Below are positions 1 through 64,000 of a stretch of 64,000 nucleotides of DNA, in pieces. Each line of letters opens with the position of its first letter. The first letter of the stretch is position 1. Position numbers and translations under genes: made by a program. The notes beneath the pieces are model-generated. The model was not told where the DNA came from. It saw only the letters and a list, made by a program, of their open reading frames with translations, and ran no database searches. This DNA is from Comamonadaceae bacterium (lineage in GTDB: Bacteria; Pseudomonadota; Gammaproteobacteria; Burkholderiales; Burkholderiaceae_C). The stretch spans positions 1 through 64,000 of the forward strand of contig BJGT01000004.1 of NCBI GenBank assembly GCA_014190675.1. The letters are read 5' to 3'.

Positions 1-767
1 TGTGTGACTTCCCGCTCTACTGGGATCCCGAGTTGCTCAAGCAGGGCAAACACGTGGTGAAGTTTTACCCCGACCAAGCCTCGCGCTTTGCCATCATTCC
101 CAGGCGTGGCAAGCCGCAGGACATTCGTTGGTTTGAAGCCGCCCCGACCTTTGTACTGCATTTTCTGAATGCCTATGAAGAGGGCGCAGAGATTGTTCTC
201 GATGGCTACTTCCAAGAGGAGCCCGAACCCAAAAATTTCGAGGGGGCACCCAAAGGCTACGAGCGCATGATGTCCTACCTGGACCAGTACAAAATGAAGA
301 CCCGCTTGCACCGTTGGCGCTTCAACTTGGCAACCGGGCAAACCACCGAGCAGCGTCTGGACGATCGCACACTGGAGTTCGGCATGATCAACCAGCGCTA
401 TGCCGGGCGCCCCTACCGCTACATCTACAGTGCGGTGCAGGTGCCCGGCTGGTTTTTGTTTAAGGGCTATGTCAAGCATGACCTGCACACGGGTGAGTCC
501 TGGCAGATCGCGTTGCCCGAGGGGCAGTACGCCAGTGAAGCACCTTTCGCACCGCGCATCGACGCCCGCGATGAAGACGATGGCTACCTGGTCACTTTTA
601 TCACCAACGAAAACACCCAGCGCTCCGAAGCCTTGCTGATCGACTGCAAGCGCTTTGCTGAAGGCCCAGTCTGCCGTATCGAATTGCCACACAAATTGTG
701 CAGCGGCACCCACTCCTGCTGGGCCAATGGCGCCGATGTGCGCAGCGGTTTGCTGAGCCTGCCGTGA
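1..767 (+). CDS. Carotenoid oxygenase family protein (5' end cut by window)
   Basis: The reading frame is open from base 3 and runs to a TGA at 765-767, so the N-terminal part lies outside the window; the TTG at 33 is internal, not the start. The visible ~254 residues match the C-terminal half of the carotenoid/lignostilbene cleavage oxygenase family (Fe(II), four His ligands): 'GMINQRYAGRPYRYIY', then 'HDLHTGES' and the end segment 'THSCWAN', where the last iron-binding His of the family normally falls. Such enzymes cleave C=C bonds of carotenoids, stilbenes or phenylpropenes with O2. It overlaps the next gene by 4 bp (GTGA), so it belongs to the downstream catabolic run. The family is secure; the substrate cannot be read from sequence. 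Confidence 0.85.
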   Translation, partial: CDFPLYWDPELLKQGKHVVKFYPDQASRFAIIPRRGKPQDIRWFEAAPTFVLHFLNAYEEGAEIVLDGYFQEEPEPKNFEGAPKGYERMMSYLDQYKMKTRLHRWRFNLATGQTTEQRLDDRTLEFGMINQRYAGRPYRYIYSAVQVPGWFLFKGYVKHDLHTGESWQIALPEGQYASEAPFAPRIDARDEDDGYLVTFITNENTQRSEALLIDCKRFAEGPVCRIELPHKLCSGTHSCWANGADVRSGLLSLP

Positions 768-1720
768 AAGCAGCACTGCCCCTGGTTGCTGCCGGCCTTT
801 GGCTGATCTGGATGGCTGGCCTGCTGGTGTTCCGGCGTCGGCCGGAGCTGCGGGTCGGCACCGCCCGCGAGTTTGTCTACCCCATCGCGGCGATGGTGAT
901 CGCCTTGGCTTGGCTGCTTCTGCCCGCCAGTTCTCCGGCTTCGGCCTTTCTGACGCTCTACCTGCATTCGGGCTTGATCACGGCAGTTTTCCTGACCGCG
1001 GTCTGGCTGCTTAGCCTGGCCCGGCTTGACTGCGGCATCATGGACGTGGCCTACCCGCTGGCGGTGGCTATTCCGGTCACCGGCCTGGTGGTCTGGCGCG
1101 GTCAATGGTCACCGCATGAGATCATGATCGTGGTCTTGGTCGCGCTGTGGAGCCTGCGCATGTCCTCGCACATCGGCCTACGCAACCGCGGGCACGGTGA
1201 GGACGGCCGCTATGCCGCATGGCGCAGGCGTTTTGGCGGCGCCTGGTGGTGGTGGAGCTACTTTCAGGTTTTCATCCTGCAGGGGGTCACAGTGTGGCTC
1301 TGGTCCCTGGGCCTGGTCCTTGCCGTCGCATCGGGCCCACAGGCACTGGGCTGGCAGCATGCCCTGGCCCTGGCAACATTTGGCCTGGGTTTTTATTTTC
1401 AGGTGGTGGGAGACCTGCAACTGCAGCGCTTCAAGGCCAACCGGACTGACCGCCTCATGGTGCTGGACACCGGCTTGTGGCGCCTGTCGCGTCACCCCAA
1501 CTATTTTGGTGAAGCCGTGGTCTGGTGGAGCTTCGGGGCGCTCGGGCTGATGCACCCCTGGGGTTGGCTGGCCCTGGCCTGCCCGCTGTATGTGACCTGG
1601 TTTATGAGTGCCGGTTCGGCCACCCCTATGCAAGAGCGCTACCTGGCGCGCACCAAGCCCACCTATGCGGACTACATGGCACGGGTACCGGCCTTCTTTC
1701 CCTGGGGCAAACCAGGATGA
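764..1720 (+). CDS. DUF1295 / steroid-5-alpha-reductase-like membrane protein
   Basis: A 318-residue hydrophobic protein with about eight or nine membrane segments. The C-terminal motif 'LWRLSRHPNYFGE' followed by a hydrophobic stretch is the signature of the DUF1295/ICMT-like group, which includes NAD(P)H-dependent steroid and fatty reductases and isoprenylcysteine methyltransferases. I place the start at the GTG at 764 because it gives a 4-bp GTGA overlap with the upstream stop and begins directly with the first membrane helix; an earlier ATG at 698 would need 22 extra residues lying inside the upstream gene. Its stop overlaps the next ATG (ATGA, 1717-1720). A reductase role on the product of the upstream oxygenase is possible but only inferred. 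Confidence 0.82.
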   Translation: MKAALPLVAAGLWLIWMAGLLVFRRRPELRVGTAREFVYPIAAMVIALAWLLLPASSPASAFLTLYLHSGLITAVFLTAVWLLSLARLDCGIMDVAYPLAVAIPVTGLVVWRGQWSPHEIMIVVLVALWSLRMSSHIGLRNRGHGEDGRYAAWRRRFGGAWWWWSYFQVFILQGVTVWLWSLGLVLAVASGPQALGWQHALALATFGLGFYFQVVGDLQLQRFKANRTDRLMVLDTGLWRLSRHPNYFGEAVVWWSFGALGLMHPWGWLALACPLYVTWFMSAGSATPMQERYLARTKPTYADYMARVPAFFPWGKPG

Positions 1721-2598
1721 GCACCCAAGACCTGCAGGGTCAACGCGCCATCGTCACTGGCGCCGGCAAGGGCCTGGGCCGCGCCTATGCCTTGCACCTT
1801 GCCAGTCGTGGTGCCCAAGTGCTGGTCAACAACCGGCGCCATGTTGGCGAGCCAGATGCAGCCACCTCGGCCAGCCTGACGGTTGAGGCCATCCGCGCAG
1901 CAGGTGGCACCGCTCAGGCCAGCTGGTGTGATGTCGCCGAGCCTGGCAGCGGCTTGCAGATGGTGGACGAAGCCATGCAGCATTTTGGTGGTGTGGACAT
2001 CGTGGTGGCCAATGCAGGAATCGACCACGGGCGCACCTTTGCCAAACAAGGCATGGATGAGTTCCGCCAGATCTTTGACACCAGCTTTTTCGGCAGTTTG
2101 CATCTGGCACATGCCGCGTGGCCGCAGCTGGTCGGGCAAGGCTATGGCCGGCTGATCCTAACTGCGTCTACCGCAGGCCTCTACGGGAACGTCGGTCAGG
2201 CGGCCTACTCGGCCGCCAAGGCGGCGGTGATCGGCCTGATGCGCACGCTGGCCCTGGAAGGGCGGCGGCACGGGGTCTTGGTGAATGCCATCGCCCCCTA
2301 TGGCTTGTCGCAGATGACCGCCCCGCACCTGAATGCCGACATGGCCAGCGCACTGGACCCTGACCGGGTCGCGCCTCTGGTGGCCTGGCTGGCCAGCCCG
2401 GCCTGTGACGTGTCCGGCGAGGTGCTGGTGGCCGGCGCTGGCCTGATCCGCCGAGCAGGCGTCGGGGAAACCGACGCACAGCCCATGCAAGCCGGGCAGC
2501 TTGCTGCACAGCTGTTGGACTTGAACGCCCTGCCCCTGCAGGGCTACAACTGCGCTAACGACGCCTTCGCCACCCTCATGCAAACCCCAAGCCATTGA
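1717..2598 (+). CDS. Short-chain dehydrogenase/reductase (hydroxyacyl-CoA dehydrogenase-like)
   Basis: A 293-residue classical SDR: 'TGAGKGLGRAYA' is the Rossmann cofactor motif near the N-terminus, 'NAG' follows the fourth strand, and 'YSAAK' is the catalytic Tyr-x-x-x-Lys. The N-terminal half, with 'VLVNNRRH' and an insert around residues 45-65, resembles the (3R)-hydroxyacyl-CoA dehydrogenase part of multifunctional beta-oxidation enzymes. A ~45-residue tail after the SDR fold is longer than in most SDRs. The start overlaps the preceding stop (ATGA) and the thiolase follows after 13 bp. Context with thiolase and CoA ligase favours oxidation of a hydroxyacyl-CoA; that is inference. Confidence 0.85.
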   Translation: MSTQDLQGQRAIVTGAGKGLGRAYALHLASRGAQVLVNNRRHVGEPDAATSASLTVEAIRAAGGTAQASWCDVAEPGSGLQMVDEAMQHFGGVDIVVANAGIDHGRTFAKQGMDEFRQIFDTSFFGSLHLAHAAWPQLVGQGYGRLILTASTAGLYGNVGQAAYSAAKAAVIGLMRTLALEGRRHGVLVNAIAPYGLSQMTAPHLNADMASALDPDRVAPLVAWLASPACDVSGEVLVAGAGLIRRAGVGETDAQPMQAGQLAAQLLDLNALPLQGYNCANDAFATLMQTPSH

Positions 2599-2611
2599 GC
2601 TGGACCACACC

Positions 2612-3841
2612 ATGAACCCTGTTTACATCGCACAGGCTGTGCGCACGCCGCGCGGCAAAGGCAATGACAAAGGTAGCCTGCGTGGCATCAAACCAGCCCT
2701 GCTGCTGGCCCAGACCCTGTCGTCCTTAAGTTCACGCACTGGGCTAGACACCAGCCAGGTGAGCGACGCTGTGTTCGGCTGTGTCACCCAAACCGGTGAT
2801 CAGGGGGCCAGCGTGGGCACCCTGGCCCTGCCGCTGGCCGGCTGGGATGACGCGGTGGGCGCGGTCACGATCAACCGCTACTGCGCCTCCGGTTTGTCGG
2901 CGGTGAATTTCGCTGCGTTGCAAGCCAGTCACGGCGACACACTGGCCGTCGGCGGCGGCGTCGAGATGATGTCACGCGTGCCCATGGGCAGCGACCAGGG
3001 CGCGCTGACGCATGACCTGGCACTCCAGACCATGGCACACCTGGTGCCCATCGGCATTGCCGCAGACGCCATCGCCACCCAACGCGGCTACACCCGGGAG
3101 CAACTCGACGATTACGCAGTCAGCTCGCAGCAACGGGCCGCCGCTGCCGCCGCTCGCGGCTTGTCACCCTCCATGGTCCCGGTGACTGGCGACGATGGAC
3201 AGCTGCTGCTTGACCGCGACGAAAACATCCGGGCCGGCACCACGCGCGCGTCGCTCGCTGCCCTGGCGCCGTCTTTCGCTGCGTGGGGCGCCAAGGGGGG
3301 TGATGCTGGTTGGGATGCGCAGCTGTGCCGAAGCTACGGGCTGGCCGCCGTGACGCACAGCCACCACGCTGGCAACTCGCCCGCCATGGCCGATGGTGCT
3401 GCGGCCGTGCTGTTGGGATCAGCCGCCGCGCTGACGCGTGCCAACTTGCCAGCGCGCGCCCGCATCCTGGGCATGGCAGACACCGGCTCTGACCGCACCT
3501 TGGCTCTGACCGGCACGGTGCGGGCCGCCCAGCTAGCGATCGCACGCGCCCAGTTGCAGCCCGCGGACATCGACCTCTTTGAAATCAATGAAGGCTTTGC
3601 GGCCATGGCCCTGCACTTCATGGAAGACATGAACGTTGACCACGCCCGTGTGAACGTCAATGGCGGTGCCATCGCGATCGGTCATGCCATGGGCTGCACT
3701 GGCGCAGCGCTGGTGAGTGTGCTGCTGGACGAGTTGGACCGGCGTGGCTTGCGATACGGTTGCATTTCCATTTGCGGTGCAGCCGGGGTCGCCAGCGCGC
3801 TGGTGATAGAACGGCTCAGTAGCGTCGGTGTTTACCCTTGA
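2612..3841 (+). CDS. Thiolase family protein (acetyl-CoA C-acyltransferase)
   Basis: A 409-residue thiolase. The nucleophilic Cys lies in 'NRYCASG' (about residue 91), the active-site His in 'GGAIAIGHAMGCTGA', and the second Cys in 'SICGAAG' near the C-terminus. The usual NEAFA motif reads 'NEGFA', a common variant. It would cleave a 3-ketoacyl-CoA to acetyl-CoA and a shortened acyl-CoA. It directly follows the SDR (13 bp) and precedes the Liv transporter by 96 bp, consistent with a beta-oxidation-like route for an imported acid activated by the ligase at 7468. The chain or ring substrate is not identifiable. Confidence 0.92.
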   Translation: MNPVYIAQAVRTPRGKGNDKGSLRGIKPALLLAQTLSSLSSRTGLDTSQVSDAVFGCVTQTGDQGASVGTLALPLAGWDDAVGAVTINRYCASGLSAVNFAALQASHGDTLAVGGGVEMMSRVPMGSDQGALTHDLALQTMAHLVPIGIAADAIATQRGYTREQLDDYAVSSQQRAAAAAARGLSPSMVPVTGDDGQLLLDRDENIRAGTTRASLAALAPSFAAWGAKGGDAGWDAQLCRSYGLAAVTHSHHAGNSPAMADGAAAVLLGSAAALTRANLPARARILGMADTGSDRTLALTGTVRAAQLAIARAQLQPADIDLFEINEGFAAMALHFMEDMNVDHARVNVNGGAIAIGHAMGCTGAALVSVLLDELDRRGLRYGCISICGAAGVASALVIERLSSVGVYP

Positions 3842-3937
3842 TTGGGCACCACCGGGCTTATGACTGGTAGACGACGGGCCATGGATGTGAAAGAATATTA
3901 CTTCGCAAACTAGACTTAATCAGTCGAGACTCAAACC

Positions 3938-4822
3938 TTGAATTCCGACCTTGCCCAATTCATTCAGCTGACCCTCAATGGGGTCGCCATAGGGGCCATT
4001 TATGCGCTGGTGGCGTTGGGACTCGTCCTGACTTACAAGGCGACCGAGGTCCTCAATTTCGCGCATGGTGACGTGTTGATGGCATCCTCCTTTGTGGGCT
4101 GGGGTCTGATCGTCGGGCTGGGCTGGCCTTTCTGGCTGGCGACGCTGGCCACGGTGCTGCTGGCCGCAGCCCTGAGTTGGCTGATTGACGCCCGCATCAT
4201 GCGCATGATCGTCGGGCAACCGCAATTTGCGGGGGTGATGCTGACCATCGCCATCGCCTTCATGCTGCGGGGGTTGGTCAGTATGTTCTTCGGGCCAGAC
4301 TCACGCACCTACCCCACCCCCTGGACCGGCCAGAAAACACAAATGGGCACCCTGGTGATTAATGACCTCAGCTTGGCCATCGTGGGCAGTTCGCTGCTGA
4401 TCACGCTGGTGCTGTTTTGGTTTCTTAAGAAAACCGCACTTGGCACCTCGATCCAGGCAGCCTCGCAAAACCAGCTGGCGGCCTACCTCAGCGGCATCCG
4501 GGTCAAACGTGTGACGTCTATGGTGTGGGCCATCTCTGGCGCCATCGCTGCAGTCTGCGGTCTGTTGCTGGCACCGATCGCGCTGGTCGACATTGGTCTA
4601 TGGATTGTGGTGCTCAAAGCACTGGCTGCCTTGGTCTTAGGGGGCTTCGGCAGTGTGCCGGGCGCGATTCTGGGCGGCCTGTTGCTGGGCGTGATCGAAC
4701 AGTTTTCCGGGGTCTACCTGCCCGACGGCTTCAAGGATGCCATGGCCTACATCGTGCTGATCAGCGTGCTGATTCTCTGGCCGCGTGGGCTACTGGGCGA
4801 AGCCCACGGACGCCGGGTCTAA
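3938..4822 (+). CDS. livH: Branched-chain amino acid-type ABC transporter permease LivH
   Basis: A 294-residue inner-membrane permease with about eight helices and the LivH signature 'TYKATEVLNFAHGD' at residues ~33-46, plus the 'LGGFGSVPGAILGG' loop that contacts the ATPase. Its start is a TTG, chosen because the sequence 'MNSDLAQFIQLTLNG' is the normal N-terminus of this family and no ATG is available upstream of it. Together with LivM, LivG, LivF and the binding protein at 9372 it forms a full importer. In Burkholderiales such systems often carry aromatic or fatty acids rather than amino acids; the neighbouring catabolic genes point the same way, as inference. Confidence 0.92.
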   Translation: MNSDLAQFIQLTLNGVAIGAIYALVALGLVLTYKATEVLNFAHGDVLMASSFVGWGLIVGLGWPFWLATLATVLLAAALSWLIDARIMRMIVGQPQFAGVMLTIAIAFMLRGLVSMFFGPDSRTYPTPWTGQKTQMGTLVINDLSLAIVGSSLLITLVLFWFLKKTALGTSIQAASQNQLAAYLSGIRVKRVTSMVWAISGAIAAVCGLLLAPIALVDIGLWIVVLKALAALVLGGFGSVPGAILGGLLLGVIEQFSGVYLPDGFKDAMAYIVLISVLILWPRGLLGEAHGRRV

Positions 4823-4835
4823 CACGCTGCCTCCC

Positions 4836-5912
4836 ATGCGCTTTTCCTACGACACCACCTACCGCGACGGCCATGCCCTGCTGCGCTACCTGCCAGGTAG
4901 GCTGGCTTACGGCGTGCTGATGGCTGCACTGCTGGTCGCCCCATGGGTGATGCCCAAGTATGTCGTGGGTGAGCTCAGTTACGTGTTCATCATGTGCATC
5001 GTCAGCCTGGGTCTGATGGTTTTGGTAGGCTACACCGGGCAGGTGTCGCTGGGGCACTCGGCCTTCATCGCCATCGGCGCCTATACCCACACCTGGCTGC
5101 TCGCCCACGGCGTACCACTGGTGCCGTCGATGCTGCTGGCCGCCGCCTTGACAGGCCTCATTGGGCTTGTCATCGGTCTACCGGCGATCCGGGTCTCAGG
5201 GCTTTATCTGGCCATGGTGACGCTGGCATTCGCCATATTGACCGAGCATGTGATTGGCCGCTGGAAGAGCGTGACCGGCGGCTTCAACGGCACCTCTGTC
5301 AACAGCCCGGTGCTGTTCGGCCTGGACTTGTCCAAACTTCAATCCTTCTATTACCTGTGTCTGGTGGTGCTGGTGATCGTGCTGCTGGGTTTACTCAACC
5401 TGATGCGCGCCAAAACCGGCCGGGCCTTCATGGGGGTGCGCGACTCCGAGGCGGCGGCCTACAGCCTGGGCATCTGGGTGGCGGGCTACAAGGTGTTGGC
5501 CTTTGTGGTGTCCGCCATGGTTACTGGACTGGGGGGCGCCCTGCTGGCCCACCATGTCGGGTTCCTGACGCCAGAAGGCTTTGGCCTGATCTTGTCGCTG
5601 GAGTTGGTGCTGATGGTCACCATCGGCGGCCTGGGCTCGCTGCGTGGTGCCATCTTGGGCGCCATCCTGATCAGCATGCTGCCGACTTTCATCTCGCGTA
5701 TCAAACCGTTGCTGCCTGACCATATCGCCAAGCAGTTCGGGCTGGAAACTTTCGTCTTTGGCTTGGTATTGGCGCTGTTTGTGCTGTTTGAGCCTAAGGG
5801 GCTCAATGGCCGCTGGATCAAGTTCAAGACCTTTCTGGAAACCTTCCCGCTGTACCGGCAAGACATGTTCAAACGCGGCAAGAGTTATATGAAGTCGGAG
5901 CGTTACAAGTGA
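4836..5912 (+). CDS. livM: Branched-chain amino acid-type ABC transporter permease LivM
   Basis: A 358-residue permease. 'GYTGQVSLGHSAFIAIGAYT' near residues 65-85 is the LivM signature and 'GGLGSLRGAILGA' near the C-terminus is the ATPase-contact loop. The ATG at 4836 lies 13 bp after livH and gives a short hydrophilic N-terminus before helix 1; an in-frame ATG at 4785 would overlap livH by 38 bp. The gene ends with a GTGA overlap into livG. It pairs with LivH as the transmembrane heterodimer. Confidence 0.92.
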   Translation: MRFSYDTTYRDGHALLRYLPGRLAYGVLMAALLVAPWVMPKYVVGELSYVFIMCIVSLGLMVLVGYTGQVSLGHSAFIAIGAYTHTWLLAHGVPLVPSMLLAAALTGLIGLVIGLPAIRVSGLYLAMVTLAFAILTEHVIGRWKSVTGGFNGTSVNSPVLFGLDLSKLQSFYYLCLVVLVIVLLGLLNLMRAKTGRAFMGVRDSEAAAYSLGIWVAGYKVLAFVVSAMVTGLGGALLAHHVGFLTPEGFGLILSLELVLMVTIGGLGSLRGAILGAILISMLPTFISRIKPLLPDHIAKQFGLETFVFGLVLALFVLFEPKGLNGRWIKFKTFLETFPLYRQDMFKRGKSYMKSERYK

Positions 5913-6667
5913 GCGTGTTCTCTGTCTCGGATCTGTCGCTGCGCTTTGGTGGCGTGCAGGCCATCGGCAACGTCAGTTTCTCGGTTGAGCAGGGCGAGGT
6001 GTTTGCCATCATTGGACCCAATGGCGCCGGCAAGACCTCGATCCTGAACGTGATCACCCGGGTCTTCGACCCCACCCAGGGTCGGGTGCTGTTCGAAGGC
6101 CAAGACATCACGGCGCTGCCGCGCCACAAGGTGGTGCACAGCGGCATTGGTCGCACTTTTCAAAACATCGAGCTGTTTGAAGGCGGCACCGTGCTGGACA
6201 ACCTGCTGCTGGGCCGGCACCGCTTTCCACACGGCAGCTTTGCCGCCCAGTGGCTGTGGACCCCGGCCGTACGTGCGGCTGAGGCCGCTTCGCGGGATCA
6301 GGTCGAAGACGTGATTCAACTGCTCGATCTCATGCCCTACCGCAACAGCCCGGTAGCCGGCCTGCCCTACGGCGTACGCAAGGTGGTCGAATTGGCGCGC
6401 GCGCTGGCCACCCAACCCCGTTTGCTGCTGCTCGATGAGCCGGCCTCCGGTCTCAACCCGGAAGAAACCAGGGAGCTGGCCTTCTGGATTGACGACATCC
6501 AGAAAGATCTGGGCATCACCGTGATCATGGTCGAACACGACATGTCGCTGGTGTCCGAGGCCGCCGACCGTGTGTTGTGCATGAATATGGGGCAGGTGCT
6601 GGCGCTTGGCACACCGGCCGAAGTACAGGGTGATCCGGCCGTCATTGCCGCCTACCTGGGAGCATGA
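5909..6667 (+). CDS. livG: Liv-type ABC transporter ATP-binding protein LivG
   Basis: A 252-residue ATPase with Walker A 'GPNGAGKTS' (residues ~36-44), the LivG-typical 'GIGRTFQN' Q-loop, a degenerate signature 'LPYGVRKVVELARAL', Walker B 'LLLLDEPASGL' and the switch His in 'MVEHDM'. It starts with GTG in a 4-bp overlap with livM, so translation is coupled. It energises import through LivHM, together with LivF 4 bp downstream. Confidence 0.94.
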   Translation: MSVFSVSDLSLRFGGVQAIGNVSFSVEQGEVFAIIGPNGAGKTSILNVITRVFDPTQGRVLFEGQDITALPRHKVVHSGIGRTFQNIELFEGGTVLDNLLLGRHRFPHGSFAAQWLWTPAVRAAEAASRDQVEDVIQLLDLMPYRNSPVAGLPYGVRKVVELARALATQPRLLLLDEPASGLNPEETRELAFWIDDIQKDLGITVIMVEHDMSLVSEAADRVLCMNMGQVLALGTPAEVQGDPAVIAAYLGA

Positions 6668-6671
6668 CGCC

Positions 6672-7460
6672 ATGGCCACCCCAACACCTGTGCTCGCCAT
6701 CAAGAACCTGGAGACGTGGTACGGCCCTGTCAATGCCATCAAGGGCGTCAACCTGGAGGTCCAACCGGGCCGTATCGTGACCGTGCTCGGGGCCAATGGC
6801 GCCGGCAAGACAACATTGCTGAACACCATTGCCGGCGTCATTGATCCCTTCAAGGGCAGCATCAACTACAAAGGCCAGGCCATCCACGGGCAAGACCCTG
6901 ACCAGGTGGCGCGAAACGGTGTGGTGCTGGTGCCCGAAGGCCGTCAAGTTTTTCCCTTTCTGTCGGTGCGCGAGAACCTGATGATGGGCACCTTTGCGCG
7001 TGCCGGTAGAGAGCATGTTGAGGCCGATCTGGCACGCATCTTCACTTGGTTCCCGCGCCTGCTGGAGCGGCAGACCCAGCATGGCGGTTTGCTGTCGGGC
7101 GGCGAACAACAAATGCTGGCGATCGGCCGGGCCTTGATGGCCAGGCCTGCCGTCCTGCTGCTGGATGAACCGTCATTGGGCCTGTCGCCCCTGCTGACCC
7201 GAGAAATTTTCGCCATCATCAGGCGCATCAACACCGAGCTGGGCACCGCAATTCTGGTGGTCGAACAAAATGCCGCCATCGCCCTGGCGACGGCTGATGA
7301 CGGCTACATCATGGAACTGGGCCGCATCGTGGCGGCGGGCAGTTGCGCCGAGTTGATGGCCAAGGACGACGTGAAAGAGTTCTACCTGGGCGGGGGCCAT
7401 CAGCAGGCACGCGAAGACGGCCAAAAACAGCGCTGGAAGCGGCGCAAGACCTGGAGGTAG
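6672..7460 (+). CDS. livF: Liv-type ABC transporter ATP-binding protein LivF
   Basis: A 262-residue ATPase with Walker A 'GANGAGKTT', 'VPEGRQVFPFLSVRENL' (the LivF-specific segment), signature 'LSGGEQQMLAIGRAL', Walker B 'LLLDEPSLGLSP' and switch 'VVEQN'. I start it at the ATG at 6672, 4 bp past livG; an upstream in-frame codon at 6606 would lie within livG. The C-terminus has a basic tail, 'GQKQRWKRRKTWR', about 20 residues longer than common LivF proteins. The CoA ligase follows 7 bp later. Confidence 0.93.
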   Translation: MATPTPVLAIKNLETWYGPVNAIKGVNLEVQPGRIVTVLGANGAGKTTLLNTIAGVIDPFKGSINYKGQAIHGQDPDQVARNGVVLVPEGRQVFPFLSVRENLMMGTFARAGREHVEADLARIFTWFPRLLERQTQHGGLLSGGEQQMLAIGRALMARPAVLLLDEPSLGLSPLLTREIFAIIRRINTELGTAILVVEQNAAIALATADDGYIMELGRIVAAGSCAELMAKDDVKEFYLGGGHQQAREDGQKQRWKRRKTWR

Positions 7461-7467
7461 TTGCACC

Positions 7468-9315
7468 ATGTCTATCGCCACGCCCTCGTCCTTACCCATC
7501 TTGGTTTTCGGTTCGGACACACCTCAGAAGCTGTTCCGCGCCCGCAGCCAGCAATGGGACTCGCAGGCTGCGTTGCGTCACAAAAAGAAAGGCATCTGGG
7601 CCTCGATCAGCTGGTCACAGTATTTTGACAAGGCCCGGGCCGTCGGGCTGGCCCTGCACAACCTGGGCCTTCAGCGTGGCGCATCCATTGCCATCCTGTC
7701 GGAAAACCGGCCCGAATGGCTGTACGCCGACTTTGGCGCACAGTGCATGGGAATTTTGAGCGCCGGCATCTACCCGACGTCGTCGCCCGAGCAGGTGCAA
7801 TACATCCTGCAGGACGCGGGTGTGCAGGTGCTGTTTGTGGAAAACCAGGAACAGTACGACAAAGTGCTGGCCGTGCGCAAGCACTGCCCTGCGCTGCAGC
7901 GCATCGTGATCACTGATCTGAAAGGCATGCGTGATCTAGCGGACCCAATGGCCAGCTCATTCGACCAGTTACTGGCCCTGGGCCAGGCGCAGGCGTCGAC
8001 CGATGCGCAACGTTTTGACGCCTGCATCGACGCCAGCCGACCGGACGACATCGCTTTTCTCGTCTATACCTCGGGCACCACCGGGGCGCCCAAAGGGGCC
8101 ATGGTCAGCAACCGCAACCTGATGTTCCAGATCAACAGCGTGCCACAGTACCTGAACCTGCGGCCGCTGGACCGCACCCTGTCCTTTTTACCCCTGTGCC
8201 ACATCGCCGAGCGCATGAGCACCGCCTACAACCCGCTGGCGCAGGGTCAGACCGTCCATTTCCCCGAGAACGCCGGTACGGTCTTCAATGATGTGCGCGA
8301 GGTCGCGCCGCACTTGATCTTCGGGCCGCCGCGGTTCTGGGAAAAAATGTACTCCCAGGTCACCCTGTACATGCAGGATGCCCTGCCAGTGGCGCGCAAG
8401 GTGTATGCCCAGGTACTGGCTGAGGGCGCGGCCATGGCGCAGGCCCGGCTCGATGGTCGACCCATCACTGGCTGGCGGGCCACGCGTTATGCCTGGCTGC
8501 AAAAATTGGTGTTGTCCAATTTACGCAGTTTTCTGGGCTTGCAGAACATCAAGACCGCCATGACCGGCGCAGCGCCCGTGCCGCCTGACTTGTTGCGCTG
8601 GTACATGGCCGTCGGCATCGACCTGCTGGAAGCCTTTGGCATGACCGAAACCTGCGGTTTCTGCACCTCAATGCCGCCCGATCGCATCCGGATCGGAACT
8701 GCCGGCGTTTGCGCCCAGGGCACCGAGATCAGGCTGGGCGCCGATGACGAGGTGCTGGTGCGGGGACCCAATGTCTTCGCCGGCTACTGGAACCTGCCCG
8801 AGAAAACCCAGGAGACCATCGATGCCGAGGGCTGGCTGCACACGGGAGACTGCGGCTCTATAGACGCCGATGGTTTCCTGAGCATCAAAGACCGGCTCAA
8901 AGACATCATCATTACCTCGGGTGGCAAGAACATCACGCCCAGCAACATCGAGAGCCACCTCAAGTTCAGCCCCTACATTGCGGACGCTGTGGTCATTGGA
9001 GAAGGCCGGCACTACCTGACCTGCCTGGTGATGCTGGACCAGGACAACGTGGCCAAGTTCGCCCAAGACCGGCAGGTTCCTTACACCGACTACGCCAGCA
9101 TGACGCGCGCCCCTGAAGTGCTGGCCATGATCCGGGCCGAACTCGAGCAGGTTAATTCTAGGTTGGCCCGCGTGGAGCAGATCAAAGACTTTCGCATCAT
9201 TGCCCAACTGCTGACCGCCGAGGACGATGAACTGACACCGACCATGAAGCTCAAGCGCAAGGTCATGGCCAGCAAATACGCCAGCGTGATTGCCGGCATG
9301 TACGCCACGCCATGA
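7468..9315 (+). CDS. AMP-dependent acyl-CoA synthetase (long-chain type)
   Basis: A 615-residue member of the acyl-CoA synthetase family. The AMP-binding P-loop 'YTSGTTGAPKGAMVS' is at residues ~196-210, the 'GMTETCGF' A5-type motif at ~392, 'WLHTGDCGSID' (A7) at ~454 and 'KDIIITSGGKNITP' (A8/A10 region) at ~477. It would activate a free carboxylic acid with ATP and CoA. It sits between the Liv ATPase and the Liv binding protein, so import and activation are almost certainly co-transcribed. The long-chain subgroup (FadD15-like) is suggested by overall length and spacing; the actual acid could be terpenoid, aromatic or fatty. Confidence 0.92.
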   Translation: MSIATPSSLPILVFGSDTPQKLFRARSQQWDSQAALRHKKKGIWASISWSQYFDKARAVGLALHNLGLQRGASIAILSENRPEWLYADFGAQCMGILSAGIYPTSSPEQVQYILQDAGVQVLFVENQEQYDKVLAVRKHCPALQRIVITDLKGMRDLADPMASSFDQLLALGQAQASTDAQRFDACIDASRPDDIAFLVYTSGTTGAPKGAMVSNRNLMFQINSVPQYLNLRPLDRTLSFLPLCHIAERMSTAYNPLAQGQTVHFPENAGTVFNDVREVAPHLIFGPPRFWEKMYSQVTLYMQDALPVARKVYAQVLAEGAAMAQARLDGRPITGWRATRYAWLQKLVLSNLRSFLGLQNIKTAMTGAAPVPPDLLRWYMAVGIDLLEAFGMTETCGFCTSMPPDRIRIGTAGVCAQGTEIRLGADDEVLVRGPNVFAGYWNLPEKTQETIDAEGWLHTGDCGSIDADGFLSIKDRLKDIIITSGGKNITPSNIESHLKFSPYIADAVVIGEGRHYLTCLVMLDQDNVAKFAQDRQVPYTDYASMTRAPEVLAMIRAELEQVNSRLARVEQIKDFRIIAQLLTAEDDELTPTMKLKRKVMASKYASVIAGMYATP

Positions 9316-9371
9316 GACAGATATCACCGCCACCATTTTTAACTGTCGATTAACTAGAGAAGGAGACCGTC

Positions 9372-10535
9372 ATGAAACGTTATTTCAAATTTTTGCCAGC
9401 TGCCCTGCTGGCGGCCACGCTGGGCACCACCGCACACGCGGGCGGGGTCTCAGACAAAGAAATTGTCCTGGGCACCCATATGGACCTGTCAGGCCCAGTG
9501 GCCGCGGGCATGCCTCACTTGCGAAACGGCATGCAGATGCGGCTTGATGAGATCAATGAGGCCGGCGGCATCAACGGCCGTAAGCTTCGCATGGTGGTGG
9601 AAGACAACGGCAGCCAACCGCAACTGGCAGTGCGTGCTGTGGACAAGCTGATCCGCAGCGACGATGTCTTTGCCATCGTCAACCCCTTTGGCTCTGGCCC
9701 GAACGCGGCCACGGTGAAGAAAGCGGTGGATGCGGGCGTGCTGTATTTTTCGCCTTGGGCAGCCTCGTCCGTGATCCAGCAAATCTCTGGCAAAAGCCCC
9801 TTGCTGTTCACCACCACGCCGAACTACAACACCGTGATGCACAAAGGTGTCGACTGGATGATCAAAAAGTACGGTGCCAAAAAAGTGGGCTACATCTACC
9901 AGGAGGGCCCGCTCGGTGACCTGATGGGCGCTGGCGTCAAGTCAGCGGTGCAGGCCAACGGCCTGACCCTGGTGGCAGAGGCTGGCTACAAGGTGGCCGA
10001 CATTGACTTCTCATCACAGGTGGCCCGCATGAAGGCCGCAGGCACCGACCTGATCGTCATCGCCACCGTCACCCGCGAAACCGTGGGCATCATGTCCGAG
10101 GTCAAGAAGCTAGGCTGGACCGATGTCAAGGTGTTAACAGGCAACCCTGGCCGTACCGGCATCGTGCTGCAACTGGGCAAGGACACCGTGGAGGGCCTGT
10201 ATGGCGTCGGCGTCTGGAAAGCCGGCACGGATGCACCCGAAGTCAAGGGCTGGAAGGACAGCTTCAAGAAGCGCTTCAACAACATGGAACCCGATGAAAA
10301 CGCACTGTTGGCCTACGTCTACACCGACTGGTTCATCAAGGGGCTTGCCGCCGCAGGGCGTGATGTGACTGCCGACAAAGTAGCCAAGGCATTGCAGACC
10401 ACCGGCTATGACGACAAGGGTCTGATTTTCTACGGCCCCAAGAGCTTCAAGGCCAACCACATTGACCCGGAGACAGTGCGCGTTGACCAAGCCACGGGCG
10501 GGCGTTGGGTCTCGGTCAGCGACGTGCTTCAGTGA
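9372..10535 (+). CDS. Liv-type ABC transporter periplasmic substrate-binding protein
   Basis: A 387-residue type-I periplasmic binding protein. The N-terminus is a Sec signal peptide ending near 'TTAHA-G' (residue ~23). The mature start 'KEIVLGTHMDLSGPVA' and 'GINGRKLRMVVEDN' are the usual first elements of the Peripla_BP_6 family. A strong ribosome site (GAAGGAGA, ~9358-9365) precedes the ATG, the best in this operon, as expected for a binding protein needed in excess. It is the ligand-capturing part of the LivHMGF system. Confidence 0.92.
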   Translation: MKRYFKFLPAALLAATLGTTAHAGGVSDKEIVLGTHMDLSGPVAAGMPHLRNGMQMRLDEINEAGGINGRKLRMVVEDNGSQPQLAVRAVDKLIRSDDVFAIVNPFGSGPNAATVKKAVDAGVLYFSPWAASSVIQQISGKSPLLFTTTPNYNTVMHKGVDWMIKKYGAKKVGYIYQEGPLGDLMGAGVKSAVQANGLTLVAEAGYKVADIDFSSQVARMKAAGTDLIVIATVTRETVGIMSEVKKLGWTDVKVLTGNPGRTGIVLQLGKDTVEGLYGVGVWKAGTDAPEVKGWKDSFKKRFNNMEPDENALLAYVYTDWFIKGLAAAGRDVTADKVAKALQTTGYDDKGLIFYGPKSFKANHIDPETVRVDQATGGRWVSVSDVLQ

Positions 10536-10566
10536 GCGCCGCTGCTGTGATGGCGTCAAGACCAGC

Positions 10567-11346
10567 ATGAGCAGCCCGGTCTTTGACCCGGCGCGCCTGG
10601 GCCCGCCACCCGGCGCCCGGGTAGCCGTCGTCGGAGGCTGTGGCGGCATGGGCCGCCAACTGGTGCGGGCCCTGCTGGACACCGGCGTAGCGGTGGCGGT
10701 GCTGGACCTGCCCAGTTCCCTGGCGCAGAACCCACCGCCGACGCAGGTACTGTCTATTGCCATGGACGGCAGTGACGAGGCCAGCGTGGCGGCTGCCTTT
10801 GACACGCTGGGCCAGCACTGGACGGCGCTGGACGGCTTTGTCAACCTGGCCGGGTTTTTCAAAGGCTGGCAACCGATTGCTGACTTGTCAGTGGCAGTTT
10901 TTGACGAGATCATCGCTGGCAACCTGCGCTGCCATTTTCTGTGCGCCCGCGCAGCTTTGCCGATGTTGCACCGATCCGGCAACGGCGCCATGGTCAGCGT
11001 CGCCTCCACCATGGCGGTCGATGTCGTCAAGGGTTACACCCATTACGGGGCGGCCAAGGCCGGCGTTGTGGCCTTGACCAAAGGCCTTGCCCGCGAGAAC
11101 GCACCACGCGTTCGCGTGAACGCGGTGGCGCCAGGCCTGACCAACACCGCCTTTCTGACCGGCGGCACGGGCCGGGAACAGATCTTCGACGGCATTGATG
11201 CCGACAAATATGGCAAGCGTGTCCCGATGAAACGCATGGCCGAGCCGCAGGACATGACTGGGCCTATCCTGTTCCTGCTGGGTCCGGCTGCGGCCTTCAT
11301 CAACGGTGAAATGCTCATCGTGGATGGCGGCGTCTACACGCAGTAG
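10567..11346 (+). CDS. Short-chain dehydrogenase/reductase
   Basis: A 259-residue classical SDR with a modified nucleotide motif 'VVGGCGGMGRQ', 'NLAG' in place of NNAG, catalytic 'HYGAAKAG' (Tyr-x-x-x-Lys variant present) and the C-terminal 'GEMLIVDGGVYTQ'. I choose the ATG at 10567, 31 bp past the binding protein; earlier in-frame codons lie within that gene. The Cys in the glycine-rich loop is unusual but known in the superfamily. Role is probably oxidation of a hydroxyl intermediate in the same pathway as the first SDR; unproven. Confidence 0.85.
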   Translation: MSSPVFDPARLGPPPGARVAVVGGCGGMGRQLVRALLDTGVAVAVLDLPSSLAQNPPPTQVLSIAMDGSDEASVAAAFDTLGQHWTALDGFVNLAGFFKGWQPIADLSVAVFDEIIAGNLRCHFLCARAALPMLHRSGNGAMVSVASTMAVDVVKGYTHYGAAKAGVVALTKGLARENAPRVRVNAVAPGLTNTAFLTGGTGREQIFDGIDADKYGKRVPMKRMAEPQDMTGPILFLLGPAAAFINGEMLIVDGGVYTQ

Positions 11347-11373
11347 CCCAGGCCCTACCCAGGATCTCGGCCC

Positions 11374-12324
11374 ATGTCGGCAGCTGAAGACTGGGGCTTG
11401 GCCCTGCGGGGCAGCCACTTGGCGGCAGCCATCGACCGCATCACCGAACCCTGGTCGAACGCGATCATCCGCGCGGCCTTTTTGGGTGCCCGGCAGTTCG
11501 AGATGTTCCAGCAGGCACTGGATATCCCGCGCCAGACCCTGAGCCTTCGCCTGCGCGGCCTGGTCGAAATGGGCCTGCTGCGCCGGCACCAATACCAGAC
11601 CCAACCGGTGCGCGAAGAGTACCGCCTCACATCGCTCGGAAAAGACCTGTACGGCAATGTACTGACCAGCTGGCTCTGGGATCGGCGTTGGGGCGACCCC
11701 CATCAACTGATGCCAAAGAAGCTGGTTCATCGGCGCTGCAGCCATGCCTGCACGCCCTTACTTCTGTGCCCACACTGCACCGAGCCCCTGTCGCTGGACA
11801 GGATGCAACCGGTCCTGGCAGCCAGCGCCATGCCCGTGGCACTGCGGACCGAGCGAAACCGGCGCTGGCGCAAGCCGCCGTCAACTGGCGGGCCCACGCT
11901 TGAGCGTGACATTTTGGCCGTTATCGACGACCGCTGGTCGCTGCTGCTGGTGGCTGCGGCAACGCTGGGCTTGAGCCGCTACGACGAGTTTGCACAGGCC
12001 CTGGCCATCAGCAGCGCGGTGCTGGCCCAACGCCTGCAGCGTCTGTGCCTGCTCGATGTGCTGCGCAGCCAACCCGACCCGGACGATGCGCGACGCGCCC
12101 GCTACTTGTTAGCCCCGGCCGGGACCGCGCTCTTCCCCTACTTGCTCACCCTGAGCGCCTGGGGCCAAGCCCTGGCCAATGCACCAGACACCATCGCGTG
12201 GGTCCACAGCCCTTGCGGCCAAACCACGCGGGGGCAGGTGGCTTGCAGCCACTGCCGGCAAACCCTGCTGCCTCAGGAGGTGGTTCGACCGGCCGCACCC
12301 ACGAAAACCAAGCTCAACGACTGA
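11374..12324 (+). CDS. Tandem-domain HxlR-family transcriptional regulator
   Basis: A 316-residue protein made of two HxlR-type winged helices: residues ~15-100 ('ITEPWSNAIIRAAFLGARQFEMFQQALDI' region) and ~172-265 ('IDDRWSLLLVAAATLGLSRYDEF'). Each is followed by a Cys/His set: H119, C122, C126, C132, C135 and H278, C281, C291, C294, which look like paired zinc- or redox-binding knuckles. Most HxlR proteins are 100-150 residues with one domain acting as a dimer; here the dimer seems fused. It closes the Liv/catabolic run, so it may be its regulator. The last 11 bp overlap the convergent dehydratase gene. Confidence 0.85.
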   Translation: MSAAEDWGLALRGSHLAAAIDRITEPWSNAIIRAAFLGARQFEMFQQALDIPRQTLSLRLRGLVEMGLLRRHQYQTQPVREEYRLTSLGKDLYGNVLTSWLWDRRWGDPHQLMPKKLVHRRCSHACTPLLLCPHCTEPLSLDRMQPVLAASAMPVALRTERNRRWRKPPSTGGPTLERDILAVIDDRWSLLLVAAATLGLSRYDEFAQALAISSAVLAQRLQRLCLLDVLRSQPDPDDARRARYLLAPAGTALFPYLLTLSAWGQALANAPDTIAWVHSPCGQTTRGQVACSHCRQTLLPQEVVRPAAPTKTKLND

Positions 12325-13507
12325 CGCGCAGCGTCGCATCCGAGCGCAGATGCAGGTCAGGCAGCAGTTCTAGCCCCAGCCCAGGCTTGTCGCTCAGGCT
12401 CAGCATGCCCTGCTTGACCACCGGTAAGTCAGTCACCAGCTCCTTGTACCAGCCGCTGTAGAAGGCACGCACGCTCTCCTGCACCAGGGCGTTAGGCGCG
12501 TGCAACGACAGGTGGCTGGAGGCAGTCCAGACCACCGGCCCGGTGCAGTCGTGCGGGGCCACCGGCAATTGCCAGGCGTCGGCCATGGCGGCAATTTTGC
12601 GCGCTTCGCTCAAGCCACCGCACCAGCTCAGGTCCAGCATCACCACGCCGGCCACGCCGGTCTGCAGGTAGTCTTTGAAGGCCCATTTGTAGCTCAGCGT
12701 CTCGCTCGCACAGATCAGGGCCTCGCAGTCCCGCGCATACTGCTTGAGCAGGTCCAGGCTGTCCATGCGGATCGCGTCTTCATGCCAGAAGGTGTTGAAG
12801 GGTTTGAGCGCGCGCGCTATTTTTTGCGCCATCGGCAGGCGCCACAGGCTGTGGAACTCAACCATGATGTCCATGCGGTCCCCCACCGCCGAGCGAATCT
12901 TGCGAAACGGCTCCAGCGCCAGATCAAGGTCGGCATTGCTGATGTAGTGGCCGTCGCTGCGCTCAGCGGCCGGATCAAACGGCCAGATTTTCATGGCCGT
13001 GATGCCCTCGCTCAGCAAAGACTCGGCGACCTCGTCAGCTCGGTGCAAAAAACCCTCTAAGTCTTCGTAGGGGCCCTGGCTCTGGCCCAGACCCCAGTTG
13101 GAGGTGCTTTGGTTGACGGTGTTGCGCACATAGCGGTAGCCGGCGCAGGTGTTGTAGATGCGAATGTCATCGCGGCTCTTGCCGCCCAGGGCGGTGTGCA
13201 GGGGCATGTTGGCGGCCTTGCCAAAAATGTCCCACAGCGCGATATCAATGGCCGAGTTGCCACGGGTCTCGGCCCCGGAGCCACGCCAACCCAGGTAGCC
13301 GGTGAGTTCGCGGTTGCGTGACTCGATCGCCAGCGGATTCTTGCCCAGCAATTTGGGGGCGGCCCACTCGTGTATGTAGGCCTCAACCGTCTGCGCACCC
13401 ATGAAGGTCTCGCCCAAGCCGACCAGCCCCTCGTCGGTGTGAATACGTACCCAAATGATGTTGGGAAACTCGCCCAACCTGAGCGTTTCAACTTGTGTGA
13501 TTTTCAA
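12314..13507 (-). CDS. Mandelate racemase/muconate lactonizing enzyme family dehydratase
   Basis: A 397-residue enolase-superfamily enzyme. Features are the capping N-terminal domain, 'AMKIWPFD' with the base Lys, metal ligands in 'MVEFHS', 'WHEDAIR' and 'CASETL', and the second base in 'VAPHDCTGP'. Such enzymes dehydrate acid sugars or racemise; the family placement (RspA/ManD-like or other acid-sugar dehydratase) is not certain. I use the TTG at 13507: GGAG stands 6 nt upstream and the protein then begins 'MKITQVETLRL' as usual; a TTG 12 bases earlier lacks a site. It is last in the GntR-TRAP run, after a terminator-like hairpin. Confidence 0.88.
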   Translation of the reverse strand: MKITQVETLRLGEFPNIIWVRIHTDEGLVGLGETFMGAQTVEAYIHEWAAPKLLGKNPLAIESRNRELTGYLGWRGSGAETRGNSAIDIALWDIFGKAANMPLHTALGGKSRDDIRIYNTCAGYRYVRNTVNQSTSNWGLGQSQGPYEDLEGFLHRADEVAESLLSEGITAMKIWPFDPAAERSDGHYISNADLDLALEPFRKIRSAVGDRMDIMVEFHSLWRLPMAQKIARALKPFNTFWHEDAIRMDSLDLLKQYARDCEALICASETLSYKWAFKDYLQTGVAGVVMLDLSWCGGLSEARKIAAMADAWQLPVAPHDCTGPVVWTASSHLSLHAPNALVQESVRAFYSGWYKELVTDLPVVKQGMLSLSDKPGLGLELLPDLHLRSDATLRVSR

Positions 13508-13517
13508 TCTACGCTCC

Positions 13518-13546
13518 AAAAAAAACGCAGGCCAATCCGGCCTGCG
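13518..13546 (-). terminator. Rho-independent terminator after dctP
   Basis: A perfect 8-bp stem, CGCAGGCC/GGCCTGCG, with a 5-base loop, is followed on the minus strand by eight T residues. It stands 21 bp after the dctP stop. The T-run runs straight into the GGAG of the next gene, so the dehydratase would be reached only by readthrough or from a promoter within the hairpin region. Confidence 0.8.
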
Positions 13547-13567
13547 GTTTGTGATGAATGAACCCGA

Positions 13568-14578
13568 TCAGCCCCCGCGCGCTTTCTTCAGGCCTTCGAG
13601 CACCATGTTCACAGCTTCACCACCAATGGTGGGAATGTTGCGGTCATATACCGGCCGAACCTTCTGGAACATGCGCAGTTGTTCGGCCGAGGTCACCTCA
13701 TTGACCATCATGCCTTTGACCTTCAGGTTGGCCAGCGACTGTTCGTTGAGGGTGCGGTTGGCGGCGCGCTGCACTTTTTGCCCCTCCATGGCGGCCTCAC
13801 GCAACACCGCCTGCTCTTGGGGATTCAATTGGTCAAACAGTTTTTTGCTATAGAGCACCAGGAACGGGGTGTAGGCATGTCGGGTGACGCTGAGGTATTT
13901 TTGAACCTCGTTGAGCTTGGAGGTCTCGATCGTCACGAAGGGGTTCTCCTGACCGTCGATAGTCTTGGTCTCCAAGGCGGTGAACACCTCGCCAAAGGCC
14001 ATGGGCACAGCATTGCTTCCCAGGGTTTTGAAGGTGTCGAGAAAAATGTTGTTCTGCATCACCCGAACCTTCACGCCGTCAAAGTCTTCGGCCCTGGCCA
14101 CCGGCCGCTTGCTGTTGGTCAGGTTACGAAAACCATTTTCCCAGTAGGCCAGGTTGACCAGGCCGGCGTCTTCGAGTTTTTTGTTGAAATACGCGCCGGC
14201 CGGACCGTCCAGCACGATATCGGCTTCTTTCTCATTGGCAAACAAAAAAGGCAGGTCAAAGGCACCCAGCTCTTTCACAATGCCGACCAGCGGCGAGCTC
14301 GAGGTGCACACCATCTCTTGGGTACCGGCGCGCAATGCCTGGGTGGCCGGCAGGTCACCACCGGCCGAGCCGCCCCAGAAGGCGTTGATCTTGATCTTGC
14401 CACCCGTCTTGGCGTTGAGCACCTCTTGCATGCGCTTGACGCCCAGGCCAACCGGGTGGTCTTCATTGACGCCGTTGGTGAACTTGATGGTGCGCTCGGC
14501 AAATTGGGCGAAAGCCGAAGTCGTGACCAGCAGGGTAGCGGCCATCAGGGCCGAGGTGAGGGTTCTGCGTTTGAACAT
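13568..14578 (-). CDS. dctP: TRAP transporter substrate-binding protein DctP
   Basis: A 336-residue extracytoplasmic receptor with a signal peptide ('MFKRRTLTSALMAATLLVTTSAFA'-like, cleavage near residue 22) and the DctP fold; 'RVMQNNIFLDTFKTLGSNAVPM' includes the conserved Arg that binds the carboxylate, and 'GQENP' follows. The ATG at 14578 has an ideal AAAGGAGA site 5 nt upstream; a longer reading from 14629 has none. It works with the DctQ and DctM genes directly upstream on the same strand. The neighbouring dehydratases suggest an acid-sugar ligand, as inference. Confidence 0.93.
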   Translation of the reverse strand: MFKRRTLTSALMAATLLVTTSAFAQFAERTIKFTNGVNEDHPVGLGVKRMQEVLNAKTGGKIKINAFWGGSAGGDLPATQALRAGTQEMVCTSSSPLVGIVKELGAFDLPFLFANEKEADIVLDGPAGAYFNKKLEDAGLVNLAYWENGFRNLTNSKRPVARAEDFDGVKVRVMQNNIFLDTFKTLGSNAVPMAFGEVFTALETKTIDGQENPFVTIETSKLNEVQKYLSVTRHAYTPFLVLYSKKLFDQLNPQEQAVLREAAMEGQKVQRAANRTLNEQSLANLKVKGMMVNEVTSAEQLRMFQKVRPVYDRNIPTIGGEAVNMVLEGLKKARGG

Positions 14579-14625
14579 GTTTGTCTCCTTTAAGGTTTTA
14601 CACAGGGTTGAAAAATCATCGTCAA

Positions 14626-15924
14626 TCATCGCATCAGCCAGTGCATGGGCACCAGCACAATATCAGGGAACAGTACCAGCAAAAACAGCACGACGAGCTG
14701 CGCGCACAAAAAAGGCAGCACGCCCTTGAAGGCCTCGTCCATGCTGATGCGCGCCACGCCGCACACCACATTGAGCACAGTGCCCACGGGCGGGGTGATG
14801 AGGCCGATGGCGTTGTTCATGATGAACAGCACGCCAAAGTAAACCGGGTCAATGCCGGCCTTGAGCACCACGGGCATCAGCACCGGCGTGAGAATCAGCA
14901 CCGTGGGGGTGAAGTCCAGCGCGGTGCCCACCACCACGATCAGCACCATCATGACAAACATCAGCAGCATCTTGTTGCCCATGAAGGGCGCGAGCATGCC
15001 GGCCACCTCGGTCGGGATGTTCGCCACCGTGATCAGCCAGGCGCTGACCATGGCCGCAGCCACCAGGAACATCACCACGGCGGTGGTTTTTCCCGCGGAC
15101 AACAGCAGGCCATAGAGCGCCGACCATTTCAGTTCGCCGTAGATGAACTTGCCCACCACAAAGCTGTAAACCGCCGCCACCACTGCCGCCTCGGTGGGCG
15201 TGAACACGCCAAACTTCATGCCGCCAATGATCACCACGGGCAACGCCACGGCAAAACCACCCTGGGCCGTGATGCGCAGCCGCTCCGGCAGGGGCACCTT
15301 GCGGCCAGGCAACACGTTTTCCTTCTTGGCCAGCCACCACCAGGTCAGGCCAATGGCCACACCCATCAGGATGCCCGGCACAATGCCGGCCAAAAATAGC
15401 TTGGTGATGGAGACGTTGCCGGCCACGCCAAAGATGATCATGCCAATGGAGGGCGGTATCACTGGCGCGATGATGCCGCCCGAAGCGATCAGGCCCGAGG
15501 CGCGGCCCACGTCGTAGCCGGCGGCCCGCATCATGGGGATCAGCAGGGCCGCCAGGGCAGCCGTATCGGCCACAGCCGAGCCCGACAGCGAGGCCATGAT
15601 GACGGCAGCAATCACGGTCACATAGCCCAGTCCACCCCGAAAGTGCCCCACCCAGGCCATGGCCAGGTTGACAATGCGGCGGCTCAAGCCGCCCGCGTTC
15701 ATGAACTCGCCAGCCAGCAGAAAGAAGGGTACGGCCAGCAGGGGAAAGTTGTCGGCCCCCTCCACAAAACGTTGCGCCAGGATCTGGCTGTCAAAAATGA
15801 CCAGCCCGCTGGTAGCAGCCAAAAAAGCCATCAGGGTGATGCCGCACACCAACAGCGCGTAGGCGATGGGCATGCCAATTGCCATGGCGGCGAGCAGGCT
15901 CAGGATGAACACAGAGACGGTCAT
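14626..15924 (-). CDS. dctM: TRAP transporter large permease DctM
   Basis: A 432-residue permease with about 12 membrane segments. 'GGLSRRIVNLAMAWVGHFRGGLGYV' and 'SGSAVADTAALAALLIPMM' are DctM-family signatures, as is 'FTPTEAAVVAAVYSF' in the second half. I start it at the ATG at 15924, 10 bp after the dctQ stop, which places helix 1 at residue 3. It is the ion-coupled transport subunit of the DctPQM complex. Confidence 0.93.
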   Translation of the reverse strand: MTVSVFILSLLAAMAIGMPIAYALLVCGITLMAFLAATSGLVIFDSQILAQRFVEGADNFPLLAVPFFLLAGEFMNAGGLSRRIVNLAMAWVGHFRGGLGYVTVIAAVIMASLSGSAVADTAALAALLIPMMRAAGYDVGRASGLIASGGIIAPVIPPSIGMIIFGVAGNVSITKLFLAGIVPGILMGVAIGLTWWWLAKKENVLPGRKVPLPERLRITAQGGFAVALPVVIIGGMKFGVFTPTEAAVVAAVYSFVVGKFIYGELKWSALYGLLLSAGKTTAVVMFLVAAAMVSAWLITVANIPTEVAGMLAPFMGNKMLLMFVMMVLIVVVGTALDFTPTVLILTPVLMPVVLKAGIDPVYFGVLFIMNNAIGLITPPVGTVLNVVCGVARISMDEAFKGVLPFLCAQLVVLFLLVLFPDIVLVPMHWLMR

Positions 15925-15934
15925 GGCGCTTGGC

Positions 15935-16480
15935 TCAGGCTTTGGCGGTTTGCAGGGCCTTCTCGACGTCGGCCAGCCCTTCGGCTTCAACCACCTGGAT
16001 CAGCTCGGCCTCGGTGATGCGCCCGCTCAGCAAGCGGTACAGCACCCGGATGTTCATGATGCCCATCACCAGGCTGACCACATAGCCGATGCCAAATACC
16101 CAGATCATGGACAAACCGGCTACCGGCGACACATTGGTCACCTGCAAGTCATGCATTTTCCAGGTGCCAAGCAAAAACAGGCCGTTGCAGTACAGCATCA
16201 GGCTCTCGCTGAGGAACAGGCAGAATTTTTTTCCGCCCCGGGACAGGTGCTTGACCAGGGTGTCAACCCCCAAATGCCCGCCTTCGCGCATGGCCACCAT
16301 GGCGCCGATGTAGGTGAGCCAAATGAAGCAATAGCGCGACATCTCGTCTGAGATGGTGATGCCAGAGTTGAAGGCGTAGCGTAAAAACACATTGCCAAAC
16401 ACCATGATCACCATGGCGACCATCAGGATCACAACCAGCAACTCGAGCAGCTTAAAAAAATAATGGATCAGCCGGTTCAT
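15935..16480 (-). CDS. dctQ: TRAP transporter small permease DctQ
   Basis: A 181-residue protein with four membrane helices and the DctQ hallmark 'NVFLRYAFNSGITISDEMSRYCFIWLTYIGA' region, followed by 'REGGHLGVDTL'. Its ATG (16478-16480) abuts the GntR stop (16481-16483) with no gap, so the regulator and transporter are translationally linked. The C-terminus carries a ~30-residue hydrophilic tail. Confidence 0.92.
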   Translation of the reverse strand: MNRLIHYFFKLLELLVVILMVAMVIMVFGNVFLRYAFNSGITISDEMSRYCFIWLTYIGAMVAMREGGHLGVDTLVKHLSRGGKKFCLFLSESLMLYCNGLFLLGTWKMHDLQVTNVSPVAGLSMIWVFGIGYVVSLVMGIMNIRVLYRLLSGRITEAELIQVVEAEGLADVEKALQTAKA

Positions 16481-17254
16481 TCACAATCTTTCGGCGACAG
16501 CGACTCGTCGCTTTAAAGCAGCGCGCAGGGGCGGTGGCGGTTGTTTGAGGCTTGGCAGCCGGCTGCGCGAAGCCAGTACCTGCTCGATGTCTGCTCGAGC
16601 GCTCTCGATGAGCACCCGCACAGCCGCCTCGGCCTGATCAGGCAGACGGTTGATCACTGCATCAATCATGGCGCGGTGGAGCGGCAGCGCCAGAAGAGGG
16701 CCATTTTTTCGGCGCGTGGAAATCTCAAAACTGGTTCGCAGCAAGGCGCTCAAAGCTTTGCTCATTTGCACCAGCATGCGGTTATGGCTGGCAAGCAACA
16801 GGCCTTGATGAAAGCGCAGGTCGTGGCTGACGTAGTCGCCACCTTCAAAAATAGCGCTCTTCATGCCCGCAAAGGCCGCTTCGATGTTGTCGATGTCATG
16901 CTGCGTGGCGCGCTGCGCTGCCAGCCGGATCGCCGCTGGCTCAACGATCAAGCGCAAGTCTTGCAAGTCGCGCACAAATTCGGGCGTCAAGCCAGCGCGG
17001 GCCTGCCAGGCGATCACATCCGGGTCAAACCAGTTCCATTGGTCGCTGGCTTGCACCCGGGTGCCAACCTTGGGGCCGGTCAGGATCAGACCCTTAGCCA
17101 CCAAAGACTTCACAGCCTCCCGCACCACGGTTCGACTGACGCCCAACTCAGCGCACAGCAGCGCTTCAGATGGCAAGGCACCAGCGGCCCCAAAGCGCCC
17201 CAATACAACGGCCTCAGCCAGGTAGTCGACCGTATTGCCGTGGACGTTTTTCAT
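16481..17254 (-). CDS. GntR/FadR-family transcriptional regulator
   Basis: A 257-residue regulator. Residues ~1-70 are the winged helix ('LPSEALLCAELGVSRTVVREAVKSLVAKGLI'), and ~95-225 an all-helical FCD ligand-binding domain with the metal-site residues typical of the group ('DLRFHQGLL', 'HRAMIDAV'). It is the first gene of the TRAP/dehydratase run on the minus strand and faces an IlvD/Edd dehydratase across a 207-bp region with a palindrome. FCD regulators commonly respond to the sugar acid or an intermediate of the controlled pathway, so autoregulation plus control of both arms is likely. Confidence 0.9.
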   Translation of the reverse strand: MKNVHGNTVDYLAEAVVLGRFGAAGALPSEALLCAELGVSRTVVREAVKSLVAKGLILTGPKVGTRVQASDQWNWFDPDVIAWQARAGLTPEFVRDLQDLRLIVEPAAIRLAAQRATQHDIDNIEAAFAGMKSAIFEGGDYVSHDLRFHQGLLLASHNRMLVQMSKALSALLRTSFEISTRRKNGPLLALPLHRAMIDAVINRLPDQAEAAVRVLIESARADIEQVLASRSRLPSLKQPPPPLRAALKRRVAVAERL

Positions 17255-17363
17255 CCGCGGGCGCCGCCCACGGCGGTAAAAATTACGGCAGAGAGATTGA
17301 CAGCCTTTGCCGACCGAACCGTTAAAACAGCGCGCACAACTAAGTACATCTCTTCAGCATCCT

Positions 17364-17415
17364 TTGAATCAAGCCATGGCTTTGTTTATCATATGATGTT
17401 TAGAGTCGGCAGCAA
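17364..17415. promoter_or_regulatory. Overlapping divergent promoters with a palindromic operator candidate
   Basis: On the plus strand TTGAAT (17364-17369) and TATCAT (17387-17392) are 17 bp apart, a good sigma-70 match for the dehydratase gene. On the minus strand TTGCTG (17410-17415 complement) and TATGAT (17388-17393 complement) are 16 bp apart, facing the GntR gene. Both -10 boxes share the perfect 10-bp palindrome ATCATATGAT (17388-17397), a plausible GntR-family operator. Promoter and operator calls are inference from motif geometry. Confidence 0.5.
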
Positions 17416-17461
17416 TTTCGGGTAAACCCTATTAACAACTCAAATACAGGAGCGAGACAAG

Positions 17462-19198
17462 ATGACATCCTCAGCCAAGAAAAAGCCTGAAGACTTGCGC
17501 AGCCAACAGTGGTTTGGCCGCCAAGACCGCGACGGCTTTGCCTACCGCAGCTGGCTCAAGGGCAAAGGCATACCGCAGGACCAGTTCGAAGGCCGCCCGG
17601 TCATCGGCATTTGCAACACCTTCAGTGAACTCACCCCCTGCAATTCACACTTTCGCACCCTGGCTGAGCAGGTCAAGATCGGCGTCTATGAGGCAGGCGG
17701 TTTTCCGCTCGAGTTTCCGGTGATGTCACTCGGCGAGGTCTTGCTGCGCCCCACCGCCATGCTGTACCGCAACCTCTCGAGCATGGATGTTGAGGAGAGC
17801 ATTCGCGGCAACCCGATCGACGGCGTCGTGCTGCTGATGGGCTGCGACAAAACCACGCCGGCGCTGATGATGGGTGCCGGCAGCGCCGACCTGCCCACCA
17901 TTGGTGTGAGTGGCGGGCCCATGCTCAACGGCAAATGGCGCGGCCAGGAGCTCGGCTCGGGCACCGGTGTCTGGAGCATGAGTGAGCAGGTACGCGCCGG
18001 CACCTTGAAGTTGCAAGAGTTTCTGGAAGCCGAGAGCTGCATGCACCGCAGCCACGGCCACTGCATGACCATGGGCACGGCCAGCACCATGGCCAGCATG
18101 ATCGAGGCCCTTGGCGTGGGCCTGCCTGGCAATGCGGCCTACCCGGCGGTGGACGGTCGGCGCAATGTGCTGGCCCGATCGGCCGGCCGGCGCATCGTGG
18201 ACATGGTGCATGAAGACTTGACGCTCTCACGCATCCTGACCCGCGAGGCATTTGAGAACGCCATCAAAACTCTGGCCGCCATTGGTGGCTCGACCAACGC
18301 CGTGATTCATTTGATTGCCATGGCCGGGCGTATCGGGCTCAAACTCACAGTGGATGACTTTGACCGCCTGGGCAGCGAACTGCCATGCCTGGTCAACCTG
18401 CAGCCCTCGGGCAAGTACTTGATGGAAGATTTTTGCTACGCCGGTGGCCTGCCCGCGGTGATGAAAGAAATCTCGGGCCACCTGCATCTCGATGCCCTGA
18501 CAGTCACCGGCAAGTCGATTCGGGACAATATCGCCGGGGCCGAGAACTTCAACCAGGACGTGATCAAACCCCTGAGCCAGCCCTTCATGGAAAAAGCCGG
18601 CATCGCCGTGTTGCGGGGTAATCTGTCACCCCGCGGCGCGGTGATCAAGCCGAGTGCCGCGACACCCGCCCTGATGGTGCATACCGGGCGCGCCGTGGTG
18701 TTCGAGAACATCGAGGAGTTCCACCGACTGATCGACGACGAGAGCCTGGACGTGGACGAGACCTGCGTGCTGGTGCTCAAGAACTGCGGCCCCAAGGGCT
18801 ACCCCGGCATGGCCGAAGTCGGCAATATGCCCTTGCCGCCCAAGGTCTTGCGCAAGGGCATTACCGACATGGTTCGTCTGAGCGATGCCCGCATGAGCGG
18901 TACCGCCTACGGCACGGTGATTCTGCACACCGCCCCTGAGGCTGCCGCAGGTGGGCCGCTGGCGGTGGTGCGCAATGGCGACATGATCGAGCTGGACGTG
19001 CCCAAACGCCGCCTGCACCTGCACATCAGCGATGAGGAGCTCACGAGTCGCCTGGCGCAATGGACTGCCCCGCCGCCGCCGCTGGACAGCGGCTACTGGA
19101 AGCTGTATGTCGACCATGTGCTGCAGGCCGACGAGGGCGTCGACTTTGATTTTCTGGTCGGGCGGCGTGGCGCTTTTGTACCGCGCGACAACCACTGA
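17462..19198 (+). CDS. IlvD/Edd-family dehydratase (sugar-acid, L-arabonate dehydratase-like)
   Basis: A 578-residue dehydratase. Three Cys sets for the Fe-S cluster are present: 'ELTPCNSH' (residue ~59), 'LLMGCDKTTPA' (~127) and 'HGHCMTMGTASTMAS' (~200). The opening 'LRSQQWFGRQDRDGFAYRSW' followed by 'IGICNTFSELTPCN' is typical of the pentonate (arabonate/xylonate) branch rather than of dihydroxy-acid dehydratase of valine synthesis. It would turn an aldonic acid into a 2-keto-3-deoxy acid. AGGAG lies 8 nt before the ATG. It is divergent from the GntR-TRAP run and probably acts on the acid that transporter brings in. Confidence 0.9.
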   Translation: MTSSAKKKPEDLRSQQWFGRQDRDGFAYRSWLKGKGIPQDQFEGRPVIGICNTFSELTPCNSHFRTLAEQVKIGVYEAGGFPLEFPVMSLGEVLLRPTAMLYRNLSSMDVEESIRGNPIDGVVLLMGCDKTTPALMMGAGSADLPTIGVSGGPMLNGKWRGQELGSGTGVWSMSEQVRAGTLKLQEFLEAESCMHRSHGHCMTMGTASTMASMIEALGVGLPGNAAYPAVDGRRNVLARSAGRRIVDMVHEDLTLSRILTREAFENAIKTLAAIGGSTNAVIHLIAMAGRIGLKLTVDDFDRLGSELPCLVNLQPSGKYLMEDFCYAGGLPAVMKEISGHLHLDALTVTGKSIRDNIAGAENFNQDVIKPLSQPFMEKAGIAVLRGNLSPRGAVIKPSAATPALMVHTGRAVVFENIEEFHRLIDDESLDVDETCVLVLKNCGPKGYPGMAEVGNMPLPPKVLRKGITDMVRLSDARMSGTAYGTVILHTAPEAAAGGPLAVVRNGDMIELDVPKRRLHLHISDEELTSRLAQWTAPPPPLDSGYWKLYVDHVLQADEGVDFDFLVGRRGAFVPRDNH

Positions 19199-19204
19199 GC
19201 CAAA

Positions 19205-20044
19205 TCAGCCGCGAAAACGCCGGCGCGTGAGCGCCAGCGCCAGCCAAAAACCACCCGCGCTGTAGACCAGCAGCACCAGGCCATGCTGCCAGGCTTGGCT
19301 TGGCCATTCGTCCATGAAGAGCGGACGCACCAGAGCCACGGCATTGGTCAGCGGCAGGCCCTGCGAAAGCAGCCGCACCAGCGGCGGCAGTTGTTCGAGC
19401 GGGAAGAAAATACCACTCAAGAACATCATCGGTGTGATGCACAGGGTGAAGTAATAGGTAAAAAAATCATAGCCCTTGGCCAGCGCATTAAAGACCAGCG
19501 CGATGCAGCTGAAGGTGACGCCCACGCCGAGCAGAATCGGCCAGGCCAGCAGCAGCTTGGGGCTGTGGCTGATGCCCAGGCACAGCATCACCAGCAGGAT
19601 CGCGCTGACCGTGAACAGGGACTTGAATGCAGCCCACAGCATTTCGGCCAGCACCACATCGTCCAGGCTGACCGGGGCGTTCATGATGCCGTCCCAGGTT
19701 TTCTGCACATGCATGCGAGAAAACGCCGAATAGAGAGCCTCGAAGGTGGCCGCGTTCATGGCGCTCATGCAAATCGAACCGCTGGCCAGAAACAGGATGT
19801 AAGGCACTTTGACATCAGCGCCGCCGGCAGCGCCCGGCAGCGTGATTTGCCCCACCAGCGCCCCCATGCCGTAACCAAATGCAAACAGCCACATCAAAGG
19901 CTCGGCAATATTACCTACCAGACTGGGGATGGCAAGCTTGCGCCAGACCAGCAGATTACGCAAAAACACCGGCCAAAACCGCCATGACAAACGGGGCGCG
20001 CGCCAAATGCTGTGGGCCGCAGCGGCGCTTGGCTGGGCGCTCAT
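19205..20044 (-). CDS. ABC-2 type transporter permease (NodJ-like)
   Basis: A 279-residue permease with six membrane helices and the ABC-2 consensus 'TPMMFLSGIFFPLEQLPP' in the last third. The start at 20044 (MSAQPSAAAAHS) is 1 bp after the upstream ATPase stop; longer in-frame readings run through that gene. 'FMDEWPSQAWQHGLVLLVYSAGGFWLALALTRRRFRG' closes the protein as in NodJ/DrrB-type exporters. With the ATPase it forms an exporter of unknown lipid-like or drug-like substrate. The end faces the dehydratase stop with a 6-bp gap. Confidence 0.88.
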   Translation of the reverse strand: MSAQPSAAAAHSIWRAPRLSWRFWPVFLRNLLVWRKLAIPSLVGNIAEPLMWLFAFGYGMGALVGQITLPGAAGGADVKVPYILFLASGSICMSAMNAATFEALYSAFSRMHVQKTWDGIMNAPVSLDDVVLAEMLWAAFKSLFTVSAILLVMLCLGISHSPKLLLAWPILLGVGVTFSCIALVFNALAKGYDFFTYYFTLCITPMMFLSGIFFPLEQLPPLVRLLSQGLPLTNAVALVRPLFMDEWPSQAWQHGLVLLVYSAGGFWLALALTRRRFRG

Positions 20045-20045
20045 A

Positions 20046-20984
20046 TCAAGCGCCCTCCCGAATTTGGCGTCCGGTGAGCTTGAGGAACAGGTCCTCCAAG
20101 TTGGCCGGTCGGTGCAGGGTGCGCAGCTGCGGGTAGGCTGACAGGGCCTGGAGCAGCGGCTTGGCGTCTTGGGTGTAAAAAAATACCGTCTCGCCGCTTT
20201 GCTCCACCCGGGCGGCCAGGTCGCGCAGCGGTGAGGCGAGCAGGGCCGGCGCGCCAAGCCCGAACACCTCGACCACATCGGGCTCGAGATGCTGCGCAAT
20301 CAGGGTGCGGGGTTGCCCCTCGGCAATTTTTTTGCCATGGTCAAGCACCAACAGGCGCGAGCACAGGCGTTCGGCCTCATCCATGAAGTGGGTGGTCAAC
20401 AGGATCGACTTGCCCTGCTGCAGCAACAACTGCAAGCGCTCCCACATCAAGTGCCGGGCCTGCGGATCCAGGCCAGTGGTCGGCTCATCGAGCAGCAGCA
20501 GGCGCGGGTCGTTGACCAGTGCACGGGCCAGGCTCAGCCGACGCTTCATGCCGCCGGACAATTCGCCCGGCTTGGCATTCGCCTTGTGCGTGAGCGAGGC
20601 GAACTCCAGCAAACCTGGAATACGGGCACGAATCTGCGCCTCTTTCATGCCAAAGTAGCGGCCATAAACCAACAGATTTTCAGCGCAGGTGAAATCCGGA
20701 TCCAGGGTGTCAAACTGGCTGACCACACCGAGTTGCGCCTTGATGGCCAGCGCATCCCGCGGCATCTGCCCGCCCAGTGCCTCGATTTGGCCGGCGTCTG
20801 GCACCGACAGGCCCAGGCACATGCGGATGGTGGTGGTTTTACCGGCGCCATTGGGGCCGATCACGCCCAGGCATTCACCTGCGGCAATGCCAAACGAGAG
20901 CCCATCAACCACCTTGGTGGCGCCATAGCTTTTGGACAAATTGCGGGCCGACAGCAGCCCAGCCTGCATGACTTGCTGCGGCAT
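20046..20984 (-). CDS. ABC transporter ATP-binding protein (NodI-like)
   Basis: A 312-residue ATPase with Walker A 'GPNGAGKTTT' (residues ~43-52), Q-loop 'VSQFDTLDPDFT', signature 'LSGGMKRRLSLARAL', Walker B 'LLLLDEPTTGLDPQ' and switch 'TTHFMDEA'. The 'VSQFDTLDPDFT' segment and the 90-residue C-terminal extension fit the NodI/DrrA group. Its ATG directly abuts the amn stop (TAAATG). The pair with the ABC-2 permease is clear; the substrate is not. In non-nodulating Burkholderiales these genes are usually named NodI/NodJ only by similarity. Confidence 0.9.
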   Translation of the reverse strand: MPQQVMQAGLLSARNLSKSYGATKVVDGLSFGIAAGECLGVIGPNGAGKTTTIRMCLGLSVPDAGQIEALGGQMPRDALAIKAQLGVVSQFDTLDPDFTCAENLLVYGRYFGMKEAQIRARIPGLLEFASLTHKANAKPGELSGGMKRRLSLARALVNDPRLLLLDEPTTGLDPQARHLMWERLQLLLQQGKSILLTTHFMDEAERLCSRLLVLDHGKKIAEGQPRTLIAQHLEPDVVEVFGLGAPALLASPLRDLAARVEQSGETVFFYTQDAKPLLQALSAYPQLRTLHRPANLEDLFLKLTGRQIREGA

Positions 20985-22475
20985 TTACTTGAAGGCTACT
21001 TCAGCAAAACTGCGCAGCTTGCGGCTGTGGAGTTGGTGCACACCGCGCTCTCGCAGCAACTCCAGCGCCCGCATACCCACCCGCAAATGCTGGTCGACCC
21101 GCTCGCGGTAAAAGTGGTCGGCCATACCGGGCAGCTTGATCTCGCCGTGCAGCGGCTTGTCGCTCACGCACAGCAAGGTGCCGTAAGGCACTCGGAACCG
21201 AAAGCCGTTGGCAGCGATGGTGGCGCTCTCCATGTCCATCGCCACCGCCCGGCTTTGGCTAAAGCGGCGCTGCGGGCCGTTGTCTGGCAGCAGTTCCCAG
21301 TTGCGGTTGTCGGTGCTCGCCACAGTGCCGGTGCGCATCACACGCTTGAGCTCGGGGCCGTGCAATTGCGTGACATCCGATACGGCGGCCTCGAGTGCCA
21401 CCTGAATCTCGGCCAGCGCCGGGATGGGTACCCACAGGGGCAGGTCTTCGTCCAGCACATGGTCTTCGCGCACATAGCCGTGGGCCAGCACATAGTCACC
21501 GAGCTGCTGGGAATTGCGCAAACCCGCGCAGTGGCCGAGCATGATCCAGGCATGGGGGCGCAGCACGGCAACATGGTCGGTCATGGTTTTGGCATTCGCC
21601 GGGCCAACACCAATGTTGACCATGCTGATGCCGCTGCGGTCAGAGCGTATCAAATGGTAGGCCGGCATTTGCGGCAAACGCGCAGGCAGTTTGCCCAGGG
21701 CGTCCTGCGCCAAGGCGGCTGCGCCGATGCGCCGGGTGAGCACATTGCCGGGCTCGACAAAAGCCACATACTCGCTGTTCGGGTCGGTCATGGCCTGATG
21801 GCCCAGGCGAACAAACTCGTCGATATAAAACTGGTAGTTGGTGAACAGCAAAAAATTCTGGAAATACTCTGCCGCAGTACCGGTGTAATGGCGCAGGCGT
21901 TGCAGCGAGTAGTCCACCCGCTGCGCAGTAAACAGGGCCAGCGGCTGGGCCTCGCCTGGGCGCGGCACATAAGTGCCGTTGGCAATACCGTCATCCATAG
22001 CGCTCAGATCAGGCAGATCAAACACATCGCGCATCAACTGCCGCCGCTCGAGACTCAAGCTGCCCTCAAGATGGTCTTGATCAGCAAAGGAAAAGTGCAC
22101 TGGGATCGGCTGCGAGCTGGTACCCACCTCCAGCTCAACCCCATGGTTTTGTATCAACAGCGTGAACTGCTCGAGGTAATACTCGGCGAACAGGTCGGGG
22201 CGCGTGAGTGTGGTCTCAAAACGCCCGGGTCCAGCAACAAAGCCGTAGCTCAGGCGAGCGTCCTGCAGGCCCTGGCGTGCCACGGTGTCGGTCTGGATGC
22301 GCACAAAGGGGTAGCAGGCCCGCACATGGCCTGGCAGGGTTTCGCCTGCCACAAAGCGACGCATGGCGCTGCGCAGGTGCGACAGGCTGCTGTCATAAAT
22401 CTCCTGGGCTTTGGCCAGGGCCGCCGCCGGATCACGAAAACTTGATGGGGCGATGAAAGCAGGCAGGTAAGACAT
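20985..22475 (-). CDS. amn: AMP nucleosidase
   Basis: A 496-residue protein that matches AMP nucleosidase along its length (E. coli Amn has 484). It hydrolyses AMP to adenine and ribose 5-phosphate. The N-terminal regulatory part has 'ARLSYGFVAGPGRFETTLTRPDLF', and the C-terminal nucleoside phosphorylase fold carries 'NIGVGPANAKT' and 'AVAMDMESATIAANGFRFRVPYGTLLCVSDKPLHGE', where the conserved Glu and Asp bind ribose and base. The ATG at 22475 gives the standard start 'MSYLPAFIAP'. It is divergent from gshA and runs without gap into an exporter ATPase. Confidence 0.94.
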   Translation of the reverse strand: MSYLPAFIAPSSFRDPAAALAKAQEIYDSSLSHLRSAMRRFVAGETLPGHVRACYPFVRIQTDTVARQGLQDARLSYGFVAGPGRFETTLTRPDLFAEYYLEQFTLLIQNHGVELEVGTSSQPIPVHFSFADQDHLEGSLSLERRQLMRDVFDLPDLSAMDDGIANGTYVPRPGEAQPLALFTAQRVDYSLQRLRHYTGTAAEYFQNFLLFTNYQFYIDEFVRLGHQAMTDPNSEYVAFVEPGNVLTRRIGAAALAQDALGKLPARLPQMPAYHLIRSDRSGISMVNIGVGPANAKTMTDHVAVLRPHAWIMLGHCAGLRNSQQLGDYVLAHGYVREDHVLDEDLPLWVPIPALAEIQVALEAAVSDVTQLHGPELKRVMRTGTVASTDNRNWELLPDNGPQRRFSQSRAVAMDMESATIAANGFRFRVPYGTLLCVSDKPLHGEIKLPGMADHFYRERVDQHLRVGMRALELLRERGVHQLHSRKLRSFAEVAFK

Positions 22476-22581
22476 CCCGTGGATTATCGGTGCTTCACGC
22501 GACTCGCTGACGCACCGCTGCGGCGCGCGGCGCTTAAAACTGCCATACTCAGCCCGGTTTTTGACGAGGAAGTCCGTACCC

Positions 22582-24144
22582 ATGCTGAAGTTCACATGCT
22601 GCGATGCGCTGCGCGAGTTTGCCAGCAGCAGCCAAGCCCAGGTTTTGCGGGGCATCACCCGCGGTTTTGAGCGCGAATGCCTGCGGGTGGATGCCTCCGG
22701 CGTGCTGGCCCGTACACCGCACCCCCGGGCGTTTGGCTCTAAGCTCACCCACCCCTGGATCACCACCGACTACGCCGAAGCGCTGCTGGAGTTCATCACC
22801 CCGCCTTCGCAGGATCTGGATTTCCCGCTGGAGTTTCTGCGCGACATACACCGCTTCGTGGCGCCGAAGCTAGGCTCAGAACTGATGTGGGCTGGCTCCA
22901 TGCCCTGCCCCATCAGCGACGATGCCGACATCGAACTAGCCGATTACGGAAGCTCGCATGCTGCGCGCTTCAAGCAGGTCTACCGCGAAGGGCTGGGGCT
23001 GCGCTATGGCCGTCGGATGCAGGCCATCGCAGGGGCGCACTACAACTGGTCGCTGCCGGCAGAGTTTTGGACCAGCCTGCAGGACCTTTGCCAGCCGGAG
23101 CAGGCCGGGCTTGACTTTGTCAGCGAACGCTACTTTGCCCTGGCGCGCAATTTTTTGCGTTACAGCTGGCTGATTCCCTACCTGTTTGGCGCCTCGCCGG
23201 CCCTGAGCACATCGTTCTTGCAGGGGCAAAAGGCTGACTTGCTGGAACTGCTGCCGGGCACGTTGTATGGCCCCGATGCCACCAGCCTGCGCATGAGTGA
23301 CCTGGGCTACCAAAACCGTGCGCAGGCCAACCTGCAAGTGAGCTTCAACTCGCTGGCCGACTACACCCAGGCGCTGGAGACCGCCATCCGCACCCCCGAC
23401 CCTTTTTATCAGGCCATTGGCGTTTGCGAGGGCGGGCACTGGCGGCAACTCAATGCCAACTTGCTGCAAATTGAAAATGAGTTTTACGCGGGTATACGGC
23501 CCAAGCGCATTGGCAAACAGGGCGAGCGGCCGGCCAAGGCGCTGCAAGCCTATGGCGTGGAATACCTGGAAGTCCGGTTGTTTGACCTCAACCCAAGCCT
23601 GGATATTGGCATTGCACCCGAGCAGGGAAATTTTGCGGACATGCTGCTGCTGATGTGCTTGTTTCGCGACAGCCCGCCCATCAGCAGCCGGGAACAGGCC
23701 GAGAACAACGAGAACAAGCGGCGCGTGGTGCACCACGGCCGGGCGAGTGATTTGCAATTGCTGGCGCATAACCGCGAACAAGCCATGCGGCCCTTGGCCC
23801 ATGCGCTGTTTGAAGACCTGCTGCCCTTTGCCGAGATGCTCGACGCCGCCTACAGCGGCCAGCGCTACAGCCAGACACTGAGCGCCCTGCGCCAGCGCAT
23901 CGACCATCCCGAGCTCACCCCGTCGGCCCAGGTGCTCGAAGGCGTGCATCAGGCCGGCGGGTTCCAAAGCTACAGCCTGGCTCTGGCGCACCAACACCAG
24001 CAAAACTTGCTCACGCAAGCGCTAGAACCGGCCACCAGCGCACGGTTTGAGGCGAGTGTGCAAGCCTCGCTAAGCCGGCAAGTGCAACTCGAGGCCGCCG
24101 AGCAGGGCAGCTTTGAAGACCACGTGGCCCGCTATTACGCCTGA
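22582..24144 (+). CDS. gshA: Glutamate-cysteine ligase
   Basis: A 520-residue enzyme of the proteobacterial GshA type (E. coli 518), which joins glutamate and cysteine with ATP in the first step of glutathione synthesis. Diagnostic segments are 'GFERECLRVDASG' near residue 35, 'HPWITTDYAEALLEFITPP', 'GRRMQAIAGAHYNWSLP' and 'GVEYLEVRLFDLNP'. I take the ATG at 22582 rather than the TTG at 22561 because it has a GAGGAAGT site 10 nt upstream and gives the family length. It is divergent from amn over 106 bp and is followed by dbpA. Confidence 0.94.
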   Translation: MLKFTCCDALREFASSSQAQVLRGITRGFERECLRVDASGVLARTPHPRAFGSKLTHPWITTDYAEALLEFITPPSQDLDFPLEFLRDIHRFVAPKLGSELMWAGSMPCPISDDADIELADYGSSHAARFKQVYREGLGLRYGRRMQAIAGAHYNWSLPAEFWTSLQDLCQPEQAGLDFVSERYFALARNFLRYSWLIPYLFGASPALSTSFLQGQKADLLELLPGTLYGPDATSLRMSDLGYQNRAQANLQVSFNSLADYTQALETAIRTPDPFYQAIGVCEGGHWRQLNANLLQIENEFYAGIRPKRIGKQGERPAKALQAYGVEYLEVRLFDLNPSLDIGIAPEQGNFADMLLLMCLFRDSPPISSREQAENNENKRRVVHHGRASDLQLLAHNREQAMRPLAHALFEDLLPFAEMLDAAYSGQRYSQTLSALRQRIDHPELTPSAQVLEGVHQAGGFQSYSLALAHQHQQNLLTQALEPATSARFEASVQASLSRQVQLEAAEQGSFEDHVARYYA

Positions 24145-24166
24145 CCACCAGACAGTCGGATCCGCC

Positions 24167-25624
24167 ATGCTCCCAAGCGACACCCAAGCCCAAGCAATAC
24201 CCGAGCGCGCCGCCGGCACCGTCCCCGTCACGGGGCCCGGCCCGTCAGGGGAGAACTGCTTTTCAAGCCTGCTGCTGGAGCCCGCCGTTTTGACCAATCT
24301 GGCGCAGCTCGGCTACCACCAGATGACGCCTATTCAGGCCGCCAGCCTGCCTGCGGCTTTGGCCGGGCAGGACCTGATTGCCCAGGCGCAAACCGGCAGT
24401 GGCAAAACCGCAGCCTTTGGCCTGGCAGCACTTGCCCGCCTGAACCCGCGCCGCTTTGCCGTGCAAACCCTGGTGCTGTGCCCGACCCGGGAACTCGCTG
24501 ACCAGGTGAGCACCGAGTTGCGCCGCTTGGCCCGTGCCACCGGCAACATCAAGATCCTTAGCCTGTGCGGTGGCGTGGCCCTGCGCGGACAGCGCGCCTC
24601 GCTGGAGCAGGGCGCCCATATCGCGGTGGGCACGCCCGGGCGCATCATGGACCATCTGGCGCGGGGCTACCTGGCACTTGACGCACTCAACACGCTGGTG
24701 CTCGACGAGGCCGACCGCATGCTCGATATGGGCTTTTTTGAAGATATGGCGACTGTCATCAAACAGTGCCCCAAAGACCGCCAAACCCTGCTCTTCTCGG
24801 CCACCTACCCCGAGGGCATCGACAAGCTGGCCGCCGAATTCATGCGTGAGCCAAGGCACATCAAGGCCCAGAGCGCACCAGCCCAGGGCGCGATTGAAGA
24901 GCGCTTCTACCAGGTGACTCAGGATCAGCGTTTGGCCGCGGTAGCCCAGTTGCTCATGCACTTTCGGCCGATCAGCACCCTGGCGTTTTGCAACACCCGG
25001 CAACAATGCCGGGAACTGCTTGGCAGCTTGCAACAACAGGGCTTTAGTGCCTTGGCACTGTCTGGCGATCTCGAACAACGCGAGCGGGACTTGGTGCTGG
25101 CACAGTTTGCCAACCGCAGCTGCTCGGTGCTGGTGGCCACCGACCTGGCATCGCGCGGGCTAGACATCGCACAGCTCGAAGCCGTCATCAATGTCGACAC
25201 CACGCCAGACCCCGAGGTGTATGTGCACCGCATCGGTCGCACCGGCCGCGCTGGCGAATCTGGTCTGGCGCTCAGCCTGGCCGGCCTGCATGAGATGGGT
25301 TTTGTTGGCCGTATCGAGCAGTATCAGCACCGCGAATCGGTCTGGTACCCACTCAACAGCCTGACACCAACTGGCAGCGGTCCGCTGCAGCCGCCCATGG
25401 TGACGCTGCAAATCTTGGGTGGGCGCAAAGAAAAAATTCGCCCCGGCGATGTGCTGGGGGCCCTGACCGCAGACGCGGGCTTTGCACGCGAGCAAATCGG
25501 CAAAATCAATGTCACCGAGTTCACCACTTTTGTAGCGGTGAGGCGCGACATTGCGCTGCAGGCCATGGATAAACTCAACGCCGGGAAAATCAAAGGCAAA
25601 GGCGTCAAAGTACGCTTGGTTTAG
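24167..25624 (+). CDS. dbpA: ATP-dependent RNA helicase DbpA
   Basis: A 485-residue DEAD-box helicase: 'AQTGSGKT' (motif I), 'PTRELA' (Ia), 'TPGR' (Ib), 'VLDEADRMLDMGF' (II), 'FSATYP' (III; usually SAT), 'VATDLASRGLDI' (V) and 'HRIGRTGRAG' (VI). The last ~75 residues ('MVTLQILGGRKEKIRPGDVLGAL...KIKGKGVKVRLV') are the DbpA RNA-binding domain, which recognises hairpin 92 of 23S rRNA during 50S assembly. The ATG at 24167 lies 22 bp after gshA; an earlier in-frame ATG at 24113 lies inside gshA. Confidence 0.94.
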   Translation: MLPSDTQAQAIPERAAGTVPVTGPGPSGENCFSSLLLEPAVLTNLAQLGYHQMTPIQAASLPAALAGQDLIAQAQTGSGKTAAFGLAALARLNPRRFAVQTLVLCPTRELADQVSTELRRLARATGNIKILSLCGGVALRGQRASLEQGAHIAVGTPGRIMDHLARGYLALDALNTLVLDEADRMLDMGFFEDMATVIKQCPKDRQTLLFSATYPEGIDKLAAEFMREPRHIKAQSAPAQGAIEERFYQVTQDQRLAAVAQLLMHFRPISTLAFCNTRQQCRELLGSLQQQGFSALALSGDLEQRERDLVLAQFANRSCSVLVATDLASRGLDIAQLEAVINVDTTPDPEVYVHRIGRTGRAGESGLALSLAGLHEMGFVGRIEQYQHRESVWYPLNSLTPTGSGPLQPPMVTLQILGGRKEKIRPGDVLGALTADAGFAREQIGKINVTEFTTFVAVRRDIALQAMDKLNAGKIKGKGVKVRLV

Positions 25625-25753
25625 CCTCGTCATTGCGGCTTGTAGGCGAAATTCTGACGTGCTTTACAGCGACTTCCTGACTTCAGGCGACAGACCCCGG
25701 GACTAAAGTTCTTCGGTGCGCTCAAGCGCCCTGAAACCCACCGGAGATGCCAG

Positions 25754-25987
25754 ATGAAGACCGCCGAAATTAGCCTCAACCCATTCAGTCTGATGATGGA
25801 GCCCGAGTTGGTTTTGCAGGCCATGGAGCGCTCAGAGCAACTCCAGCGCCTGCGCCGGCACAAATTGCGCCCGCTCGACAGGCCCCTGATTCCCTACACA
25901 CAGCAGAACCTGGACAGCCGCGCCGCCTTCGATGCGGCGATTGAGGCTGAAGAATTTGAGGTCCTGGAGATCGAACTGCTGAACTGA
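25754..25987 (+). CDS. Small hypothetical protein, 77 residues
   Basis: A 77-residue protein I do not recognise. It has a hydrophobic/acidic N-terminal third ('NPFSLMMEPELVLQAMERSEQL'), a basic middle ('RLRRHKLRPLDRPLIP') and an acidic end ('AIEAEEFEVLEIELLN'), with no Cys and no membrane segment. CCGGAG sits 6-7 nt before the ATG, and codon use is like the neighbours, so I believe it is expressed. Predicted to be mostly helical and cytoplasmic. It stands alone, 129 bp after dbpA, with its own leader. Confidence 0.65.
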   Translation: MKTAEISLNPFSLMMEPELVLQAMERSEQLQRLRRHKLRPLDRPLIPYTQQNLDSRAAFDAAIEAEEFEVLEIELLN

Positions 25988-26102
25988 CCCCGCGCCAGGC
26001 AGGCGCCACAGTGCCCGGCGTTTTGGGCAGCAACTCGGTGTTCAGGTGCTGTGCCCCACCCCTGGCGGTGCGACCATGACGACTACTGCGGCTGCGCTGC
26101 TC

Positions 26103-26867
26103 TCAGCGCTTGAGCGTGACGCCGCCGTCCACCACCAGGGTTTCACCCACCACGTAGTCGCCAGCACGCGAGGCCAGGTAAATCGCAGCGCCCGCCATGT
26201 CCTGGTCCAGGCCAATACGGCCGGCCGGAATCTGGGCTGCCACTTCAGCGCTGCGGTCCCGCGCATCCCGGTTCATCTCCGAGGCAAAGGCGCCCGGGGC
26301 AATCGCGGTGACTGCAATGTTGTCCTGGATCAGGCGCAGCGCCATGCGCCGGGTCAGGTGCACCAGGCCGGCTTTGCTGGCGGCATAGGAGTAGGTTTCT
26401 AGCGGGTTGACTGACACACCGTCAATCGAAGCGATGTTGATCACTTTGGCCACCCGCTGCTTGCCGGCCAGGCGCAGATGAGCCGCCAGGGCCTGGGTCA
26501 GGAAAAACGGCGCTTTCAGGTTCAGGTCCACCACCTTGTCCCAGCCACTCTCGGGAAAGTCGTCAAACGGCGCGCCCCAGGCAGCGCCGGCGTTGTTGAC
26601 CAATATATCGAGTCGCTGCTCGTGCGCCGCGAAGGCTGTTGCCAGCGCCTGGGCGCCGGCAACCGTCGAGACATCGGCGGGCAGGGAGACACAATGACCC
26701 AAAGCCGCCAATTCGCTCGCTGCCTGATCACAGACCTGCGCCTTGCGCGACGAGATATAGACCTTGGCCCCCTGGGCCAAAAAACCCGCTGCAATCATGC
26801 GTCCGATACCGCGCGAGCCACCTGTAATCAGGGCGATTCGGCCTTCAAGAGAAAAAAGTTTGTCCAT
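26103..26867 (-). CDS. Short-chain dehydrogenase/reductase (FabG/RhlG-like)
   Basis: A 254-residue SDR with 'TGGSRGIGRMIAAGF' (NADP-type glycine motif), 'NNAGAAWGAPFDDFPESGWDKV', catalytic Ser in 'NIASIDG', Tyr/Lys in 'YSYAASKAG' and 'VVDGGVTLKR' at the end. The 'NNAGAAWG' and 'PFFLTQAL' segments resemble RhlG-like 3-ketoacyl reductases. Two ATGs are possible: the one at 26867 is 8 nt from GGAG, whereas that at 26873 is only 2 nt away, so I take 26867. It is monocistronic and divergent from the small gene at 27000. Confidence 0.88.
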   Translation of the reverse strand: MDKLFSLEGRIALITGGSRGIGRMIAAGFLAQGAKVYISSRKAQVCDQAASELAALGHCVSLPADVSTVAGAQALATAFAAHEQRLDILVNNAGAAWGAPFDDFPESGWDKVVDLNLKAPFFLTQALAAHLRLAGKQRVAKVINIASIDGVSVNPLETYSYAASKAGLVHLTRRMALRLIQDNIAVTAIAPGAFASEMNRDARDRSAEVAAQIPAGRIGLDQDMAGAAIYLASRAGDYVVGETLVVDGGVTLKR

Positions 26868-26999
26868 CGTCATCGCTCCTTTTTGAGGTCTGAGCTTAGC
26901 TTGATGCCGCGAGGGCGACAGTCACTTGGGCGGCAGGTGCCGGGCAGCGCGCAAGTGCAGGGATAATCAGGTCCTTTTTCTCTCAATGGAGTCCGTGTC

Positions 27000-27167
27000 A
27001 TGGCCAAAGAATTTCGTACTGAAGCTGAACGTGTTGCAAGCCCACGCCCGGTGCCGCCCAAGGGTGTCTGCTTCACCGCCCCAAAGGGCCAAAAACGCAG
27101 CCTCGAGCGCGGCACTGCCACCAACAACAAAAAAAACCCCGGTAAGCGCCCGCACAAAGGCGGTTGA
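27000..27167 (+). CDS. Small basic protein, 55 residues
   Basis: A 55-residue frame beginning 'MAKEFRTEAERVASPRPVPP' and ending 'KKNPGKRPHKGG', very rich in Lys, Arg, Pro and Gly, with a single Cys at position 24 ('KGVCFTAPKG'). GGAG stands 9 nt before the ATG. Codon choice is typical of the region, which supports real coding. It looks like a nucleic-acid- or ribosome-associated peptide, but I cannot name a family. It converges on the EamA permease, 13 bp away, and is divergent from the SDR. Confidence 0.6.
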   Translation: MAKEFRTEAERVASPRPVPPKGVCFTAPKGQKRSLERGTATNNKKNPGKRPHKGG

Positions 27168-27180
27168 AAGCGCACTGCGC

Positions 27181-28017
27181 TCAGGGCAAACGCATCAAGG
27201 GAATGGCCGCAATGGCCAGGGCCACGGCCAGCAACTTGGTGCGGCTGATGGCCTCTTTCATAAACACCATCGCAATCAGCACAGCAAACACCGAACTGGT
27301 GTCGCGCAGAGCCGCCGCACCGGCGATGGCCGCCTTGCTGAAGACCCAGACAATCAGCAGGTAGGAGACCATCGACAGCACGCCCGTCCACAGCGTCACA
27401 TGGGCATGGCAGCGGATGGTAGCTACCAGACCGGGCAGATGGCGCTGCTGCCAGGCCATGTTCGCCGCGTTGAAGATTGCCGTCAGGCAGCCATAGGCAA
27501 AAGGCGAACCCGATTGCCGAATGCCGTTGGCGTCGATCAGCACCGAGCAAGCGCTCAAGACTCCGCCCAGGCCAGTCCAGATCAGCACCTGGCGCGACAA
27601 ATTCTTACCGTGGCGCGCGCTCAGCGCCAGCAGCGCCAGCGCCGCAATGATCAGCGCAATACCCAGCATGGCGCCGGTTGACAGCCGCTCGTGTGCGAGC
27701 AAGGTCGACAGCGGCACCACCAGCATGATCATGATGGCGCGCGACATCGGGTACACCAGGCCGAATTCACCATGGTCATAGGCCCGCAGAATGGCCTTGA
27801 TCCCCATCACATTGAACAGGGCTGAGGCAGCGATCCAAACCAAAGACTCCCACCGGGGCAAATCAACAAAGAACAGCACCGGCAGGCCGACCAGCCCTGC
27901 CACCAGCATCTGGCCCGTCATGACCGCTGTGTGCTGCCCGGTAGATTTGACGGCTGCGTTCCAGGTGGCATGCAAGAGGGCGCTGCCCAGGGCAGCCAGA
28001 ATGTAGATGGTGTCCAA
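27181..28017 (-). CDS. EamA-family (DMT superfamily) permease
   Basis: A 278-residue inner-membrane protein with ten predicted helices in two repeats, the arrangement of EamA transporters. 'LLHATWNAAVKS' near the N-terminus is typical, as is the run 'FGLVYPMSRAIMIMLVVPLSTLLAHERLS', followed by the second EamA half with 'DANGIRQSG' and 'DTSSVFAVLIAMVFMKE'. These export amino acids or other metabolites, or move drugs. It begins 29 bp after icmF on the same strand and is probably co-transcribed, so it might export an organic acid linked to that pathway; this is speculative. Confidence 0.85.
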   Translation of the reverse strand: MDTIYILAALGSALLHATWNAAVKSTGQHTAVMTGQMLVAGLVGLPVLFFVDLPRWESLVWIAASALFNVMGIKAILRAYDHGEFGLVYPMSRAIMIMLVVPLSTLLAHERLSTGAMLGIALIIAALALLALSARHGKNLSRQVLIWTGLGGVLSACSVLIDANGIRQSGSPFAYGCLTAIFNAANMAWQQRHLPGLVATIRCHAHVTLWTGVLSMVSYLLIVWVFSKAAIAGAAALRDTSSVFAVLIAMVFMKEAISRTKLLAVALAIAAIPLMRLP

Positions 28018-28046
28018 ACAGGCCCAGAGTCAGGGGTTGGCAAGCC

Positions 28047-31000
28047 TTACATGTTACGCCGGTACTGCCCACCCACCTCAAACAAGGCATTGGTGATCTG
28101 GCCCAGCGAGCAGACCCGTACGGCTTCCATCAGCACCTCAAACACGTTCTGGTCCTCAATCACCGCCTGTTGCAGGCGCTTGAGCATCGCCGGTGCCTGG
28201 CTGGCGTGCCGGGCATGGAAGTCGGCCAGCCGCTGCAGCTGGCTCTGCTTTTCCTCTTCGGTCGAGCGGGCGAGCTCGAGCTTGTCGAGCACGGCGTCCC
28301 CGTTCGGATTACGGAAGGTGTTGACGCCGATGATGGGCAACTCGCCGGTGTGCTTGAGCATCTCGTAGTGCATGCTCTCATCCTGGATGCGGCCACGCTG
28401 GTAGCCGGTTTCCATGGCGCCGAGCACACCGCCGCGCTCGGTAATGCGTTCAAACTCGGTCAATACCGCTTCTTCCACCAGTTCGGTCAACTCTTCGATG
28501 ATGAAGGCGCCCTGGGACGGGTTCTCGTTCTTGGCCAGGCCCCACTCACGGTTGATGATCAGCTGGATTGCCATGGCGCGGCGCACCGAGTCTTCGGTGG
28601 GCGTGGTGATGGCCTCATCGAACGCATTGGTGTGCAGGCTATTGCAGTTATCGTAAATGGCGATCAGTGCCTGCAGCGTGGTGCGGATGTCATTGAACTG
28701 AATCTCCTGCGCATGCAGGCTGCGCCCACTGGTCTGGATGTGGTACTTGAGCTTCTGGCTGCGCTCGTTGGCGCCGTATTTCTCTTTCATGGCCACCGCC
28801 CAAATGCGCCGGGCTACCCGACCCATCACGCTGTACTCGGGGTCCATGCCGTTGCTGAAGAAAAAGCTTAAATTCAGCGCAAAGTCATCAATATGCATGC
28901 CGCGCGCCAGGTAAGCCTCGACAAAGGTAAAGCCATTGCTGAGCGTGAAAGCCAGCTGGCTGATCGGGTTGGCCCCTGCCTCGGCAATGTGGTAACCACT
29001 GATGGACACCGAGTAAAAATTACGCACCTGGTGCTTGACAAAATACTCGGCCACATCGCCCATGACCTTCAGGCTGAACTCGGTGCTGAAGATGCAGGTG
29101 TTCTGGCCCTGGTCTTCTTTCAGGATGTCGGCCTGCACCGTACCACGCACGTTTTCCTGCACCCACTCGCGGATCTTTTGGAGCTCAGCGTCGGTCGGAT
29201 CACGGCCCTTGTCAGCCTTGAACTTGTCAATATTCTGGTCAATCGCCGTGTTCATGAACATCGCCAGGATGCTCGGCGCCGGGCCGTTGATCGTCATGCT
29301 GACGCTGGTCGACGGGCTGCACAGATCGAATCCACCGTACAGCACCTTCATGTCGTCCAGCGTGGCGATTGACACGCCTGAGTTGCCCACCTTGCCGTAG
29401 ATGTCCGGCCGCAGGTCAGGGTCGTTGCCATACAGCGTGACCGAGTCAAACGCGGTAGATAGTCGCTTGGCCGCCATGCCGGCGCTCAGCAGCTTGAAGC
29501 GGGTGTTGGTGCGAAAGGCGTCGCCCTCGCCGGCAAACATGCGGGTCGGGTCTTCGCCCTCGCGCTTGAAGGCAAAGGTGCCGGCGGTATAGGGATAGCT
29601 GCCAGGCACGTTGTCCAGCAGCAACCACTTCAGGATTTCACCGTGGTCTTCATACTGCGGCAGCGCCACCTTGCGGATGGTGGTGCCGCTGAGCGACTTG
29701 GTGGTGAGCGCGGTGCGGATTTCCTTGTCGCGGATTTTCACCACGAACTCGTCGCCGGCATAGGCTGACTGCATGGCGGGCCACTGCACCAGCAGCTGAC
29801 GCTCGGCGGCACCCAGGTGGGCGTCTCGCTGGCCGGCCAGGTCCAGCACGGCTTCCACGGCCCGGGTCTTGGTAGCGTCCGCTTCCCTGAGCATGCGGGC
29901 CGATTCGCGTAACTGCTGGATTTCGCGGGCCAGCCGGGCCTGGCTGCGGGCCCGCGCCTTATAGCCGCGCAGCGTGTCGCTGATCTCTGCCAGGTAACGG
30001 GTGCGCGCCGCCGGCACCACGGGTGTCTGGTTGGTGCTGTGGCGGGTTGTGACCTGCGGCAGGCGCTGCGGCTGCACCGCCAGCCCCAAGGCGGCCAGCC
30101 GCGCCAGCAGCGCCTGATACAGGGCGGTCACGCCATCGTCATTGAAACGCGCCGCCATGGTGCCAAACACCGGCATATCGGCCATGGGCGTGGTCCAGGC
30201 CTCTTTGTTGCGCTGCACCTGTTTGGCCACGTCGCGCAGGGCGTCGAGTGAGCCCTTGCGGTCAAACTTGTTGATGGCCACAAACTCGGCAAAGTCGAGC
30301 ATGTCGATTTTTTCCAGCTGGCTGGCCGCGCCAAACTCGGGCGTCATGACATACAGCGGTATATCCACATGCGGCACGATGGCAGCATCGCCCTGGCCAA
30401 TACCCGAGGTCTCCACCACCACCAAATCAAAGCCCGCCACCTTGCAGGCCGCAATCACATCAGGCAAGGCCGCGCTGATCTCAGAGCCAAAATCACGCGT
30501 GGCCAGGCTGCGCATAAAAACCCTCTGCCCCGGCGCCAGCGCAGCGGCAAGCGTGGGGGCAACAACCCCGCCGCCGGGCCGCCCCAAGGCGGGGTTAGCC
30601 CCCTCGGGGGGCAGCGCAGCACGCGCAGCGGCAAGCGTGGGGGCCCAAACCCCAATCGCGTTCATGCGGATGCGGTCGCCCAGCAGGGCGCCACCGCTTT
30701 TGCGGCGGCTCGGGTCAATGCTGATCACTGCCACGCGCAAGGCATCATCCTGGTCCAGCCGCAGCCGGCGGATCAGTTCATCGGTCAGGCTGGACTTGCC
30801 CGCGCCACCCGTGCCAGTGATCCCCACCACCGGTATCTTTGTTGTAGCAGCCAAGGACCGTATCTTTTGGGCCAGCGCGGGACTGGCCTTCTCGTTTTCA
30901 ACCGCCGTGATCCACTGCGCCAGCGCCCGCCAGGCCATCTCGCCGTGGCCCTGCAGGGCCGCTATGGTGGTGGGCGCGTGCGGTGTCAGGTCTTGGTCGC

Positions 31001-31448
31001 AGCGCATCACCATCTCGCCAATCATGCCGGCCAGCCCCATGCGCTGCCCGTCTTCCGGGCTGAAAATGCGGGCCACGCCATAGGCCTGAAGCTCGCGGAT
31101 CTCGGGCGGCACGATCACCCCGCCGCCACCGCCAAACACCTGAATATGGGCACCGCCGCGCGCGCGCAGCAGATCTACCATGTACTTGAAGTACTCCACA
31201 TGGCCGCCTTGGTAGGAACTGATGGCAATACCTTGTACGTCTTCTTGCAGCGCTGCCGTCACCACCTCGTCCACGCTGCGGTTGTGCCCGAGGTGGATCA
31301 CCTCGGCGCCCATGCCCTGCAGGATGCGGCGCATGATGTTGATCGCCGCATCATGGCCGTCGAACAGGCTGGCAGCGGTGACAAAGCGCACTTTATGCTT
31401 GGGCCGGTAGTTAGCCAGGGCTTTGAATTCGGCGGACAGGTCGGTCAT
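28047..31448 (-). CDS. icmF: Fused isobutyryl-CoA mutase IcmF
   Basis: A 1133-residue fusion of three parts: a B12-binding domain (residues ~18-150; '[10 protein letters not shown]' holds the His that ligates cobalt), a MeaB-like G-protein chaperone (~200-480; Walker A 'GTGGAGKSS' at 211-219, '[11 protein letters not shown]', 'NKFD') and the mutase barrel (~600-1133; '[26 protein letters not shown]'). It interconverts isobutyryl-CoA and n-butyryl-CoA, or related branched acyl-CoAs. The ATG at 31448 follows GGAGA by 6 nt. Residues ~266-308 are an odd Ala/Pro/Gly-rich stretch encoded by a palindromic repeat element (see the repeat at 30525), placed between 'GDRIRMNAI' and '[10 protein letters not shown]', which are normally separated by only a few residues. 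Confidence 0.93.
30525..30653. repeat. REP-like palindromic element inside icmF
   Basis: A 22-bp direct repeat, identical at 30539-30560 and 30623-30644, has a period of 84 bp (28 codons). Between the copies lie two hairpins: arms AACCCCGCC/GGCGGGGTT and GCCCCC/GGGGGGC. It is G/C-rich and unlike the flanking coding DNA. Its frame stays open through icmF, and the two copies both encode 'APTLAAA'. I recall similar G-rich palindromes between genes in Comamonadaceae, which makes a mobile REP-type element likely; this was not checked. Confidence 0.75.
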
Positions 31449-31498
31449 GGTGGGTCTCCGTGGCGCTGGTGCGCCCTTCAAAAAAAGCAAGCGCTTGA

Positions 31499-31520
31499 TT
31501 GACGTTTACGTCAACGTCAA
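31499..31520. promoter_or_regulatory. ACGT-core dyad upstream of icmF
   Basis: TTGACGTTTACGTCAA (31499-31514) has perfect 7-bp arms and a 2-bp centre; a further CGTCAA half-site follows at 31515-31520. It lies 51 bp before the icmF start. ACGT-containing dyads of this kind are used by MerR-type regulators of branched-chain and fatty-acid degradation (LiuR-like); that assignment is from memory and unproven. A clear -10 box is not visible. Confidence 0.45.
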
Positions 31521-31538
31521 TGGTAACAATTTTCCAAC

Positions 31539-31564
31539 AAAAAGGGCGCCGGGGCGCCCTTTTT
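31539..31564. terminator. Bidirectional terminator hairpin
   Basis: AAAAAGGGCGCC and GGCGCCCTTTTT are a perfect inverted repeat around a 2-base centre, so each strand ends in a run of T. It stands 22 bp after the dctM stop on the plus-strand coordinate scale (upstream of icmF on the minus strand), and on the minus strand would separate icmF's promoter from any upstream transcript. Confidence 0.65.
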
Positions 31565-31586
31565 GCTTGCCCAATGACGCCCCAGG

Positions 31587-33605
31587 CTATTTGTACAGCA
31601 GACCGGGCAACCACAAACCAATCGCCGGGAAGGCGTACAACATGAACATGGCGAGTACCTGTATCCCCATAAAAGGCATCATGCCGGCAAATATTTGGTT
31701 CAGCGTTACATGCTTGGGGCTCACGCCCTTCAGATAAAAAGCGGCCATTGCCACTGGCGGCGACAAGAACGCTGTTTGCAAGTTAAGCGCCACCAAAAGG
31801 CCAAAAAACAGAGGGTCGACATTGAACTTGGCCAACAAGGGGATAAAAATAGGCATGAAGATCACAATGATCTCGGTCCACTCCAATGGCCAGCCCAAGA
31901 TGAAGATGATGAACTGGCTCAGCAGCATGAACTGCAGCGTGGTCAGCCCCAGGGACAACACCCAGGTTTCAATCAGCTCTTGGCCGCCCAGCAGCGCAAA
32001 AGACGCTGAGAAGATAGACGAGCCAACGAACAGCCAGCACACCATGGCGCTGGTTTTGGCGGTGAGAAACGAAGACTCCCGCACGATGCCCACAAGCTCG
32101 ACCGCCGTTCTTCCCAGGGGGCTGCCGCCCGGTGTGGCACGCGCATTGACATAGCGGTAGGCACCGGCAAGCAACATGCCACCGAGCCCGCCGACGGCCG
32201 CGGCCTCGGTCGGCGTTGCCAAGCCGAACACAATCGAGCCCAGCACCGAGATGATCAGCACGGCCAAGGGGAAAAACGACACCAAGAGCATCTTGAAAAT
32301 TTCAAGCCGCTGCCAACTCATCAGCCAGTTGATGAGCAGGGCCAGGCCGAGACCAATCGCCAGAAAAATCCAGTACCAGGTGGGTACTGCCAAGCGCTCG
32401 GGGGCTGGCGTTGCGGCGGCTACCTCAGCGCTAGGGGCGCTTGCTGCCGCCGTTGCCGCAGCTTGGGCGGCAGGCTCGGCGGTAGCCGCCGAGGCTGCGG
32501 CTGGCGGCTGTTGTAGGCCAGTGGGCTCGGCCGCCGGCTCCTTGAGCCCACCAAGCTCAGCGGGCGGCTCCTGAACACCGTTATTGGCCTCGGATTTTTC
32601 CTCCAGCGGCGCGGCCACCAGCCCACCGGTTTCCACCAGCCCTGAGGTATCAGCCACCACCAGCGGCGCGGTTGCACTGAGATAGACCATGGTGAGCAAG
32701 GCGGCGATCACCAGGGCCGGCAGCACCGCCAACAGCAGCTGACCGAGTACGGTCTTCTTCGCCAGCGATGCATCTTTGAGCCCGCCAAAGAGGCCTGTGA
32801 TGGCATTGCTGCCGCGCGCTGACAGCGTTTGAGCCACGGACGGCAGGGGCACCAGGCGCTCGCTCAGCGGCAAAGGCGGGGCCAAATGGGGCTTCCACTT
32901 AGCCACCGCAATGACATAGGCCACATACAGTCCGGCCAGCATGATGCCTGGGAAAAAAGCACCCGCATACAGCTTGACCACCGACACGCCTGCGGTGGCG
33001 CCATAAACAATCAGCAGCACCGAGGGGGGAATCAAAATGCCCAAGCAGCCGCCTGCGGTGATGGCGCCAGCGGCCAGTTGCACGCTGTAGCCCGAGCGCA
33101 GCATGGCCGGCAGGGCCAGCAGGCCCATCAGTGTCACCACCGCGCCCACAATGCCCGTGGCCGTCGCAAAAATGGCGCAAGTGACGATCGTCGCCACAGC
33201 CAGTGCGCCAGGCACACGTGCCAGAGCCAGGTGCAGGCTCTTGAATAACTTGTCAATCAGGTTGGCCCGCTCAACCAAGTAGCCCATGAAAACAAACAAC
33301 GGTATTGCAATCAGCACATCGTTGGACATCACCGCATAGGTGCGCTGCACCATCAGGTCAAGAATCTGCCGCACCGCAATATCGGGGTTGACGCTGCGGT
33401 AAGACAGCCAGCCAAAAAACATGCCCATCCCCATGAGCGTAAAGGCAGTCGGGAAGCCCAGCATGATGGCCACCACCACCAAGCCCAGCATGATCAGGCC
33501 CAGGTGCCCGTTTGTCACATGGCCCCAGGGGGTGATCAAAAGCAGGGCGACGATGATCACCGCCATCAAGATAAAGCCAAACCAGAGTTCTTTGCGAATC
33601 GTCAT
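31587..33605 (-). CDS. dctM: TRAP transporter large permease with long Ala/Pro-rich loop
   Basis: A 672-residue DctM-type permease, well above the usual ~430. Helices in residues 1-310 and 410-672 carry the family sequence ('GAITAGGCLGILIPPSVLLIVYG', 'LATPTEAAAVGGLGGMLLAG'). Residues ~312-408 form a low-complexity loop rich in Ala, Pro and Glu ('EPPAELGGLKEPAAEP'), predicted to be disordered and soluble. Long-loop DctM proteins occur in the mannitol/chloroaromatic subgroup. Its start overlaps the dctQ stop by 4 bp. It is the transport subunit for the DctP at 34337. Confidence 0.9.
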   Translation of the reverse strand: MTIRKELWFGFILMAVIIVALLLITPWGHVTNGHLGLIMLGLVVVAIMLGFPTAFTLMGMGMFFGWLSYRSVNPDIAVRQILDLMVQRTYAVMSNDVLIAIPLFVFMGYLVERANLIDKLFKSLHLALARVPGALAVATIVTCAIFATATGIVGAVVTLMGLLALPAMLRSGYSVQLAAGAITAGGCLGILIPPSVLLIVYGATAGVSVVKLYAGAFFPGIMLAGLYVAYVIAVAKWKPHLAPPLPLSERLVPLPSVAQTLSARGSNAITGLFGGLKDASLAKKTVLGQLLLAVLPALVIAALLTMVYLSATAPLVVADTSGLVETGGLVAAPLEEKSEANNGVQEPPAELGGLKEPAAEPTGLQQPPAAASAATAEPAAQAAATAAASAPSAEVAAATPAPERLAVPTWYWIFLAIGLGLALLINWLMSWQRLEIFKMLLVSFFPLAVLIISVLGSIVFGLATPTEAAAVGGLGGMLLAGAYRYVNARATPGGSPLGRTAVELVGIVRESSFLTAKTSAMVCWLFVGSSIFSASFALLGGQELIETWVLSLGLTTLQFMLLSQFIIFILGWPLEWTEIIVIFMPIFIPLLAKFNVDPLFFGLLVALNLQTAFLSPPVAMAAFYLKGVSPKHVTLNQIFAGMMPFMGIQVLAMFMLYAFPAIGLWLPGLLYK

Positions 33606-34225
33606 TTGCTCGCCCCCCGCCCTGTCAAGATCGCACCGAGTTGTTCGGTATCCTCGGCCTTGACCTGGACCATGGCCCTGAGCTTCTCGACATCGACCTC
33701 CTCCACGTCTTCTTCACGCGAGGGCCACTCGCCCTGCTGAATGCAGGCCACGCAGCGCACCATCTCGACCAGGCCCTGCAGCAACAGCATGGTGCCAGCT
33801 ATCGGGATCACGGTTTTGAAAGGGTAGACCGGCGGCCCGTCCGACGTGATGCTGGAGTGCTCAAGAATCGCCCAACTCTCGCTGGCGTAGACAAATCCGG
33901 CCCAGGCCATGGCGATCACGCCAGGGATGAAGAACAGCACATAAAGGGTCAGGTCAAGTATGGCCTGGGTACGGGGCATGAAAAAACCATAAAGCACGTC
34001 GCCGCGCACATGGCCGTTTTTGGACAGCGTGTACGCGCCGGCCATCATGAAGACGGTGCCATACATCATGATCATCGCGTCAAAAGCCCAGGCATGTGGG
34101 TGGTCGAGCGCATAGCGCGAGAAAACCTCCCAGCTGATCAACAGTGTCAGCACCACAACGAGCCAGGAGAAGGCTTGGCCAAGCCGGGTGCTAAGCCGGT
34201 CAACAGAGAGCAGGAGTTTTTGCAT
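33602..34225 (-). CDS. dctQ: TRAP transporter small permease DctQ
   Basis: A 207-residue protein with four helices. 'WEVFSRYALDHPHAWAFDAMIMMYGTVFMMAGAYTLSKNGHVRGDVLY' is the DctQ core, in the 'mannitol/chloroaromatic' form. The C-terminal ~40 residues are acidic and soluble ('REEDVEEVDVEKL'). It overlaps dctM by 4 bp. It lies 111 bp downstream of dctP, the gap being filled by a long hairpin (34277-34322). Confidence 0.9.
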   Translation of the reverse strand: MQKLLLSVDRLSTRLGQAFSWLVVVLTLLISWEVFSRYALDHPHAWAFDAMIMMYGTVFMMAGAYTLSKNGHVRGDVLYGFFMPRTQAILDLTLYVLFFIPGVIAMAWAGFVYASESWAILEHSSITSDGPPVYPFKTVIPIAGTMLLLQGLVEMVRCVACIQQGEWPSREEDVEEVDVEKLRAMVQVKAEDTEQLGAILTGRGASK

Positions 34226-34264
34226 GGGGCTTGGTATCGGTCAGGTCACCAGGAAGGCAGGAAC

Positions 34265-34322
34265 AAAAAAATACGCGCCCGCCAAGCCACCCGGCCTGAT
34301 CAGGCCGGGTGGCTTGGCGGGC
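34265..34322 (-). terminator. 46-bp perfect palindrome with T-run between dctP and dctQ
   Basis: Bases 34277-34322 are a perfect palindrome (23-bp arms, GCCCGCCAAGCC.../...GGCTTGGCGGGC). On the minus strand it is followed, after five bases, by seven T residues (34265-34271). It lies 14 bp past the dctP stop. It should terminate part of the transcription or protect the dctP mRNA 3' end, raising binding protein over membrane subunits. Symmetry is seen; the role is inference. Confidence 0.75.
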
Positions 34323-34336
34323 TAAAGACCAGACGA

Positions 34337-35473
34337 TCAGGCTTTTTTGGCCGCCGGCTTAGCCGCCGATTTACCAAAGTAGCTGTTGTAGGCCATGCGC
34401 CGGTCAACCACGGTGTCGAGTTCCCAGCGCACGGTGCGCTCAGCAAACGCTTTTTGCGACTCGACGATTTCCTTGAATAAGGGATCAGCGGCTGATTTTT
34501 TTTCCACCACCACGTCGTAGGCTTCGATCTGCTTGCGCAAGATCGAATCAGGTGTTTTGTAGAACTTGACGCCGGCTTTTTGCAGTTCGCCGTAGGCCTT
34601 GGAATAACGGTCAACGGCTTTCCAAGACATGTCGGCCGAGGCGGCCTCTACGGCATTGGAAATGATGGCGCGCATTTTGTCGGGCAGTCCGTCGTATTTG
34701 GTTTTGTTGAAGGTGATTTCAAACTGCTCAGCGTTCTGATGGTAGCTTTGCAGCATGCACACCTTGGATACATCGGCAAAGCCCAGGGTTTGGTCCGAAC
34801 TGGCGTTGTTGAACTCGGCAGCATCAAGCAAACCGCGGTCCATGGCCGGCACGATTTCGCCACCTGGCAGAGCATTGACAGCAGCGCCCATGGCGGTGAA
34901 AACATCAATCGAAATACCCACCGTGCGGTACTTCAGGCCTTTGAAATCTTCTGGCTTGGTGATCGGCTTTTTGAACCAGCCCAGCGGCTGGGTGGGGTGA
35001 GGCGCATAGGGAAAAGACACCACATTGGCGCCAATGGATGCATACACCTTGGCCAGCAGTTCCTTGCCGCCACCATATTTGTGCCAAGACAACAGCATAT
35101 TGGCGTCCATGCCAAAGCCGGGCCCAGAACCCCACAGCGCCAGCGCATTTTGTTTGCCGTAGTGGTAGACCAGCACCCCGTGCCCGCCATCTAGCGTGCC
35201 TTTGGACACCGCGTCAAGCAGGCCAAAGGCAGGAACCACTGAACCAGCTGGCAAGACCTCAATCTTGAGGTCGCCGCCCGTCATGTCATTGACCTTCTTG
35301 GCAAAGTCACCCGCATACTCGTGAAAAATGTCTTTGGCGGGCCAGGTACTTTGAAAGCGCAGCGAAATCGGGCCAGCCTGCGCTGAGGCAATCATGGGAG
35401 CCGACATAGCGCCAGCGGCAACCGCAGCACCTTTGAGAAGACTACGGCGGCGGGGTGTTTTGTGATCGGTCAT
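34337..35473 (-). CDS. dctP: TRAP transporter substrate-binding protein (Tat-type signal)
   Basis: A 378-residue receptor. The N-terminus 'MTDHKTPRRRSLLKGAAVAAGAMSAPMIASAQA' has twin Arg followed by S-L-L-K and a mild hydrophobic stretch, a Tat-type leader. The mature part is the DctP-like fold ('FQSTWPAKDIFHEYAGDFAKKVNDMTGG') of the mannitol/chloroaromatic group, where 'GLKYRTVG' holds the ligand Arg. GGAG is 6 nt before the ATG at 35473; the frame stays open upstream by chance. The C-terminus is an Ala/Lys tail. Confidence 0.92.
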   Translation of the reverse strand: MTDHKTPRRRSLLKGAAVAAGAMSAPMIASAQAGPISLRFQSTWPAKDIFHEYAGDFAKKVNDMTGGDLKIEVLPAGSVVPAFGLLDAVSKGTLDGGHGVLVYHYGKQNALALWGSGPGFGMDANMLLSWHKYGGGKELLAKVYASIGANVVSFPYAPHPTQPLGWFKKPITKPEDFKGLKYRTVGISIDVFTAMGAAVNALPGGEIVPAMDRGLLDAAEFNNASSDQTLGFADVSKVCMLQSYHQNAEQFEITFNKTKYDGLPDKMRAIISNAVEAASADMSWKAVDRYSKAYGELQKAGVKFYKTPDSILRKQIEAYDVVVEKKSAADPLFKEIVESQKAFAERTVRWELDTVVDRRMAYNSYFGKSAAKPAAKKA

Positions 35474-35553
35474 GGGTTTCTCCAAAGTTAGGGGGCAATT
35501 CTGTGAATCGACAAAATTGGCAGCGGGGATCTTTGCGCGCAACCGATTTTCCG

Positions 35554-35587
35554 CTGGTTTCAGCCAATTGGTATCCGTAGAAACCAG
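35554..35587. promoter_or_regulatory. Inverted-repeat operator candidate upstream of dctP
   Basis: CTGGTTTC (35554-35561) and GAAACCAG (35580-35587) are perfect 8-bp arms 18 bp apart, and CCAATTGG (35564-35571) is nested between them. The site is about 80-115 bp before the dctP start, a normal place for an activator. No regulator gene adjoins it, and the 422-bp stretch 35474-35895 holds no other clear gene. Confidence 0.35.
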
Positions 35588-35854
35588 TAGAGCCCTTGAC
35601 ATGGCACGCTTTTTATTTCGCCTGCATCTGCAAATAATCTCAGGGCAAACTTGGGAAGCAAGGGCGACTCGTGCGCAAGTTTTGCGCCGGTTTTTTTGCT
35701 GGCAGCGTCGCTCAAAAAAATCAGCCGCCAGGCTCGGGCCGAACACCTCGTTGAAGGTGTGCGAGCCCGGGTTGGTGACGATGCCGGCGGCATTGGCCAT
35801 GCCTTCGGTGGCCTGCGACAGGGCGCTGGCATCGAGTTCAACGATCATGGTCAT
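35560..35854 (-). other. Possible frameshifted gene remnant
   Basis: The minus strand from 35854 reads '[38 protein letters not shown]...' with coding-like composition for 47 codons to the seven-T run near 35710. Past that run the next frame reads on ('SDAASKKTGAKLAHESPLLP...') to a stop at 35560, as if a single-base slip in the T-run broke a ~95-codon gene. I recognise no family and there is no strong ribosome site, so it may be chance. Confidence 0.25.
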
Positions 35855-35895
35855 CTGGCAAGGGGCTGGGTACCGACTGTGCGGATAATAGACGC

Positions 35896-36663
35896 ATGAC
35901 TTTCTTGGCCATCGACGTGGGCAACACCCGCCTTAAATGGGCGCTCTACCAACAGCCCCGCCCAGGCGCTGCCCTGATCGCACAGGGCGCCGAGTTTTTG
36001 GAGCATATCGAGCGGCTTGCCGAGGGGCCCTGGGCCGAATTGCCCTCGCCCAAGCGCATGCTGGGCTGCATTGTGGCGGGAGACGCGCCCCGGCGCCGGG
36101 TCGAGGAACAAATGGAGCTATGGGACGTGGCAGCCCAATGGGTCGTGGCGAGCCCAAGTGAGGCCGGGCTGGTGAACGGTTACGACCACCCGGCCAGGCT
36201 AGGCGCTGACCGCTGGGTTGCCATGGTCGGGGCCTGGCACCATCTGCTGGCCCAAGGCCCTCCGAGCCCGCTGGTGGTGGTGATGGTCGGTACAGCGGTC
36301 ACAGTAGATGCGCTGGACGAAAAAGGCCGGTTTTTGGGCGGCCTGATCCTGCCCGGCCACGGCATCATGTTGCGCGCGCTGGAGACTGGCACCGCCGGCC
36401 TGCAAGTGCCCACTGGCGAGGTGCGTGAATTTCCCACCAACACCAGCGATGCACTCACCAGCGGCGGCACCTATGCCATTGCCGGGGCCGTGCTGCGCAT
36501 GGTGCAGCATTTGCACCAGCAGTGTGGCGCCGAGCCCCGCTGTATCTTGACCGGCGGCGCGGGCTGGAAGATGGCGCCGAGCATGGGCCTGGCTTTTGAA
36601 CTGGTCGACAACCTGATCTTCGATGGGCTGCTGAAGATAGCCGAGAGCCGTTCGGGCACCTGA
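35896..36663 (+). CDS. coaX: Type III pantothenate kinase
   Basis: A 255-residue CoaX-type kinase, which phosphorylates pantothenate in the first step of CoA synthesis. The P-loop-like start '[14 protein letters not shown]', the catalytic 'LGADRW' (Asp base), 'GTAVTVDAL' and '[11 protein letters not shown]' are all diagnostic. It needs a monovalent cation and is not feedback-inhibited by CoA. In many betaproteobacteria coaX adjoins birA; here birA is 22 kb away at 58201. The stop faces the DUF2817 gene 9 bp downstream. Confidence 0.94.
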
Positions 36664-36672
36664 CTGCGCAGC

Positions 36673-37767
36673 TCAGGCCCCCAGGCCGGCAACAGCTTGG
36701 CCCAACACCTCGCGGGCCTGGCTGAGAATTTGCTCCCGCCACAGGGGCGTGTCGGTAAAAAACGCGTCTTTCATTTGCTGATGAATCTGTGCTGCCAAGC
36801 CGGGCGCTGCCTGCGGATGCTGGTGCAGCCAGTGGTCAGCACGCAGCGCTTGGAGCATGTCGGCAATCGGCAAGGTGCCGTATTCCAGGGCCAGGCCGGT
36901 GTACTCGGCCTGCGGACATTCTTGGTAGGCCGCGCTCCACATCAGGCCGGTGAGCCAGGCCGAGCTGGAGGACCCGTCGTAGATCGAGGTGACTGGCGTG
37001 GCGCCATTGCCGCCCCACCAATGGCGCGCGCGGGCCAGGGCAGCGGCGTCATCACGGCAGGCAAAAATGCGCTCGCCCACGCCACTGGGTCCCAGGCCGG
37101 TGTGCACATCGACCCAGGCCAGTCGGCGCGCTGACTTGGCCTGCTCGCGCAGAATTTGCCGAACCGTCTGGTTGCTCCAAGTGGGCGCGGTGCCACCGTA
37201 AAAGAGGCCATCGGCAAACTCATGCTGGCCCCGCGTGGTGGTAGCCTGAAAGCCGGCCATGCCGTGGCGGCCGATGTACTCGGTCAGCCCCGCCACATTG
37301 GCAGCATCCGGCGGCCAATGATCAGGCAGCAGCAGCGGATGCAAGCCACGGTAGGCTTCGTTGATCGGCAGGGCTTGCGAAAAATCCTGAAAATTGCGGT
37401 TCAGGTCAACATTCTCATGGGTCACCCGGCGCAGGTGGGAAAACCCATGGGGATTGAGCGCATGCACATACAAAAGAGCCACGCCCTGCGCCCGGCTTTG
37501 CGCCCGCAGGGCGGCATCCCCCAGCGCGTCAACCTGCACGCCGCTGCCGCAGAAGCCCTCCACACCATGGCAGGCACTCGTCACAATCAGCAGCCGATCG
37601 GCGTTGGCAGCGCCATCGAGCACCAAGTCTGTGGCGAGCGCCTCGCCGTCGCGGCCAGGCAGCGGGTGCGGGTAAGACTGCACTGCCAGGCCGGCGCTAG
37701 CAGCAGCGGCTAAAAACTTGGCCCGTGCCTGGGCGTAGCTTGGTGAGAAAGGCTGGCCTGGCTCCAT
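36673..37767 (-). CDS. DUF2817 / M14-like zinc peptidase-family protein
   Basis: A 364-residue protein of the M14-like DUF2817 group. 'TSACHGVEGFCGSG' supplies the first zinc ligands (H67, E70), 'NPHGFSHLRRVTHENVDLNRNF' is the following family segment, 'WVDVHTGLG' the second His and 'LALEYGT' the general-base Glu near the end. Members are predicted amidases or carboxypeptidases on small substrates; the substrate is unknown. No signal peptide is visible, so it acts in the cytoplasm. It lies 12 bp upstream of the M20 gene's 3' end side, on the same strand after it. Confidence 0.85.
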   Translation of the reverse strand: MEPGQPFSPSYAQARAKFLAAAASAGLAVQSYPHPLPGRDGEALATDLVLDGAANADRLLIVTSACHGVEGFCGSGVQVDALGDAALRAQSRAQGVALLYVHALNPHGFSHLRRVTHENVDLNRNFQDFSQALPINEAYRGLHPLLLPDHWPPDAANVAGLTEYIGRHGMAGFQATTTRGQHEFADGLFYGGTAPTWSNQTVRQILREQAKSARRLAWVDVHTGLGPSGVGERIFACRDDAAALARARHWWGGNGATPVTSIYDGSSSSAWLTGLMWSAAYQECPQAEYTGLALEYGTLPIADMLQALRADHWLHQHPQAAPGLAAQIHQQMKDAFFTDTPLWREQILSQAREVLGQAVAGLGA

Positions 37768-37779
37768 GTCGTAGCCCCC

Positions 37780-38970
37780 TCAAGCGGCCTTGAACCAGGC
37801 CTCCGCCAGCCGCACCCAGTAGGTGGCGCCCAGTGGGATCAGGTCGTCATTGAAATCGTAGCTCGGGTTGTGCAGCATGCAGGGGCCTCCGCCGTGGTCA
37901 ATATCGCGGTGCGAGCCATCGCCATTGGCAATGAAGTTGTAGCAACCGGGTTTGGCCTGCAGCATGAAAGAAAAATCTTCAGCACCCATGGTGGGCTCCT
38001 GCTGCAGCACATTGTCCGGACCCACAATGCTGGCCATTACTGCGCGGGCAAACTCGGCCTCTTTGGCGCTGTTGACGGTGGGCGGATAGTTGCGGACAAA
38101 TTCGAACTCGCAGCTCAAGCCAAAGGCTGCGCAGGTGTGCTCGGCAATCTGCCGCATACGGGCTTCGATCATGTCGAGCACCTCCACGGAGAAGGTGCGC
38201 ACGGTGCCGCGCAACTCGCAGCTGTTGGGGATGACATTGGTGGCCTCGCCGGCATGGATCATGGTGACCGAAATCACGCCGGCGTCGATGGGTTTTTTGT
38301 TGCGCGTGATGATGGTCTGAAAGGCCTGCACCATCTGGCAGGCCACGGGCACCGGGTCCAGACCATTGTGCGGCAGGGCGGCATGGGCCCCCTTACCCCG
38401 AATGACCACCTTGAATTCATTGCTGGAGGCCATCACCGGCCCCGGGCTGACAGCAAACTTGCCCACCTCGGTGCCGGGCCAGTTGTGCATGCCAAACACG
38501 GCGTCCATCGGAAACTGCTCAAACAAACCGTCCTTGATCATCTCGCGCGCACCACCACCGCCCTCTTCGGCGGGCTGGAAAATCAAGTAAACCGTGCCGT
38601 CAAACAAGCGCTGCTTGGCAAAGTGCTGCGCGGCTGCGAGCAGCATGGCGGTGTGGCCGTCATGGCCGCAGGCGTGCATCTTGCCTTTGTTCTGGCTGGC
38701 GTGGCTGAAGGTGTTGAACTCTTGCATGGGCAGGGCGTCCATGTCGGCGCGCAGGCCAATGGCGCGGTGAGAGGTGCCATTTTTGACAATCCCCACCACG
38801 CCGGTGGTGCCCAGGCCGCGGTGGATGGGGATGCCCCACTCGGTCAGCTTGGCGGCCACCAGGTCGGCGGTGCGCACTTCTTCAAAACAGAGTTCCGGGT
38901 GGGCATGAATATCTCGGCGAATGGCGGCAATCGAGGCGGCCTGGGTCACAATGGAATCAATGATTTTCAC
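37780..38970 (-). CDS. M20 family amidohydrolase (aminoacylase/hippurate hydrolase type)
   Basis: A 396-residue M20D metallohydrolase: 'GLRADMDALP', 'HACGHDGHTAMLLAAA' (metal ligands), 'QPAEEGGGGA' (catalytic Glu pair), then the lid domain and 'MGAEDFSFMLQAKPG' with the last ligand His region. It removes an acyl group from N-acyl amino acids or cleaves amino-acid amides. The GTG at 38970 has AAGGAG 5 nt upstream and gives the usual N-terminus; an ATG-type start further up lacks a site. It is followed on the same strand by the DUF2817 gene after 12 bp, so two amide-cleaving enzymes form a likely operon. Confidence 0.92.
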   Translation of the reverse strand: MKIIDSIVTQAASIAAIRRDIHAHPELCFEEVRTADLVAAKLTEWGIPIHRGLGTTGVVGIVKNGTSHRAIGLRADMDALPMQEFNTFSHASQNKGKMHACGHDGHTAMLLAAAQHFAKQRLFDGTVYLIFQPAEEGGGGAREMIKDGLFEQFPMDAVFGMHNWPGTEVGKFAVSPGPVMASSNEFKVVIRGKGAHAALPHNGLDPVPVACQMVQAFQTIITRNKKPIDAGVISVTMIHAGEATNVIPNSCELRGTVRTFSVEVLDMIEARMRQIAEHTCAAFGLSCEFEFVRNYPPTVNSAKEAEFARAVMASIVGPDNVLQQEPTMGAEDFSFMLQAKPGCYNFIANGDGSHRDIDHGGGPCMLHNPSYDFNDDLIPLGATYWVRLAEAWFKAA

Positions 38971-39092
38971 GATATCTCCTTTTTTTGCAAGTCTAGCGCC
39001 AAGTAGCCGGGGCTGCCCCAGGCAGGCCATAGTGCTGGGTTGCTCGCCAAAAACCCGGCCAGCCCCTGCGGCCGGCCAAGCTGGATAAGGCC

Positions 39093-41216
39093 ATGACACC
39101 CTCCAACATCTTGATTCACAGCAGCGGCCACGGCACTGCACAAGCAGAGGCTGGCAGCCAGCAGGTGCTCGGCGCCTGCCCGCACGATTGCCCGGACACC
39201 TGCTCCTTGCTAACCACCGTCTCGCTCGGCGTGGCCATCAAGGTGCAGGGCAACCCGGCGCATCCCCAAACCGCAGGCACCCTGTGCGCCAAGGTGGCCC
39301 GCTACACCGAGCGCAGCTACCACCCCGAACGGGTGCTGCGGCCACTCAAGCGCAGCGGCCCAAAGGGCAGCGGACAGTTTGTACCCGTGAGTTGGGACAC
39401 CGCGCTGAGCGATATTGCGGCGCGGCTGCAGGCCATCGTGGCGCGCGGTGGTGACGCAGCACAGGCCATCCTGCCTTACAGCTACGCCGGCACCATGGGC
39501 CTGGTGCAGCGCGACAGCATGTCGTCGCGATTTTTCCACCAGCTTGGCGCCTCTTTGCTGCAACGCACCATCTGTGCATCGGCTGGCGGCGAGGGTCTGG
39601 TGCACACCCTGGGCGGCAAGCTCGGCATGCGGGTGGAGTTTTTTGCGCAATCCAAGCTGATCCTGATCTGGGGCAGCAACTCCATCACCAGCAACCTGCA
39701 TTTTTGGCGCTATGCACAGGAGGCCAAGCGCCAGGGCGCCAAGCTGGTGTGCATCGATCCGAGGCGCAGCGAGACGGCAGAAAAATGCCATGAACACCTG
39801 GCACTGCTGCCCGGTACCGATGCCGCGCTGGCACTGGCCTTGATGCATGAGCTGATCACCCATGACTGGCTGGACCAGGCCTACCTGGACGACCACACGC
39901 TGGGCTGGGACTTGATGCGCTCGCGCGCCCTGCAATGGCCGCCCGAGCGGGCGGCGAGCGTTTGCGGCATCAGCCCAGCGCAAATCAGGGCGCTGGCGCA
40001 AAACTACGGCAGCTGTGCGCGGCGCGGGGAGCCTGTGGCGATTCGCATGAACTACGGGCTGCAGCGGGTGCGCGGGGGCGGCAATGCGGTGCGGCTGATT
40101 GCCTGCTTGCCGGCCCTGGTTGGCGCCTGGCGGCACCGCGCTGGCGGCGTGCTGCTGTCAAGCGGCGGCAATTTCCCGGTCAACTTAGATGCACTGCAGC
40201 GCCCCGATCTGCTGGCCGGGCGCCGGCCACGCAGCATCAACATGAGCACCATTGGAGACGACCTGCTGCGCCCGGCCAGCGCTGAATTTGGCCCGGCCAT
40301 TGAGGCCCTGGTGGTTTACAACAGCAACCCGGTGGCGGTGGCGCCCGACTCTTCCCGTGTGGTGCAGGGTTTTGCACGCAGTGATTTGTTTACCGTGGTA
40401 CTTGAGCATTTTCAGACCGACACCGCTGATTACGCAGACTACATCCTGCCGGCTACCACACAGCTCGAACACTGGGATGTGCATGCCAGTTACGGCCACA
40501 CCGACGCCCTGCTGAACCGTCCGGCTATTGCGCCGCAGGGAGAGGCAAAAACCAACACCCAAATATTTCGAGAACTGGCCCAACGCATGGGCTTGAGCGA
40601 CCCGGCCTTTGTGGAAGACGACCTCAGCCTGTGTCGCCTGGCCTACGGGGAATCAGTGGACTTTGAGGTTTTGTTGAGACAAGGCTTTGCCTGCGTCAAC
40701 CAGGAGCCCGCACCATTTGCCCAGGGCGGCTTTGCCACACCCTCTGGCAAATGCGAGTTCTACAGCGCCAGATTGGCGGCCCAAGGGCTGGACGGCCTGC
40801 CTGACTACCTGCCAAATTACGAGCCTCCCGGCTCGTCTACAGACTATCCCTTGGCCATGATCTCACCGCCGGCCCGCAACTTTCTCAACTCCAGCTTTGT
40901 CAACGTCAAGAGCCTGCGCGACCTAGAAGTTGAGCCGCTGCTAGAGATGCATGCCCAGGACGCCGCCGCACGGGGCATCAACGATGGCGCCACGGTGCGG
41001 GTGTTCAACCAGCGCGGGGTACACCATTGCAAGGTCAAGATCTCGCAGCGCGCCCGCCCTGGCGTGGTTCACGGCATGGGCCTGTGGTGGCGCAAATATG
41101 GCCTGGACGGCACCAACGTCAATCAACTCACCAGCCAAAAACTCACCGACCTGGGGCAGGCACCCACGTTTTACGATTGCCTGGTGGAGGTGGCGCTGGC
41201 GTCAACCCCGGCATAA
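39093..41216 (+). CDS. Molybdopterin-dependent oxidoreductase (Mo-bisPGD family)
   Basis: A 707-residue enzyme of the DMSO reductase superfamily. Four Cys for a [4Fe-4S] cluster are C29, C33, C37 ('CPHDCPDTC') and C65 ('GTLCAK'). 'LIWGSNSITSNLHFWRYAQEAKRQGAKLVCIDPRRSETA' is the cofactor-binding core and the molydopterin-binding C-terminal domain starts near residue 580 ('MISPPARNFLNSSF'). There is no Tat leader, so it is cytoplasmic, and no partner Fe-S or membrane subunit adjoins it. The 'CPHDCPDTC' type is widespread and mostly uncharacterised; its electron partner and substrate are unknown. Confidence 0.9.
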   Translation: MTPSNILIHSSGHGTAQAEAGSQQVLGACPHDCPDTCSLLTTVSLGVAIKVQGNPAHPQTAGTLCAKVARYTERSYHPERVLRPLKRSGPKGSGQFVPVSWDTALSDIAARLQAIVARGGDAAQAILPYSYAGTMGLVQRDSMSSRFFHQLGASLLQRTICASAGGEGLVHTLGGKLGMRVEFFAQSKLILIWGSNSITSNLHFWRYAQEAKRQGAKLVCIDPRRSETAEKCHEHLALLPGTDAALALALMHELITHDWLDQAYLDDHTLGWDLMRSRALQWPPERAASVCGISPAQIRALAQNYGSCARRGEPVAIRMNYGLQRVRGGGNAVRLIACLPALVGAWRHRAGGVLLSSGGNFPVNLDALQRPDLLAGRRPRSINMSTIGDDLLRPASAEFGPAIEALVVYNSNPVAVAPDSSRVVQGFARSDLFTVVLEHFQTDTADYADYILPATTQLEHWDVHASYGHTDALLNRPAIAPQGEAKTNTQIFRELAQRMGLSDPAFVEDDLSLCRLAYGESVDFEVLLRQGFACVNQEPAPFAQGGFATPSGKCEFYSARLAAQGLDGLPDYLPNYEPPGSSTDYPLAMISPPARNFLNSSFVNVKSLRDLEVEPLLEMHAQDAAARGINDGATVRVFNQRGVHHCKVKISQRARPGVVHGMGLWWRKYGLDGTNVNQLTSQKLTDLGQAPTFYDCLVEVALASTPA

Positions 41217-41310
41217 GGCCTGGTCATTTCATCTCACGAATCTAGCGCTGGCCGTCTTCTAGGGTTTTCCCGCATACCGCACCCCTGGCTGGCTGGGTAA
41301 GCTCTTGTGC

Positions 41311-42168
41311 ATGGCTTTGAATCACCTGTCCCCGGATCAAGTGGCGTCCTACCACCGGAACGGCTACCTGAGCCCACTGCATGCCATGCCGCCGGCCCAG
41401 GCCCAAACTAATTTGGCACGCTACCAGGCGCTCTGCGCGCAAGAAGGTGGTGTGCTGACCAAGCGCAGCAACAACAAGCCGCATCTGCTGGTGCCCTGGC
41501 TGGCTGAACTGGTGCGACACCCAGCTATTTTGGATGCGGTCGAGGACGTGATCGGGCCCAACCTGCTGTGCTGGGCTTCAGGTTTTTTTCACAAGCCTGC
41601 GAACTCTTCAGACTTCGTCTCATGGCACCAGGATTCGACCTACTGGGGCCTGTCCAAGCCAGAGGTTGTCACCGCCTGGGTGGCCTTCACGGCGTCTTTG
41701 CCAGTCTCGGGTTGCATGCGCGTGATGGCGGGCACGCAAACCCAGGACCAGCTCGCCCACCGCGATACTTTTTCGAGCAGCAACATGCTCAGCCGCGGCC
41801 AGGAAGTCGCGGTCAACGTGGACCCGTCACAGGCCATTGACATCGTGCTGCAGCCCGGTGAGTTCTCGCTCCACCATATTCGGATCGTGCATGGCTCGGA
41901 ACCCAATCGCGCAGACTGGCCTCGCATTGGCTTCGCCATACGCTACATCCCCACCGACATGCGCCAACTCTCGGCCATCCGAGACAGCGCAACGCTGGTG
42001 CGGGGACATGATGACTTTGGCCATTTTGACCCCGAACCAGCACCGCTATCTGATTTTCACCCGGATGCGGTGGCCTTCCACAGCAGCATGATCGAGCGCA
42101 CCACGCAGATCCTGTTTGCTGGCGCGAGCAAGAAGCGCGAGTACGAACCACTGCGCTCACCCAGCTAA
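41311..42168 (+). CDS. Phytanoyl-CoA dioxygenase (PhyH) family protein
   Basis: A 285-residue Fe(II)/2-oxoglutarate oxygenase. The iron ligands are seen as H106-x-D108 in 'FVSWHQDSTYWGL' and the distal H194 in 'RIVHGSEPNRAD', with R200 as a candidate 2-oxoglutarate anchor. Enzymes of this type hydroxylate small acids, osmolytes or acyl-CoA. The ATG at 41311 is preferred to a TTG at 41305. It lies 51 bp before a TRAP binding-protein gene on the same strand, so it probably acts on the acid that transporter imports. Confidence 0.88.
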   Translation: MALNHLSPDQVASYHRNGYLSPLHAMPPAQAQTNLARYQALCAQEGGVLTKRSNNKPHLLVPWLAELVRHPAILDAVEDVIGPNLLCWASGFFHKPANSSDFVSWHQDSTYWGLSKPEVVTAWVAFTASLPVSGCMRVMAGTQTQDQLAHRDTFSSSNMLSRGQEVAVNVDPSQAIDIVLQPGEFSLHHIRIVHGSEPNRADWPRIGFAIRYIPTDMRQLSAIRDSATLVRGHDDFGHFDPEPAPLSDFHPDAVAFHSSMIERTTQILFAGASKKREYEPLRSPS

Positions 42169-42219
42169 GCGCTGGGCACAGGTTTAATGTTGCCAGACAC
42201 ATAACCCAGGAGAAACTCC

Positions 42220-43212
42220 ATGCTAAAACGTCGCCAGTTGATTGCCGCGGCCGGTGTGACCGTAGCCGCCGCCCACCTCCCGAATGCCCAAGCCCAGACG
42301 GTGACCAGTCTGCGCATCACCCATGTCTTGTCGCCCAACGAGCCGGCCAATGAGGCTTGCTTGCTGCTCGCAGCACGCATCACCGACAGAAGCCAGGGAA
42401 AAATCAAGGTCGAGGTTTTCCCGCAAGGTCAGCTCGGGGGCAACAAGGAGCAGTATGAACTGATGCGCCAGGGTGCCAACGTCATGGTGCTTGGCGATCC
42501 AAGCGCTATTGGTGATTTCGTTCCAGATTTCGGCGTGCTCAACGGGCCCTACCTGCTCAAACAGCCGCAGGAATTTCGTAAGTTACTGGCCAGTCAGTGG
42601 TATGCCGAACTCAATGCCCGGGCGCAACGCGAGCAGTCGATCCGGGTGCTTACCCTGGGCGGTTTTTTCGGCGCACGGCATGCGCTTAGCAACAAGCCGC
42701 TGCGCACGCCAAACGATTTCAAAGGCGTGGCCTTTCGAGTGCCGCCAACCTTGATGTGGATAGAAACCTTCAAGGCATTGGGCACGCGCCCGGTAACCAT
42801 CCCGTGGCCAGAAATATACAGCGCCATGCAGCAAGGTGTGGCCGACGCCGTCGAGGCCCCGTTCGCATCAATTTGGGGCATGAAGTTGCACGAAACACGC
42901 AAGGTGTTGTCCTTGACCGGGCATTTTCTTTCCTGGATTGGGTGGATCATGAACGAGCGTTTGTGGCAGCGGATACCGGCCGATTTACGCGCAATCATCC
43001 AGGAAGAAGCTGATGCCGCAGCCGCCTTCATGACAACGCGAACTCTCGAAATTGACAATGAATACATCAAACGCTTTCAAGATGCTGGCGTGACCATTGT
43101 TCGTGATCTGGACTACGCGGCACTGCAAAAGGCGACTGAGAGCGTCTACTCGGCGATACCGAACTGGACACCTGGTTTGCACGCCAGAGTCAAGCAAATT
43201 CTCACCAGCTAA
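42220..43212 (+). CDS. dctP: TRAP transporter substrate-binding protein DctP
   Basis: A 330-residue receptor. A signal peptide ends near 'NAQA-Q' (residue ~25; Arg pair at 4-5 makes Tat export possible). The mature protein begins with 'LRITHVLSPNEPANEACLLLAARITDRSQGKIKVEVFPQGQLGG', the DctP consensus, and 'GVAFRVPPTLMWIETFKALG' contains the ligand-binding Arg. A good CAGGAGA site lies 9 nt before the ATG. DctQ and DctM follow in order on the same strand. Confidence 0.92.
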   Translation: MLKRRQLIAAAGVTVAAAHLPNAQAQTVTSLRITHVLSPNEPANEACLLLAARITDRSQGKIKVEVFPQGQLGGNKEQYELMRQGANVMVLGDPSAIGDFVPDFGVLNGPYLLKQPQEFRKLLASQWYAELNARAQREQSIRVLTLGGFFGARHALSNKPLRTPNDFKGVAFRVPPTLMWIETFKALGTRPVTIPWPEIYSAMQQGVADAVEAPFASIWGMKLHETRKVLSLTGHFLSWIGWIMNERLWQRIPADLRAIIQEEADAAAAFMTTRTLEIDNEYIKRFQDAGVTIVRDLDYAALQKATESVYSAIPNWTPGLHARVKQILTS

Positions 43213-43222
43213 GCACTGGGGG

Positions 43223-43723
43223 ATGAGTGACCATTTGCCGCTGACGCCGGACGCCGAGTGGACGCCCGGCGAGTGGCACCGCAATATCGAAGAGTGCATT
43301 GCCTGCGTGGCCTTGGCAATCACTGTGCTTTGCACATCATGGGGCGTATTCACCCGTTATGTTTCTGCACAACCGGCCACCTGGGCGGCCGAGATCGCAG
43401 CAGCAGGCTTTTGTTGGGTGATCTTCTTCGGCGCCGCAGCGGTCTACAAGCGTGCGGGCCATGTGTCGATTGACATCCTGGTCGTGCGCCTGCCAACTCG
43501 CCTGCGCCGCGCGATTGCAATAGGCGCGGATCTTTTGGTGTTGGTTTTCCTGATAGGGACAAGTTGGCTGGCAAGCGTCTACACAGCCAATTCATGGGAC
43601 TCTCCCATGCCCTCGCTTCGCTGGCCCTATTCGATCCATTACGCCGGTGCCGCTCTTGGTCTGATGGCCATGACCCTGCGCCATGCGCAGTCGGCGTGGC
43701 GCCGCCAGGTTCTCGCAAACTAA
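43223..43723 (+). CDS. dctQ: TRAP transporter small permease DctQ
   Basis: A 166-residue protein with four helices. 'TSWGVFTRYVSAQPATWAAEIAAAGFCWVIFFGAAAVYKRAGHVSIDILV' is the DctQ core. Start at the ATG at 43223, 10 bp after dctP, with a G-rich site directly upstream. It links the receptor to DctM. Confidence 0.9.
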   Translation: MSDHLPLTPDAEWTPGEWHRNIEECIACVALAITVLCTSWGVFTRYVSAQPATWAAEIAAAGFCWVIFFGAAAVYKRAGHVSIDILVVRLPTRLRRAIAIGADLLVLVFLIGTSWLASVYTANSWDSPMPSLRWPYSIHYAGAALGLMAMTLRHAQSAWRRQVLAN

Positions 43724-43738
43724 CACCCAGAGTGCGCG

Positions 43739-45025
43739 ATGGAATACCTGCCCCTGTTGCTGATGCTGGGCTTGTTTGCACTCAATGTGCCGGTGGCCAT
43801 GGCGATGGGCATAGGCGCAATCTCCTACTTCGTCTTCAAAGCCGATGAGTTGCCGCTCGAACTCTTTGCCCAAAGACTGATCAGCGCGACAGACTCATTT
43901 CCGCTGCTCGCTGTACCCTTTTTCGTACTCGCCAGTGTGATCATGAACCACGCCGGCATCACCCGGCGCTTGATGGCGCTGGCAGAGTCGCTGGTAGGCC
44001 ACATGACGGGTGCACTCGCGCAAGTCACCGTGCTGGTCTCAACCCTGATGGGCGGGCTGTCTGCCTCGGCTAACGCGGATGCCGCAATGGATGCCAAGAT
44101 GATTGGGCCGCAAATGATCCGGCATGGCTACAGCCCAGCCTTCGCGGCCGCGATTTCAGCCTGCTCGGCAGTGATCACACCGATCATCCCGCCCGGCATC
44201 GGGTTCATCATCTACGGCTTTATTGCCGACGTGTCGATTGGCCGCCTTTTCATGAGTGGTGTGGTGCCAGGCCTGATGCTGTGCGTCTTCCTGATGGTCA
44301 CGGTACACCTGATTGCCCGCACTCGCGGCTATAAAGCGCAGCGCAGCACTCGCGCCAAGCCAGCCGAAATATGGCGCGCCTTTGTCGATGCCCTGGGCGC
44401 TTTGTCTATCCTGGTCTTCATTATGTTTGGCATCCGCTACGGAATTTTCACGCCAACCGAAGCGGGGGCATTGGCCGCGGTTTACGCGATATTGATTGGC
44501 ACGGTTTGGCATCGCGAGCTAAAAGCAGCCCATATTTTCCCGATTTTGATGGAGTCTGTACTGGCGGTGTCGGTGGTGATGCTGATCATCTGCTGTGCGA
44601 CTGCCTTTGGCTATTACATGACTTGGGAAAGGATTCCGCCGCGTATTGCGGTGTGGATAGTTTCGATGACCCAGGACAAATACGTTCTGTTGCTGTTGAT
44701 CAACCTGCTGCTGCTCATCGTCGGGATGCTGATCGAGGGGACGGCAGCACTGATTTTGCTGACCCCGATACTGGTGCCGGTAGCGCTCAAGATTGGCGTC
44801 GACCCCGTGCAGTTTGGCCTAATCATGGTGCTAAATCTGACCATTGGCGGCGTCACGCCGCCGGTGGGTACTTTGATGTTCACCACCTGTTCTATCCTGC
44901 GCGTGCCGCTTGAAGACTTCACGCGGGAGGCCTTGCCCTTCATTGCGGCCATGCTCATGGTGCTGCTGCTGGTCACCTATATTCCAGCACTCTCGCTTTG
45001 GCTTCCCAATTTGGTATTTAAATGA
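43739..45025 (+). CDS. dctM: TRAP transporter large permease DctM
   Basis: A 428-residue permease with about 12 helices. 'PLLAVPFFVLASVIMNHAGITRRLMALAESLVGHMTGALAQVTVL' and 'SASANADAAMDAKMIGPQM' are DctM signatures, and 'GIFTPTEAGALAAVYAI' opens the second half. It lies 15 bp after dctQ and faces the hydroxy-acid oxidase gene (stop at 45033) with a 7-bp gap. It completes a third TRAP system in this window. Confidence 0.93.
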   Translation: MEYLPLLLMLGLFALNVPVAMAMGIGAISYFVFKADELPLELFAQRLISATDSFPLLAVPFFVLASVIMNHAGITRRLMALAESLVGHMTGALAQVTVLVSTLMGGLSASANADAAMDAKMIGPQMIRHGYSPAFAAAISACSAVITPIIPPGIGFIIYGFIADVSIGRLFMSGVVPGLMLCVFLMVTVHLIARTRGYKAQRSTRAKPAEIWRAFVDALGALSILVFIMFGIRYGIFTPTEAGALAAVYAILIGTVWHRELKAAHIFPILMESVLAVSVVMLIICCATAFGYYMTWERIPPRIAVWIVSMTQDKYVLLLLINLLLLIVGMLIEGTAALILLTPILVPVALKIGVDPVQFGLIMVLNLTIGGVTPPVGTLMFTTCSILRVPLEDFTREALPFIAAMLMVLLLVTYIPALSLWLPNLVFK

Positions 45026-45032
45026 GCCGGGT

Positions 45033-46211
45033 CTAGCGCCCAGGCGATTGATTGCGTACCAAGAAATCTCCAGCCCTGAGCTCGGCGATGTTGCGCACCC
45101 CCGCCAAGCCCATGACCCGGTCAAGCTCGGCGTGCAGGATGCTTAAAACCTGGCTGACCCCGGCCTCGCCGGCCACCGCCAAGCCCCAGAGGTGGGGGCG
45201 ACCCAGCAAGACCGCATGGGCGCCCAGTGCCAGGGCCTTGAAAACATCGCTGCCGCGGCGCAGGCCACCGTCAATCAGCACCGGTACCTGGCCTGCGACC
45301 GCTTCCACCACAGCGGGCAATGCACGCAGGCTGGGCAAGGCGCCGTCGAGCTGGCGCCCGCCGTGGTTTGACACGATGACACCATCAACGCCCTGGGCAA
45401 TCGCCTGTTTCGCCTCTTCGGGATGAAGCACCCCCTTGACCAGCAGGGGGCCGCTCCAGTGCTGCCGCAGGGCATCCAGGTCTTTCCAGTTCATACCGGG
45501 ATCCAGCAAGGAGCCCATGCGCCCAGCCAGCTCAGCCACTGACTCAGGCCTGTTTTCACGAACATAATTGCCAAAGGTGATGCGCGGCAATTCTTTGCGC
45601 ATCGCCCACCACCAGCGGCTCTTGCGGGCAAATGCCATCAGCTGCGCCGGCCCAAAACGGGGCGGAATCGAAAAGCCATTGAGCAGGTCGCGCTCCCGTT
45701 TGCCCAGCAACTGGTTGTCCAGCGTCAGCACCAGGGCCTGGTAACCGCTGGCCTTGGCGCGGTCGGCCAGCTCGCGGGTAAAGCCGCGGTCCTTGTAGAT
45801 AAAGACCTGCATCCAACGTATCCCGCGGTGCGCCTGTGCCAATGTCTCGAGCGTGCAGACCGAGCCGTGGCTCAAGCAATACACCGTGCCATGTTTTTGC
45901 GCGGCTTGGGCGGCCGCCACCTCGCCCTGGGGCCAGAACAAGCCGGCCAGGCCGGTCGGCCCAATCAGCATTGGCGATGACAAGCGCTGGCCGAGCAACT
46001 CGATGGACAGGTCGCGAACACCCGCGCCGTTCATCGGCCGGGGCAGAATCGACCAGTCCTGAAAACAGGCCTCGTTGTCGCGCAAGGTGGCCTCGTCTTC
46101 GGCGCCGCCATCGATGAAATCAAAAATCGGCCGGGGCAGGCGCTGGCCTGCCAGCTCCCGCATGCGCGCTACGCTGAAAGCCGTAGCAGGCAGGTGCTCT
46201 GTGCGCTTCAT
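45033..46211 (-). CDS. FMN-dependent alpha-hydroxy acid oxidase/dehydrogenase
   Basis: A 392-residue LldD/glycolate-oxidase-type enzyme. 'IFDFIDGGAEDEATLRDN' opens the barrel, 'PTGLAGLFWPQGE' binds FMN, and 'VSNHGGRQLDGALPSL' carries the catalytic His and Arg; 'IDGGLRRGSDVFKALALGAHAVLLGRP' is the phosphate site. It oxidises an (S)-2-hydroxy acid to the 2-keto acid, with O2 or a quinone as acceptor. It is the last gene of the long minus-strand run, 20 bp after the RraA-like gene. Confidence 0.92.
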   Translation of the reverse strand: MKRTEHLPATAFSVARMRELAGQRLPRPIFDFIDGGAEDEATLRDNEACFQDWSILPRPMNGAGVRDLSIELLGQRLSSPMLIGPTGLAGLFWPQGEVAAAQAAQKHGTVYCLSHGSVCTLETLAQAHRGIRWMQVFIYKDRGFTRELADRAKASGYQALVLTLDNQLLGKRERDLLNGFSIPPRFGPAQLMAFARKSRWWWAMRKELPRITFGNYVRENRPESVAELAGRMGSLLDPGMNWKDLDALRQHWSGPLLVKGVLHPEEAKQAIAQGVDGVIVSNHGGRQLDGALPSLRALPAVVEAVAGQVPVLIDGGLRRGSDVFKALALGAHAVLLGRPHLWGLAVAGEAGVSQVLSILHAELDRVMGLAGVRNIAELRAGDFLVRNQSPGR

Positions 46212-46231
46212 GGCTGCGTTGAGCCCTGTGC

Positions 46232-46882
46232 CTATTTCAGAAAGGACGGGCCGCGCGCGCCTTGGCTGACTGCTTTGTCAGCTGCAGCTTCCGATAGGCG
46301 AATGGCCGGTAATTTGGCAATCACCTGGGCGAGCAGCTTCTGGGGGATCACCACCACGCCATCCAAATCAGCCACCACCACGTCTCCGCTGGCAACCTGG
46401 TGCCCGGCAATGCTGACTGCAAAGCCCACCGTGCCAGGGCCGCTTCGGTGCGGCGAGTTGGGGGTAACGCCCATCGACCATGCGGGCAGGCCGACGGTGC
46501 GAATTCCGGTCAGGTCGCGCACGCACCCGTCGGTCACAAAACCAACTGCGCCACAGTTTCTGGCCATGCCCAGCACCAGATCACCGGTGATGGCACAGCC
46601 GGTGAACCCGTCGGCGCAGGCCACCAGCACATCGCCAGGCTGCACCCCGGAGAGTGCATGAATCAGTGCCAGGTTATCGGCCGGCCCAGCATGGCAGGTC
46701 AATGCCACGCCGCAAAATGCAAACTGCTCGGCAATGGCGGGTTTGAGCCTGAAGTCAAGGGCGCCCGTTCCCCCCATGGCATCCACCAGAAAGCCGGTGG
46801 GCGTAGACCGAAGCTGGCCGAGCAGGGATGGATCAGGCCGCTCAAATGACTGAACCTGAATATTGGGAACCTCTTCAATCAT
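46232..46882 (-). CDS. RraA-family aldolase-like protein
   Basis: A 216-residue member of the RraA family (4-hydroxy-4-methyl-2-oxoglutarate aldolase/oxaloacetate decarboxylase or RNase E regulator). 'GAVGFVTDGCVRDLTGI' has the Asp/Arg/Asp of the aldolase active site, 'SGDVVVADLDGVVVIPQ' follows. AGGAG is 7 nt before the ATG. Next to a hydroxy-acid oxidase and a PLP aldolase-type enzyme, a catabolic aldolase or decarboxylase is more likely than an RNase E inhibitor. Confidence 0.88.
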   Translation of the reverse strand: MIEEVPNIQVQSFERPDPSLLGQLRSTPTGFLVDAMGGTGALDFRLKPAIAEQFAFCGVALTCHAGPADNLALIHALSGVQPGDVLVACADGFTGCAITGDLVLGMARNCGAVGFVTDGCVRDLTGIRTVGLPAWSMGVTPNSPHRSGPGTVGFAVSIAGHQVASGDVVVADLDGVVVIPQKLLAQVIAKLPAIRLSEAAADKAVSQGARGPSFLK

Positions 46883-46903
46883 GGTTTTGCTCCTGGGCTG
46901 GGT

Positions 46904-48010
46904 TCAGATGGTGATGCGCCGGGCCCGGGCGGTGACTGGCCAAGCCTCGGCTGCCCGGCCACCCCGCACGGCCCAGACCTCGCTGTGCAGCGCCATGGTG
47001 GGGCAGATGTGGCGCGGCAGGCCGTAGAGCACATCGCCCACCCGATAGTCTGCAGCGCGCGGGGTTTGCAGCACCAAATGCTCTTCGCTGTGGGTCACGG
47101 CCACGGCATCCTCCAGGCCAAACAACTGCACCCGCGGGTGCGGCATTTCTGCCGCCACTGACTTGTGCCCCAGGTCCAGGCAGAGCCGGTCGGGCGTGGG
47201 CTTGCTTATCACGCGGGTCATCAGCACGGCGGCGTTTTGCATGTGGTGGTCGGGGCACACTTTTTCTTGGCCAAAGTCCCACAGCACAGTGGTGCCGGCG
47301 CCCACCTCGACATCCGGATGCTGGGCCATCAGGGCAAAAGTGGGTGTGCCGCTGGCAATCAAAAGGGGCACTGGCAGGCCTTCGGCGCGCAATTGATCAC
47401 GCATGGCCCAGACCGGCGCAAAGGCACTCATGACCTGCTGCTTGAGAGCGCCCGCGTCGGGCTCGTGCAAATGCCCGTCATAAGCGTGCAGCCCGCCCGG
47501 TGTAAGCGATGGGGTTTGGCACAGTTGCCGGTACAAGGCCAGGGCCGGCTCGCCGGGGATGATGCCGGTGCGGTTCATGCCTACGTTGAGGTCAACATAA
47601 AGCATCAGTTGAACCCCTGCCGCACCGGCCGCCGCGCTCAAGGCTTGCAGGTTGGCCGGGTCGTCCACCAGGGTGGCGAAATGGGTCGCGGGAAAAGCCT
47701 TGATCAAAGCCATCAAGCGAGGAATATTGGGGCCGTTGGGTTGATGGGCCAGCAAAATGTCTTCGCCCCCTGCGCTGGCGGTCATCTCGGCCTCGGCAAT
47801 GGTGGAGACCTTGAACTTGTGGATGCCAGCGGCGCGCTTCATGGCAATGATGGGCGCGAGCTTGTGGGTTTTGACATGGGGGCGCAAGCGGCTGACACCG
47901 CCGGCAAGCTCGATCATGCGTTTGAGGTTGTGCTCAATCCGCTCGGGGTAGAGCAGCACTGTGGGCGAAGCAATGCTGTGCGCGTTGGAGATGGTGTACC
48001 AGGGTGTCAT
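46904..48010 (-). CDS. DSD1-family PLP enzyme (D-threonine aldolase/D-serine dehydratase-like)
   Basis: A 368-residue fold-type III PLP enzyme. The Schiff-base Lys is K47 in 'LRPHVKTHK', and a metal-binding His-x-Cys pair is seen in 'LPRHICPT' near the C-terminus, as in D-threonine aldolase and DSD1-type D-serine dehydratase. It would cleave or dehydrate a D-3-hydroxy amino acid using PLP and a divalent metal. It is 38 bp after an SDR and 21 bp before the RraA-like gene. D-amino-acid chemistry fits the D-aminoacylase two genes upstream. Confidence 0.9.
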   Translation of the reverse strand: MTPWYTISNAHSIASPTVLLYPERIEHNLKRMIELAGGVSRLRPHVKTHKLAPIIAMKRAAGIHKFKVSTIAEAEMTASAGGEDILLAHQPNGPNIPRLMALIKAFPATHFATLVDDPANLQALSAAAGAAGVQLMLYVDLNVGMNRTGIIPGEPALALYRQLCQTPSLTPGGLHAYDGHLHEPDAGALKQQVMSAFAPVWAMRDQLRAEGLPVPLLIASGTPTFALMAQHPDVEVGAGTTVLWDFGQEKVCPDHHMQNAAVLMTRVISKPTPDRLCLDLGHKSVAAEMPHPRVQLFGLEDAVAVTHSEEHLVLQTPRAADYRVGDVLYGLPRHICPTMALHSEVWAVRGGRAAEAWPVTARARRITI

Positions 48011-48048
48011 GCTCGGTGGCCTTTCAATGGGTGGCTGAGGGTTTGCTC

Positions 48049-48876
48049 TTACCAGGCGGACCAGCCGCCATCAACCATCAGATTTTGCCCGGTAATCCAG
48101 CGCCCGGCTGGGCTGGCAAACAGCGCTACGGCACCGTTGAGGTCAGTGGGCAGGCCCAGCCTGCCCAGCGGAACCTGGGCTGTGAACCGTTCGCGGGTGA
48201 TGGGGTCGATGCCGGGCTTGGGGATTTGCCCGGGGCTGATGCAGTTCACGTTGAGCCCATGCTGCGCCAATTCACAAGCCAGGGCCCGCGTCAGGTTGAG
48301 TATGGCGCCCTTGGCTGCATGGTAAGACTGCGAGGAACGCTTGAACTCTGGTCCGTAGAGTCGGGGGTCGCTGCCCAGCGTGGCATGGATCGAGCCGACC
48401 GTGATGATGGCGCCTTGGCGGGCCGGCATCATGGCACGGGCGCCAGCCTGGGCGCACACCAGGGTGCTCGTGAGGTTGTTGCGCAGGGTGGCCTCCAGGT
48501 CTTTGACCTTGATGTCAGGCGCCATCTCACGGCCCTGGCCTCCACCGGCGTTGCAGACCATCACATCGAGCCGCTGGCGGGATTGCCAGGCCCGTTGCAC
48601 CACGATTTGCATGGCGGCCTCGTCGGCCGCATCGGCCGGATGGGCATGGGCTGATGCGCCCTGTTGGCGCAGGGTTTGTACCGCAGACTCCAGCACATCG
48701 GCGCGCCGGCCGACCAGGTGGACTTCGGCGCCGAGTTGGGTCAGGGCTGTCGCCATGGCCAGCCCCAAGTGGGTACCCCCGCCAGTGACCACCGCCACCG
48801 CGCCTTGCAAACTGAGCCAGTCTGGCAAGGCCGGCGCGCTGCGCTGGACCTGACCGCCTGGGTACTGGGTGCTCAT
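48049..48876 (-). CDS. Short-chain dehydrogenase/reductase
   Basis: A 275-residue SDR with the glycine motif 'VVTGGGTHLGLAMA' at residues ~29-42, 'NAGGGQG', catalytic Ser in 'VGSIHA', 'SYHAAKGAI' (Tyr-x-x-x-Lys) and 'GQNLMVDGGWSAW'. The start at 48876 gives a ~22-residue leader before the fold; a longer frame up to 49104 would lie in the next gene. It follows D-aminoacylase by 28 bp. It probably oxidises or reduces a hydroxyl/keto intermediate of the same route. Confidence 0.88.
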   Translation of the reverse strand: MSTQYPGGQVQRSAPALPDWLSLQGAVAVVTGGGTHLGLAMATALTQLGAEVHLVGRRADVLESAVQTLRQQGASAHAHPADAADEAAMQIVVQRAWQSRQRLDVMVCNAGGGQGREMAPDIKVKDLEATLRNNLTSTLVCAQAGARAMMPARQGAIITVGSIHATLGSDPRLYGPEFKRSSQSYHAAKGAILNLTRALACELAQHGLNVNCISPGQIPKPGIDPITRERFTAQVPLGRLGLPTDLNGAVALFASPAGRWITGQNLMVDGGWSAW

Positions 48877-48904
48877 GGCTGCTCTGGTGTGCTGGGCAGG
48901 CAGC

Positions 48905-50509
48905 TTAAGCGGCGCGCAATACCCGCCCGGGCCGGGCGCTGGTTTGCTCGCCCTCGTGCAGCACCAAGCAGCCGTTGACCAGCACATGGCAAACACCTGC
49001 CGCGGCTTGGGTGGGCCGCAGGTAGGTGGCACGGTCTGCCACCTGCGCCGGGTCAAAAACCACGATGTCGGCGGCCTGGCCCAGAGCCAGAGTGCCACGG
49101 TCATGCAGGCGTAGGCGCTCGGCCACGCGGCCGCTCATCTTGGCAATGGCGGTGGCGAGGTCCAGGTCGCCAAGCTCGCGCACAAAACGTCCCAGCACCC
49201 GCACGCTGGCGCCAAAATTGCGCGGGTGGGGGCGCCGGTGACCTTGGTCAAAGCACATGGCTGAGCCGTCTGAGCCCATGACCGAGCGCGGGTGCGTCAA
49301 GAAAGTACGCATGTCTACCTCGGTGCGGTAAAAAAGCACCACCATCACCCGGTTACCACCGTCGCGGCACAGGCGTAAGACCAGTTGCGCTGGTGAGATG
49401 CCCAGTTGCCCGGCCGCCTGCTGCAGGTTTTGGCCCTCTTGGGTACCAAGTAGCCCGTCGGTGCGGGCCAGCACCACCCGCTCCCAAAGCCAGGGAATCA
49501 AGTGGGCCGACCAGCCTTTGAGCAGGTCAGCTTCGGCGCGCGCCATCACATCGGCGTGTTGTAGCCTCTCGCTCATAGCGGCAACGCCGCCCTCCTGAAC
49601 CCAGGGCGGCAGGTACTGCGTAAGGGCTGAGCTCGAAGCATCGTAGGGGTAGACATCAAAGCCGGCGTCCAGGCCCTGGTCCACGGCCTGGTCGAATCGG
49701 CGGGTCCAATCAGCCGCACTGCCCCATTCGGACGGCGTGTTGATGGCCGCATGGGAATACTGCACCCTGACCCCCGCGGCAGCTCCTAAATGCAGGGCTT
49801 CTCGCAAAGGGCCGTAGCGGTGGTCATCGCCTTCGAGGTCCTGATCGCGGGCATGGGTGGCATACAAACGCTGGCGGGCAGCCAGCACCTGGCACAAAGA
49901 GAGCAGCTCTGCGGTCGGCGCGTACCGGGAGGGCACATAGGTCAGCCCGGTGGTCATGCCAAAGGCGCCTTGGTCAAGCAGTAGGCTCAAGCTGTCGCAC
50001 ATGGCCTGCATCTCGGTCTGTGTGGCAGCCTCGCTGCGCACCCCCATCGCCGCAATGCGCAGGGCGCCGTGGCCGACCAGCGGTGCGATGTTCAGGGCGA
50101 TGCCGCGCGCCTCTGCGGTTTGGCGATAGCCCTCCAGATCGGTCCAAGCCAGGGGCGCGGGGTCGTCACCGATCCCGGCCAGCAAGTCCAGGTGAAGTGC
50201 CAGGTGCGCGGGGTTAATGGGGAAGGGGGAGAAGCCGCAATTACCCGTGACGTCGGTCGTGACCCCCTGGCTGACCTTGCTCTGGCCCCGGCCGTCGATC
50301 AGGAGGCTCATGTCGGAATGGGTGTGGATGTCGATGAATCCGGGGGATGCCACCATACCGCGGGCATCTAGGTCGACTCGGGCAGGCTGGGTCGATGCCT
50401 GGCCCATAAAGACAATGCGGTCACCCTGGACACCCAGGTCAAGTTCAGCCGGCGGCGCCCCGGTCCCGTCGAAGACCGTAGCATTGCGAATCAGCATATC
50501 CCATGCCAT
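48905..50509 (-). CDS. N-acyl-D-amino-acid deacylase (D-aminoacylase) family
   Basis: A 534-residue amidohydrolase. 'FIDIHTHSD' supplies the first metal His pair, 'DVTGNCGFS' the bridging Cys characteristic of D-aminoacylase, 'GHGALR' a further segment, and 'MGSDGSAM' the catalytic Asp; 'QAADIVVFDP' is the small beta domain at the end. It removes the acyl group from N-acyl-D-amino acids. I start it at the ATG at 50509 because GGAG lies 8 nt upstream; a GTG at 50518 and an ATG at 50497 are alternatives. A 136-bp gap separates it from the ABC permease. Confidence 0.9.
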   Translation of the reverse strand: MAWDMLIRNATVFDGTGAPPAELDLGVQGDRIVFMGQASTQPARVDLDARGMVASPGFIDIHTHSDMSLLIDGRGQSKVSQGVTTDVTGNCGFSPFPINPAHLALHLDLLAGIGDDPAPLAWTDLEGYRQTAEARGIALNIAPLVGHGALRIAAMGVRSEAATQTEMQAMCDSLSLLLDQGAFGMTTGLTYVPSRYAPTAELLSLCQVLAARQRLYATHARDQDLEGDDHRYGPLREALHLGAAAGVRVQYSHAAINTPSEWGSAADWTRRFDQAVDQGLDAGFDVYPYDASSSALTQYLPPWVQEGGVAAMSERLQHADVMARAEADLLKGWSAHLIPWLWERVVLARTDGLLGTQEGQNLQQAAGQLGISPAQLVLRLCRDGGNRVMVVLFYRTEVDMRTFLTHPRSVMGSDGSAMCFDQGHRRPHPRNFGASVRVLGRFVRELGDLDLATAIAKMSGRVAERLRLHDRGTLALGQAADIVVFDPAQVADRATYLRPTQAAAGVCHVLVNGCLVLHEGEQTSARPGRVLRAA

Positions 50510-50645
50510 GCCAAGCACTCCATGCTCTTGCCTGCTATGGGTTACAGCGGCGCTGCAACCAAACCGAAGGCTTCACCATTATCAGAGCGACGCTACCAGC
50601 TGGTGGATGGCGTCTGTTTCGCCTGACGCAACAGCAGACCGCCGG

Positions 50646-52355
50646 TCAGCGCCGGCGCCAACCCTGGGTGCGGCGCTCCAGCCGACGCGTCAGCAGCACA
50701 TGGGCAATCTTCACGCCAGCTGAGGTGGCCACAATCGTCATGGCCATGGCCGCAGCGGCGGCCGTGAACCCGGCCTCGTCCATGTTAACGATGGCAATGG
50801 CAGCGAGCTTGGTGTCGGTCGAGTACAAAAAGATCACCGCCGACACCGTCGTCATGGCGTTGACAAACAGGTAAATGCTGATGTCGAGCACGGCGGGCAG
50901 GCAGACTGGCAGGGTGACACGGGTCATGGTGCGCAGCAGTGACACCTTGAGCGAGGCGGACACAGCTTCAAATTCGTGGTCCAGTTGCTTGAGGGCCGTG
51001 CTCGCCGTCAAGTGGCTCACGGTGTAGAAGTGGGTCAGTGAATTGATCACCAGGATAGCCATGGTGCCGTACAAAAAACCAAAGGGATTGCCTTTGGCAT
51101 TGAAGAAAAAAATGTAGGCCAGCCCCAGCACTAAGCCGGGTACGGCCATGGGCAGCATGGCCATGAACTGGGCCAGCATCCGCCCAAAAGCAAAGCCACG
51201 GGTCTTCTCCAGCAGGTAGGCACCAACAAAAACGACCGCTGTGCCGATCACCGCGGTCCAGGCCGCCAATTGCACTGAATGCCAGTAGGCGGCCCAGCCG
51301 TCCGAATCAAACTCGCCGAAGGCATAGTTGTTCAGGGTGAGCGTCAAGTTGTAGGGCCAGCGCGTCACCAGCGAAGCCCAGGCAGCCATCGCCAACACAA
51401 TAAAAATCATGCCGCCAACCACGCTACAAAACGCGAACAGCGCCCAGTCACGTCGGGCTGCCGGCTTGGGCACCAGCGGCACCGCGCGGGCTGACAGCAG
51501 CGCCACCTGGCGCCCCTGCAAGATTCGGTCTGCGGCAAAAGCCACCACGGCCGGGATCAGCAGCACAAAGCCAACCACGGCGCCCATTTCGAAGTTTTGC
51601 TGACCAATCACCTGCTTGAAGATATCCGTGGCGAGCACATTGAAGCGCCCGCCAATCACCTTGGCGATGCCGAAGTCGGTGATGACCAGCGTAAAAATCA
51701 CGAAGCCTGCGCTGATCAGGCCGTACTTGGCACCTGGCAGGGTAACGGTCAAGAACACGCGGGTCTTAGAGGCGCCCAAGGCGTCTGCCGCCTCGTACAG
51801 CCGGGAATCCGCCATGGAGAGTGCCGCCAGCAAAATCATCAGGGCATGCGGGAAGCAGTAAAACACCTGAGACAACACGATGCCAAACGGCCCGTAGACC
51901 GACACCCCAAACATCCAGCTCTTCAGGAAACCCTGGTTGCCAAACAGGTAGATCAGCGAGATGGCCGGCAGCAGCGAGGGCGCCAGAATCGGAATCAGCG
52001 CCAGCGCTTGGAACAGGCCCTTGAAGCGCATGCAGCTGCGCTGCAATGCGTAGGCATACACAAAGGCCAGCGGCAGCACGATGGCCGTGGTCAGGACGGC
52101 TATGAACAGGCTGTTCCAGACTGAGGCAAACAGGGACGGGGTGGAGAAATAGCGCAAGTAATTGGCCAGCCCGATGAACTCGCCATTCTGGTTTTGAAAG
52201 CTTTTTGACAACAGCCACCACAGCGGCAGGATGAGGGTCAACAACAGCCAGCCGATCAAGAGGCAGATGCCTGCGCGCATCAGCAGGTCGTCGCGATCCA
52301 ATCCGCGCCTGGCTGGTGGCGCAGCGCCAGCCCCTGGCAGGCCAGGCCGAGTCAC
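50646..52355 (-). CDS. ABC transporter permease, putative 2-aminoethylphosphonate type (PhnU2-like)
   Basis: A 569-residue permease made of two fused FbpB/PhnU-type halves, each with about six helices. EAA-type loops 'EAADALGASKTRVFLTVTLPGAKYGL' and 'EAVSASLKVSLLRTMTRVTLPVCLPAVL' contact the ATPase. The GTG start overlaps the ATPase stop (GTGA). The order binding protein-ATPase-fused permease matches the TIGR 'putative 2-aminoethylphosphonate' set; iron or other ligands are possible. Confidence 0.9.
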   Translation of the reverse strand: MTRPGLPGAGAAPPARRGLDRDDLLMRAGICLLIGWLLLTLILPLWWLLSKSFQNQNGEFIGLANYLRYFSTPSLFASVWNSLFIAVLTTAIVLPLAFVYAYALQRSCMRFKGLFQALALIPILAPSLLPAISLIYLFGNQGFLKSWMFGVSVYGPFGIVLSQVFYCFPHALMILLAALSMADSRLYEAADALGASKTRVFLTVTLPGAKYGLISAGFVIFTLVITDFGIAKVIGGRFNVLATDIFKQVIGQQNFEMGAVVGFVLLIPAVVAFAADRILQGRQVALLSARAVPLVPKPAARRDWALFAFCSVVGGMIFIVLAMAAWASLVTRWPYNLTLTLNNYAFGEFDSDGWAAYWHSVQLAAWTAVIGTAVVFVGAYLLEKTRGFAFGRMLAQFMAMLPMAVPGLVLGLAYIFFFNAKGNPFGFLYGTMAILVINSLTHFYTVSHLTASTALKQLDHEFEAVSASLKVSLLRTMTRVTLPVCLPAVLDISIYLFVNAMTTVSAVIFLYSTDTKLAAIAIVNMDEAGFTAAAAAMAMTIVATSAGVKIAHVLLTRRLERRTQGWRRR

Positions 52356-53440
52356 GGCAGTTGCGGCGCCCCGGGGAACACCCGGATGCGGTCTGGCGGC
52401 AAGCTGATGAGCAGTGTCTGCCCCTGGCTGATGGCCAGGTCACGCACCACATTGATCGAGAAATCAGCCAGCAGGGCCGCGGGCTGTTCGCCCAGGCCCA
52501 AGCTGACCCGACAAAATGAACCCAAGAACTCAATGTGTGTGACCTTCACCTCGGCCGTGTTGGCTGCGCCGGCACTCACATTGCGCACCACCAGGTCTTC
52601 GGGCCGAATTGCCAAGGTGATCTGTTGGCCGGGCTGAGGACCGCTTTCGAACTCGCAGTGCAGATTCAGGCCACCAAAGCGCACCAGACAATCGCCTACC
52701 ACCTGGGCGGCAAGAAAATTGGTGGTGCCCACAAAATCCGCCACAAAGGCGCTGGCGGGGTGGCGGTAGACCTCCAGCGGTGTGCCAATCTGCTCGATCA
52801 CGCCTTCGTTCATGACCACGATCCGGTCGGCCATGGTCAGTGCCTCTTCCTGGTCATGGGTCACCATGATGGTGGTAACGCCCAGGCGCTGGTGCAGACG
52901 ACGGATTTCAAGTCGCAAGTAGGCCCGCACCCGGGCATCGAGCGCGCTCAGCGGTTCATCGAGCAGCAGCAAGCCGGGCGACAGGGCCAGCGCACGCGCT
53001 AGCGCCACGCGCTGTTGCTGGCCGCCTGAGAGCTGGGCCGGGTACTTGGCGGCGGCCTCGGGCAGTCCCACAAGCTTGAGCAGTTCGGTCACTCGGGCCG
53101 AGGTTTGGGCTCGGGGCAGCCTGCGGCTGACCAGGCCGTAGCCCACATTGGATGCGACATTCAGGTTTGGAAACAGCGCGTAAGACTGGAAAACAATCCC
53201 GAAATCACGCTGCGAGGCCGGCAGATTGGAGATGTCTCGCCCACCCTGAACGATACGCCCCGCGGTTTGCAGATCCAGGCCGGCGATGGCGCGCAGAAGG
53301 GTGGTTTTACCGCAGCCCGAGGGGCCCAAAAAACAAACGAATTCGCCGGACATGACATCCAGCGAGACGTCCTTGAGCGCCGCGAAATCCCCGAACTGCT
53401 TTCTGAGCCGCTCAATGCTCAGGTAGGGCTCAACCGGCAT
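52352..53440 (-). CDS. ABC transporter ATP-binding protein, putative 2-aminoethylphosphonate type
   Basis: A 362-residue ATPase with Walker A 'GPSGCGKTT' (residues ~41-49), 'LSGGQQQRVALARAL', Walker B 'LLLLDEPLSALDARVR', switch 'VTHDQEEA' and a TOBE domain at the end ('LAIRPEDLVV'). The 'IVFQSYALFPNLNVASNVGYGL' Q-loop is typical of PotA/FbpC/PhnT. Its ATG overlaps the binding protein's stop by one base (TAATG). Confidence 0.92.
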   Translation of the reverse strand: MPVEPYLSIERLRKQFGDFAALKDVSLDVMSGEFVCFLGPSGCGKTTLLRAIAGLDLQTAGRIVQGGRDISNLPASQRDFGIVFQSYALFPNLNVASNVGYGLVSRRLPRAQTSARVTELLKLVGLPEAAAKYPAQLSGGQQQRVALARALALSPGLLLLDEPLSALDARVRAYLRLEIRRLHQRLGVTTIMVTHDQEEALTMADRIVVMNEGVIEQIGTPLEVYRHPASAFVADFVGTTNFLAAQVVGDCLVRFGGLNLHCEFESGPQPGQQITLAIRPEDLVVRNVSAGAANTAEVKVTHIEFLGSFCRVSLGLGEQPAALLADFSINVVRDLAISQGQTLLISLPPDRIRVFPGAPQLP

Positions 53441-54480
53441 TACTTGGGCGCAGATTTGCCATCGTAGCGCTTGGTCCACTCAGCCAGCACGCGAGCCCGG
53501 TCAGCGCCCATTTTTGCCAGGTCAATGTTGGCCATGGCAGCGTCGGCGCTGGGCGGGTAGTTGGGTGGCGCCGGGTTCATACCGGGGTAACCAACAATGG
53601 CGTAAGACTTGCCGTAAAGCTCATAGGCCTTCTTGGTTACCGCCCAGTCGGCCAGCTTGTGTGCGGCGGCCAGGTTTTTGGTGCCCTTGACAATCGCGGT
53701 GGCCTCCATGTCCCAGGGCGCGCCTTCCTTGGCCAAAACCAAATCAATGGGCGCGCCACCGGTTTTTTCTCTTGCGCCCCGCATGTCAAAACCAATGCCG
53801 ATGACCCGCTCGCCTTTCGCAGCCTGAACGCAGGGGGCCGACCCGGAATGGGTGTAGACCGCGACGTTCTGGTGCAGCTTGTCCATGAAGTCCCAAGCGG
53901 CTTTCTCGCCCATGATCTGGATCCAGGCATACACCGCCTGGTAGCCGGTGCCCGAAGACGCCGGGTTGGGCATCACGATGCTGTCTTTGTAGACCGGGTT
54001 GGCCAAGTCCATCCAGGCGGCTGGCTTGGGCATGCTCTTTTTGCCGCCTTCAATTGTGTTGTAGCAGATCACGGCCAGCCAAGCGTCCATGCCGGTCCAG
54101 CTCATCGGGCTCTTGCTGCTCTTGAAGGCGGGTTTGATCTGGTCCGCGCCTTTGGGGGTGTACGGTTCCAGCATACCCATCGAATCAAACAAGGACACGC
54201 TGGAGGCGCCCAAGCCCCAGATGACATCGGCACGGGGGTTGTCTTTTTCAGCCAATAGGCGCGCGGTGATGATGCCAGTGGAGTCTCTCACCCAGGCGAT
54301 TTCCACATCCGGGTTATCTGCTTCAAAGGCCTGCTTGTAAGGCCCAACCTGGTCGGTTTCAAGGGCGCTGTAGACCGTGATTCTGGTCTTTTGAGCGAAC
54401 GCCGGAGCAGCGGTAAACAGCGCGGTGGCAACCAGCGCGACCGCGCCGAGCATTAGTTTTCGGGTGCTTGCTTTGAACAT
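53440..54480 (-). CDS. ABC transporter substrate-binding protein, putative 2-aminoethylphosphonate type
   Basis: A 346-residue type-II binding protein with a signal peptide cleaved near 'APAFA-Q' (residue ~29). 'ITVYSALETDQVGPYKQAFEADNPDVEIAWVRDSTGIITARLLAE' is the opening of the FbpA/PhnS2 family; 'NPRADVIWGLGASS' follows. It lacks the Tyr pair of ferric-binding FbpA, as far as I can see, so an organic or phosphonate ligand fits better. It is the first gene of the minus-strand run; AAAGGAAA is 7 nt before the ATG. Confidence 0.9.
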   Translation of the reverse strand: MFKASTRKLMLGAVALVATALFTAAPAFAQKTRITVYSALETDQVGPYKQAFEADNPDVEIAWVRDSTGIITARLLAEKDNPRADVIWGLGASSVSLFDSMGMLEPYTPKGADQIKPAFKSSKSPMSWTGMDAWLAVICYNTIEGGKKSMPKPAAWMDLANPVYKDSIVMPNPASSGTGYQAVYAWIQIMGEKAAWDFMDKLHQNVAVYTHSGSAPCVQAAKGERVIGIGFDMRGAREKTGGAPIDLVLAKEGAPWDMEATAIVKGTKNLAAAHKLADWAVTKKAYELYGKSYAIVGYPGMNPAPPNYPPSADAAMANIDLAKMGADRARVLAEWTKRYDGKSAPK

Positions 54481-54595
54481 GGGAATATTTCCTTTTAGAG
54501 TGGGTCATTCGCGCCGGACGGGCCTGCATTCAAACTAAAGTTCTCACTGCGCGAAGGTCCAAGCTGGCCCGAGTCCCGCAATGCCGCACCAGTAT

Positions 54596-54611
54596 GTCAT
54601 AAAAATATGAC
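54596..54611. promoter_or_regulatory. Inverted repeat upstream of the ABC binding-protein gene
   Basis: GTCATA-AAAA-TATGAC is a perfect 6+4+6 dyad about 116 bp before the start codon of the binding protein. A weak -10-like CATACT (54591-54596 complement) overlaps its end. A repressor or activator site is likely, but no regulator adjoins it. Confidence 0.4.
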
Positions 54612-54692
54612 TGATCGAAACCGCGAATTTTCCCACCAAGCTGGTAAGTGGAGCTCTGACCGCATGACGATGCGCAAACCCATTGCGCTGGC

Positions 54693-57608
54693 TTAGCCCA
54701 GGTGCTTGCCCACAATGCCGGCGAGTTCAAACATGGTGACCTGTGGCTTGCCGAACACGGCCAGCAACTTGGCATCCGCGTTGATGGCGCGCTTGTTGGC
54801 GCTGTCCTGCAGGCCATGGGCCTTGATGTAGTCCCAAAGTTTTTTGATCACCTGCGGGCGCCCAATGGCCTCGGGGCCAATCACCGCTGCCAAGGCCGCG
54901 CTGGGTTGCAGGCCGGCCGAGGGCGCCTTTTTGCTCACAGCTTTGCGCGGCGTCACGGCCTTAGGTTTAAGGAGTTTGGCGGCCTTACCGGCCTTCGCGG
55001 GCGCGGCGCTTGATTTGGCAGCCGCCGCTTTGGCCGCGGCGCCCGGGCGCGGCGGGAACTTCGATGGCGCAAACTCAAAGTTCACCTTGCCTGCCTCGGC
55101 ATCCCAGGACAGCATGGCCTTGAAGGCACGGCGCGTGCGCATGCTGACAAACTTGTCGAGCAAGTCGGTCTTGCCTGTGGCCAATAGCTTGGTCATTTGG
55201 TCCCGCTGAATGGGTTGCTGCAAGATGATCTGGCCGCTTTTGAAGTCGCAGCTCGGGCTGGCCTGTGCCAGGGTGGACACCGATTTTTCGCAAACATAGC
55301 TCTTGCCGTGCTCAAACACAGCGCTGCCGCATTTGGGGCAGGCGCCCAGGCTTTGCTGGGCTGAAAAGTCGATCAACTCGCCGGTCTCTTCACCCTTTTT
55401 GTCATCGCCAAAATCGAATTCGAGCTTGTAATTTTTGCTCTCTTCGTCAAACTTGATCACCATCTCGGCAGTGAACGGCCAACCGGCCTTGGAGCGAAAG
55501 CCGTCCAACGGTCCAATTTTTCGCTCGCGCAAAAACTGCTCGACCTCGGCGGCCTCAAACGTCCGCCCGGCTGGCGTCTTGCCAAACGAAAAGCCGCAGC
55601 CGTCTTCCGCGCCGGTCTTGCCGGTACACGTGTAGCGACGGTAGTTTTCCTTGACCACGCCGCCGCAATTGGGGCAGGCTGCATGCAAGGTGGCATAGTC
55701 GCCCGGGATGGTGTCGCGGTCATATTCCTTGGCCTTTTTGACCATGCGCTCGGTCATGGCCGCAATATCGGCCATGAAGCTGCTGCGGCTGAGTTGGCCG
55801 AGTTCCATTTGCGCCAGCTTGTATTCCCACTCGCCGGTAAGCTCGGCTTTGGACAGTTCTTCCACGCCCAGGCCGCGCAACAGCGTCATCAGCTGGAACG
55901 CTTTGGCGGTCGGAATCAGCTCGCGACCCTCGCGCAGCATGTATTTCTCGGCGATCAGCCCCTCGATGATGGCCGAGCGGGTGGCAGGTGTGCCCAGGCC
56001 TTTCTCTTGCATGGCCTCGCGCAGTTCGTCGTCTTCCACGGTTTTGCCGGCGCCTTCCATGGCGCCGAGCAGCGTCGCCTCAGAGTAGCGTGCGGGTGGC
56101 CGGGTTTTCAGGCTCTTGGGATCGACGGTGGCAGTGCGGACCTTCTCCCCGGGCTGAACCGGCACCAGGTTCTGGCCCTTGTCGCCGTCCTTGGCGTCAG
56201 CCACCTCCAACGCAGCCTCTTTGCCGTAAATCGCCAGCCAGCCGGGTTTGACCAGCACCTTGCCCTCGGTCTTGAAGCTGTGCCCGGCGGCGATGCTGAT
56301 GCGGGTGGTGACTTGGTACTCGGCGCTCGGGAAAAACACCGCCATAAAGCGGCGCACCACCAGGTCATAGATTTTTTGCTCGGCTTCACTCAGCCCACTG
56401 GGGGCTTGCAGCGTAGGGATGATGGCGAAGTGGTCACTTACCTTGGTGTTATCAAATACCCGCTTGGTCGGTTTGATGTAGTGGCCGTTGAGCGCGGTCA
56501 AGGCATGCGGGGCCAGGTGCCGCATGCCTGAATCGGCCAGCATCTCAAAGGTCTGTTTGACCACCGGCACGTAGTCTTCCGGCAAGGCGCGCGAGTCGGT
56601 ACGGGGGTAGGTCAGCGCCTTGTGGCGTTCGTAAAGGCTTTGCGCGATCGACAGCGTGGTCTTGGCCGAGTAGCCAAACTTGCCATTGGCCTCGCGTTGC
56701 AGGCTGGTCAGGTCAAACAGCGGCGGCGCGGCCTGGGTGGTAGGCTTGCTTTCTTCGGTAACGCTGGCGCTCTGGCCGCGCACCGCATCGGCAATGGCCT
56801 GCGCCTCGCGCTGGCTCCAGACCCGGTCGGCCTTTTTCTCGGCGTCCTCAGCATCTTTTTTATGCTTTGGGTCAAACCACTTGGCGGCATACTCGCCGGC
56901 CTGGGCGGCAAAACTGGCGTGAATTTCCCAGAAGTCGCGGCTGATGAACTTGCGGATCTGCTCCTCGCGCTCTACCACCACCGACAGCGTGGGCGTTTGC
57001 ACCCGCCCGACGGTAGTCAAGAAAAAGCCGCCGTCGCGCGAGTTGAAGGCGGTCATGGCGCGGGTGCCGTTGATACCCACCAGCCAATCGGCCTCGCTGC
57101 GGCAGCGCGCGGCGTCGGCCAGGGGTTGCATTTGCGCATTGCTGCGCAGGGCGCCAAAGCCATCGCGGATGGCCTGCGGCGTCATGCTCTGCAACCACAG
57201 CCGGCTGACCGGCTTGCCCAGTGGTTTGACCCCGCCGGCGTACTGTTCGATCAGCCGGAAGATCAGCTCTCCCTCGCGGCCCGCGTCGCAGGCGTTGATG
57301 AGCTGATCCACATCTTTGCGTTTGGCCAGTCGCACCACGGCGTTGAGCCGAGTCTTGGTTTTGTCCACCGGCTTGAGGTCAAAGTGCGGCGGAATCACCG
57401 GCAGGTGGGCAAAGCTCCATTTGCCGCGCTTGACATCAAAGGCCTCGGGCGCCTGGATCTCGACCAGGTGGCCAACCGCGCTCGAGACCACATAGCGCTC
57501 GTTCTCAAAGTGCTCATCATGCTTCTCGAACTTGCCTGCGACCGGCGTGAGCGCACGCACGATGTCTTGGGCCACAGAAGGTTTTTCGGCAATGATCAAT
57601 GTTTTCAT
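54693..57608 (-). CDS. topB: DNA topoisomerase III with C-terminal SWIB domain
   Basis: A 971-residue type IA topoisomerase. 'LIIAEKPSVAQDI' and 'CDAGREGELIF' form the Toprim metal site, Y334 in 'ALTYPRTDSR' is the catalytic tyrosine, and two Cys sets ('ACPNCGG...CTGK', 'ACPKCGS...CEKS') lie after residue ~680. Residues ~840-900 are a basic Lys/Ala/Pro linker ('KAAAAKSSAAPAKAGKAAKLLKPKA'). The last ~69 residues ('AIGRPQVIKKLWDYIKAHGLQDSANKRAINADAKLLAVF') are a SWIB/MDM2 domain, the module of eukaryotic SWI/SNF subunits and of chlamydial TopA. It is divergent from the SET gene. The ATG at 57608 starts 'MKTLIIAEKPS' as in the family. Confidence 0.93.
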   Translation of the reverse strand: MKTLIIAEKPSVAQDIVRALTPVAGKFEKHDEHFENERYVVSSAVGHLVEIQAPEAFDVKRGKWSFAHLPVIPPHFDLKPVDKTKTRLNAVVRLAKRKDVDQLINACDAGREGELIFRLIEQYAGGVKPLGKPVSRLWLQSMTPQAIRDGFGALRSNAQMQPLADAARCRSEADWLVGINGTRAMTAFNSRDGGFFLTTVGRVQTPTLSVVVEREEQIRKFISRDFWEIHASFAAQAGEYAAKWFDPKHKKDAEDAEKKADRVWSQREAQAIADAVRGQSASVTEESKPTTQAAPPLFDLTSLQREANGKFGYSAKTTLSIAQSLYERHKALTYPRTDSRALPEDYVPVVKQTFEMLADSGMRHLAPHALTALNGHYIKPTKRVFDNTKVSDHFAIIPTLQAPSGLSEAEQKIYDLVVRRFMAVFFPSAEYQVTTRISIAAGHSFKTEGKVLVKPGWLAIYGKEAALEVADAKDGDKGQNLVPVQPGEKVRTATVDPKSLKTRPPARYSEATLLGAMEGAGKTVEDDELREAMQEKGLGTPATRSAIIEGLIAEKYMLREGRELIPTAKAFQLMTLLRGLGVEELSKAELTGEWEYKLAQMELGQLSRSSFMADIAAMTERMVKKAKEYDRDTIPGDYATLHAACPNCGGVVKENYRRYTCTGKTGAEDGCGFSFGKTPAGRTFEAAEVEQFLRERKIGPLDGFRSKAGWPFTAEMVIKFDEESKNYKLEFDFGDDKKGEETGELIDFSAQQSLGACPKCGSAVFEHGKSYVCEKSVSTLAQASPSCDFKSGQIILQQPIQRDQMTKLLATGKTDLLDKFVSMRTRRAFKAMLSWDAEAGKVNFEFAPSKFPPRPGAAAKAAAAKSSAAPAKAGKAAKLLKPKAVTPRKAVSKKAPSAGLQPSAALAAVIGPEAIGRPQVIKKLWDYIKAHGLQDSANKRAINADAKLLAVFGKPQVTMFELAGIVGKHLG

Positions 57609-57641
57609 CTGACTACAATCCTGTCCGTCGCGGGCGCGCGG

Positions 57642-57679
57642 GCGCACGCACATGCACACGTGAGCGCGCACACGCACGC
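57642..57679. other. Alternating purine-pyrimidine tract (Z-DNA-prone)
   Basis: Bases 57642-57662 alternate purine and pyrimidine (GC/AC/GT steps) for 21 nt; after one phase break at A63, 57664-57679 alternate for 16 more, continuing the GC-rich CGCGGGCGCGCGGG stretch at 57629. It lies 33-70 bp upstream of topB and 34-71 bp upstream of the SET gene, i.e. on the shared divergent region. Such DNA turns to Z-form under negative supercoiling. Confidence 0.6.
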
Positions 57680-57712
57680 CCGTCCGGGTCCACCATACCA
57701 AATTTTTCAAAC

Positions 57713-58189
57713 GTGTCTAAACCAAGCCAGGCTGTTGATCACCGCCGCATTCAGGTTCGCCGCTCGGGAGTACATGGCAAAGGTGTTTTTGCCCTGCAAG
57801 ACCTGGCCGAAGGCGAGGCCTTGATTGAGTACATCGGCGAGATCATCAACTGGGTCGAGGCCGAACGGCGCCACCCCCATGATCCGCTGCAGCCCAACCA
57901 CACGTTTTATTTCCATATCGACGCAGAGCGGGTGATTGATGCGCGGTACGGTGGCAATGCGTCCCGCTGGATCAACCATTCCTGCGCGCCCAATTGCGAG
58001 GCTGATGCTGTGGGCGGGCGTGTTTTTATTCGTGCACTGCGGCCGATCTTGCGCGGCGAAGAGTTGAACTACGACTACGGGCTGGTGGTTGATGCACGCC
58101 AGACAGCCAAGCTCAAAGCTGACTATGCCTGCTGGTGCGGTGCCAGGCAGTGCCGCGGCACCATGCTGGCACCCAAAGGGCGACGCTAA
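57713..58189 (+). CDS. SET-domain protein-lysine methyltransferase
   Basis: A 158-residue protein consisting of little more than a SET domain. 'SGVHGKGVFAL' (residues ~18-28) binds SAM, 'RWINHSCAPNCE' (85-96) and 'GEELNYDYG' (115-123) are the catalytic core, and 'ACWCGARQCRG' gives the post-SET Cys C140, C142, C147. All hallmark residues are intact, so it should be active on a lysine of an unknown protein target. Start is the GTG at 57713 (MSKPSQAVDH). It sits divergent from topB-SWIB and 11 bp before birA. SET proteins are common in eukaryotes and present in scattered bacteria. Confidence 0.92.
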   Translation: MSKPSQAVDHRRIQVRRSGVHGKGVFALQDLAEGEALIEYIGEIINWVEAERRHPHDPLQPNHTFYFHIDAERVIDARYGGNASRWINHSCAPNCEADAVGGRVFIRALRPILRGEELNYDYGLVVDARQTAKLKADYACWCGARQCRGTMLAPKGRR

Positions 58190-58200
58190 GCGGCCTTGGG

Positions 58201-59001
58201 ATGGCGGCAGACTATCAATCGCTTGGACTGGCGCTGTCACAGCAACAGACGGGGCTGGTTTTGGAGGTGGTAGATAGCCTGGATTCGACCAACTCGGAGC
58301 TCATGCGACGGGCACGCGCGGGCATCGGGCAGCCCACGCTCTTGGTCGCCCAACACCAAACCGCGGGGCGCGGGCGCTTAGGCAGGCAGTGGCTCAGCGC
58401 CGAACATCACACCGGCAGCGAGGGCAGCGGGGCAGCTGGCGAATCGCTCACTTTTTCGCTAGTGCTGCCCCTGACGGTGGCGGATTGGTCGGGCCTGTCT
58501 TTGGCGGTAGGCCTTAGCCTAGCCAGCAGCCTGCACCCCGATCTGCGCTTGAAGTGGCCCAATGACATCTGGCTCGAACAGCGCAAACTCGCCGGCATTT
58601 TGATTGAAACCGTGGCCATAGGGTCGGCCCGCTTGGCCATCGTGGGCGTGGGCATCAACCTGGGGCCGCGCGGCGCCTCGGGACTGGCCAGGGCGCCTGC
58701 CTGGTTGCAAGAGGTGTTGCCGCAGATCGATGCGCCCACCACCCTGCTGCGCCTGGTGCCCGGGTTGCTGCGCACGCTGCAAGAATTCGAGTCCCTTGGC
58801 TTTGCACCATTCAGGGCCGGGTTTGCACAGCGCGATGCGCTGTTTGGTGCCTCAGTCAGCTTGAGCGACGGCACGCTTGGCAGCGCCGAGGGCGTGGATG
58901 CCAGGGGTGCGCTGCTGCTTCGCACAGCCCAGGGACTGCGGGCCATCAGCAGCGACGAGGTGAGCTTGCGCGCCCCCTCAACTGGCGCAAAGGCTGCGTG
59001 A
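58201..59001 (+). CDS. birA: Biotin-[acetyl-CoA-carboxylase] ligase
   Basis: A 266-residue monofunctional BirA. 'STNSELMRRARAG' binds ATP/biotin, 'TAGRGRLGRQW' is the biotin loop and 'LKWPNDIWLEQRKLAGILIE' the catalytic Lys region; 'GVGINL' follows. It lacks the N-terminal DNA-binding domain, so it does not repress biotin genes. It forms biotinyl-5'-AMP and loads AccB. Its 3' end overlaps the next gene's GTG (GTGA). Confidence 0.93.
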   Translation: MAADYQSLGLALSQQQTGLVLEVVDSLDSTNSELMRRARAGIGQPTLLVAQHQTAGRGRLGRQWLSAEHHTGSEGSGAAGESLTFSLVLPLTVADWSGLSLAVGLSLASSLHPDLRLKWPNDIWLEQRKLAGILIETVAIGSARLAIVGVGINLGPRGASGLARAPAWLQEVLPQIDAPTTLLRLVPGLLRTLQEFESLGFAPFRAGFAQRDALFGASVSLSDGTLGSAEGVDARGALLLRTAQGLRAISSDEVSLRAPSTGAKAA

Positions 59002-59672
59002 GACCGACCCGCCTAGCCCGGCTGCGCCAGTTCGTCTTGTTGGCGCTGCTGTTCAATCTGGTTTATTTTCTGTGGGCCGAGGACCTGCTCAGAGGCGCCG
59101 GTTTTGGGCCCAAGGTGCAGCGCGAGCCGCTCAGGCTGGAGCGCCAGATCAACCCGCAAGCGGTCAAGATTCAAAAAATCGACCCCCAGTTCCCGGGCGA
59201 TGCGGCATTGGCATCGGCCGAAGGCCCCTGCCTGCAGTCCAACCCCCTGGAACAGGGCAAAGCCAGCTTGTTGCGTCAATCGGTGAGCCCGCTGCTGCCG
59301 CCTGAGGCCTGGGCCATGACGCCGGCAACCCTGCCAGCGCGTTGGATTATCTACATCGGACAATACAACAGCCCGCTGACCATCGCCAGCAAACGGGCAG
59401 AGTTGGCAGCGCTGAATATCGCCGTCGAAGCCTTGACAAATCCTGAGCTCGAACTGGGCTTGTCTTTGGGACATTTCACCAGCCAATCGGCCGCTGCAAC
59501 GGCCTTGGAAGCATTGAAAAAACGCGGCCTGCGAAAAGCCTTGGTGGTGCAGGAACAACCCGAGACACTGGGCACTGTGATGCGGGTGCGGCTGAGCGAT
59601 GCGGCGCTTCAAAACAAGCTCGACAGCCTCGGGGCCGAGTTGGCCAACACTGGCTGGCAGCCCTGCTCCTGA
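58998..59672 (+). CDS. Membrane-anchored SPOR-like protein
   Basis: A 224-residue protein with one N-terminal helix ('FVLLALLFNLVYFLWAEDL', ~residues 12-28), a charged linker ('RLERQINPQAV') and a C-terminal ~75-residue region 'RWIIYIGQYNSPLTIASKRAELAALNIAVEAL...LGLSLGHFTSQSAAATALEALKKRGLRKALVVQE' of the SPOR type, which binds denuded peptidoglycan. It starts with a GTG that overlaps birA's stop. In Burkholderiales a SPOR-like gene commonly follows birA/coaX. Likely periplasmic; exact role unknown. Confidence 0.78.
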   Translation: MRPTRLARLRQFVLLALLFNLVYFLWAEDLLRGAGFGPKVQREPLRLERQINPQAVKIQKIDPQFPGDAALASAEGPCLQSNPLEQGKASLLRQSVSPLLPPEAWAMTPATLPARWIIYIGQYNSPLTIASKRAELAALNIAVEALTNPELELGLSLGHFTSQSAAATALEALKKRGLRKALVVQEQPETLGTVMRVRLSDAALQNKLDSLGAELANTGWQPCS

Positions 59673-59673
59673 G

Positions 59674-60159
59674 CTATACGGGGGCTGCTTCGGTAGAAAA
59701 ACGAATGCTGAACCTGGCCCCAGGCGAGGCCTGTGCAACATGGGTTTCTGCCAGGTGCACCATGGCATTGTGCTGCTGAGCGATTTTGATGGCGTTGTCC
59801 ACCAGGTTTCGCACCAACTCCTTGAGCAGTGTTGGATTTCCCTTGCGCTGCCCGCCAGTCAGGCCCGCGGCCAAGCCCTCATAACCTAGGTCAATGTGTT
59901 TTTCAATCGCCCGCGAAACACAATTCTGAATCACCGACATGCTCAGCTCTGCGAAGTCGCAAGCCTGGTGCGGCATGGCTATGCCGCTGCTTTCTGCCCG
60001 CGCCAAGGCCAGCAACTGGTTGACGGTGTGGGTGGCGCGGACAATCTGGCGCAGTGACTGCTTAAGCTCCTTGGCATCCGCGCCCTCACGTTGGGCCAGA
60101 TCAGCCTGCACTCGCAGACCGGCCAAGGGAGTTTTGAGTTGGTGTGCAGCATCGGCAGC
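59674..60159 (-). pseudogene. Sensor histidine kinase remnant (internal deletions)
   Basis: A minus-strand frame keeps 'AADAAHQLKTPLAGLRVQADLAQRE' (HisKA with the phosphoacceptor His), the helix 'IVRATHTVNQLLALARAES' and 'LLKELVRNLVDNAI' (N box). It then jumps at ~59787 straight to 'KIAQQHNAMVHLAE...GARFSIRFST', the C-terminal end of the kinase fold, so the ATP-binding core (G1, F, G2 boxes) is missing, and there is no sensor or membrane part. It cannot bind ATP. This is the kinase half of a collapsed two-component pair; the regulator half lies at 60160-60301. Confidence 0.82.
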
Positions 60160-60301
60160 CCAAACCGCGCACCGTGGCAATGCGGATCGGAACTTTTTAA
60201 ATCTTCTTGCGAAGGCGATGGATGTGCACTTCAATGGCATTGAGGCTGACCTCCTCGCCCAACTCGCACAACCGCTCGACCTCGGCAATGAGTATGCGCA
60301 T
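60160..60301 (-). pseudogene. Response regulator remnant fused to the kinase remnant
   Basis: After a strong AGGAGG, an ATG at 60301 starts 'MRILIAE' (the first seven residues of an OmpR-type regulator) that runs at once into 'VERLCELGEEVSLNAIEVHIHRLRKKI' from the C-terminal DNA-binding domain, then TAA at 60197-60199. In the same frame beyond the stop, 'KVPIRIATVRGLGC' continues as in the family until the junction with the kinase at ~60160. The receiver domain is deleted. It may still make a 34-residue peptide. Confidence 0.82.
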
Positions 60302-60412
60302 GCCTGCCTCCTGCTGATGTAAGAGCCTACCTTGCCCATGCGGTTCGGATCAGTCTAGGCCGCACTGGCCAGGTTGCGGGGAAACCTTGGTGGCGCCGGA
60401 GATCGCCCCGGC

Positions 60413-60886
60413 TTAGGCGACATAGGCCTCCAGTCCGATGGCGATGACCGCGGCCACTTCAGGCCCGAGCGCCTGGCTTAACTCCTCCTGCGCCTGTGCC
60501 ACGCTCTGTTCCATCGCCAGCAACCAGGCCAGTCCAGTGGCCGTGAAGACGATACGCCGGGCCCGTCCATCACGCGGGTCCAGCGCCTGCGCGACCAGGC
60601 CCCAGGCCATGCATTGCCCGACCAATTTGCCCATGGCCTGCTTGCTCATGCCCGCGCGCTGCGCCAAATCGGTCAAGCGAGACCCCTCCAGCGCAAGGTG
60701 CCGGGTGACATGAATGTGGGAGGCACTCAAGCGGCCACGGGCGGCCAGATTGGCCAGTGCCAGCGGCATGTGCTCGTTGGCGGCCATGAGACGCAGCACC
60801 CGCGCATCAAAACGACGCAAGGCCAACGCCATCCAGTGGCCCAAATGGGCCTGGCGCCAAGGCTCGGACGGGGAGGGTTCTGACAT
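60413..60886 (-). CDS. MarR-family transcriptional regulator
   Basis: A 157-residue winged-helix protein. 'HVTRHLALEGSRLTDLAQRAGMSKQAMGKLVGQCMAWGLVAQALDPRDGRARRIVFTATGLAWL' is the MarR DNA-binding core (recognition helix 'SKQAMGKLVGQC', wing 'DPRDGRARR'). The ATG at 60886 gives the typical start; a TTG at 60904 is possible. It is divergent from recA over 141 bp, an arrangement I associate with Comamonadaceae. Ligand and targets are not visible. Confidence 0.88.
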   Translation of the reverse strand: MSEPSPSEPWRQAHLGHWMALALRRFDARVLRLMAANEHMPLALANLAARGRLSASHIHVTRHLALEGSRLTDLAQRAGMSKQAMGKLVGQCMAWGLVAQALDPRDGRARRIVFTATGLAWLLAMEQSVAQAQEELSQALGPEVAAVIAIGLEAYVA

Positions 60887-60921
60887 GGAGAAATAGTAAA
60901 CCAAATTGACTAAAAAAACTA

Positions 60922-60984
60922 TTTACAAGTTCAGAGAAAGCGCATTAAACTACTGTTCAAGCATCCAGCTGTTGATAAAAACAG
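60922..60984 (+). promoter_or_regulatory. recA promoter region with LexA (SOS) box
   Basis: CTGTTGATAAAAACAG at 60969-60984 fits the LexA consensus CTGT-N8-ACAG exactly. A possible promoter lies upstream: TTTACA (60922-60927) and TAAACT (60946-60951), 18 bp apart, which would put the LexA site just past the start of transcription. The box is a direct sequence match; the promoter is inferred. It shows recA is under SOS control. Confidence 0.85.
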
Positions 60985-61027
60985 CCGCCTAATTTTCTTC
61001 AACACATTGATATTTAAGGAGTTTTTC

Positions 61028-62110
<1,083 letters not shown>

Positions 62111-62127
62111 GACGCAAGCAGGCCAGC

Positions 62128-62589
62128 ATGAAACCCGCGCTGCAACCATCCCTTAAGGCCCGTGCACTGCGCCTGATCAGCATGCGCGAACACTCGCGCA
62201 CTGAGCTTGTGCGCAAGCTGGCCCGTTTTGAAGAACAACCCGGCAGCCTGCTGCTGGCCCTTGACGACTTGCAGGCCAAGGGTTTGATCAGCGAGCAGCG
62301 GGTGATCGCCTCGGTGCTGCACCGGCAGGCCGGCAAATTTGGTGGGGCCCGTATTCGCCAGGCGCTGCAGGCGCTGGGCCTGGAGTCCGAGGCGATTGGC
62401 CTGGCCATTGGCAGCCTGCAGGGCAGCGAAGCCGAGCGGGCGCAGGCGGTGTGGCAAAAAAAATTCGGCGCGCCGCCCGCCGATGCGCAGGCCGCCGCAA
62501 AACAAATGCGTTTTTTGTTGGCCCGGGGTTTCGGCGCAGACATTGCCCGGCGCATCGTCGCCGGACCTTACCTGGCATCGCAGGAGTAA
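62128..62589 (+). CDS. recX: Regulatory protein RecX
   Basis: A 153-residue RecX, a three-helix-repeat protein that binds RecA filaments and limits their activity. 'ALRLISMREHSRTELVRKLARF' opens it, and 'LQAKGLISEQRVIASVLHRQAGKFGGARIRQALQALGL' covers the second repeat. It lies 17 bp after recA, so the two are co-transcribed and SOS-induced together. The 3' end faces argC 35 bp away. Confidence 0.94.
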   Translation: MKPALQPSLKARALRLISMREHSRTELVRKLARFEEQPGSLLLALDDLQAKGLISEQRVIASVLHRQAGKFGGARIRQALQALGLESEAIGLAIGSLQGSEAERAQAVWQKKFGAPPADAQAAAKQMRFLLARGFGADIARRIVAGPYLASQE

Positions 62590-62624
62590 GTCAGCAGCAG
62601 ATCGCTGTGCCCAGCTCGGCGCCC

Positions 62625-63560
62625 CTACAGCCCCAGCATCAGCCGCATGTTTTGAACTGCCGCGCCACTCGCCCCCTTGCCCAGATTGTCCAGACGCGCG
62701 ACCAGCACCGCATGGGCAAAGCCATCGTTGGCCGCCTGGTTGGCGAACACCCGCAACTCCATGCGGCTGGTGTTGGCCAGTGACACCGCGTCAATCTTTT
62801 GCTCACCCGTGGTTGGCAGCACGCTGATCCACTCGCTGCCGGCATAGTGACGGGCCAAAACATCATGCAGATCTTGGGCGCTGGGCTGGCCGGGCAAGAG
62901 GTCTAGGTGCAGGGGGAGCTGCACCAACATGCCCTGGCGAAAGTTGCCCACCGAGGGTATGAAAACCGGGCGCCTGGTGAGGCCGGTGTACTGCATGATC
63001 TCAGGCAGATGCTTGTGTTTGAGACCCAGACCATACAGCTCGAACGGCGGCGCCTCACCTTTTTCGTAGGCCTCGATCATGCTTCGCCCGCCGCCCGAAT
63101 AACCCGTGACGGCCGGCAAGCTGAGCGCCGCGTCCGGCGGCAACAAACCCGCATCCACCAAGGGCCGGATCAATGCAATCGCGCCGGTGGGATAACAGCC
63201 CGGGTTGCTCACCCGGCGCGCCTGCGCCACCATGGCGGCTTGGCCAGAGTTCAGTTCCGGGAAGCCATAGACCCAGCCCGACGCCGTGCGGTGGGCCGTG
63301 GAAGCATCGATGATCTTTGGGCCCGGTTGGCCGCTGGCCCTTGCCATATCGTCGATGATTGCGACGGACTCGACAACGGCCTGGTCATGCAGGCACAGCA
63401 CCACCAGATCCGCCCGGGCCATTATTTCGCGTTTGGCTTGGGCGTCTTTGCGCAAATCTGGCGCAATACTGAGCAAGTCGATGCCCGGCATGTCCTGCAG
63501 CCGCTCAAGTATTTGCAGGCCGGTCGTGCCGGCTTCGCCGTCAATGAAAATCTTGTGCAT
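62625..63560 (-). CDS. argC: N-acetyl-gamma-glutamyl-phosphate reductase (type 2)
   Basis: A 311-residue ArgC of the shorter, type-2 branch. '[19 protein letters not shown]' is the NADP motif, '[18 protein letters not shown]' holds the catalytic Cys and '[14 protein letters not shown]' the catalytic His. It reduces N-acetylglutamyl phosphate to the semialdehyde in arginine synthesis. The ATG at 63560 starts '[11 protein letters not shown]' as in the family; longer in-frame codons up to 63677 add an unrelated stretch. It is divergent from sucC. Confidence 0.94.
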
Positions 63561-63704
63561 GGTGATCTTTTGTGGCGCTGTGCCAGCTGACAGTTTGGTG
63601 CGATGCAGCATGATACAGTTCTGCGCCGCCCTTAGAACGGGCAGGCACGCAGCCCCGGGTCTATGTGGCGGCGCCAAAAAAATCCATTCCTGCGAGAGTC
63701 CCGA

Positions 63705-64000
63705 TGAAAATTCACGAGTACCAAGGCAAGGCTATCTTGCGACAGTTTGGGGTGCCGGTGCCCCGGGGCATCCCCGCCTACACGGTGCAAGAGGCCGTTG
63801 AAGCAGCACAAAAACTCGGCGGCCCGGTGTGGGTGGTTAAGGCACAAATCCATGCTGGTGGCCGCGGCAAGGGCGGTGGCGTCAAACTGGCCCGCTCGGT
63901 GGACGAGGTACGACAAATGGCCGGGGAAATTCTTGGCATGCAACTGGTGACCCACCAGACCGGCCCGGCCGGACAAAAGGTTCTCCGCCTGTTGATCGAG
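63705..64000 (+). CDS. sucC: Succinate-CoA ligase beta subunit (3' end cut by window)
   Basis: The first 98 residues of SucC are present: '[22 protein letters not shown]' and '[20 protein letters not shown]' are the start of the ATP-grasp domain, where Lys and the Gly-rich loop bind nucleotide. The enzyme makes ATP or GTP from succinyl-CoA in the TCA cycle. GCGAGAG is 6 nt before the ATG. sucD should follow outside the window. The upstream 145 bp to argC hold the divergent promoters. Confidence 0.95.

Follow-up and report, generated by a model that had tools for sequence, protein, structure and literature searches.

A conserved divergent topB and SET–birA block with a Z-DNA-prone alternating tract in its intergenic region

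Background

Among the SET methyltransferases of bacteria, those best known target the host, according to an excerpt of the review PMC3980110. The same excerpt describes SET enzymes whose reported substrates are the organism's own basic nucleoid proteins, namely Go1-SET with MC1-alpha, and cpnSET of Chlamydia, whose substrate is the H1-like protein Hc1; NUE did not methylate it. Chlamydiae also have SWIB-TopA, a type IA topoisomerase that ends in a SWIB domain (NF004966 / PRK06319; PMC12445093). Topoisomerase III carrying such an end is covered by the equivalog NF011313 / PRK14724, a model named only 'DNA topoisomerase III', and our literature search found no paper in which 'SWIB' and 'topoisomerase III' occur together. 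Known Z-DNA-forming tracts are alternating sequences rich in CG and CA/TG steps; in the titles and abstract openings searched, no case was found of a Z-prone tract tied to one promoter region family-wide.

Here we analyse a locus in a 64,000 nt stretch of a Comamonadaceae genome (contig BJGT01000004.1, hereafter the window). A preliminary description had placed a SWIB-fused topoisomerase III gene divergently from a gene for a complete SET protein with post-SET cysteines, on a 104-bp promoter region, and had linked the two proteins functionally.

Results and discussion

The topoisomerase III and its SWIB end

The topB gene (54693..57608, minus strand) encodes a DNA topoisomerase III of 971 aa with a C-terminal SWIB domain, a PRK14724-type fusion. 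We took as its start the ATG at 57608, where the profile match begins; the mechanical ORF spans 54693–57710 with a TTG start. The protein scored 1987.6 bits against NF011313 over residues 1–970 (curated cut-off 1088), and is alike over the full length, SWIB end included, with no essential difference. Pfam searches returned Toprim, Topoisom_bac (E 6.5e-110), two Toprim_Crpt matches and SWIB, the last (PF02201) at residues 901–970 with E 1.5e-23 and 82.8 bits against a gathering cut-off of 25. The SWIB/MDM2 domain occupies about residues 901–971 (54696..54908, minus strand; 82.8–87.5 bits). The Lys/Ala-rich, H1-like linker was found at residues 849–895 (54924..55064, minus strand), in agreement with the earlier estimate of about residues 840–900, and has 11 K, 2 R and 16 A among its 47 aa.

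Compared with chlamydial SWIB-TopA, the architecture is shared but the enzyme is TopB here and TopA there. As TopB reached only 182 bits against NF004966, where the curated cut-off is 868, SWIB-TopB looks like a separate fusion. Judged by its sequence, TopB is an ordinary topoisomerase III, to which SWIB was added in one subclade. The linker can be likened to the N-terminal tails that stand-alone SWIB proteins have in this order. Most such proteins, among those read, bear a Lys/Ala, AKKA-type tail; our genome has one further SWIB, a stand-alone open frame of 137 aa. Because of this resemblance, the addition, which probably binds DNA, is likely to have arisen by fusion with a stand-alone H1-like SWIB gene. 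A Lys-rich tail is present in most TopB of the family.

The SET methyltransferase

On the opposite side, a SET-domain protein lysine methyltransferase of 158 aa is encoded at 57713..58189 (plus strand). Its start is probably GTG 57713, the mechanical ORF beginning at ATG 57599, inside topB. PF00856 matched over the whole profile (positions 1–105 of 105) with E 2.7e-23 and 82.8 bits against a cut-off of 22.4, and in Pfam the SET and SWIB matches of the locus both lie far beyond chance. Residues N88, H89, C91 and Y122 and the post-SET cysteines C140, C142 and C147 were invariant in 41/41 aligned relatives, in keeping with the completeness claimed earlier, and the catalytic motifs NHSC and ELxYDY are conserved. 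The sequence matched MLL1 with 96.9 bits, and the AlphaFold model has an MLL1-like fold (Foldseek E 4.5e-13, 37% identity). On this evidence the protein appears to be an intact lysine methyltransferase of the MLL type. It resembles KMT2/MLL-type SET domains in sequence, predicted fold, and catalytic and post-SET motifs, but is a single small domain, and Pfam recognised nothing further in the ORF. TopB and SET are thus both members of known families, TopB through the fusion of NCBIfam PRK14724.

The genome holds one further SET, a weaker match, and within the family the SET gene was present in 141/150 sampled genomes. Named carriers belong mainly to Rhodoferax, Polaromonas, Limnohabitans, Curvibacter, Hydrogenophaga and Ramlibacter, along with environmental genomes and a few Paracidovorax. 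They are mostly free-living, the few Paracidovorax being plant-associated, hence we suggest that the targets of SET are probably to be found among the bacterium's own proteins, one or several, TopB being only one candidate.

An inherited divergent block

Directly behind SET lies a birA-like biotin protein ligase gene (58201..59001, plus strand, start approximate; Pfam BPL_LplA_LipB and BPL_C), for which the mechanical ORF begins at 58135. Behind birA follows a gene for a SPOR-like protein (58998..59672, plus strand), whose SPOR match (E 5e-4) falls just under the cut-off at 20.8 against 21 bits; a SPOR-like gene is often the next in the block after birA.

The preliminary description had held that a functional link would be doubtful if the two genes were rarely neighbours. 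They proved to be stable neighbours, SET being divergent from topB in 135 of the 141 SET-bearing genomes, so this objection falls away. Among 80 named loci topB stood ahead of SET in 76, the misses lying near sequence ends, and a BirA-like gene stood behind it in 78, the other two sequences ending 112–134 bp past SET. The specific link between SWIB-TopB and SET was not borne out, however, as adjacency is alike with SWIB on TopB (65 genomes) and without it (67). It should be noted that one genome (G345) has two topB rows, probably through contamination, and that the topB beside its SET has no SWIB although it was counted as SWIB; with G345 reassigned the fairer figures are 64 and 68. In the TopB tree, the early-branching lineages with a readable SET have it near topB and carry no SWIB. 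The adjacency therefore seems, on the TopB tree, to precede the SWIB fusion, with the SET state of the first branch (G374) unreadable.

Nine of the 150 genomes were scored SET-less; since the contig of G414 ends inside SET and G374 and G347 are unreadable at the site, clean losses amount to 6 genomes in 4 genera. The topB and birA genes had closed up on each other in 6/6 readable SET-less cases, and in two clear separations (G314 and G368) SET remained with birA and not with topB; both observations also speak against a SET–TopB link. On the tree the SET state changed 3 times without G374 and G414, or 5 times with both scored SET-less. The locus is an old inherited divergent block of the family, with topB on one side and SET–birA–SPOR on the other.

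Outside the family, inspection by eye found 13/70 SET genomes in which SET and topB share a contig and are no more than 13 kb apart, and several SETs adjoin unrelated genes. Seven other SET loci, with one or two neighbours annotated each, showed no topoisomerase among these. In family f31, three members with small genomes have SET after gyrB. In family f6, two loci have it flanked by gyrB and topB, a third f6 locus showing the SET–topB side only. An ancestral gyrB–SET–topB order was considered and rejected: the SETs of f6 belong to a different SET clade (quick tree, modest support), so that descent of the topoisomerase linkage from a single origin is not established.

The intergenic region and its alternating tract

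Measured from ATG 57608 and GTG 57713, the divergent intergenic region covers 57609..57712, which agrees with the 104 bp of the preliminary description. For comparison across the family 190 loci were taken; the gene pair was usable in 175, which make up the counted set and comprise 167 distinct sequences (named and additional loci may repeat a species). At its left end the region has a conserved box, TACAAT (57614..57619, plus strand), that resembles a −10 element directed towards SET and occurs in 160/175 intergenics against 4.5 expected from shuffles. At its right end a sigma-70-type topB promoter, TAGACA–16–TATGGT, is predicted at 57692..57719 (minus strand), 1 being found against a shuffle mean of 0.0 (sd 0.2) in this gap; across relatives the topB promoter score equals that of shuffled sequence (median 7.5 and 7.5). 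Transcription from the predicted promoter would run leftwards through the sequence between the two elements.

That sequence is an alternating purine–pyrimidine tract (57642..57679) built of a 21 nt run (57642–57662) and a 16 nt run (57664–57679), between which a single base breaks the phase. These are the only alternating runs of at least 16 nt in the window, and the 21-nt run was reached by 3/1000 shuffles of the window's own gap. In 154/175 loci the longest alternating run of the whole locus falls within the gap (5.6 expected), and p is below 0.05 against dinucleotide shuffles in 150/175 intergenics. A 22-nt pattern applied to 80 whole genomes gave 108 runs, 40 in the topB–SET gap and 68 outside, where 108 is a lower bound since the pattern needs a purine–purine step before the run on one strand. 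With a 24-nt pattern in 10 whole genomes, two of them chosen for a tract known to be long, 7 matched and in 6 of these every match was at the topB–SET gap; one genome matches elsewhere, and three, including the window's own, gave no match. In several members the genome's longest alternating tract is this one.

In 23/175 loci the tract is missing or stays below 14 nt. On the tree 84/101 loci have it, with about 12 state changes needed; two SET-less genomes, both of one genus, lack it, and in a third SET-less genome it is weak. As a sequence property it is a long alternating purine–pyrimidine run beyond chance and Z-DNA-prone. It shares its alternation, rich in CG and CA/TG steps, with known Z-DNA-forming tracts, and differs from them in its family-wide association with a single divergent promoter region.

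Weighing the possible functions

The preliminary description saw in the neighbours an enzyme–substrate pair, SET methylating the lysines of the TopB linker and so tuning the topoisomerase. The conserved divergent adjacency and the Lys-rich tail of most family TopB fit this, as does one SET-less genus, in whose two genomes (L110 and L116) every Lys of the tail has been lost, and cpnSET–Hc1 offers a precedent in the excerpt of PMC3980110, although NUE did not methylate Hc1. Nevertheless the closer partner of SET is birA, and tail lysines do not track SET presence, which only that one genus suggests: the remaining four SET-less family members that could be read (L111, L112, L113 and L117) keep 9–12 tail Lys; among 49 SET-less genomes picked from other families, all 22 with topB over the cut-off have tails with at least 5 Lys; and three f6 genomes with SET beside topB (L180–L182) have a single Lys in the tail. 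Since the SET-less tails keep their lysines, adjacency is SWIB-independent, topB and birA close up and SET stays with birA, the coupling is unsupported; comparative evidence of this kind lends little support to methylation of TopB by SET, which we consider improbable. Other basic nucleoid proteins, such as stand-alone H1-like SWIB or HU/H1-like proteins, may instead be the targets, the place beside topB being incidental. In favour of this are the AKKA-type tails of most stand-alone SWIB proteins read, the Hc1 and archaeal MC1-alpha precedents (PMC3980110, excerpt) and, outside the family, SWIB in 51/70 SET genomes against 50/220 SET-less ones, an odds ratio of 9.1 that ignores kinship and genome size. 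Against it, SWIB is in 60/60 genomes searched inside the family, all 9 genomes scored SET-less have a SWIB match outside topB, so there is no co-loss, and eight SET genomes of family f31 are without SWIB; a SET–SWIB coupling inside the family was accordingly rejected, on the SWIB-independent adjacency and the retained SWIB. We regard nucleoid targets as a tentative reading, well below even chances. That SET is a secreted effector acting on eukaryotic chromatin is very improbable: it sits in a housekeeping block with birA, is present in nearly the whole family sample, and is carried mainly by the genera named above and by environmental genomes. In favour of an effector are other bacterial SET proteins with such action, NUE and RomA/LegAS4 (PMC3980110, excerpt), and a weak match to the LegAS4/AnkI effector model NF043024, at 32.1 bits against a curated cut-off of 550.

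It may also be that topB, SET, birA and SPOR simply form a slowly changing chromosomal block in which neither adjacency nor control is functional. The persistence of topB beside birA when SET is gone, the equal fidelity of birA behind SET and topB ahead of it, and the SETs beside unrelated genes in other families all agree with such neutral synteny, which leaves unexplained why, for most of the family, the locus has its longest alternating run in the gap; we hold it possible but doubtful. A different question is whether the tract is kept for something other than Z-DNA, be it as a site bound by a protein, as an element of an RNA leader or as a repeat prone to mutation. Many tracts begin with CTCGCG or similar, and there is a modest RNA folding signal relative to shuffles, with z below −2 in 13/60 loci on the SET strand and 14/60 on the other (medians −0.88 and −0.89). 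However, alternation is kept while the steps vary between CG, CA, TG and TA, exact repetition is slight (the longest exact period-2 stretch is 26% of the run, median for runs of at least 16 nt, so the tract is not a simple repeat), and the distance from tract to SET keeps no reading frame. These features make such alternatives rather unlikely.

Conclusions

The reading we prefer, tentatively and at a little under even chances, is that of an inherited topB and SET–birA block whose divergent transcription would be torsion-sensitive through the tract, with SET acting on endogenous proteins. The two sides would share one control region, with the TACAAT box, the predicted topB promoter and the tract between them, and both transcripts would cross the tract. 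Under negative supercoiling the tract might flip to the Z-form, absorb torsion and slow initial transcription, and expression of topB and SET–birA would then follow local DNA topology. Further, we speculate that the tract may be a family-wide supercoiling sensor coupling topB and SET–birA expression to torsion, by which nucleoid topology and protein methylation would be adjusted together; this wider proposal we consider unlikely as it stands. The occurrence of SET in 141/150 genomes of a largely environmental family, inside a housekeeping block, points to an unstudied function inside bacteria, and if the tract is a torsion sensor, the locus would offer a natural example, spread over a bacterial family, of Z-DNA at the promoter of a topoisomerase gene.

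The SWIB-fused TopB and the SET protein

The topB gene runs on the minus strand from an ATG at 57608 to 54693 and encodes a 971-aa topoisomerase III with profile matches to Toprim, Topoisom_bac and two Toprim_Crpt stretches. Its C-terminal part holds a linker rich in Lys and Ala (residues 849–895) and a SWIB domain (residues 901–970). SET, on the plus strand from a probable GTG start at 57713 to 58189, encodes a complete protein made up of this one domain. Among proteins of solved structure, human MLL1 is closest to it in sequence (96.9 bits); its predicted structure (mean pLDDT 84.8) matched the MLL1 SET domain in Foldseek with an E-value of 4.5e-13; and none of its catalytic and post-SET residues varies among 41 aligned relatives. 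Both proteins belong to known families, and the fused topoisomerase, the linker and the SET protein with its post-SET residues were all found as the preliminary description had reported them. The mechanically called SET frame reaches further upstream (57599–57712), across a tract of alternating purines and pyrimidines. As such runs cannot contain a stop codon, the open frame here says little, and a longer upstream start is probably not used. A second, weaker SET (36.4 bits) is present in the window's genome (L002, G000:C31:27761–28069), and the SET tree holds a divergent second group from several family genomes, located away from topB (L299, L301–L307).

NCBIfam PRK14724 matches the fused TopB across its entire length, hence the fusion is a family already in the databases. 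Identity with the chlamydial SWIB-TopA was ruled out (182 of 868 bits). According to PMC12445093, SWIB on TopA is restricted to Chlamydia; that restriction applies to TopA, whereas the fusion in the window is a topoisomerase III. Our literature search found no paper combining 'SWIB' and 'topoisomerase III'. In a sample of 300 genomes of the order, a topoisomerase-length frame with SWIB was found in 9 of 10 own-family genomes and in none of the other 290, where the longest SWIB frame was 354 aa. Of 31 stand-alone SWIB frames read in the order, most start with a tail like that of TopB, and a few have just a short one. This points to a stand-alone SWIB gene, joined to topB, as the likely source of the add-on. 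The N-terminus of these proteins (L003, L035–L064) is mostly AKKA-rich and histone-H1-like, often long and sometimes of few residues.

SET and topB within a stable block

SET was detected in 80 and SWIB in 111 of the 300 genomes of the order. Among 150 own-family genomes (126 genera), SET was found in 141 and topB above the model cut-off in 148. Named close relatives, from the best 80 of the matches listed, include Rhodoferax, Polaromonas, Ramlibacter, Curvibacter, Limnohabitans, Hydrogenophaga and others, from which the family was taken to be Comamonadaceae. All nine genomes scored as SET-less are at most 3.1 Mb (9/27 such genomes versus 0/123 larger ones; 6/24 versus 0/123 after removal of three unreadable cases), hence SET seems dispensable under genome reduction.

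The two genes are stable neighbours, with SET divergent from topB in 135 of the 141 SET genomes of the family. The domain matches lie at most 425 bp apart in 125 of these pairs and 675–861 bp apart in 10, where another short gene may fit. In three loci of an early-branching clade (L118, L119, L144) the gap of about 700–840 bp lacks the alternating tract and, on visual inspection, appears to contain a thioredoxin-like gene. Of the six other SET genomes, G314 has the two genes 2.1 Mb apart; G336 has a split topB match with SET 1.6 kb from its second half, and thus also close; SET and topB are on separate contigs in G355 and G416; and no topB row was listed for the SET-bearing G368 and G391.

Behind SET follows birA, and then often a SPOR protein gene. 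The three genes topB, SET and birA occur together in 74 of 80 named loci; the six exceptions lack one neighbour, and on that side their sequence breaks off 71–555 bp from SET. In six SET-less genomes from four genera, topB and birA are immediate divergent neighbours with 185–271 bp between them. Further, birA adjoins SET in G314, where topB is 2.1 Mb off, and in G368, where no topB was found within the approximately 5 kb read on the other side of SET. The SET–topB pairing thus belongs to a stable block, in which birA, on the same strand as SET, is the closer partner.

The divergent arrangement is equally frequent with SWIB (65, including G345, which should count as without) and without it (67), three being truncated. 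In a FastTree phylogeny of TopB (110 family members and four outgroup sequences) the first branch is G374, whose SET is unreadable; at the two branchings that follow, SET is near topB and SWIB is absent. Hence SET probably stood beside topB before the SWIB fusion, and the pairing does not depend on the fusion. Six changes of SWIB state were counted on this tree, and three of SET state with two unreadable genomes left out.

Possible substrates and other topoisomerase links

It had been proposed that SET methylates the TopB linker and so tunes the enzyme. Beyond the conserved neighbourhood, found alike with and without SWIB, such a functional link was not supported. Most TopB tails read in the family are rich in Lys, with or without SWIB, and in 49 SET-less genomes picked from other families all 22 TopB proteins over the cut-off carry 5–21 tail lysines. 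Within the family, one SET-less genus (two genomes) has none and four other SET-less genomes keep 9–12; in three genomes of another family (f6), where SET adjoins topB, the tail holds just one. Tail lysines thus do not track SET. Stand-alone H1-like SWIB proteins are a live alternative as the methylated partner, in line with the pairs of SET enzyme and basic protein described in PMC3980110 (cpnSET–Hc1 and Go1-SET–MC1-alpha). Outside the family, SWIB was found in 51 of 70 SET genomes versus 50 of 220 SET-less ones, a statistic that ignores kinship. However, there is no co-loss: all 60 family genomes searched have SWIB, and the nine scored as SET-less each have a SWIB match outside topB.

SET also lies near topoisomerase genes outside the family. 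There, 13 of the 70 SET genomes (judged by eye) have SET and topB on the same contig and at most 13 kb apart, three of them, in f6, with the genes directly side by side; in the rest of the 70, topB is farther away, on another contig, across a contig end or below cut-off. SET lies between gyrB and a convergent topB at two f6 loci (L180, L182), and directly behind gyrB in three small-genome members of family f31, the order there being dnaA–dnaN–gyrB (L192–L194). Seven further SET loci, with one or two neighbours annotated, have unrelated adjoining genes. As the f6 SETs fall in a different clade of the SET tree, a repeated association is possible from these neighbourhoods, and not established.

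A conserved alternating tract between predicted promoters

Only two alternating purine–pyrimidine runs in the 64-kb window reach 16 nt, and both lie in the 104-bp gap between topB and SET; they measure 21 and 16 nt and are separated by a single base. We surveyed 175 family loci (101 from survey genomes and 74 named; a further 15 of the 190 had no usable pair). In 154 of 175 this gap contained the longest alternating run at the locus, versus 5.6 expected from length, with a median of 22 nt inside and 13 nt outside, and dinucleotide-preserving shuffles gave p<0.05 for 150 of 175. A 24-nt alternating pattern, run on ten whole genomes of which two were chosen for a long tract, matched in seven; six have every match in the gap and the seventh has its match elsewhere, in a simple repeat. 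The whole genome of the window gave no match to this pattern. A further pattern, which captures part of the runs of at least 22 nt, was applied to 80 whole genomes and returned at least 108 distinct runs in 56 of them, 40 of the 108 being in the gap versus 0.006 expected by length. The conservation of the sequence is thus itself observed.

The steps are mostly CG and CA/TG. A plain repeat was rejected as the longest exact period-2 stretch is 26% of the run. The distance from tract to SET keeps no reading frame. RNA folding of the tract was only modestly better than in shuffles. A second recurring, near-palindromic alternating site, similar in several genera, was seen outside the gap (G378:C1:3408, G354:C7:94991, G381:C3:7851, G385:C9:13477, G327:C11:3484 and G321:C9:258).

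At 14 loci from other families no such tract precedes topB (runs of at most 10 nt), and 23 of the 175 family loci have a short tract or none. Of six clean SET-less genomes, three keep it (17–21 nt), two have lost it and one has a weak run of 11 nt. This distribution ties the tract to the divergent promoter region of the block and not to SET alone. In the titles and abstract openings searched, we found no earlier description of such a conserved, putatively Z-prone divergent promoter region.

A −10-like box for SET, TACAAT, was present in 160 of 175 gaps versus 4.5 expected, nearly always left of the tract. The predicted topB promoter lies right of it in the window; its conservation was not borne out in the intergenic regions of relatives. 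Should both promoter calls hold, transcription would start from facing promoters and run through the tract from either side. Under negative supercoiling, alternating CG/CA tracts flip to Z-DNA, and RNA polymerase can be hindered by Z-DNA. We infer that the tract may adopt this structure and affect expression; its flipping would then let topB and SET–birA expression follow local torsion.
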